Assembly (NCBI GenBank): GCA_020628615.1
Contig: JAHDEV010000008.1
Coordinates: 1 to 32,671 of the forward strand
Source of the DNA: Dokdonia sp.
GTDB lineage: Bacteria; Bacteroidota; Bacteroidia; Flavobacteriales; Flavobacteriaceae
Reading direction: 5' to 3'
Length of the DNA stretch: 32,671 nucleotides
The notes under the pieces were generated by a model. It searched no databases, was not told the origin of the DNA, and saw nothing but the letters and a program-made list of their open reading frames with translations. A program made the translations under genes and the position numbers. Below, piece after piece: positions 1-32,671 of this stretch. How positions within the stretch are numbered: the stretch's first letter is position 1; each line of letters opens with the position of its first letter.

Positions 1-31
1 CTATCGCAGTACTGAGTAAGCGACATATATG

Positions 32-66
32 ATATGGCTATCTTTATAGGTAGCCATATTTTTTTG
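32..66 (+). terminator. Intrinsic terminator of an upstream gene outside the window
   Basis: Inverted repeat atatggcta...tagccatat followed by a T-tract. Confidence 0.6.
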
Positions 67-120
67 GTTTTTTTTATAGAATCTACATCTGTTAATCTGT
101 GCAAAACCGCTTCAAATTCT

Positions 121-128
121 TAAATTTG
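121..128 (+). promoter_or_regulatory. Putative Bacteroidetes -7 box (TAAATTTG) for ffh
   Basis: Matches TAnnTTTG, about 27 nt upstream of the ffh ATG. Confidence 0.4.
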
Positions 129-154
129 CAACCTTTACATACTACCAGAAAACT

Positions 155-1483
155 ATGTTTGATAATTTAAGTGATAAGTTAGATAAAGCCCTCCACGTCT
201 TAAAAGGACACGGAAGCATTACAGAAGTAAATGTAGCCGAAACTCTTAAGGAAGTACGTCGTGCGCTTATAGATGCAGATGTTAACTTTAAAACTGCCAA
301 AGAATTTACAAATCGTGTAAAACAAAAGGCACTAGGATCTGACGTATTAACGACTCTTCAACCGGGTCAATTAATGGTTAAGATAGTAAAGGATGAGCTT
401 ACAGAGCTCATGGGAGGTGATGCTGCAGGCATAAACCTTTCTGCAACTCCGTCTATTATCCTTATGTCTGGACTGCAAGGTTCTGGTAAAACAACCTTCT
501 CTGGTAAACTGGCAAACTTTCTTAAAACTAAGAAAACTAAAAAACCACTTCTAGTAGCCTGTGATGTATATCGTCCAGCGGCAATAGACCAGCTACACGT
601 AGTGGGAGACCAGATTAAGGTAGATGTATACTCAGACCGTGATGAGAAGAACCCTGTAAAAATTGCTCAAGATGGTATCGCTTTCGCGAAAGCAAACGGT
701 CACAACGTAGTAATTATTGATACCGCAGGTCGTCTAGCAGTAGATGAAGCAATGATGAAGGAAATAGCAGATGTACACACTGCTATACAGCCTCAAGAGA
801 CACTTTTTGTAGTAGACTCAATGACAGGTCAAGATGCTGTAAACACAGCAAAAGCCTTTAATGATATTCTTAACTTTGACGGAGTTATACTTACAAAGTT
901 AGATGGTGATACACGAGGTGGAGCCGCAATCTCAATAAAATCTGTAGTAGATAAACCTATTAAGTTTATAGGTACAGGAGAAAAGATGGAGGCTATAGAT
1001 GTTTTCTACCCTTCTCGTATGGCAGACCGTATCTTAGGTATGGGAGATGTTGTCTCACTAGTAGAGAGAGCACAAGAGCAGTTTGATGAGGAAGAAGCTA
1101 GAAAGCTTCAAAAGAAGATAGCAAAAAACCAGTTTGGTTTTGACGATTTCTTAAAGCAAATCCAGCAAGTAAAGAAAATGGGTAATATGAAGGACCTAAT
1201 GGGGATGATCCCAGGTGCCGGAAAAATGCTCAAGGATGTAGATATAGATGACGACGCTTTTAAACATATAGAAGCAATTATACACTCTATGACACCAGGA
1301 GAACGTGAAAACCCTTCTACTATAAACGCAAGTCGTAAAAAGCGTATAGGAAAAGGATCTGGTACCTCTGTACAACAAGTAAACCAGTTACTCAAGCAGT
1401 TTAACCAAATGAGTAAAATGATGAAAATGATGCAGGGCGGCGGTGGCCGAAAGATGATGCAGATGATGAATCAAATGAAATAA
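155..1483 (+). CDS. ffh: Signal recognition particle protein Ffh (SRP54 GTPase)
   Basis: GLQGSGKTT P-loop, DTAGRL, TKLDGDTRGGAA and a Met-rich M domain at the C-terminus. Confidence 0.98.
   Translation: MFDNLSDKLDKALHVLKGHGSITEVNVAETLKEVRRALIDADVNFKTAKEFTNRVKQKALGSDVLTTLQPGQLMVKIVKDELTELMGGDAAGINLSATPSIILMSGLQGSGKTTFSGKLANFLKTKKTKKPLLVACDVYRPAAIDQLHVVGDQIKVDVYSDRDEKNPVKIAQDGIAFAKANGHNVVIIDTAGRLAVDEAMMKEIADVHTAIQPQETLFVVDSMTGQDAVNTAKAFNDILNFDGVILTKLDGDTRGGAAISIKSVVDKPIKFIGTGEKMEAIDVFYPSRMADRILGMGDVVSLVERAQEQFDEEEARKLQKKIAKNQFGFDDFLKQIQQVKKMGNMKDLMGMIPGAGKMLKDVDIDDDAFKHIEAIIHSMTPGERENPSTINASRKKRIGKGSGTSVQQVNQLLKQFNQMSKMMKMMQGGGGRKMMQMMNQMK
679..694. repeat. Dispersed palindrome copy 1, CGCTTTCGCGAAAGCA (15/16)
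   Basis: One mismatch to CGCTTTCGCGAAAGCG; encodes AFAKA in Ffh. Confidence 0.6.
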
Positions 1484-1561
1484 ATTATATACAAAGGCAT
1501 TCTTAAAGGATGCCTTTGCTCTTTTATATACCTAACTAATCAAAATAATAAGGAGTCACTT

Positions 1562-2455
1562 ATGGTAATTCTCGACGGTAAAAAAACCTCAAACGACATT
1601 AAAAATGAAATCAAAGCCGACGTTGATAAAATGAAGGCAAATAACGAGAAGGTGCCTCACCTTGCTGCAGTAATTGTAGGTAATGATGGTGCTTCTCTTA
1701 CTTATGTAGGTAGCAAGGTGCGCGCGTGTGAGCGTGTAGGCTTTGAGTCTACTATGGTGCGTATGCCTAATACCACTAGTGAGATAGAGTTGCTAGATAA
1801 GATTGAAGAACTTAATGATAATGATGATATAGATGGTTTTATCGTACAGTTACCATTACCGCCACAAATTAATACTCAAAAGGTACTACTAGCAGTAAAT
1901 CCAGATAAAGATGTAGATGGTTTTCACCCTACAAACTTTGGAAAGATGTCACTAGATATGAGTACGTTTATACCTGCAACACCATTTGGGATATTAGAAC
2001 TTATGGATCGTTATGGTGTAGAGACTAAGGGTAAACATACTGTTGTAATAGGTCGTAGTCATATAGTAGGAAGACCTATGAGTATACTTATGGGGCGTAA
2101 AGGTTTTCCAGGTAACTCTACGGTGACATTAACTCACAGTCACACAAAAAATATAACTCAGATTACCTCGCAAGCAGATATTATTATTACCGCATTAGGT
2201 GTCCCTGGTTTCCTTAAAGCAGAGATGGTAAAAGATGATGCAGTAATTATAGATGTAGGTATCACACGTGTGCCAGACGAGTCTAGAGAGAGAGGTTACT
2301 ACATCACAGGTGATGTAGATTTTGATGCTGTAAGTAAGAAAGCTAGTTTTATTACCCCAGTTCCTGGTGGAGTAGGACCTATGACAATTGCTATGTTACT
2401 TAAAAACACATTACTAGCAAGAGAGCGTCACAGAGCAATGTCTAAGGGTAAATAA
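1562..2455 (+). CDS. folD: Bifunctional methylenetetrahydrofolate dehydrogenase/cyclohydrolase FolD
   Basis: YVGSK, GFIVQLPLP, PDKDVDGFHP, VIGRSHIVGRPM and TPVPGGVGPMT motifs. Confidence 0.98.
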   Translation: MVILDGKKTSNDIKNEIKADVDKMKANNEKVPHLAAVIVGNDGASLTYVGSKVRACERVGFESTMVRMPNTTSEIELLDKIEELNDNDDIDGFIVQLPLPPQINTQKVLLAVNPDKDVDGFHPTNFGKMSLDMSTFIPATPFGILELMDRYGVETKGKHTVVIGRSHIVGRPMSILMGRKGFPGNSTVTLTHSHTKNITQITSQADIIITALGVPGFLKAEMVKDDAVIIDVGITRVPDESRERGYYITGDVDFDAVSKKASFITPVPGGVGPMTIAMLLKNTLLARERHRAMSKGK

Positions 2456-2743
2456 TTAATTATGCTTTGCTGCTCCAAAAAATATGGGAATAGCAATCAT
2501 AAGCATAATAATAATGCCTAGTAAAGTTATAATCCAGTTGTAACGCTTTGTAAACAGTCTAGATAGCGCATAAATAATAATGCTTGCAATGCCTATAATG
2601 ATAGGTATGTAAACAATAGATTGAGAAGACTTTTGTAGCGTTCCATAATCGCTGTATGACAGCATCAAGAAACTTAAAATTATAAAAAAGCCCAAGGTGA
2701 TTAAATTCCACTTTGGGCTTTTGCTTTTTTGACTAAAATTCAT
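2456..2743 (-). CDS. Small hypothetical membrane protein
   Basis: 95 aa ORF with about three hydrophobic segments; starts 1 nt after the stop of the upstream minus-strand ORF. Confidence 0.65.
   Translation of the reverse strand: MNFSQKSKSPKWNLITLGFFIILSFLMLSYSDYGTLQKSSQSIVYIPIIIGIASIIIYALSRLFTKRYNWIITLLGIIIMLMIAIPIFFGAAKHN
2686..2722 (-). terminator. Terminator-like hairpin inside the 5' end of the 95-aa ORF
   Basis: 14-bp stem (one G-U) aaaagcccaaggtg/cactttgggctttt; followed by U-run TTTTTTAT on the minus strand. Confidence 0.55.
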
Positions 2744-2744
2744 A

Positions 2745-3452
2745 TTAATTGTATGCTTTTACATCTGTAAAATAGAGCCTGAAACTACCATCTTCACTTT
2801 TGTGATCTGTAGCAATCTGTAAGCCATTTATATTTTCATATCCTTCAAAAGTGGTAATCATAGAAGGCTCGCTAGCGTTTGCTTTTCTAAAAACCCACTC
2901 TGTGATACGGTAATCATCACCGTAGTAAAAATCATAAGCATCTCCTGGTGTATAACCGCCTTCATCACCATACAGTAAGGTAAGTTTATGACTACGCTTT
3001 CGCGAAAGCGGACTCATAACACTATCATTTACAGTAATTGTTGTTCCTTCATCCCAAAGTATTTGATATGGAGCTAGTAGCCAGTATTTATCATTTATAA
3101 AACCTTGGTCTGCCGCCATAGAGGTACTGTCTACGCTTGCACGATTGTAAGTAACAGTGTCACTTGTAGTGGTCATTGTGACTTCATTTTGTTTTGGTTT
3201 CCAAGACCAAGAGCGCTTTGCGACGGTATTACCACCTCGATCTACATTAAAGGTGAAGTCTAGTTGTGTTACATTATCCCAGTTTTCTATACCGTTTGCA
3301 TAGGCAATTTTTTCGGCTTCGGTAGTGGGAGTAAATATTACTTCTGCTTCATCTTGAGTGGCTGTTTTTGAATTTTCATTACAACTTAGCGTTAAAGCAA
3401 CAATAGATAGTAATGCGATGTATTTTTTCATAGTCATAGTTTTCTGGTTCAA
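2745..3452 (-). CDS. Hypothetical lipoprotein (possibly DUF6503-like)
   Basis: Signal peptide with lipobox (MKKYIALLSIVALTLSC); family name is a tentative recollection. Confidence 0.75.
   Translation of the reverse strand: MNQKTMTMKKYIALLSIVALTLSCNENSKTATQDEAEVIFTPTTEAEKIAYANGIENWDNVTQLDFTFNVDRGGNTVAKRSWSWKPKQNEVTMTTTSDTVTYNRASVDSTSMAADQGFINDKYWLLAPYQILWDEGTTITVNDSVMSPLSRKRSHKLTLLYGDEGGYTPGDAYDFYYGDDYRITEWVFRKANASEPSMITTFEGYENINGLQIATDHKSEDGSFRLYFTDVKAYN
2995..3010. repeat. Dispersed palindrome copy 2, CGCTTTCGCGAAAGCG (exact)
   Basis: Exact 16-bp palindrome inside a minus-strand CDS; encodes LSRKR. Confidence 0.95.
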
Positions 3453-3460
3453 AAATAACC

Positions 3461-3491
3461 AAAAAAAAGCCCCATACGTTATGTATGGGGC
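3461..3491 (-). terminator. Intrinsic terminator of the cupredoxin-like gene
   Basis: 9-bp stem gccccatac/gtatggggc with A8 on the left (U8 on the minus transcript). Confidence 0.85.
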
Positions 3492-3511
3492 CTTGATAAC
3501 TGTAGTGTACC

Positions 3512-3904
3512 TTATTCTACTATAAGAACGTTATCTGTAGCTGTTTTGTTAAGCGGGCAGAAGTATACGTACTCACCTTTTTTGAGTGTAGTTGCGTTTG
3601 AGCTACCTGTCGTATTGTTAGGTACAACGGCAGTTACATAAGCTGTTTTTATGTGGTTTTCTGGATTTGAAATGTCTTTACCTTTTGGTACTAAAACAAA
3701 TCCTACATCTGTACCCACGTTGTTATTTGCAATAGAGAAGGTGTAAGTTCCTTCATTTACAACGATTTGTTTTTGAGTAAACTCACCTTTAGTTTGCTCT
3801 AAGGCAATAACTTTTGTAGGAGCATCTTTCATCATTTTATCTTGCGCTTGTGCTGCAAATGTTACAGATAAAAGTAAAACGAACATTGAGATTAATTTTT
3901 TCAT
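3512..3904 (-). CDS. Secreted cupredoxin-like (plastocyanin/azurin-like) domain protein
   Basis: ORF extends to 4018, but the signal peptide MKKLISMFVLLLSVTFAAQAQ gives a start at 3904; GTYTFSIANNNVG...YVYFCPLN is cupredoxin-like. Confidence 0.75.
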   Translation of the reverse strand: MKKLISMFVLLLSVTFAAQAQDKMMKDAPTKVIALEQTKGEFTQKQIVVNEGTYTFSIANNNVGTDVGFVLVPKGKDISNPENHIKTAYVTAVVPNNTTGSSNATTLKKGEYVYFCPLNKTATDNVLIVE

Positions 3905-4200
3905 AGCAATTTTTTCTTTTTTTGATTTTGTTATTTCAGTTTCTATTTTAGAGACTGTATGATTGTTATGAGTTATTTGACGTAGCATTGTACAAGCACT
4001 TACAAAATTTATTTCCACAGCTTAGATAATTTACGGTAACCTGCTTGCTGTGAGTGTTTTTTGTGCAATATTTTTTTTCTCCAGATCCATAATTCTTGTT
4101 TTGACGTATATAAATTATAATGACTATTTGAGCGTATAAGGTTTCGTTTATAATAGATTAATAAATAGCCATCGTTATCTATACCCTCCTCTGGATAATA

Positions 4201-4236
4201 AAAGGTCTTAACGCCACAGTGTTAAGACCTTTTTTA
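4201..4236 (+). terminator. Orphan intrinsic terminator
   Basis: 12-bp stem aaaggtcttaac/gttaagaccttt followed by a T-run on the plus strand; no plus-strand gene upstream. Confidence 0.7.
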
Positions 4237-4247
4237 ATATTAGATCA

Positions 4248-4279
4248 TAAAAAAAGCCTTTCTTGTTATAGAAAGGCTT
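4248..4279 (-). terminator. Terminator of the small lipoprotein gene
   Basis: 10-bp stem aagcctttct/agaaaggctt, A-run on the left. Confidence 0.75.
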
Positions 4280-4300
4280 CTTGTTTATATGTGTTGATGA

Positions 4301-4441
4301 TTAATCTACGGCATTCTCAACATCATCTACTGCATTTTCTACTGCGTCACCTACTTTTTCTCCAGTTGTTTTTTCTCTACAGCTTGAGAATGAAAGTGTA
4401 AAAATGGCCACAGCTACTAGAGTTAAAAATTTCTTTGTCAT
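4301..4441 (-). CDS. Small lipoprotein, 46 aa (absent from the supplied ORF track)
   Basis: Manual translation MTKKFLTLVAVAIFTLSFSSCREKTTGEKVGDAVENAVDDVENAVD*; lipobox FSSC; followed by a terminator. Confidence 0.7.
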   Translation of the reverse strand: MTKKFLTLVAVAIFTLSFSSCREKTTGEKVGDAVENAVDDVENAVD

Positions 4442-4636
4442 AATGTTTGATTTTAATGGTTAATTGTTTTTTCGATTGCATTAATCACATATATATAATG
4501 ATAGTGTTTATTGTAATCTTACATTAAAATTACGTTTGTTGTAGAGTAACTTACAGTTGCTTAACGATATTTAACATCAAAGTCTTAATGTATTAATAAA
4601 CCTAAGTCTTTAAAAGGCTTAACGCTGCTAGAACAC

Positions 4637-5077
4637 TTAGTTTTGAGATGTTAAATGTAATGACCATTTTTTTATACCCGCCTGTAGTTTATTTGCGGCG
4701 CGGTATAGTTGTCTTGCTCTTTTGTCTTGCGGCTGGTATACATTTTCTAGTGATGTACAGAGGGTGAGTATTTGCTCTATACGATCTTCTATTACATTTT
4801 TAAAGTAAAGTTTCTTTCCATAATCTGCAGTTACAGAGGCTTCGGCAATGCTCATAGGTAGTGATAGGGCAGTTGTCGAGATGTCTTGGCTTAGATTTGA
4901 GGCGATGTTCTGTTGCTTTAAACAATGCCATTTACTTTTAGATAAGTGTTTTTTAGACAGCTTTCGCGAAAGCGTAAAAAAAGCAACGGCATCTCTATAA
5001 GCAGTACATTGAGATACGTCTTTATGGTTTTCGAGATGTATGTCCTTAAATGCAATCATAATAAAGTAAAAATACAA
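4637..5077 (-). CDS. Hypothetical protein, possibly a diverged four-helix-bundle (23S rRNA intervening-sequence-type) protein
   Basis: AFKDIHLENHKDVSQCTAYRDAVAFF...ISTTALSLPMSIAEA pattern; weak recognition. Confidence 0.55.
   Translation of the reverse strand: MYFYFIMIAFKDIHLENHKDVSQCTAYRDAVAFFTLSRKLSKKHLSKSKWHCLKQQNIASNLSQDISTTALSLPMSIAEASVTADYGKKLYFKNVIEDRIEQILTLCTSLENVYQPQDKRARQLYRAANKLQAGIKKWSLHLTSQN
4959..4974. repeat. Dispersed palindrome copy 3, AGCTTTCGCGAAAGCG (15/16)
   Basis: One mismatch; encodes LSRK in a minus-strand CDS. Confidence 0.85.
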
Positions 5078-5167
5078 GCTTGCATTGATATGTGTATTTA
5101 GTATTTTAAGCCAAACGATTGTTTTTCTTAAAAATAAATGTATTTTTATGTATAAACTTTAAATAGT

Positions 5168-5602
5168 ATGATTGATTCACTTAATAACCGCATTTTACAA
5201 TGTTTACAAGAAGATGCTCGACAGTCTAATACGGCCATTGCAAAACAGGTGGGAGTGAGCTCTCCAGCAGTGGGTGAACGCATACGAAAAATGGAAGATG
5301 CAGGTATTTTACAAGGGTATAAAGCGATAGTAAATCCAGAGGCAATGGGCTATCAACTCAAGGCTATAATTACAATACGAGCATTTATGGGTAAGCTTAA
5401 GCCTTTTATTGAAAATGTAAAAAAATGGGAAGAGGTTATAAACTGTTATCGCATTACTGGTAATGAGAATATTGTTATGGAAGTGGTACTACGTAACCAG
5501 AAACATCTGGAACAACTTATAGATAGAGTGATTACCTACGGCGAGTCAAAAACCCAGATTGTATTGTCACACGTAGTGTCTTATAATCCTATTGTTAAAT
5601 AA
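5168..5602 (+). CDS. Lrp/AsnC family transcriptional regulator
   Basis: N-terminal AsnC HTH (LNNRILQCLQEDARQSNTAIAKQVGVSSPAVGERIRKMEDAGILQGY) and C-terminal RAM-like domain. Confidence 0.95.
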   Translation: MIDSLNNRILQCLQEDARQSNTAIAKQVGVSSPAVGERIRKMEDAGILQGYKAIVNPEAMGYQLKAIITIRAFMGKLKPFIENVKKWEEVINCYRITGNENIVMEVVLRNQKHLEQLIDRVITYGESKTQIVLSHVVSYNPIVK

Positions 5603-6164
5603 GGTCATCATCATCATTATCATCCCAGTCATCTTCTAAGTCTCTTAAGAAGGATTTACTGTCAAAACTTATTGTATCTACAGAATCATTATAAGATACT
5701 CCTGGTGGATTAAATAACCCCCAGCGATCTATGATAAAGTTTTTTGTATTAAAAGATTGTACCCACTCTGCAAAGAGTGGTCTAAACTCTTCGACCGCAT
5801 CATAAAGTAATTCTAAGTATTCTACTTCTTTATAACCAGAGGCTTGTAATCCCTTGCTATCTGCTATAATTTCTTTTGCTGCTTTGCGTATAATGGTAGC
5901 ATTTTCCATTTTATGATCATAAAGATCGGTGCTGTCTGCTGTAGCGATTTCTGACGGAATAAGAAGGGCATTTTCCATCATTTGTCTTGTATATCGTTCA
6001 TACAATCTAAGCTTATAGTGCGTACTAGGGTGAGGGTCATCAAGGTGTATACCCTCTATAATGTGTTCTATAAGGTGAAGTATTACAAGAGCTTGTTTAA
6101 AAACAGGAAGTTTTCGCCACTCGTCTAGTTCACTGTTAAAACGTTCATCTTCGTCATTTATCAT
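5595..6164 (-). CDS. Hypothetical cytoplasmic protein
   Basis: 189 aa ORF, acidic C-terminus; convergent 8-nt overlap with the Lrp gene. Confidence 0.7.
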   Translation of the reverse strand: MINDEDERFNSELDEWRKLPVFKQALVILHLIEHIIEGIHLDDPHPSTHYKLRLYERYTRQMMENALLIPSEIATADSTDLYDHKMENATIIRKAAKEIIADSKGLQASGYKEVEYLELLYDAVEEFRPLFAEWVQSFNTKNFIIDRWGLFNPPGVSYNDSVDTISFDSKSFLRDLEDDWDDNDDDDLI

Positions 6165-6492
6165 AAATTGGCTAGTAAAGTTGGTATTAGATCCAATCGG
6201 TGATAATTACCTCGTGGTTCCTTATAAAAGTACGGCTTATTTGGCTTCTAAGTTTTTTGTAACGCTGTATGTAAGGGACTTTTCGACAAGTAGATACAAA
6301 CACCCGATGAGCGGATAGCTTTTTTTATTTTAAAAAGCATTTGTACGTATTGCGACACAATTGTTGCTACTTAATTTATGTAATTACAACATCTTACAGC
6401 TTTCTAGAGTAAAAATGGCAGCCGTCTAATACTGTTAAAAACTCCGTTATTTTTTGTCGAATTATATAGCCTGTATCTTTATATAATTATGC

Positions 6493-6500
6493 TATTTTTG
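6493..6500 (+). promoter_or_regulatory. Putative -7 box TATTTTTG directly before the guaA start
   Basis: Matches TAnnTTTG 3 nt before ATG 6504. Confidence 0.4.
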
Positions 6501-6503
6501 CCT

Positions 6504-8036
6504 ATGCAAAATAACGTTCTCATCTTAGACTTCGGGTCTCAATATACGCAGTTAATAGCACGACGTGTGCGAGAGTTAAATATATACTGCGAGATTAAAC
6601 CATTTAATAATCAACCTAAAGATTTGTCTTCTTATAAGGCAGTTATCTTATCTGGGTCACCTCATTCTGTGCGTAGTGAAGACGCACCACACCCAGACCT
6701 CTCAGAGATAAAAGGGAAAAAACCATTACTGGGTGTATGCTACGGGGCGCAATACTTAGCACAATTTTTTGATGGAGAAGTAGGGCAGTCTAATACTCGT
6801 GAGTATGGTCGTGCAAATCTGTCTATGGTCGCAGAGGGAGAGGTCTTTTTAGAAGGAGTATCTACTGGTAGTCAAGTGTGGATGAGTCACAGTGACACGA
6901 TAAAAAAATTACCAGCAGGAGCAAAGCGCATAGCCTCTACCCACGATGTAGAAAATGCAGGGTATAAAATAGAAGGTGAAGATACTTATGGTATACAGTT
7001 CCACCCAGAGGTATATCACTCTACAGATGGGAAGAAAATATTAGAAAATTTCTTAGTAAAAATCGCTGGTGTAGCACAAACTTGGACACCAGATGCCTTT
7101 GTAGATACCACCGTAGCAGATTTAAAAGAAAAACTAGGTGAAGATCGTGTAATACTAGGTCTTTCTGGAGGTGTAGATAGCACAGTGGCAGCAACACTAC
7201 TACATAAAGCAATAGGAAAAAACCTGTATTGCATCTTTGTTAATAACGGTCTACTACGTAAAGATGAGTTTACTCAAGTACTAAAACAGTATGAAGGTAT
7301 GGGGCTCAATGTAAAAGGAGTAGATGCTTCGGCACGCTTCTTGGAAGCACTTGAGGGAGAAAGTGACCCAGAGACAAAGCGTAAGGCTATAGGTCGTGTT
7401 TTTGTAGAAGTTTTTGATGATGAAAGCAAGCTCGTAGAAAATGCCAAATGGCTTGGACAAGGTACCATCTATCCAGATGTGATAGAGTCTGTAAGTGCAA
7501 CAGGAGGTCCTAGCGCTACCATAAAATCTCACCACAATGTAGGAGGTTTACCAGATTATATGACACTAGAGGTAGTAGAACCTCTTAGAATGTTATTCAA
7601 AGATGAAGTACGTAGAGTAGGAGCAAGTATGGGGTTATCACAAGAGCTTTTAGGTAGACACCCTTTTCCGGGGCCTGGTCTAGCTATTAGAATACTAGGT
7701 GATATCACTGCAGAGAAAGTACGCATACTACAAGAGGTAGATCATATATTTATAAGTGGTCTTCGTGAGTGGGGATTATATGATAAGGTATGGCAAGCAG
7801 GAGCAATGCTTCTCCCAGTAAACTCTGTAGGAGTAATGGGTGACGAGCGTACCTATGAAAAATGTGTAGCATTAAGAGCTGTAGAGAGTACTGATGGTAT
7901 GACGGCAGACTGGGTAAATCTTCCTTATGAATTTTTACAAAAAGTGTCTAACGATATAATTAATAAGGTAAAAGGCGTTAATAGAGTAGTATATGACATA
8001 AGCTCTAAGCCACCAGCCACTATCGAGTGGGAATAA
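6504..8036 (+). CDS. guaA: GMP synthase (glutamine-hydrolysing)
   Basis: [47 protein letters not shown] and C-terminal [11 protein letters not shown] track start is 6489 but M6 is preferred. Confidence 0.98.
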
Positions 8037-8039
8037 AAT

Positions 8040-10097
8040 ATGAATATGACTAAATATATTGCAGCAATAGCGGTTGTTTTTTGTTTCGCTTTCGCGAAAG
8101 CGAACTCAACCACAGCAGTTTCAAAAGCATCTAGTAGCTTTTTTCAAAAATTTATATCTCACCAAGTAAAAGGAGGTGAGACCGTAAAGGATATTGCAAA
8201 GAAGTACGGTATAAGTGAGAAAGAAATCACAAAGCTAAACCCAGATGCCAAAAAGGAAATTTATGATGGTCTAGTTCTTATTTTACCAGCCTCTTCACAA
8301 GTAACCACGCAAGTTGTAGATCAAGACAATCTAACCTTTAAGACACATAAAGTAAAACGTAAGGAGACGCTTTATAGCTTATCAAAACGTTATGGCGTGC
8401 CTCAAGATGTTATAAAGAGATACAACAAGCGTTTATATAGTGAGACCCTTAGAAAAGGTGATAAACTACGTATCCCTACTAACTATAAACCAGAAATAGT
8501 AACAGAGTCTGTAGTGACTCTTCCAGAACCTACAACAGCTACACTTGAGCAAACTACCCATAAGGTAATTGCAAAAGAGACAAAGTATGGTATTGCTAGA
8601 AAGTATGGTATTACCATAGCAGAGCTGGAGCAGGCAAATCCACAAGTAAAAGATGGTCTTAAGATAGGAGATGTCATAAATGTACCTAAAGCAAACTTTG
8701 CAGAGAGTACAATTATTAATAATGACAAGTATGCTTTTTATGAAGTTAAGAAAGGTAATACAATGTATAGTTTATTACGTTCTTTAAACCTTGAGGCAGA
8801 CGAACTTTTAGCACTTAACCCTGCACTAGATGAAGGGCTTAAAGAGGGTATGATACTTAAAGTGCCTAAAGGAAGTCCAGGATCAGATAACCCTACGCCA
8901 GCATATGGCGATACATCTACGCAACCCGAGGTGATCATAACACCTGGAAAGAAAGGTAGCCTTGAAACTAGCTTAACAGATTTTTCGACAAAACGAATAG
9001 CGGTAATGCTTCCTTTTGGTGTAAATCGTGTTTCAAGTGATAATATAGAGACCAATGAAGATTTGCTTAAAAATGATCGTATACTACGTTTATCATTAGA
9101 TTTATATAGCGGTATCCTTATGGCTGCAGAAGATGCAAAAAAGCTAGGGATATCTGTACAGCTAGATACTTATGACACAGCATATAATCGTAAAGACGGT
9201 AAGGCCGTAAATGCTAGAAAAGTTGAGACTGTAATACAGTCTAATGATTTTAATGGTGTTAATGCCGTAATAGGACCTCTTTTAGGTAGTAATATAGATC
9301 GTGCTTCTTCTATGTTATCCTCGCGTAATATTCCTGTAATATCCCCTATATCTAATAAGGTAATCGGGCGCGGTAATATATTTGTCTCAAAACCTAATGA
9401 TGTATTGTTAAGAGACAAAATGCTTTCTTACCTTAAACTTAATGGGCAAGGTAAAAACGTAGTGATTATTGCAGATGCAAAAAATGCAACTACGAAATCA
9501 AAAATAAAAGCACTTTTTCCTAGTGCAAAAACGGTAACACCACGTTCTGGTGATAATGGATACTATCTATATCCAGATGATATACCTAATCAACTTTCTG
9601 ACGAATTAGAAAACTGGGTATTTATAGAGTCTAATGATGTCCCTTTAATAAGTAATGTAACGACTAATCTTAATGCTCAAGTAGGAGCGCGTAAGGTTGT
9701 GTTATTTACTACCAACAGAGGGAGTGCTTATGACAGTGATGAGATACAACACGAGCATTTAAAAAATCTTTCTTTTCACTTTCCGTCTGTAGAGAAAGAG
9801 TATAAATATAAAGAAGTAAAAGCCTTTGTAGATAGCTATGAGACTAGATTTAATGTAAGCCCAAGTGAGTATGCAATACGTGGGTATGATCTTATGTATG
9901 ACACGTTACTACGTCTAGCATATGCACAAGATTTATATAGTGCAGCTTCTTCTGGAGTAGAGACAGATTATATAGAGAATAAATTTAAATACGATAGAAG
10001 AGGGGCAGGTGGTTTTTCTAATCAGGCAGTTTACTTACTTAAGTACACAGATGGTTTACAACTAGAAGAAGTACTTTTTACAGAGGTAGAAGATTAA
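8040..10097 (+). CDS. LysM-repeat protein with C-terminal periplasmic-binding (PBP1-like) domain
   Basis: Four LysM-like repeats (HQVKGGETV..., HKVKRKETLYSLSKRYG..., HKVIAKETKYGIARKYG..., YEVKKGNTMYSLL...) then KRIAVMLPF...AVIGPLLGSN. Confidence 0.85.
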   Translation: MNMTKYIAAIAVVFCFAFAKANSTTAVSKASSSFFQKFISHQVKGGETVKDIAKKYGISEKEITKLNPDAKKEIYDGLVLILPASSQVTTQVVDQDNLTFKTHKVKRKETLYSLSKRYGVPQDVIKRYNKRLYSETLRKGDKLRIPTNYKPEIVTESVVTLPEPTTATLEQTTHKVIAKETKYGIARKYGITIAELEQANPQVKDGLKIGDVINVPKANFAESTIINNDKYAFYEVKKGNTMYSLLRSLNLEADELLALNPALDEGLKEGMILKVPKGSPGSDNPTPAYGDTSTQPEVIITPGKKGSLETSLTDFSTKRIAVMLPFGVNRVSSDNIETNEDLLKNDRILRLSLDLYSGILMAAEDAKKLGISVQLDTYDTAYNRKDGKAVNARKVETVIQSNDFNGVNAVIGPLLGSNIDRASSMLSSRNIPVISPISNKVIGRGNIFVSKPNDVLLRDKMLSYLKLNGQGKNVVIIADAKNATTKSKIKALFPSAKTVTPRSGDNGYYLYPDDIPNQLSDELENWVFIESNDVPLISNVTTNLNAQVGARKVVLFTTNRGSAYDSDEIQHEHLKNLSFHFPSVEKEYKYKEVKAFVDSYETRFNVSPSEYAIRGYDLMYDTLLRLAYAQDLYSAASSGVETDYIENKFKYDRRGAGGFSNQAVYLLKYTDGLQLEEVLFTEVED
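8087..8102. repeat. Dispersed palindrome copy 4 (exact)
   Basis: CGCTTTCGCGAAAGCG; encodes AFAKA at the end of the signal peptide. Confidence 0.95.
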
Positions 10098-10120
10098 ACC
10101 TTAGTTTTAGATATAAATAA

Positions 10121-10153
10121 AAAGGGCGATTGAGTAATCAATCGCCCTTTTTT
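10121..10153. terminator. Bidirectional intrinsic terminator
   Basis: 13-bp perfect stem aaagggcgattga/tcaatcgcccttt, 4-nt loop, between convergent genes. Confidence 0.9.
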
Positions 10154-10171
10154 TATTCAAGTTAGTGTGCG

Positions 10172-10945
10172 TTATAGCCCACCATTTGCTTGTAAATCTT
10201 GAATACATAAATCATCAAAGTCTGGTATACTTTCTAAAGAGCTTGTATTGAAAGAGTTTGTTACCGTCTGGAAATACATAAGACAATCTTCTACATTACA
10301 ATGTCTAGGGTTACCTAAATCTTCGTGAGCAGATAGATCTGGAGTTCCCACATTCACAAGGCCAAATATATGTCCAAACTCGTGACGTATGGTAGAGGTC
10401 TCTATAAGTGTTCTATTAACAGGTGTAGTTGAGTTATTTGCTATATCAATAAAAGTTTTCTCATAAATAACCATAGATGTGTTTCTATAAGCAGAGCCTA
10501 GTACTACAGAGTTACCACTGTCTCCCTCGCTACGCTCGTCAGAAAAGAAAAGCCACACGCCTAGTTCATCACCATTGTTAAACACCGTTCTGTTTGCGTC
10601 TTCAATAGCTACAATCTCGTTTATATCATAAGGTCCTGTCTCATCTGTTGTTATTAGAGATTCTACCATTGTAATACCATCTGGTTTATCCAGTCTCTCC
10701 TCTAAAAATGGAATCAATAAATCTAGCGTTTGCTGTGTAGGTCTAAAACCTTGCGGGTAAGCTACCTCTACACGTAGGCTTGTAAAGTCTTCGCTTGAGA
10801 GTAGTTCTGCAGCAGAGCTACCTAGAGGTTGTTGGTTTGCTGCATTTTCATTCGTTTCTGGAACGGTTGTTGTATCATCGTCACTACAACCTAAAGTGAT
10901 AGTAAGGAATACAAATAAAAATGTGAGCCATTGTGAGGATTTCAT
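10172..10945 (-). CDS. Zinc metalloprotease lipoprotein
   Basis: Lipobox (TLGCSDD) and zinc-binding RHEFGHIFGLVN. Confidence 0.8.
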   Translation of the reverse strand: MKSSQWLTFLFVFLTITLGCSDDDTTTVPETNENAANQQPLGSSAAELLSSEDFTSLRVEVAYPQGFRPTQQTLDLLIPFLEERLDKPDGITMVESLITTDETGPYDINEIVAIEDANRTVFNNGDELGVWLFFSDERSEGDSGNSVVLGSAYRNTSMVIYEKTFIDIANNSTTPVNRTLIETSTIRHEFGHIFGLVNVGTPDLSAHEDLGNPRHCNVEDCLMYFQTVTNSFNTSSLESIPDFDDLCIQDLQANGGL

Positions 10946-10988
10946 ATGTAATATGTTCTATATTTATCGCTATAATTTAATCGTAAAA

Positions 10989-11519
10989 ATGATGAAAAAA
11001 TTACTTTTAGCCATATTTTTTATTTCTTCTCTGACTATTCAGGCTCAAGATACTAGTTATCACGAAGATGTACTTGCTTATTTTAAAGTAAATGGAACCG
11101 CCGCTCAGTACAGTAATGCAACAGACGGATTATTTGATTTACTTAAAAAGCAATATGAAAGTCAAAATGTGCCAGAATCTGTATGGACAGAGCTTAAAGC
11201 AGACTCTCCAAAACAGGTAGAGCGTGTATTAAATATGCTCGTTTCTGCTTACAGAGGGACATATAGTCACGAGGATATCCAGAATATGCTTGCCTTTTAT
11301 GAAACAGGAACAGGTCGCCAGTTACTTGCAGATAGAACAGCACTAGATTATGAACAGCAAAAAGAAGCTTCTGTATTTTATAACACGCCTACTGGACAAA
11401 AAATATTAATGGCAGAGCCAGATATAGCACAAAATATAGGAGAGATTTCTCAAATATGGAGTAGAGATTTATATCGCTCTATGGTAGATAAACTTGCCGA
11501 AAAGGGATACTCTATGTAA
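10989..11519 (+). CDS. Secreted DUF2059-like protein
   Basis: Signal peptide MMKKLLLAIFFISSLTIQAQ; helical MLAFYETGTGRQLL motif typical of DUF2059; ORF track start is 10896. Confidence 0.7.
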   Translation: MMKKLLLAIFFISSLTIQAQDTSYHEDVLAYFKVNGTAAQYSNATDGLFDLLKKQYESQNVPESVWTELKADSPKQVERVLNMLVSAYRGTYSHEDIQNMLAFYETGTGRQLLADRTALDYEQQKEASVFYNTPTGQKILMAEPDIAQNIGEISQIWSRDLYRSMVDKLAEKGYSM

Positions 11520-12222
11520 GCGATAGCCTTGCAAGATAATCATAATGATCACCTTCAAAAATGAGCTCACACTTGAGCTCATTTTTTTTTGCATACCACT
11601 CAAGCTTTGCATAATCTAGGTATAACCAGTCAAAAGTTTCTCCCTGCACACCCTTGTAGCTCATACTGTAAGTAACTTCACCATAATAATCACGATGTGT
11701 ATCTACCCAAAAACCACCATCTTCGTCTTCAAACATATAGGCAATATCAGACCCATCTATGAGAATTTGCCCTTCAGGCGATAAGAGTGATTTGAGATGT
11801 TTTAAGTAGCTATCTATTTTTTGCACTTTTTCAAATATTCCCGTGCCGTTCATAAGTAATAGTAGCGTGTCATAAGTGCCCTTGTGATCAAGTATAGCAC
11901 CGTGTATAGATTTTTTAAGACCACGCTTTCGCGAAAGCGTAACAGCACCCTCACTTATATCAATGCCAGTAACATCAAGACCCTGCTCTTGAAGCCAAAG
12001 ACTATGGCTACCGGCACCACTACCTATATCAAGTGTTTTTCCTTTAGAAAGAGATAAGGCTTTCTGTTCAAGTAGAGGCATTTGTTTAAAATCTCTGAAT
12101 AGGTAAGGAACAGGTATCACATCATCCTCGGCTATAGAAGAGTGTACCACAATATCTTCTGTATACTCATCATTTATAAAATCAAGAAGCGCTGCCCCAA
12201 AAATATCTGCCTTTGTACCCAT
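11512..12222 (-). CDS. Class I SAM-dependent methyltransferase
   Basis: LDIGSGAGSHSLWLQEQGLDVTGIDIS motif I/II. Confidence 0.9.
   Translation of the reverse strand: MGTKADIFGAALLDFINDEYTEDIVVHSSIAEDDVIPVPYLFRDFKQMPLLEQKALSLSKGKTLDIGSGAGSHSLWLQEQGLDVTGIDISEGAVTLSRKRGLKKSIHGAILDHKGTYDTLLLLMNGTGIFEKVQKIDSYLKHLKSLLSPEGQILIDGSDIAYMFEDEDGGFWVDTHRDYYGEVTYSMSYKGVQGETFDWLYLDYAKLEWYAKKNELKCELIFEGDHYDYLARLSLT
11924..11939. repeat. Dispersed palindrome copy 5 (exact)
   Basis: CGCTTTCGCGAAAGCG; encodes LSRKR in the methyltransferase. Confidence 0.95.
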
Positions 12223-12232
12223 ACCTTATTAT

Positions 12233-12240
12233 TACCTTTG
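12233..12240 (+). promoter_or_regulatory. Putative -7 box TACCTTTG
   Basis: Matches TAnnTTTG 4 nt before ATG 12245. Confidence 0.4.
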
Positions 12241-12244
12241 CGCA

Positions 12245-12739
12245 ATGGAAGAAGTATTAAAAAGCCTCCCACAGCTGGCCAAAGATAAGCAGAATGAGAA
12301 CAAAAAGTTCTTTGCAAAGTTGCGTAATAAACCGCCAAAAAAGCTGGACTATATAATGCAAGAATTGCACGAAGAGGAGTTTGAAAGAACAGACTGCCTT
12401 ACGTGTGCAAACTGTTGTAAAACCACAGGGCCTTTATTTACAGATAAGGATATAAAACGTATTTCTAAACATTTTAGAATGAAGGAATTTGATTTTATAA
12501 ACTCATATCTCAGAATAGATGAAGATAAGGACTATGTGCTGCAAGAAACGCCGTGTACCTTTCTAGGGGCAGATAATTACTGTTCTATATATGAGGTGCG
12601 CCCTAAGGCTTGCAGAGAGTTTCCACATACGGATAGGAAGAAATTCCAACAAATCTCTAAGCTCACATTACAAAATGTAAAAATGTGTCCAGCTGCTTTT
12701 AATATCGTAGAAGAAATGAAAAAGCGTATTAAACTATAA
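12245..12739 (+). CDS. YkgJ-like zinc/iron-chelating cysteine cluster protein
   Basis: DCLTCANCCKTTGPLFT...TPCTFLGADNYCSIYEVRPKACREFPH. Confidence 0.9.
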   Translation: MEEVLKSLPQLAKDKQNENKKFFAKLRNKPPKKLDYIMQELHEEEFERTDCLTCANCCKTTGPLFTDKDIKRISKHFRMKEFDFINSYLRIDEDKDYVLQETPCTFLGADNYCSIYEVRPKACREFPHTDRKKFQQISKLTLQNVKMCPAAFNIVEEMKKRIKL

Positions 12740-12764
12740 TAATGTTGTAGTGCGCGCTTCTTAT

Positions 12765-13136
12765 TTATAAAGCTTTGGCAATTTCCATACCGCCAAAAAC
12801 GGCAAGTATACCTAGCGCAAAGCTAGCAATTGCATAAAGGGCAAAGGTCATAAAATCTCCAGACTTAAGAAACACGTGATTCTCATATGCAAAGGTTGAG
12901 AAGGTCGTAAAGCCACCACAAAAACCTGTAGCGAGCAACAAGGCTGTATTACTAGAAAGAGAATTATTTTTGAGCGCCCACCCTAAAATGATGCCTATAA
13001 GTAAACTACCCAGTACGTTTGCAGCAAAGGTACCATAAGGTATTCCCGTTGTTGTGCTGTTAAGATATTTACCTAATAAATATCTGGCTACACTACCAGT
13101 ACCACCACCTATAAAAACGAGTAAGAGCGATTTCAA
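12765..13136 (-). CDS. crcB: CrcB/Fluc fluoride channel
   Basis: GGGTGSVARYLLGK, FAANVLGSLLIG and TGFCGGFTTFSTFAYE. Confidence 0.95.
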   Translation of the reverse strand: MKSLLLVFIGGGTGSVARYLLGKYLNSTTTGIPYGTFAANVLGSLLIGIILGWALKNNSLSSNTALLLATGFCGGFTTFSTFAYENHVFLKSGDFMTFALYAIASFALGILAVFGGMEIAKAL

Positions 13137-13142
13137 AAGAGC

Positions 13143-14174
13143 TTATTTTATATCTTCTATAGGTACATAAATCTCTGTCACCCAGTTTGCAGGGTTAGGA
13201 TGATTTTGAGGATCTGTGACATAAACCTCAAACGGTTTTTCGCTTGATAAGGTGTATCCTTGATCTTGTACATATTGCATTGCAGTTGCCCAGGCTTCTC
13301 CTAGTTTTACATAATTGCCTTTTAAAGTTGCTTTTACAGCTGTTACGGTAGGCATATAACCGCTAAAGACGTTTGCATCACCTGCAACGATTATTTTTTC
13401 TCTTACTGGAAGTGCATTAGTCATAATAACATCTCCATTCTCAAGTGTCTCATTATAAATTGTAAAAGGCATTCCAGTTATTGCAATGTTATTCTCACTC
13501 ATAAATGACGTTATGCCACCATAGTTTTCGCCCATTATTTGAGAGACTTTACTAGCCTTTGCAGAGGTAGTACGATAGAGGTAAAAGCCACCACTGTATT
13601 GCGTGATACCATCTACATTTACTGTGTATTTTGAGATTTCTTTTCTTGCAGCTGTTTCAAGGCCTGTAAGTCCCTCGTCATACATAGCCATCATATCACC
13701 GTCAAAGTCCATCCCTGTGATAGCATAATATACTTTATCCATAAGTGTATGCTCCCCCTGTATACCCCAGGTGACAATGGTTGCTAGTTCTGGTGTGGTT
13801 TCAAAAGTCCAGTAAACCTCTGGCTTGCGCTCTCCTCCAGGAGTTTGTAAAGTCATATTTTGTTTTATAGAAGTGTGTGGTACAGCCTCTGTAGTAGTCA
13901 TACTACCATCCATCTCACCTTGCCAGCTATATGAAGCTCCCTCGCCAGATGTTTTATCTGCATAGTTAAAAACCATTGTAGGTTCTTCTTTTTTCCAAGG
14001 TCCCCAGTCTTCCCAAGTTTTATACTCATTTACTATATCATAAATCACCTCTTTTGGTGCATTTATGGTACGAGTAGATTCTATTTTATAGGTGCCGTCT
14101 TGCGTACCAAAATAAATAGCACCTCCTATAACTACGATAAGGATAAGAAAAAGAAAGAATTTTAAAAATTTCAT
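13143..14174 (-). CDS. SRPBCC (polyketide cyclase-like) plus GyrI-like effector-binding domain protein
   Basis: TRTINAPKEVIYDIVNEYKTWEDWGPW N-terminal module; VYVTDPQNHPNPANWVTEIYVPI C-terminal effector-binding signature. Confidence 0.8.
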   Translation of the reverse strand: MKFLKFFLFLILIVVIGGAIYFGTQDGTYKIESTRTINAPKEVIYDIVNEYKTWEDWGPWKKEEPTMVFNYADKTSGEGASYSWQGEMDGSMTTTEAVPHTSIKQNMTLQTPGGERKPEVYWTFETTPELATIVTWGIQGEHTLMDKVYYAITGMDFDGDMMAMYDEGLTGLETAARKEISKYTVNVDGITQYSGGFYLYRTTSAKASKVSQIMGENYGGITSFMSENNIAITGMPFTIYNETLENGDVIMTNALPVREKIIVAGDANVFSGYMPTVTAVKATLKGNYVKLGEAWATAMQYVQDQGYTLSSEKPFEVYVTDPQNHPNPANWVTEIYVPIEDIK

Positions 14175-14261
14175 TGGTGGTGGTTTCGTTTACGGGTAAA
14201 GATAATAAAATTCATCGTGTGGAATTTCGTTATATTTACGACCATTATTTACACAAAACAT

Positions 14262-16289
14262 ATGAAATATAAAGGAGTATACGCACTTGCCATTGCCGCT
14301 ATGGTAGCAGTAGGATGTGCAGAAGAGAAGAAGGATGATAACGCTTTCGCGAAAGCGGAAAAAACCGCCACCACAGACTTTGATTTTACAGTAGGTCAGT
14401 TTGCAGATATTAAAATACTACGTTATCAAATACCAGGATTTGAAGATCTTACACTGAAAGAGCAAAAACTAGTGTACTATATGACACAGGCTGGTCTTGC
14501 TGGTCGTGATATTATGTGGGCACAAAACTACAGACATAATCTTGCTATTAGAGAAGCTCTTGAGACCGTATATACATCAGATAAGGTTGAAAAAACAGGC
14601 GAAGAGTGGGCACAGTTTGAAACATACCTAAAGAGAATCTGGTTTGCAAACGGGATACACCACCACTATAGCAATGCAAAGATGAAGCCTGCCTTCTCAC
14701 CAGAGTATCTTAAAAAAGTACTCGCAGAGAGTGGAGCCACACTAGAAGGTGAAGCTTTTGATGTTCTTTTTAATGATAAAGATAGCAAGAAGGTAAACCT
14801 CTCAAAAGATGCAGATATTGTACTTGAGAGTGCTATAAATTTTTATGGTCCAGATGTTACCACAGCAGAGGCAGAGCAGTTTTATGACGCCATAAAAGTA
14901 GATGCAAATGAGCCTATAGAAAAAGGGCTTAATACACGTCTAGTAAAAGAAAACGGAAAACTTGTAGAGCAAGTTTATAAGAGTGGCGGTCTTTATGGAG
15001 AGGCGATAGATAATATTATAGGATGGCTAGAAAAGGCAAAAACTGTTGCCGAAAATGAGCAACAAGAAAAAGCCTTAGGATTACTTATCGAGTACTACCA
15101 GACGGGAAGTTTAGACACGTGGGATGATTATTGTATCGCCTGGGCAACTTCTACAGAGGGAAATATAGACTGGATAAACGGTTTTATAGAAGTATATAAT
15201 GACCCTAAGGGATATAAGGGATCTTATGAAACCATCGTACAAATCAAAGATTTTGATATGTCAAAAAAGATGGCTGTACTCTCTACAGAGGCACAATGGT
15301 TTGAAGATAACTCACCACTTATGCCAGAGCATAAAAAAGAAACTGTAAAAGGTGTTTCTTATAAAACAGTAATTGTTGCTGGTGAGGCTGGAGATGCATC
15401 ACCTTCTACACCTATAGGAGTAAACTTACCTAACAATAACTGGATACGCCAGACGCACGGTAGTAAGTCTGTATCGCTAGGTAATATTATAAACGCATAT
15501 AACAATGCGGGAGGTTCTGGACGTCTTAAAGAGTTTGCACACGATGAAGAAGAGGTTGCACTAGAGGAGCAATATGGTCAACTAGGAGATAAACTTCACA
15601 CAGCATTACACGAAGTAGTAGGTCACGCCTCTGGTCAAATTAACAAGGGAGTAGGGACACCTAAGGAAACGCTTAAACGTTATAAGTCTACAATAGAAGA
15701 GGGTAGAGCAGATCTTTTTGGACTGTACTATCTTATGGATCCAAAACTTCAAGAACTAGGTCTTGTAGAAGACTGGGAGAAAACTGGTAAAGCGGCCTAT
15801 GACGGTTACATACGTAACGGTCTTATGACGCAACTTATACGATTAGAACTTGGTGATATGGTAGAAGAAGCACATATGGTAAACCGCCAGTGGGTGAGTG
15901 CTTGGTCTTACGAGCGTGGACTAGAAGATAATGTGATAGAAAAAGTTACTAGAGATGGTAAGACATACTATAACATAAATGACTATGTAAAGCTACGTGA
16001 GATCTTTGGAGAACTTCTTAGAGAGACACAACGCATTACTTCTGAAGGAGATTATGAAGCTGCAAAAAATCTTGTAGAAGACTATGGAGTACAAGTAGAT
16101 CAAGACATTCATAAAGAAGTACTCGCTCGTAACAGCCAGTTTAAAAGCGCACCTTACAGCGGTTTTGTAAACCCAGCTATTGTGCCTACTATGGATGGTG
16201 AGGAGATCACTGGTTTTTCTATCCAGCAGCCAGAAAGCTTTGAGTCACAAATGCTAGAGTATGCATCTAAGTATGGCTCACTAAAATAG
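14262..16289 (+). CDS. Dipeptidyl-peptidase III-like M49 metallopeptidase lipoprotein
   Basis: HEVVGH zinc motif, EEGRADLFGLYY second motif; lipoprotein signal MKYKGVYALAIAAMVAVGC gives start 14262. Confidence 0.9.
   Translation: MKYKGVYALAIAAMVAVGCAEEKKDDNAFAKAEKTATTDFDFTVGQFADIKILRYQIPGFEDLTLKEQKLVYYMTQAGLAGRDIMWAQNYRHNLAIREALETVYTSDKVEKTGEEWAQFETYLKRIWFANGIHHHYSNAKMKPAFSPEYLKKVLAESGATLEGEAFDVLFNDKDSKKVNLSKDADIVLESAINFYGPDVTTAEAEQFYDAIKVDANEPIEKGLNTRLVKENGKLVEQVYKSGGLYGEAIDNIIGWLEKAKTVAENEQQEKALGLLIEYYQTGSLDTWDDYCIAWATSTEGNIDWINGFIEVYNDPKGYKGSYETIVQIKDFDMSKKMAVLSTEAQWFEDNSPLMPEHKKETVKGVSYKTVIVAGEAGDASPSTPIGVNLPNNNWIRQTHGSKSVSLGNIINAYNNAGGSGRLKEFAHDEEEVALEEQYGQLGDKLHTALHEVVGHASGQINKGVGTPKETLKRYKSTIEEGRADLFGLYYLMDPKLQELGLVEDWEKTGKAAYDGYIRNGLMTQLIRLELGDMVEEAHMVNRQWVSAWSYERGLEDNVIEKVTRDGKTYYNINDYVKLREIFGELLRETQRITSEGDYEAAKNLVEDYGVQVDQDIHKEVLARNSQFKSAPYSGFVNPAIVPTMDGEEITGFSIQQPESFESQMLEYASKYGSLK
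14342..14357. repeat. Dispersed palindrome copy 6 (exact)
   Basis: CGCTTTCGCGAAAGCG; encodes NAFAKAE in the linker after the lipobox. Confidence 0.95.
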
Positions 16290-16297
16290 TGTCATTA

Positions 16298-16313
16298 CGC
16301 TTTCGCGAAAAGT
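16298..16313. repeat. Dispersed palindrome copy 7, degenerate (CGCTTTCGCGAAAAGT)
   Basis: First 13 bases match the consensus, right arm decayed; intergenic, next to a terminator. Confidence 0.65.
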
Positions 16314-16315
16314 AA

Positions 16316-16352
16316 AAAGGCTCTCTTTCAACGTTGAAAGAGAGCCTTTTTT
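16316..16352 (+). terminator. Intrinsic terminator of the DPP III gene
   Basis: 34-bp perfect palindrome aaaggctctctttcaacgttgaaagagagccttt plus T-tract. Confidence 0.9.
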
Positions 16353-16370
16353 TATCAATAGAAACCTCAG

Positions 16371-16410
16371 TAAACAAAAGCTCCACTGTCTTAGAGGGAC
16401 AATGGAGCTT
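16371..16410 (-). terminator. Intrinsic terminator of the FAS1 gene
   Basis: 13-bp stem aagctccactgtc/gacaatggagctt (one mismatch, G-U on minus strand) with T-rich tail on the minus strand. Confidence 0.65.
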
Positions 16411-16434
16411 ATCTAAACAAATTTCGGGGGAAAA

Positions 16435-17835
16435 TTATAGGTCTCTTAATACTCTGCTCACAGCGTGTATAACGCCATTTGTAGCCTGTACATTTGTGGC
16501 AACTATTGGGTTTTCACCATTATCTGGATCAATTGCCGCAGCAGGATCTGCCTGTATAGTAATATTTGTACCACCTAGTGTTTCTACCATCATTCCATCA
16601 AGACCAGCAAGATCTTCTGCTCTTACATTTGCTCCAGCAATAACGTGTAGTTCTAGTGTAGCAGCGAGTGTAGCAGTATCAATATCATCTAGAGAATCTA
16701 CACCAAGATCAGTAAGTAAATTTTCAAAAGCCGTGTTTACGGGAGCAAGCACGGTAAATGGCGCAGGATCTGTTCCATTAGGAGTTTGTAAAGCACCTAC
16801 ATATCCAAAAGATGCATCTGCTGTAAGCGCTGCAACTAGTGTAGAAAAGTTAGGATCTGCCGTGGCAAAGGTTGTTACATCTGGTAACCCTATTACTGTA
16901 TCTACTACGTGTACAACACCATTTACCGCAACAATGTCTGCGATGATTACATCAGACCCACCGTTAAGAGTGACACCGTTATCTGTGTTAATATATAAAC
17001 TTATAGGAGCATCTGCCTCACCATTAAAGGTAGCTGCAGTATTTACATAACTATTAATAAGTGTTCCAGAGATGGCAACTGCACCTGGTACCACGTGGTT
17101 AGATAATACCTGTGCTAGTACATCATTATCTACATCTTCTAGCGCTGCACCATCAAGAAAAGCTTCAAAAGCCATATTTGTAGGAGCAAATACTGTAAAG
17201 TCTTGCTCTGTGTCGCTTAGTAGTGTTGTAAATGTTGTATTACCCTCATCTGTAAGTGCGGCTACAAGCGAGCTTAGTGCAGGGTTTGTTGTGGCAAATG
17301 TGGCTATGGTAGGTAAGGCTATTACCGTGTCTACAGCGTGTATGACACCATTATCTGTTTCAATATCTGGTGTTGTTACGGTAGACTGTCCATTGAGAAT
17401 AACTCCATCTGTTGTGTCTACATAGAGGCTAATGTTTGCGTTAGAAGAAGCTTCTGTTGCGAGGTTTGTTACATAACCCGTTGTTAGGTCTGTAGATGTA
17501 AGTGTCGTGTTAAGAACGTGATTTAGTAATACCTCACGTAATACATCTGTATCTACGTCTTCTAAAGCTGCTCCATCTAGAAAGGTTTCAAAAGCCGCGT
17601 TGTTAGGAGCAAATACTGTAAAAGTACCACTACCTGCAAGGGTTGCATCTAGATCTGTCTGTTGTAGCGCAGCTAGTAGTGAACTGTAATCATCATTACC
17701 GGCTACAAAATCTGCGATGGTATTGCTTTCACCCTCAATAATGTTTCCATTATCATCATCATCATCACACGATACTGAGACTAATAGCGTTAATGCAATA
17801 AACGCTAGTTTTGTAAAATTAAATAGATTTTTCAT
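16435..17835 (-). CDS. Lipoprotein with three fasciclin (FAS1) domains
   Basis: Three FTVFAPxNxAFExFL-type repeats and GVIHAVDTVI motifs; lipobox VSVSC. Confidence 0.93.
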   Translation of the reverse strand: MKNLFNFTKLAFIALTLLVSVSCDDDDDNGNIIEGESNTIADFVAGNDDYSSLLAALQQTDLDATLAGSGTFTVFAPNNAAFETFLDGAALEDVDTDVLREVLLNHVLNTTLTSTDLTTGYVTNLATEASSNANISLYVDTTDGVILNGQSTVTTPDIETDNGVIHAVDTVIALPTIATFATTNPALSSLVAALTDEGNTTFTTLLSDTEQDFTVFAPTNMAFEAFLDGAALEDVDNDVLAQVLSNHVVPGAVAISGTLINSYVNTAATFNGEADAPISLYINTDNGVTLNGGSDVIIADIVAVNGVVHVVDTVIGLPDVTTFATADPNFSTLVAALTADASFGYVGALQTPNGTDPAPFTVLAPVNTAFENLLTDLGVDSLDDIDTATLAATLELHVIAGANVRAEDLAGLDGMMVETLGGTNITIQADPAAAIDPDNGENPIVATNVQATNGVIHAVSRVLRDL

Positions 17836-17904
17836 AGTTTGTAGTTTTTGTTTAATGTAAAACTAGAATAGATAAACAAAAAATAATCCCAACAGAAAGT
17901 TAAA

Positions 17905-18597
17905 ATGTCAAAATTAACAATCCTTTTTTCCTTAGTTATTGTCCATATTAATGTTGTAGCATCTGCTCAAGATCTCAATATGTATGATGCTCAGGGTAAG
18001 CGTCACGGTAGCTGGCAAAAGTTTTATGACAGCTCAAAACAACTAAGATATACCGGATCATTTAATCACGGTAAAGAAGTAGGAGTATTTAAATTTTTTG
18101 ATTCTAGTGGTGGTCACCCCACGGCTATAAAAGAATATACGACAGATTCACCCTTTGTAGACGTTACTTTTTATACAACAGAAGGAAAGAAAGTAAGCAC
18201 GGGTAAGATGAAAGACCGCAAAAGACACGGTGAGTGGCTCTCATATCATCAAGACGGTGCCACAATTATGATAAAAGAGCAGTATAATAATGGACTTCTT
18301 GATGGACAGCGCAATGTATTTTTTATAAGCGGACTTCCAGCACTAGTCGAGCAATATGTAGATGGAAACAAAGAAGGAGAGGCTATCACATACACAGAAG
18401 AGGGAAAGGTGCTTAAAAGTGTAACCTATAAACAAGATAAACTAGAAGGACCAGCCATCTTCTATAATGGTTATGGACAGAAAGAGGTAGAGGGAACTTA
18501 TAAGAATAATAGAAAACACGGCCTTTGGAAGTATTACAAAAATGGTCAGGTAGACAAGGAGATTAAGTATCCTCGCAATAAAATAGGCGTACAATAG
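17905..18597 (+). CDS. MORN-like/YwqK-type repeat protein, secreted
   Basis: Repeated GKRHGSWQKFYDS / GKMKDRKRHGEWLSYHQDG / NNRKHGLWKYYKNGQVDKEI units; signal peptide. Confidence 0.85.
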   Translation: MSKLTILFSLVIVHINVVASAQDLNMYDAQGKRHGSWQKFYDSSKQLRYTGSFNHGKEVGVFKFFDSSGGHPTAIKEYTTDSPFVDVTFYTTEGKKVSTGKMKDRKRHGEWLSYHQDGATIMIKEQYNNGLLDGQRNVFFISGLPALVEQYVDGNKEGEAITYTEEGKVLKSVTYKQDKLEGPAIFYNGYGQKEVEGTYKNNRKHGLWKYYKNGQVDKEIKYPRNKIGVQ

Positions 18598-18709
18598 TCC
18601 TGTAAGGATATCTTACCAGTTACTACTACAATAGACTAGTGTAAATATGTAGTTATATAGTGGGTATAAAAGTAACATTTTGCCATTCTTATAATGGCTT
18701 GTTATTTTG

Positions 18710-18717
18710 TAATTTTG
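18710..18717 (+). promoter_or_regulatory. Putative -7 box TAATTTTG for mnmA
   Basis: Matches TAnnTTTG; leaves a leader of about 80 nt. Confidence 0.4.
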
Positions 18718-18801
18718 CGCCACAATTTTTTTAAGTGTTTCTAGACACTTTATGCGAGTCTCAAAAGAGACTATTGAGTATACAATATCTAAGTAAAAGT
18801 T

Positions 18802-19995
18802 ATGAAAACGGTAGTAGTAGGTCTAAGTGGAGGAGTAGATAGTAGTGTTACAGCATACTTGCTTAAGGAGCAGGGATACAATGTGATAGGCCTTTTTATG
18901 AAAAACTGGCACGATGACTCCGTAACAATCTCTGATGAGTGCCCGTGGCTAGATGATAGTAACGATGCAATGCTCGTTGCCGAAAAGTTAGGAATCCCTT
19001 TTCAAACGGTAGATCTTAGTGAGCAGTACCAAGAACGCATTGTAGATTATATGTTTAGAGAGTACGAGATGGGGCGCACGCCTAATCCAGATGTGCTATG
19101 TAATCGCGAGATTAAATTTGACGTGTTTATGAAAATTGCACTTTCACTAGGTGCAGACTACGTCGCAACGGGACATTACTGTCAGAAATCATCTATAGAG
19201 GTAGACGGTAAGACAGTGTACCAACTTATCGCTGGGGCAGATAATAATAAAGATCAATCTTACTTTTTATGTCAACTATCTCAGGAGCAACTGGCAAAAA
19301 CGTTGTTTCCTATAGGCCATTTACAAAAGCCAGAGGTACGTGACATTGCACTACAACAAGAACTCGTTACTGCAGGTAAGAAAGATTCTCAAGGACTCTG
19401 TTTTATAGGTAAAGTGCGTTTGCCAGATTTTCTTCAGCAGCAGCTTAAACCTAAGGAAGGCGTTATCGTTGAGGTGCCAGAAACTGTTATACCCGAAGTT
19501 GCGGGTGGGGATAAGGCTAGTAACGCTTTCGCGAAAGCGGAATTAGAAAACCTTGTAAAAAAACCATCATATACCGTTGCCGAAGGAAAAGTAGTAGGGA
19601 AGCATCAAGGGGCTCATTATTTTACCATAGGCCAGCGCAAAGGACTAGGCGTAGGCGGAACGGTAGAGCCACTCTTTGTCATAGATACAGATGTAAAGGA
19701 TAATGTGATATACACCGGTCAAGGTAAAAACCATAGAGGTTTATATCGTAAAGGACTTTTTGTAAAAGAAGAAGAAATACACTGGATACGAGAAGATCTA
19801 ACAGTTGCGGTAGATGAGACAATGCAGGTAGAGGCACGTATACGCTACCGTCAACCACTTGAGAAAGCCACTTTATATAGAGTAGATGGGGGTATGTATG
19901 TCATATTTGACAATCCACAAACAGCGATAGCCGAGGGGCAATTTGTAGCCTGGCATCACGGTGAGGAGTGTCTTGGTTCTGGGGTTATTTCGTAA
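18802..19995 (+). CDS. mnmA: tRNA-specific 2-thiouridylase MnmA
   Basis: [56 protein letters not shown] and [13 protein letters not shown]. Confidence 0.97.
19524..19539. repeat. Dispersed palindrome copy 8 (exact)
   Basis: CGCTTTCGCGAAAGCG; encodes NAFAKAE in a loop insertion of MnmA. Confidence 0.95.
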
Positions 19996-20041
19996 CTTAC
20001 GTACGAAATCCTACGAGCCTTGGCTCATAAACTATGTCGCT

Positions 20042-21655
20042 ATGAGATCCCTATTATTTTTAAGTCTACTGTTTGTATGCTTTTACACAAATGCGCAAGA
20101 GGCGCAAGATGCTTGGGTTTATTTTGTAGATAAAGAAAATGTTACCCAAAGCCTAGAAAATCCCATAACAATACTCTCACAAGAAGCACTTGATCGTAAA
20201 GAACTACACGGTGTTATTATAGATGAGCGTGATGTCCCTGTGAATGAAAGTTATATCACTGAGATAAAATCGCAAACAGGTATTACAGTGCTTGCAAAAT
20301 CAAAATGGATGAACTGTGTACACGTACGTGGTACAGAAACCCAGATAGCCGCTCTTGAAAACCTATCGTTTGTTAGTACTATTGAGTATGCAAATAAGAA
20401 TATTACTAGAGCTGCAACACCATTACTTTTTTCTAAAGAAGATCCTCTACAATCTCAAAGTAGAGTAGTTTTTGAGTATGGGGCGACAGATAATCAAGTT
20501 ACTATGCTCTCGGTAGATGAGTTGCATTTGCAAGATTATACAGGCGAGGGGATGGTTGTAGCCGTTATGGATTCTGGTTTTCCTGGAGTAGATGAAAATG
20601 AAGGTTTTGCACGATTAAGAGATGCAGGAAAGTTACTGGATGGTTATGATTTTGTAAGTCGAGAAGATAATGAGTTTGCATTTTCAAATAGTAGTCACGG
20701 TACACGAGTGTTGAGCGATATTGTAGGTTTTATAGAAGATGAGTTTGTGGGCACAGCTCCAGATGCTGCTGTTTATTGTTTCCGTACAGAAGATGTAGCT
20801 AGTGAAAATCCCGTAGAGGAGTCTTACTGGGTAGAGGCAGCAGAGCGCGCAGATAGTCTGGGTGTAGATGTTATAAACACCTCACTAGGCTATCGCACTT
20901 TTGACAATCCAGATTATGATTATACATATGAAGATATGGATGGTCAGACTACCTTTATATCGCGCGGTGCAAATCTCGCTTTTGAGAAAGGAATGCTTGT
21001 GGTAACTAGTGCTGGTAACAGTGGTAATGGGATGATAAGTGCTCCAGCAGATGCTTTTGGATCTTTTACGGTAGGAGCTGTAGATGAAAACGGCGATTAT
21101 GCAAGTTTTAGCAGTATAGGTCCTTCTAGTGATGGTCGTATCAAACCAGATGTAGTTGCAAAGGGTGCTGGTAGCGCTGTGATAGATCAAAATGATAACA
21201 TAACTACAAACAATGGTACGAGCTTTAGCTCACCTATAATGGCTGGAGCTATCACAAGCTTTTGGCAAGCAAATCCACAGCGCACTAATGCAGATGTTAT
21301 GCAAATAGTTAGAGAATCTGCCTCTTTATACACAAACCCTACGGCACAACTTGGGTACGGAATACCAGATTTTGGAGCAGCACTAGATGATTTATTAACT
21401 ATAGAAGATTATAATAATAAGAGCACATACCATATCGTGCCTAATCCTGCTTCAGAGTTTGCGATGATAATTTTTCCTGAAGAGGTAAGCAAAGTATACG
21501 TACATATCTATGATATTCTTGGAAAACTCGTAGCAACAAAAACAGTAGAGTCTCAGGCAAGCTATCTACCTGTAGCAAATCTAAAAAAAGGAGTGTACCT
21601 CATACAGATTAATGATGGTACCACGCTCATTACACAAAAATTTATAAAGTCCTAA
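20042..21655 (+). CDS. S8 (subtilisin-like) serine peptidase with C-terminal T9SS type A sorting-like domain
   Basis: VAVMDSGFPG, SSHGTRV and NGTSFSSPIMAG; C-terminal YHIVPNPASEFAMIIFPEE...GVYLIQINDGTTLITQKFIKS; signal peptide start at 20042. Confidence 0.92.
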   Translation: MRSLLFLSLLFVCFYTNAQEAQDAWVYFVDKENVTQSLENPITILSQEALDRKELHGVIIDERDVPVNESYITEIKSQTGITVLAKSKWMNCVHVRGTETQIAALENLSFVSTIEYANKNITRAATPLLFSKEDPLQSQSRVVFEYGATDNQVTMLSVDELHLQDYTGEGMVVAVMDSGFPGVDENEGFARLRDAGKLLDGYDFVSREDNEFAFSNSSHGTRVLSDIVGFIEDEFVGTAPDAAVYCFRTEDVASENPVEESYWVEAAERADSLGVDVINTSLGYRTFDNPDYDYTYEDMDGQTTFISRGANLAFEKGMLVVTSAGNSGNGMISAPADAFGSFTVGAVDENGDYASFSSIGPSSDGRIKPDVVAKGAGSAVIDQNDNITTNNGTSFSSPIMAGAITSFWQANPQRTNADVMQIVRESASLYTNPTAQLGYGIPDFGAALDDLLTIEDYNNKSTYHIVPNPASEFAMIIFPEEVSKVYVHIYDILGKLVATKTVESQASYLPVANLKKGVYLIQINDGTTLITQKFIKS

Positions 21656-22602
21656 TGAATAGAATTACTTCGTTATTTAAAATAAAATATCCTCTTATAC
21701 AGGGTGGAATGATTTGGAACTCGGGATGGCGTCTTGCTAGTGCTGTAAGTAATGCTGGTGGTCTTGGTATCATAGGTGCTGCTTCTATGTATCCAGATGT
21801 GCTTGTAGAGCACGTTGAGAAGTGTAAGAAAGCTACAGATAAACCGTTTGGGGTTAATATACCTATGTTGTATCCTAACATAGAAGAGCATATGAAGACT
21901 GTGGTAGATTATAAGGTGCCTATTGTTTTTACAAGCGCAGGTAATCCAAAGCTTTGGACTAAAGAATTAAAGAAGCACGGCATTAAGGTTGTACACGTAG
22001 TAAGCAGTGTGAAGTTTGCACTAAAGGCTCAAGAAGCTGGTGTAGATGCTGTTGTAGCCGAAGGTTTTGAAGCGGGTGGTCATAATGGTCGTGAGGAAAC
22101 AACAACTTTTACTCTCATCCCTATGGTAAAAGATAAGATAGACGTACCTCTTATTGCAGCTGGAGGTATTGCTACAGGTAGAGGTATGCTTGCCGCAATG
22201 ACACTGGGAGCAGATGGTGTACAGGTAGGAAGTAGGTTTGCAGCAAGTGATGAGTCTAGCGCACATCAATTATTTAAACAAGCCATTATAGATACGCAAG
22301 AGGGAGATACTGTATTAACTCTTAAAGAATTAGCCCCTGTAAGACTTATAAAAAATAAATTTTATGAAGAGGTAGCTGCTTTATATACTACAGCACCTAC
22401 TAAAGAGCAACTAGTTCAATTATTAGGTCGTGCAAGAGCAAAGAAAGGGATGTTTGAGGGAGATCTAGATGAGGGAGAACTTGAAATAGGACAAATATCT
22501 GGACTTATAAATGACATAAAACCTGCTGCAACTATAGTAAGGGATATGATAGCCGAGTATACGGAGGCAAAAAATGCATTACTCAATTTTGATAACTGGT
22601 AA
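21655..22602 (+). CDS. Nitronate monooxygenase / 2-nitropropane dioxygenase family flavoprotein
   Basis: YPLIQGGMIWNSG, NAGGLGIIGAAS, EGFEAGGHNG, IAAGGIATGRGM and GADGVQVGSRF; TAATG overlap with the upstream gene. Confidence 0.93.
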   Translation: MNRITSLFKIKYPLIQGGMIWNSGWRLASAVSNAGGLGIIGAASMYPDVLVEHVEKCKKATDKPFGVNIPMLYPNIEEHMKTVVDYKVPIVFTSAGNPKLWTKELKKHGIKVVHVVSSVKFALKAQEAGVDAVVAEGFEAGGHNGREETTTFTLIPMVKDKIDVPLIAAGGIATGRGMLAAMTLGADGVQVGSRFAASDESSAHQLFKQAIIDTQEGDTVLTLKELAPVRLIKNKFYEEVAALYTTAPTKEQLVQLLGRARAKKGMFEGDLDEGELEIGQISGLINDIKPAATIVRDMIAEYTEAKNALLNFDNW

Positions 22603-22620
22603 TACTACCATTATGGATTA

Positions 22621-22663
22621 AAAAAAGACCAACTATCACATTTAGGTAGTTGGTCTTTTTTTT
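22621..22663. terminator. Bidirectional intrinsic terminator
   Basis: 15-bp stem aaaaaagaccaacta/tagttggtctttttt between convergent genes. Confidence 0.9.
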
Positions 22664-22698
22664 AAAAGAATTCTTGTGATGTATGAGCTTGTTATTTA

Positions 22699-23262
22699 CT
22701 AGTTGCTCTTCTTTACATATTTAGTAATAATAACAACTTGCTGTCCTTGTATTCTACCTTCTATATGCTCTGCATTATCGTGTACTAGACTTATGTTTCT
22801 CATAAACTCTCCACGCTTTGCTGTAAAGTTTGCTCCTTTTACATCAAGATCTTTTATGAGCACGACACTATCACCATTTGCTAGGCGTGTACCATTTGCG
22901 TCTTTGTGTATTACTGTATTCTCATCTTCTTCTATATGCTCACCTGTTGCTTTTGCCCACTCTAACGTTTCTTCTTCTAGATACATCATATCAAGTAGAT
23001 CTTGTGGCCAGCCTTCTTTACGAAGTCTAGTAAGCATACGCCACGCCACAACCTGTACAGCTGGTACAGTACTCCACATACTATCATTAAGACAGCGCCA
23101 GTGATTTACATCTACCTCCTCAGGGTTTTCTATCTGAGTAATACAAGTCTTGCAAGCGAGTATATCATCTTCTTTAGGAACTACTATAAAAGGGGAGAGG
23201 TCATACTCATTACTACAAAGTTCACAAATGATAGTGCGTTTATTAAGTTCTCTTAAGCTCAC
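22699..23262 (-). CDS. PhnA (YjdM-like) domain protein
   Basis: N-terminal zinc ribbon CELCSNEYDL...CKTC; C-terminal GDSVVLIKDLDVKGANFTAKRG...IEGRIQGQQVVIITKYVKK. Confidence 0.88.
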   Translation of the reverse strand: MSLRELNKRTIICELCSNEYDLSPFIVVPKEDDILACKTCITQIENPEEVDVNHWRCLNDSMWSTVPAVQVVAWRMLTRLRKEGWPQDLLDMMYLEEETLEWAKATGEHIEEDENTVIHKDANGTRLANGDSVVLIKDLDVKGANFTAKRGEFMRNISLVHDNAEHIEGRIQGQQVVIITKYVKKSN

Positions 23263-23336
23263 AGCAATTAGTTTTTATTGATAAAACGATTACATAAGGT
23301 AATAGCGCGAAGAAACAAAATTTAGCCGTAAGCTAG

Positions 23337-24452
23337 TTATTCCTTTCGCTCTTTTTCTTGCTCGTAAAATTCACGTCCTAATTGTGCGAGAAAGGGAATA
23401 CCTATTTGCTCATATTCATAAGTGTCGTCATTAAAAATTTGATTCTCATTAACCAGTATGGTAGCAGAGAGTATAAAGCGTATGTCATTTTGAGTATCCT
23501 CAATATAGGCTGTTTCTGTAAGCGTACCGTATGCAAACCCTACTTTGTTATAGATATGTATATTATCTGGAATGGGTGTTGTTTCGTCTCCATACATAAA
23601 GAATTTTACATAGCTGTCGTAGTATTCTTCTTGATTATATTTTGCATCACGTGGGAGCGTTTTCATAGCCTTAAGTACTCTTTGTCTAGATGTTTCAGAT
23701 AGTTCTAATCTTTTTGAGGTTTCAAAAGAATTTGGGAATACCAGACTTTTTATAAAATGATGTTGCTCCTGTAATGGGAAGTGATTTTTTGTACCAAAAT
23801 CCATAGGCTCATTTACAAGCTTTCCATTTTCAATATAGCCCAGTCCTTTTTTATTACCTACCACATTATTAGGAATGAGGTCTTTGTCTTCTTTATTTGT
23901 GATAATAACACTTTCGGCTGTATAGCTTGGAAAAAATTGAATTGTTTTTCTAGTATTAACTGCTGCTTCAGGTGTAGCTAGTCTATGTTGTATGGTAGTT
24001 TGTGTATAGCCTTTTTCGCGTAAGCGGGTGTTTATATAATCTCTACCTAGTAATTCATAAAGACGGTTATAAGCTTTGTTATCGCTTACGGCAAAAATCT
24101 GTCGTAGGTCATCACTTATGTTGTGCAATTCCTCATCACCGTCTATGATGTAAGGTGTATCTAGGGTTATATCTTTTCTAGCATCTGCATATTCTGCGGC
24201 GAGTACGGCAACTGGAAGTTTTACAGTGCTTGCTGGGTAAAAGTAATTCTGTTTATTGAGTCCATAACTATAATCTGTAAACTGCACTTCACCACTATCT
24301 GTCGAGTCAATCTGAGTAAAAAGAATCTGGACTTCGTATTTGTCTATACTATCTGTAACCCTTGTGATAAGCGGGCTAGATGAGTTAAGGGCTTTCTCTA
24401 TGGGTGTAGAGCAGCTTGCCATAAATAAACATAATATAAGTAGATATCTCAT
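23337..24452 (-). CDS. Serine hydrolase (class A beta-lactamase-like fold) lipoprotein
   Basis: PASTVKLPVAVLAAEY (SxxK) and VSDNKAYNRLYELLG (SDN); lipobox MASCS; ORF track start 24476. Confidence 0.85.
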   Translation of the reverse strand: MRYLLILCLFMASCSTPIEKALNSSSPLITRVTDSIDKYEVQILFTQIDSTDSGEVQFTDYSYGLNKQNYFYPASTVKLPVAVLAAEYADARKDITLDTPYIIDGDEELHNISDDLRQIFAVSDNKAYNRLYELLGRDYINTRLREKGYTQTTIQHRLATPEAAVNTRKTIQFFPSYTAESVIITNKEDKDLIPNNVVGNKKGLGYIENGKLVNEPMDFGTKNHFPLQEQHHFIKSLVFPNSFETSKRLELSETSRQRVLKAMKTLPRDAKYNQEEYYDSYVKFFMYGDETTPIPDNIHIYNKVGFAYGTLTETAYIEDTQNDIRFILSATILVNENQIFNDDTYEYEQIGIPFLAQLGREFYEQEKERKE

Positions 24453-24477
24453 ACTATAAATGTAGTTAGTATTCATA

Positions 24478-24506
24478 AAAAAGACCAGCTTAGGGCTGGT
24501 CTTTTT
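24478..24506. terminator. Intrinsic terminator downstream of lysA
   Basis: 12-bp stem aaaaagaccagc/gctggtcttttt, 5-nt loop. Confidence 0.85.
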
Positions 24507-24522
24507 ATAAAATATATCATTA

Positions 24523-25728
24523 CTATTCTTCTATGAGAACTTGATTTGCAATAAGATCATCAAAGGTCTCTCGTTTGCGTATAAGGTGAGCTTTACCGCC
24601 TTTTATGAGTACCTCTGCAGGTCTGTAACGGCTATTGTAATTACTTGCCATTGTAAAGCAGTAGGCACCTGCGTTATCAAAAGCGAGTATGTCTCCTTCA
24701 GAAATTTCGGCGATGCGTCTATTATTTGCAAAGGTATCTGTCTCACATATATAACCTGTAACGCTGTAAAAGCGCTCTCTTCCGTTAGGATTGCTTATGT
24801 TATGTATCTCGTGCTGGCTACCGTATAGCATAGGTCGTATAAGATGGTTAAAACCACTATCTACTTGGGCAAATACTGTTGAGGTAGTTTGTTTTACTAC
24901 GTTTACTTGTACCAGAAATTTACCAGACTCACTTACCAGAAACTTACCTGGCTCAAAGGTGAGGGTTAATGGTTTTTTATACGCTTTCGCGAAAGCGTTA
25001 AAACGTTTCCCTAGTTTTTCTCCTAGTTCTTCAATATTAGTTTCTATGTCTCCCTCTTTATAAGGCACTTTAAAACCACTTCCAAAATCGATAAAAGTAA
25101 GGTCGCTGAACTGCTTTGCCGTTTCAAATAGAATTTCTGTAGCATACACAAAGACATCAATATCTAGTATATCACTACCAGTATGCATATGTATACCGTT
25201 TATATTCATACCCGTGTTTTCTACTATGCGCAGTACGTGTGGTAACTGGTGGATACTTATCCCAAATTTACTATCTATATGCCCTACAGAGATATTTGTA
25301 TTTCCTCCTGCCATCACGTGTGGATTAATACGTATACAAACAGGTGTCTCTGGGTGTTTTGTCCCAAACTGCTCTAATATAGATAGGTTATCTATATTAA
25401 TTTGCACGCCCATTGCTGCTACTTCTTCTATTTCTCCTAGCGAGACTCCGTTAGGTGTAAAAATGATACGATCTGGAGTAAAGCCAGCCTTAAGACCAAG
25501 TTGTACTTCTTGTATAGATACGGTATCAAGACCAGAACCTAAGCCTTTTAAGTGTTGAAGAACAGAGAGATTGCTTAGCGCCTTTACTGCATAGTTAAGG
25601 CGTAGCTGTTTTACACTTTTAAAAGCGTTTGTAAGTCTATTATATTGAGCAGTAATAGTGTCTGCATCATAAACATAAACAGGGCTTCCGTAGTTTTTTA
25701 CTACGTTTAAGAGGTCTTTATTGGTCAT
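24523..25728 (-). CDS. lysA: Diaminopimelate decarboxylase
   Basis: YAVKALSNLSVLQHL PLP lysine motif, HMHTGSD, FEPGKFLV and GAYCFTMASNYNSRYRPAEVL. Confidence 0.96.
   Translation of the reverse strand: MTNKDLLNVVKNYGSPVYVYDADTITAQYNRLTNAFKSVKQLRLNYAVKALSNLSVLQHLKGLGSGLDTVSIQEVQLGLKAGFTPDRIIFTPNGVSLGEIEEVAAMGVQINIDNLSILEQFGTKHPETPVCIRINPHVMAGGNTNISVGHIDSKFGISIHQLPHVLRIVENTGMNINGIHMHTGSDILDIDVFVYATEILFETAKQFSDLTFIDFGSGFKVPYKEGDIETNIEELGEKLGKRFNAFAKAYKKPLTLTFEPGKFLVSESGKFLVQVNVVKQTTSTVFAQVDSGFNHLIRPMLYGSQHEIHNISNPNGRERFYSVTGYICETDTFANNRRIAEISEGDILAFDNAGAYCFTMASNYNSRYRPAEVLIKGGKAHLIRKRETFDDLIANQVLIEE
24982..24997. repeat. Dispersed palindrome copy 9 (exact)
   Basis: CGCTTTCGCGAAAGCG; encodes NAFAKAY in LysA. 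Confidence 0.95.
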
Positions 25729-25776
25729 TACTTTATATTTAAAGTAAAATTAAAAGACTTCTGTAAATAGACAGAA

Positions 25777-25784
25777 TACTTTTG
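25777..25784 (+). promoter_or_regulatory. Putative -7 box TACTTTTG for the LON-N gene
   Basis: Matches TAnnTTTG, about 84 nt before the ATG. Confidence 0.35.
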
Positions 25785-25867
25785 TTATAAATGTTGAACA
25801 ATAAGGTTAAAAAATGTTCATTATATAACAGCCTCAAGAGGCTTTTGTAAATTTCATATAAAAACAG

Positions 25868-26518
25868 ATGACTACAGCCGTGTTACCTATGTTTCCTCTT
25901 GAGATGGTGGCTTATCCAGGAGAGCTACTTTCTTTACATATATTTGAGGAGCGATATCAACAATTACTTAAGGATTGTGAGGAAGGGAACATAACCTTTG
26001 GTATCCCTACCTATATAAATAATACCTTATCATATGGCACAGAAATGCGTGTTGTAGAAGTGGTAAAAAGATACCCATCTGGTGCTGCAGATATTATATG
26101 TAGAGGAGAACGTGTTTTTAAACTAGTAGATTTTTATAACACACTAGGAGAACGATTATATGCCGGGGGAGAAGTGGTTTTTCAAATTTCGAAAAATGAC
26201 GCTTCCTTACAGATAAAGGAAGAATTTGTAAGCCTGCTTACCATATTTTATAACCTTCTTGATGTAAAGACACCAGAGGTTGCTATACAAGCCGTAAGTG
26301 CGTTTAGGTTTGCTCATAAAATGGGGCTTAATATCGAACAGCAGTATGAGCTACTCCAGATTTCTTCAGAGATGGACTGTTTTGTATATCTCATAGCACA
26401 TTTACAAGCTGCAATACCTACCTTAAAGTCTGTAAACCGTACCAAAGAGCTCATAAAACTCAATGGTCATTTTAAAAACTTTGACCCTTTAGACTTTAAG
26501 GATTATAGGCTTGAGTAG
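25868..26518 (+). CDS. LON peptidase substrate-binding (LON-N) domain protein
   Basis: LPMFPLEMVAYPGELLSLHIFEERYQQLLKDC...FGIP; no AAA or protease domain follows. Confidence 0.92.
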   Translation: MTTAVLPMFPLEMVAYPGELLSLHIFEERYQQLLKDCEEGNITFGIPTYINNTLSYGTEMRVVEVVKRYPSGAADIICRGERVFKLVDFYNTLGERLYAGGEVVFQISKNDASLQIKEEFVSLLTIFYNLLDVKTPEVAIQAVSAFRFAHKMGLNIEQQYELLQISSEMDCFVYLIAHLQAAIPTLKSVNRTKELIKLNGHFKNFDPLDFKDYRLE

Positions 26519-26891
26519 GTTTTTGTTGCATATTATTTAAGATTATAACAAAATAGCTATAAAATTATCAAATTCTCAAAAATGATAATTTATCAGGTAA
26601 AACTTAGAGCTACTTTTTTTCATATTTAAACGTATTTATTGGCCTAAGTAGGTATTCACCCTAGTAAATCACTAGACTTTATGGAAAATAATCTTCTGGA
26701 AATATCTGTTAATCAGCAAGTTGTTTTTATTTAAAGGATTTCCTTTATTGCATTATAGATTAATCAGTAAATTATTTAATAATATGATAAAAATACTAAC
26801 GAAAACGTTGTAGTGGTGATAATAGATTAATATAAGTGTTAAAAAACGTTAATTTTGAAACTAATATTAATCCTAAAATATGCAACCCAAA

Positions 26892-27764
26892 ATGAAAAAC
26901 AAATTCAAATTTAGTGCGATGGCACTAGCGCTAGTAGCGGTATCTTTTACTTCTTGTGAAAAAGAAGAGGCAGATGCTATTCAAGACGATCAAGCAAATG
27001 TAGAAGTAGTAGTCGAAAACAATCGTGTTGAGGTTACAGATCAAGCTATTATTGATCAAGTACGTGGTATGGCTATAGATATAGCTGCTATCACAAAAGG
27101 AGATTTCCACCTTCCAGATGGCACTGTAGAGGAGCGCATATACATAGGTGATGACATTGTTACTACCGAGAAAGAACTACAACAAATGCAGGTTAACGAC
27201 CAGCGCCAGTTTAGAACTTTTAACCTAGTAACTGGAGCAAACAGAACAATAGACATTATAGGTTATACAGGTAATGATCAATTTGGTCTTACTAATAAAG
27301 GTAGAACAGCTTTACAGTGGGCGGTAAATAACTTTAACCGTATCTCAGGATCTGCACTACGTTTTAGACTTACGTTTGGAACAAACTTCTCAAACAGCGA
27401 TATGGTTGTTTATGATAACTCTGCAAATAACTCTGGTTCTGGTGGTGTAGCAGGTTTTCCAGATGCACAAGGACGTCCTAATAAATTTGTACAGATTTAT
27501 AACCTTGAAGGTTCTAGTACAAATGTAAATGAGCACGTTATTACACACGAGATAGGTCACTCTATAGGTTTCCGTCACTCAGATTACTACGATCGTCAGA
27601 GCTGTGGTAGCGGTGGAGGAGAGTCTGCTGGATCTACAGGAGCTGTACAGTTACCAGGTACTCCTACAAGAGATTTTGACTCAATAATGCAAGCTTGTTT
27701 CTCAAATAATGAGGATGGAGAGTTTAGCAATAATGATATTACAGCATTGCGAGCTATGTACTAA
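26892..27764 (+). CDS. HEIGH-type (M57-like) zinc metallopeptidase lipoprotein
   Basis: VITHEIGHSIGFRHSDYYDR and lipobox FTSC; start MKNKFKFS preferred over 26880. Confidence 0.85.
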   Translation: MKNKFKFSAMALALVAVSFTSCEKEEADAIQDDQANVEVVVENNRVEVTDQAIIDQVRGMAIDIAAITKGDFHLPDGTVEERIYIGDDIVTTEKELQQMQVNDQRQFRTFNLVTGANRTIDIIGYTGNDQFGLTNKGRTALQWAVNNFNRISGSALRFRLTFGTNFSNSDMVVYDNSANNSGSGGVAGFPDAQGRPNKFVQIYNLEGSSTNVNEHVITHEIGHSIGFRHSDYYDRQSCGSGGGESAGSTGAVQLPGTPTRDFDSIMQACFSNNEDGEFSNNDITALRAMY

Positions 27765-27799
27765 AAATTGAGGTTTACAAAGATTACTAGCTAGTAAGT

Positions 27800-27832
27800 A
27801 AACGCCCTATCCAGATGGATAGGGCGTTTTTA
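27800..27832. terminator. Intrinsic terminator
   Basis: 13-bp stem aaacgccctatcc/ggatagggcgttt, loop agat, T-tail. Confidence 0.9.
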
Positions 27833-27862
27833 ATTTTATAGATTATGAGAGCGTTTGTTGTG

Positions 27863-27878
27863 CGCTTTCGCGAAAGCG
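27863..27878. repeat. Dispersed palindrome copy 10 (exact), intergenic
   Basis: CGCTTTCGCGAAAGCG between convergent genes. Confidence 0.95.
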
Positions 27879-27903
27879 TAATTCTCACCTATTTTGTAAT
27901 CTA

Positions 27904-29403
27904 TTATTTATGCATTGCACCTTTCTCAATCCCAACAGAAGACTTTTTAATAAACGCACGTATGTCATCATTTGCTTTGATCAAATCCTCATTACGCAGG
28001 TACATCATATGTCCAGATCTATAACCTTTAAAGCTTAATCTATCTGCTAGTTTACCGCTAGCATTGAGTTGCCACATTACATACTTAGCATTAAAGTATG
28101 TTGTAGCGCCATCATAATAACCACTCTGTATCATTACATTAAGGTTAGGGTTCACACCCATCGCTCTGCGTAGGCTAGGTCCTGCATTATTATTTGATCT
28201 GTCCCAAGGTCGCACTGGGCCAAACATATTATAAGATAGATCTGTTTTTAATCCTAACTCTTGACTATAGTAGTAATTTATCGCTGGAGTAAATGAGTGT
28301 AGCCACGAGGTAAGCTCGCTATTATAATCTGGTCGATCTCCAGATTCTTTTACATCCATTCCCTTATAGCGAGAGTCTAGTCTACCTATAGTAAGGCCAT
28401 CACGATCTCTTAAGAGATCTTTCCAGAAGTAGTTAAAGGGTACTTCTAGATTGTTTTGACGTATAGTTTTTTCAGAAAGGCCAGAATAATATGCCATTTT
28501 TTTGATAGCAGCCTCCTTTTTTGATGCGTCTAGGTAACCAGACTTTACAATAAGTGGTAGGAGCTCATTTACTGCATAGTCTTCACTTTCGGCTAGTGCT
28601 TCTGTAAGGTCTTTTTGTTGTAAAGCAGGTGGTAGCATATTGTGGTACCAGGCAGCCGCAGTAAAGTAAGGAAGCCTGTTTGCTACTTCTACAGGACCGT
28701 CAAAGTCAAAACCTATTTCTGTAGGCGATACAAGTATCACTCCATTTATAAACATCCATTTACTGTCTTGAAGCGCTGCGGCAAGTCCAGAAACTCTTGT
28801 TGTACCGTAGCTTTCTCCTATAAGAAACTTAGGTGATCTCCAGCGATTATTTCTTGTAACAAAAGTGTTTACCCAGTCTGCTAGGTATTTAATATCTGCA
28901 TTAACGCCAAAAAACTGTTTCTTGTCTGGCATTTCTCCTTTTTCATTAGGTAACATTCTGCTGTATCCCGTGTTTACAGGGTTTACAAAAACAATGTCTG
29001 CCACGTCAAGTATCGAGTTAGGATTACTTTTTATACCGTAGGGTTGTACAGGGTAGCCCTCATCATCTATCTTTAAGATGCGTGGCCCTGTGTATGCAAT
29101 GTGCATCCATACAGAGGCAGAGCCTGGCCCTCCATTAAAAGAGATTACTAGCGGTCTCTCTTGATCATCTTTTATATCAGATCTTTTGTAATAGGTATAA
29201 AGTAGACTCGCCACGGGTGCACCTTCTTGATCAAAAACGGGTTGAAACCCAGCGGTTGCTGTATAAGGAATGGTTTTTCCTTTTATGGTGGTGGTGTGTT
29301 TTGTAACAATTGTAGTGTCTACAGGTACTGGGATTTTTTGAGAGTACGCTTTCGCGAAAGCGGAAACAACAAGCAGCCCCGTGAGTAGGTGTTTGAAATA
29401 CAT
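27904..29403 (-). CDS. S10 family serine carboxypeptidase-like peptidase, secreted
   Basis: SFNGGPGSASVWMH, FLIGESYGTTRVSGLA and QSGYYDGATTYF. Confidence 0.93.
   Translation of the reverse strand: MYFKHLLTGLLVVSAFAKAYSQKIPVPVDTTIVTKHTTTIKGKTIPYTATAGFQPVFDQEGAPVASLLYTYYKRSDIKDDQERPLVISFNGGPGSASVWMHIAYTGPRILKIDDEGYPVQPYGIKSNPNSILDVADIVFVNPVNTGYSRMLPNEKGEMPDKKQFFGVNADIKYLADWVNTFVTRNNRWRSPKFLIGESYGTTRVSGLAAALQDSKWMFINGVILVSPTEIGFDFDGPVEVANRLPYFTAAAWYHNMLPPALQQKDLTEALAESEDYAVNELLPLIVKSGYLDASKKEAAIKKMAYYSGLSEKTIRQNNLEVPFNYFWKDLLRDRDGLTIGRLDSRYKGMDVKESGDRPDYNSELTSWLHSFTPAINYYYSQELGLKTDLSYNMFGPVRPWDRSNNNAGPSLRRAMGVNPNLNVMIQSGYYDGATTYFNAKYVMWQLNASGKLADRLSFKGYRSGHMMYLRNEDLIKANDDIRAFIKKSSVGIEKGAMHK
29347..29362. 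repeat. Dispersed palindrome copy 11 (exact)
   Basis: CGCTTTCGCGAAAGCG; encodes AFAKA at the signal-peptide end. Confidence 0.95.
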
Positions 29404-29473
29404 AGGTTGGATATTTTGGTTATGACTCCTAAAATACCAACTGACATTTTATTATTTCAAAATTGGGAAATTT

Positions 29474-30202
29474 TTAACGTGCAGAAATGGGAAGTACAAA
29501 GAGTGTTATGACCAGTGCACAAGCTATTGCAATGGCAAAACTGAGCATTGTACCTATTAAAACATATTCTGTTTTAAGGTAATCACCATCTTTAAATCTT
29601 AATATGGATTTTGCGGTAATTAAAAAGCCTACAGCACTAAACTGGCCAATAATAATAAGTACAAGCACGAGCCAGCGCTCTGTGATACCTATGAGTCTGC
29701 CTGCATTGGGTAAGTCTTGTGACTTCTCTGTAAACGATACAGAGAAGAGCGTAAAAATTTCCTTGATAAGGATATTTGCCGGCTTTGTACATAATAAAAA
29801 TACTGCAATAAGGCAGATGTATGTAAGGTGTGTAGTGTCTATAAGTATAGGTTGCCACTGTATAAATTGTATAAAGGCAATACTTACTAGTGCGTATATA
29901 AGAATGTGCAATAACTGATCTATAAAAAAGGCTCCTTTATGTAGTCTTTTACTAGCAAGCATTTGAGGTTTAAAACCGTCTATCACCCAGTGTAATGCAC
30001 CTATGAGTATGGCTGCAGGAAGAAATCTATAATCAAAAGAGAGTAGGTAAGAGCACACAAAAACAATTAATATATGCCATTTTAGATACTTGCTTTTAAA
30101 ACCCTTTTTTGCCTTAGATTTTGCTGTTTTCTTTGATTGAAAAGTATAGTCTGCTAGTAAGTGAGCTATAGTCTGTAGGGCGATTAAGGTTACTATTTCC
30201 AT
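29474..30202 (-). CDS. DUF3307-like integral membrane protein
   Basis: IAHLLADYTFQSKKTAKSKAKKG...LHWVIDGFK pattern; TAATG overlap with the upstream gene. Confidence 0.82.
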   Translation of the reverse strand: MEIVTLIALQTIAHLLADYTFQSKKTAKSKAKKGFKSKYLKWHILIVFVCSYLLSFDYRFLPAAILIGALHWVIDGFKPQMLASKRLHKGAFFIDQLLHILIYALVSIAFIQFIQWQPILIDTTHLTYICLIAVFLLCTKPANILIKEIFTLFSVSFTEKSQDLPNAGRLIGITERWLVLVLIIIGQFSAVGFLITAKSILRFKDGDYLKTEYVLIGTMLSFAIAIACALVITLFVLPISAR

Positions 30203-30894
30203 TATTTAACAGTGCTTAAAAGATGAGAAAAATAACGAATGGATTTATCCATACCGTTCCACCCAGAGGCGGTTGAGTGTTGGTTTATAGATGACTGGCT
30301 CACAGATAACTGCTTTGCAATGGCTTTCTCACTATTACCCATAATTTTTAAAAACAACACTTCATTTTGTCTACTAGTAGCTCTGGCTAGTAAATGGTCT
30401 AGTAGAGCTATTATGGTTTCTATATTAAAAGTGAGCTCCTCGTTATCTGAGCTAAAGAATAGTGTGTTTTTTATAACCATACGCTCCTTGTTGTGTGTAC
30501 TCTCGTCGCTTATAGCGCGACCACTTCTATAGATGGCGTCGCCATCTATGATATTATTTGCAATATCAAAACGATCTAAAGTACCTAGACCCATTGCCAG
30601 GCGTATGCTGTACGTCTGGAATACTTTTGATCTATTATTTTCTGGTTTATCTTCTATTTCTAGTGACTTAATAAAAGTCTTTATAGCGAGCATTACAGAG
30701 AGTCCATTTGCAGGATCTGGCACAACACACTCTAGGTAGTCACCCTTTATGAGTCTAGAGAAGGTATTGAATTTTTCTTTAAGCTGGTCAAACAGTTTGT
30801 ACAGTGATTGCTCAAGAGTTTTCTTTTCATCTGTACTTAAACTTGTATAAGCAATAAAGTCTCCAGATATAACGATATGTTGTTTGTCTTTCAC
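30202..30894 (-). CDS. SatD-like regulatory protein with C-terminal HTH
   Basis: VISGDFIAYTSLS...FSRLIKGDYLECVV N-terminus; NSEKAIAKQLSVSQSSINQHSTASGW HTH at the C-terminus. Confidence 0.75.
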   Translation of the reverse strand: MKDKQHIVISGDFIAYTSLSTDEKKTLEQSLYKLFDQLKEKFNTFSRLIKGDYLECVVPDPANGLSVMLAIKTFIKSLEIEDKPENNRSKVFQTYSIRLAMGLGTLDRFDIANNIIDGDAIYRSGRAISDESTHNKERMVIKNTLFFSSDNEELTFNIETIIALLDHLLARATSRQNEVLFLKIMGNSEKAIAKQLSVSQSSINQHSTASGWNGMDKSIRYFSHLLSTVK

Positions 30895-30917
30895 TTAGAT
30901 AGTTTAATTATTCAAAT

Positions 30918-30994
30918 ATAAGCATATTTACTTATATAATTATTTTATAAGTGTATTTACTTATAAATGTAGTTTATAAGTTTTTTAGCTTATA
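30918..30994. promoter_or_regulatory. Three-copy palindromic operator array ATAAG-N9-CTTATA, 29-bp period
   Basis: ataagcatatttacttata (30918-30936), ataagtgtatttacttata (30947-30965), ataagttttttagcttata (30976-30994). Confidence 0.75.
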
Positions 30995-30996
30995 GA

Positions 30997-32388
30997 TTAA
31001 TGTTTACTATGTACAATTGTTCCGTTTTTGATAACCAGCCAGATATCCTCGGTCGCTTTGATGTCTCTAAGCGGATTACTATTTAAAATTACAAGGTCTG
31101 CGATACCTCCTTTTTTAAATTGATACAAAGGTTTATTTAAAAAATGTGCCCCATCATACATACTACTAAGCGCAGTACTTGTAGCTATACCTGCTCTAGT
31201 CATCTCTCTTAGTTCGCCGTGTAGTGATGGGCCGGGATATGTATAAGCATTATAAGCTCCACTATCAGATCCAGATAGTAGGGTAACACCTGCATCATCT
31301 AGTTTTTTTGCAAGCTGTAAAAAGAATTCTTGCAAGTCCTTTCTATTTTGTTTTGCTTCATCACTAGCATTTAATGCACTGTTTATTCTCCCATTATAAG
31401 TTGTGATAAAATCTTTTTCTAATAGAGCTAAGTAAGCGTCATTGCTATGATCTACCTCGTCCATATAGCTCAGAATGTCGCCTATAAAAAGGGTAGGAGT
31501 GACATATACATTATGGTCTTTAAGTTTTTTAAAAGTGCGCTGCGCGGTATCTTCATCATAGGTTTCTATAAGTTGAGCCATACTGTTCCAAAAGCCTAGT
31601 TTACCTTCTTTTATTTGTGCTGTGATTTCTTTTTCTTGAGAAGAGCAACCCTTTAAGATGTAATACAGATGCTCGATATTATCAATTCCTGCATCTATAG
31701 TTTCATCAAGCGTTACGGTAAATGGCATATGTCCAGAAGTTATCATACCGCGAGACTCTGCTTGTTTTATGATCTCTAGATATTGCTCGCCAGAGAGTGT
31801 ACTGTCATAAAGCTTTACATAATCTACATTTATAGATTGTAATGAGTCTAGGGCTTTGCTTATCTCATCACTGTTAGAAACACCTATAGAGCCTGCCCAG
31901 CGTGCATTTTTGCCATCTAGCTTAGGTCCAGAGGTATAAATAGTAGGACCTATGCGTGTGCCATTTTGTATCTCTTTGTTCCACTGCTGTACTTGTGGTG
32001 TGAGATCACCACCTGCATCTCTTACAGTAGTGACACCGTACTTAATAAATTGCTTTAAAAAAAGTTCGTTTTGAGTAACCAGTTGAGCCCCTCCTCTAAA
32101 GTGTGTGTGATTATCCCAAAATCCAAGTAAAATATACTTGCCACTACCATCTATCTCCTTTGTGGCAAATAAGGATTTTGAAGTGTCCATCGGGTCAATT
32201 TCGGCTATTAATCCATCTTTAATATAAACTGTATAAAGATCGCCATCGCTTATTCCTTTTTCATTTATAATCGTGATGTTCTTTATAGCGAGGTCATATG
32301 TATTTTGGGTAGTTTGCTCTTGACAAGCGCTTAGAAAACTAAGACCTACAAAAGCAATTAAATAATAGAAGCGTACAGATAGATTCAT
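30997..32388 (-). CDS. Amidohydrolase family lipoprotein (imidazolonepropionase-like)
   Basis: GFWDNHTHFRGG, GHMPFTVTLDETIDAGIDNIEHL, LLSGSDSGA and GGIADLVILNSNPL. Confidence 0.92.
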   Translation of the reverse strand: MNLSVRFYYLIAFVGLSFLSACQEQTTQNTYDLAIKNITIINEKGISDGDLYTVYIKDGLIAEIDPMDTSKSLFATKEIDGSGKYILLGFWDNHTHFRGGAQLVTQNELFLKQFIKYGVTTVRDAGGDLTPQVQQWNKEIQNGTRIGPTIYTSGPKLDGKNARWAGSIGVSNSDEISKALDSLQSINVDYVKLYDSTLSGEQYLEIIKQAESRGMITSGHMPFTVTLDETIDAGIDNIEHLYYILKGCSSQEKEITAQIKEGKLGFWNSMAQLIETYDEDTAQRTFKKLKDHNVYVTPTLFIGDILSYMDEVDHSNDAYLALLEKDFITTYNGRINSALNASDEAKQNRKDLQEFFLQLAKKLDDAGVTLLSGSDSGAYNAYTYPGPSLHGELREMTRAGIATSTALSSMYDGAHFLNKPLYQFKKGGIADLVILNSNPLRDIKATEDIWLVIKNGTIVHSKH

Positions 32389-32412
32389 ATAATAGGGCTG
32401 GATGGTAGGTGT

Positions 32413-32436
32413 ATTACGCTTTCGCGAAAGCGTAAT
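32413..32436. repeat. Dispersed palindrome copy 12 (exact core 32417-32432), extended 24-bp perfect palindrome
   Basis: ATTACGCTTTCGCGAAAGCGTAAT in a divergent intergenic region. Confidence 0.95.
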
Positions 32437-32527
32437 TATAACCCCTTAAAACTACAAATTATACGGCAACCAAAACATTTTTATGACTCCAAAATAAAAG
32501 TTACATTGCGCCATTAAACCATTATAA

Positions 32528-32671
32528 ATGACTACCGAAAATTTACAAATTATATCAGATATGATTGCTATGGCAAAAGCAGATAACCACTTGCACGAGC
32601 GTGAATATCACTTTATACTCGAGGTTGCAAAGCGCCTTGAGATATCTAAGGAAGCGGTGGATGAACTTATT
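32528..32671 (+). CDS. TerB-like protein, truncated by the window end
   Basis: MTTENLQIISDMIAMAKADNHLHEREYHFILEVAKRLEISKEAVDELI resembles the TerB/DjlA N-terminal helical domain. Confidence 0.65.
   Translation, partial: MTTENLQIISDMIAMAKADNHLHEREYHFILEVAKRLEISKEAVDELI

Follow-up and report, generated by a model that had tools for sequence, protein, structure and literature searches.

The palindrome array and the genes that flank it

The window analyzed here, the whole 32,671-bp stretch of a Dokdonia sp. contig, contains a two-gene operon on the minus strand that encodes a SatD-like protein and a DUF3307 membrane protein. The gap between this operon and an upstream amidohydrolase-like gene, whose frame ends at 30997, is filled by three perfect TATAAG-N8-CTTATA 20-mers, located by exact pattern match and spaced 29 and 29 bp from start to start, with the third ending 2 bp short of the stop codon of the upstream gene. 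The features of the locus are as follows.

29474..30202, minus strand: DUF3307 multi-helix membrane protein (PF11750, E 8.6e-23); its start overlaps the regulator stop (TAATG)
30202..30894, minus strand: SatD-like regulator, GTG start; cyclase-like domain at residues ~5-150, C-terminal HTH at ~152-226
30268..30297, minus strand: predicted recognition helix, codons 200-209 (structure model; covariation at residues 202 and 205)
30913..30920, minus strand: predicted -7 promoter element, TATATTTG against the consensus TANNTTTG; overlaps an arm of palindrome 1
30917..30936, no strand: putative operator palindrome 1, promoter-proximal, TATAAGCATATTTACTTATA; exact pattern match; spans roughly -9 to -28 relative to the predicted promoter
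30946..30965, no strand: putative operator palindrome 2, TATAAGTGTATTTACTTATA; exact pattern match; 29 bp from palindrome 1
30975..30994, no strand: putative operator palindrome 3, distal, TATAAGTTTTTTAGCTTATA; exact pattern match; 29 bp from palindrome 2

A previous sequence-only reading of the window had reported three palindromes in exact 29-bp steps upstream of the operon, and this held under exact pattern matching, as did the gene order, the regulator start at 30894 (a GTG) and the overlap of its stop with the DUF3307 start (TAATG). The N9 spacer that it gave to the palindromes failed: the true spacer is N8, and the N9 pattern is not matched at the array even with two mismatches.

A pattern search of the whole window revealed no further exact 20-mers, and an unbiased scan of its 32.7 kb at any period of 20-45 bp revealed no second triple tandem palindrome array. 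A genome-wide search of the kind proposed in the earlier reading places the 18-mer core, ATAAG-N8-CTTAT, at only three other sites, all single, in the 2.7 Mb Dokdonia sp. source assembly. Since this assembly is only ~77% complete, the array search was redone in complete relatives. In seven Dokdonia genomes with the SatD-like gene, arrays are found at this locus and nowhere else, with scattered single sites at about the control level, and a genome without the SatD-like gene (G008) shows no array and one isolated site.

As a separate observation, the window holds 11 copies of a perfect 14-bp palindrome, GCTTTCGCGAAAGC (positions 680, 2996, 4960, 8088, 11925, 14343, 19525, 24983, 27864, 29348, and 32418). 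The count for the 2.7 Mb assembly is 737, with no occurrences in shuffles or for the reversed pattern. In its high iteration, GCTTTCGCGAAAGC resembles the HIP1 element of cyanobacteria.

The SatD-like regulator and its DUF3307 partner

The structure model of the regulator (pLDDT 90.7, pTM 0.90) combines an N-terminal class III cyclase-like domain with a C-terminal four-helix HTH. In Foldseek, the top PDB matches of the N-terminal domain are class III cyclases (E 3.7e-4, probability 1.0), and a PDB sequence search returns HTH-only matches apart from the cyclase 3mr7, which is matched weakly (E 0.7). Against Pfam GerE, the HTH scores 21.4 bits (E 2e-4), below the curated cut-off of 23.5. Both metal-binding aspartates, D12 and D52, are kept in 187 of 188 sequences, but the catalytic Asn/Arg pair criterion, mapped by motif and not on a superposed active site, is unmet, since positions 122 and 126 vary and R126 is present in only 94 of the 188. 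Cyclase activity is therefore not implied, and the retention of D12 and D52 without the catalytic Arg is better fitted by a nucleotide-binding sensor than by an enzyme, a possibility advanced here as no more than a suggestion.

As regards the SatD-like label, taken over from the earlier reading, the window protein itself does not match PF16264 at E up to 1; the family is matched by 19 of 38 homologues at E up to 0.1, and several homologues exceed the cut-off of 29 near full length (L045, 33.5 bits; L040, 31.8; L035, 29.9). A PF16264 profile search of the protein's own genome also returned no match, but the controls were equally blank and the search is hence uninformative. The regulator is present in 246 of 400 sampled Flavobacteriaceae genomes.

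The partner protein scores 81.2 bits against PF11750 (cut-off 23). A DUF3307-like gene lies directly downstream and on the same strand in all 89 loci with long flanks, usually overlapping or a few bases apart, whereas the upstream neighbors of the pair and its array fall into 42 gene clusters across these 89 loci. This constancy on one side and variety on the other indicate that regulator, array and membrane protein travel as a unit. Within the genus the pair is patchy, occurring in 10 of 18 genomes. The DUF3307 structure model (pLDDT 89.6) has no significant match among solved structures in Foldseek (best E 0.95). DUF3307 appears in the literature searched only as a phage ORF annotation, and both families have almost no literature.

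Several further observations concern these proteins. The predicted helices of DUF3307 proteins have a set of conserved polar residues in common (H14, D18, Q22, H43, H71, D75, D95, Q96, and H99). These proteins also share a C-terminal block (NAGRxIGIxER...AAKSILRF...TEYVLIGT), and they match the phage family phrog_2470, of the category moron/host takeover. Assignment to a known anti-phage defence system was considered and rejected: PADLOC makes no assignment, the regulator matches the CARF3 model only over its HTH region (3.4e-4), and the DUF3307 protein matches none.

Conservation of the array across the Bacteroidota

Homologues were gathered at genus, family, order and phylum level, and 188 distinct loci were analyzed. 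At least three tandem palindromes with agreeing arms are present in 134 of 187 homologous upstream regions from the Bacteroidota, all but one of them (133) at a period of 28 or 29, against 16 arrays, two of them at 28 or 29, in 935 dinucleotide-shuffled controls. When 102 upstream regions were scanned for three tandem palindromes at periods 22-45 with no sequence assumed, the best period was 29 in ~51 regions and 28 in ~28, with 3 to 6 shuffles at each of these periods. Period 29 is seen mostly with long-form proteins and period 28 mostly with forms of ~205 residues; three copies per array are commonest, followed by four, with a few longer arrays reaching up to six or seven copies (L163). About a quarter of the homologous regions show no strong array at the threshold used, and GC-rich Chlorobi-like members are apparently without arrays. 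An absence of sites upstream of orthologous operons, which would have refuted the earlier reading, was thus checked for and is not what is observed, since arrays are conserved there. The array, its conservation and its restriction to this promoter are in this sense shown, by computation.

Nearly all palindromes conform to TAT-XYZ-N8-X'Y'Z'-ATA, a geometry that stays constant while the XYZ triplet depends on lineage (AAG, TAG, AGG, TCC, CGT, CGG, CAC, CTG, TAC, ATG, and others). The constancy of TAT is in part built in, as this motif decided which of the alternative dyads was taken; XYZ played no role in that choice.

It could be argued that the palindromes are not operators at all, but form a terminator or attenuator hairpin, belong to a selfish repeat or arose by chance in A+T-rich sequence. 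They are indeed A+T-rich and lie between two same-strand genes, so that chance palindromes would be expected to be commoner than usual. Against this, the period remains fixed at 28/29 bp while the sequence changes, such arrays occur nowhere else in the window, and the palindromes are located upstream of the predicted -7 element, and therefore mostly outside the operon's transcript. Taken together, we regard this explanation as all but excluded.

Covariation of the recognition helix with the operator

Were the palindromes bound by the adjacent protein, one would expect its recognition helix to vary with XYZ. Every 9-residue window of the protein was compared with operator distance, controlling for the distance between N-terminal domains. 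Residues 199-207 constitute the best window in the whole protein, with a partial r of 0.446 that none of 500 permutations reaches, whether free or within clades. For windows outside the HTH the median is close to zero and the highest value 0.27. Among single residues, 205 ranks first (0.547). A co-change test based on parsimony and on a tree inferred from the N-terminal domain alone, with 47 operator changes, identifies residues 202 and 205 as the two strongest co-changing positions in the protein: 15 of 20 changes at residue 202 (expected 3.6, p 6e-9) and 19 of 33 at residue 205 (expected 5.9, p 3e-8) coincide with operator changes. Given that branches were taken as exchangeable and parsimony was used, these p values are only guides.

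The residue-to-triplet code is in part simple. Glu or Asp at position 205 accompanies CGG, CGT, CTG or CGA in 18 of 19 cases, Lys accompanies TCC in 16 of 21, and Gln or Leu accompanies AAG or TAG in 57 of 64. This covariation is shown, again by computation, and makes it very likely that the SatD-like protein reads its own operators, with binding itself remaining an inference.

A correlation with operator class across loci is also seen at residue 126, where the cyclase-like SGR motif has its Arg (R in 94 and E in 55 of 188 sequences); this residue is not among the co-changing positions on the tree, and its correlation is hence probably a clade or subfamily effect.

An alternative explanation is that an unlinked regulator binds the palindromes, with the SatD-like protein as merely its target. 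The sub-threshold score of the window HTH against GerE (21.4 versus 23.5 bits) could be read in its favor. However, on the tree the operator triplets change together with the recognition helix encoded next to them, the genome without the gene has no array (G008), and across 89 loci the pair and its array are found next to 42 different clusters of upstream genes. We therefore consider this alternative very unlikely.

Promoter geometry

The -7 element of the Bacteroidota has the consensus TANNTTTG at positions -12 to -5, with its last G at -5 (PMC6847099). On the minus strand of the window, CTTATATTTG links the arm of palindrome 1 to TATATTTG (30913-30920), and the match of the latter to the consensus, with the last G set at -5, predicts a +1 near 30908. 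Palindrome 1 would then span roughly -9 to -28 and sit between the two core elements of the promoter. A -7 motif is found in 89 of 142 homologous arrays, most commonly 8 bp past the dyad in 28-bp arrays (31 loci) and 6 bp past it in 29-bp arrays (22 loci). The location of palindrome 1 between core elements and the prevalence of these offsets favor occlusion of RNA polymerase, and thus repression, as the inferred mode of action. Because the -7 motif of some loci sits at another place or was not found, the arrangement of operator and promoter is variable, and activation cannot be ruled out.

By eye, the region upstream of the distant homologue L163 consists of seven near-identical 29-bp units, most of them ending in TATATTTG, and each unit could conceivably be a promoter itself.

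In the corresponding rival model, the SatD-like protein binds the array but activates transcription or exerts homeostatic dual control, and RNA polymerase is recruited by the distal sites. Some loci do have palindromes well upstream of the start and a -7 motif in the spacer between palindromes (lattice offsets 15-18, period 29), and arrays of six or seven copies reach far upstream (L163). The placement of palindrome 1 of the window at about -9 to -28, between the core elements, and the predominance of offsets 6 or 8 favor occlusion instead, and we deem an activating role unlikely.

A proposed model of autorepression

The evidence is best explained by a model, which we hold to be very likely even though there are no binding or expression data, in which the palindromes are operators of the SatD-like protein, which represses its own operon under ligand control of binding. 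One dimer of the SatD-like HTH would bind each palindrome, with the recognition helix reading the XYZ triplet of TAT-XYZ-N8. Spaced at a constant 28-29 bp, the bound dimers would line the core promoter and turn off SatD-like/DUF3307 transcription. The cyclase-like N-terminal domain, with its aspartates kept, would probably sense a metal-bound nucleotide, which may relieve or tighten binding, so that the DUF3307 membrane protein would be produced on demand. Direct binding, the stoichiometry of one dimer per palindrome, repression over activation and ligand control are all inferred from sequence alone.

Autoregulation by the SatD-like HTH protein had been a guess in the sequence-only reading. 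It is now supported by comparative evidence, because the arrays are conserved at homologous operons, are restricted to this locus in complete Dokdonia genomes and change along with the recognition helix, with no binding data and with the sign of regulation inferred. The accompanying claim of cooperative binding, drawn from the regular spacing, is plausible but has not been shown. At 10.5 bp per turn, a step of 29 bp amounts to ~2.76 helical turns and rotates successive sites by ~85 degrees, so neighboring sites face different sides of B-DNA, and the spacing does not imply simple same-face cooperativity.

A bolder reading remains possible, though less likely than not, in which SatD-like proteins are nucleotide-responsive transcription factors. 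On phased operator arrays they would assemble into an ordered, spiral filament, and a DUF3307 membrane effector would be under their control. If true, it would define an undescribed nucleotide-to-membrane signaling module, common in the Bacteroidota and endowed with a readable residue-to-base specificity code.

These results provide an experimental handle on two families with scant documentation. They yield exact operator predictions for well over a hundred genomes, together with a residue-to-base code open to testing by single substitutions. The preservation of pitch while sequence drifts offers a clean natural case of co-evolution between transcription factor and operator, and the system supplies candidate orthogonal repressor-operator pairs native to the Bacteroidota.

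Comparison with known systems

The SatD family (PF16264) is named for a streptococcal secretion and acid tolerance locus. Its sole mention found in the literature searched is related to acid resistance (PMC10326533), and no description of SatD as a DNA-binding autoregulator or as cyclase-like was found there. The proteins described here resemble this family in that several homologues score above its cut-off, and differ from it in that the window protein is unmatched. With class III nucleotidyl cyclases (5mbg, Ma1120 4wp9, Cya2) they share the N-terminal fold and both metal-binding aspartates, but the position of the transition-state Arg (R126) is conserved in just 94 of 188 sequences and that of the Asn varies.

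The pairing of domains is itself not new, since Mycobacterium proteins that join a cyclase homology domain (CHD) and a LuxR-type HTH in a single chain are on record (PMC3466318). That census covers only the Actinobacteria, and the relevant passages do not mention an operator array (PMC3466318), whereas the Bacteroidota regulators are short two-domain proteins with DUF3307 as their partner. Autoregulatory one-component repressors with multiple operators typically consist of an HTH protein and palindromic sites over its own promoter. The arrangement described here differs from them in its three to seven tandem sites, held at a near-invariant pitch across a phylum under a changing recognition triplet.
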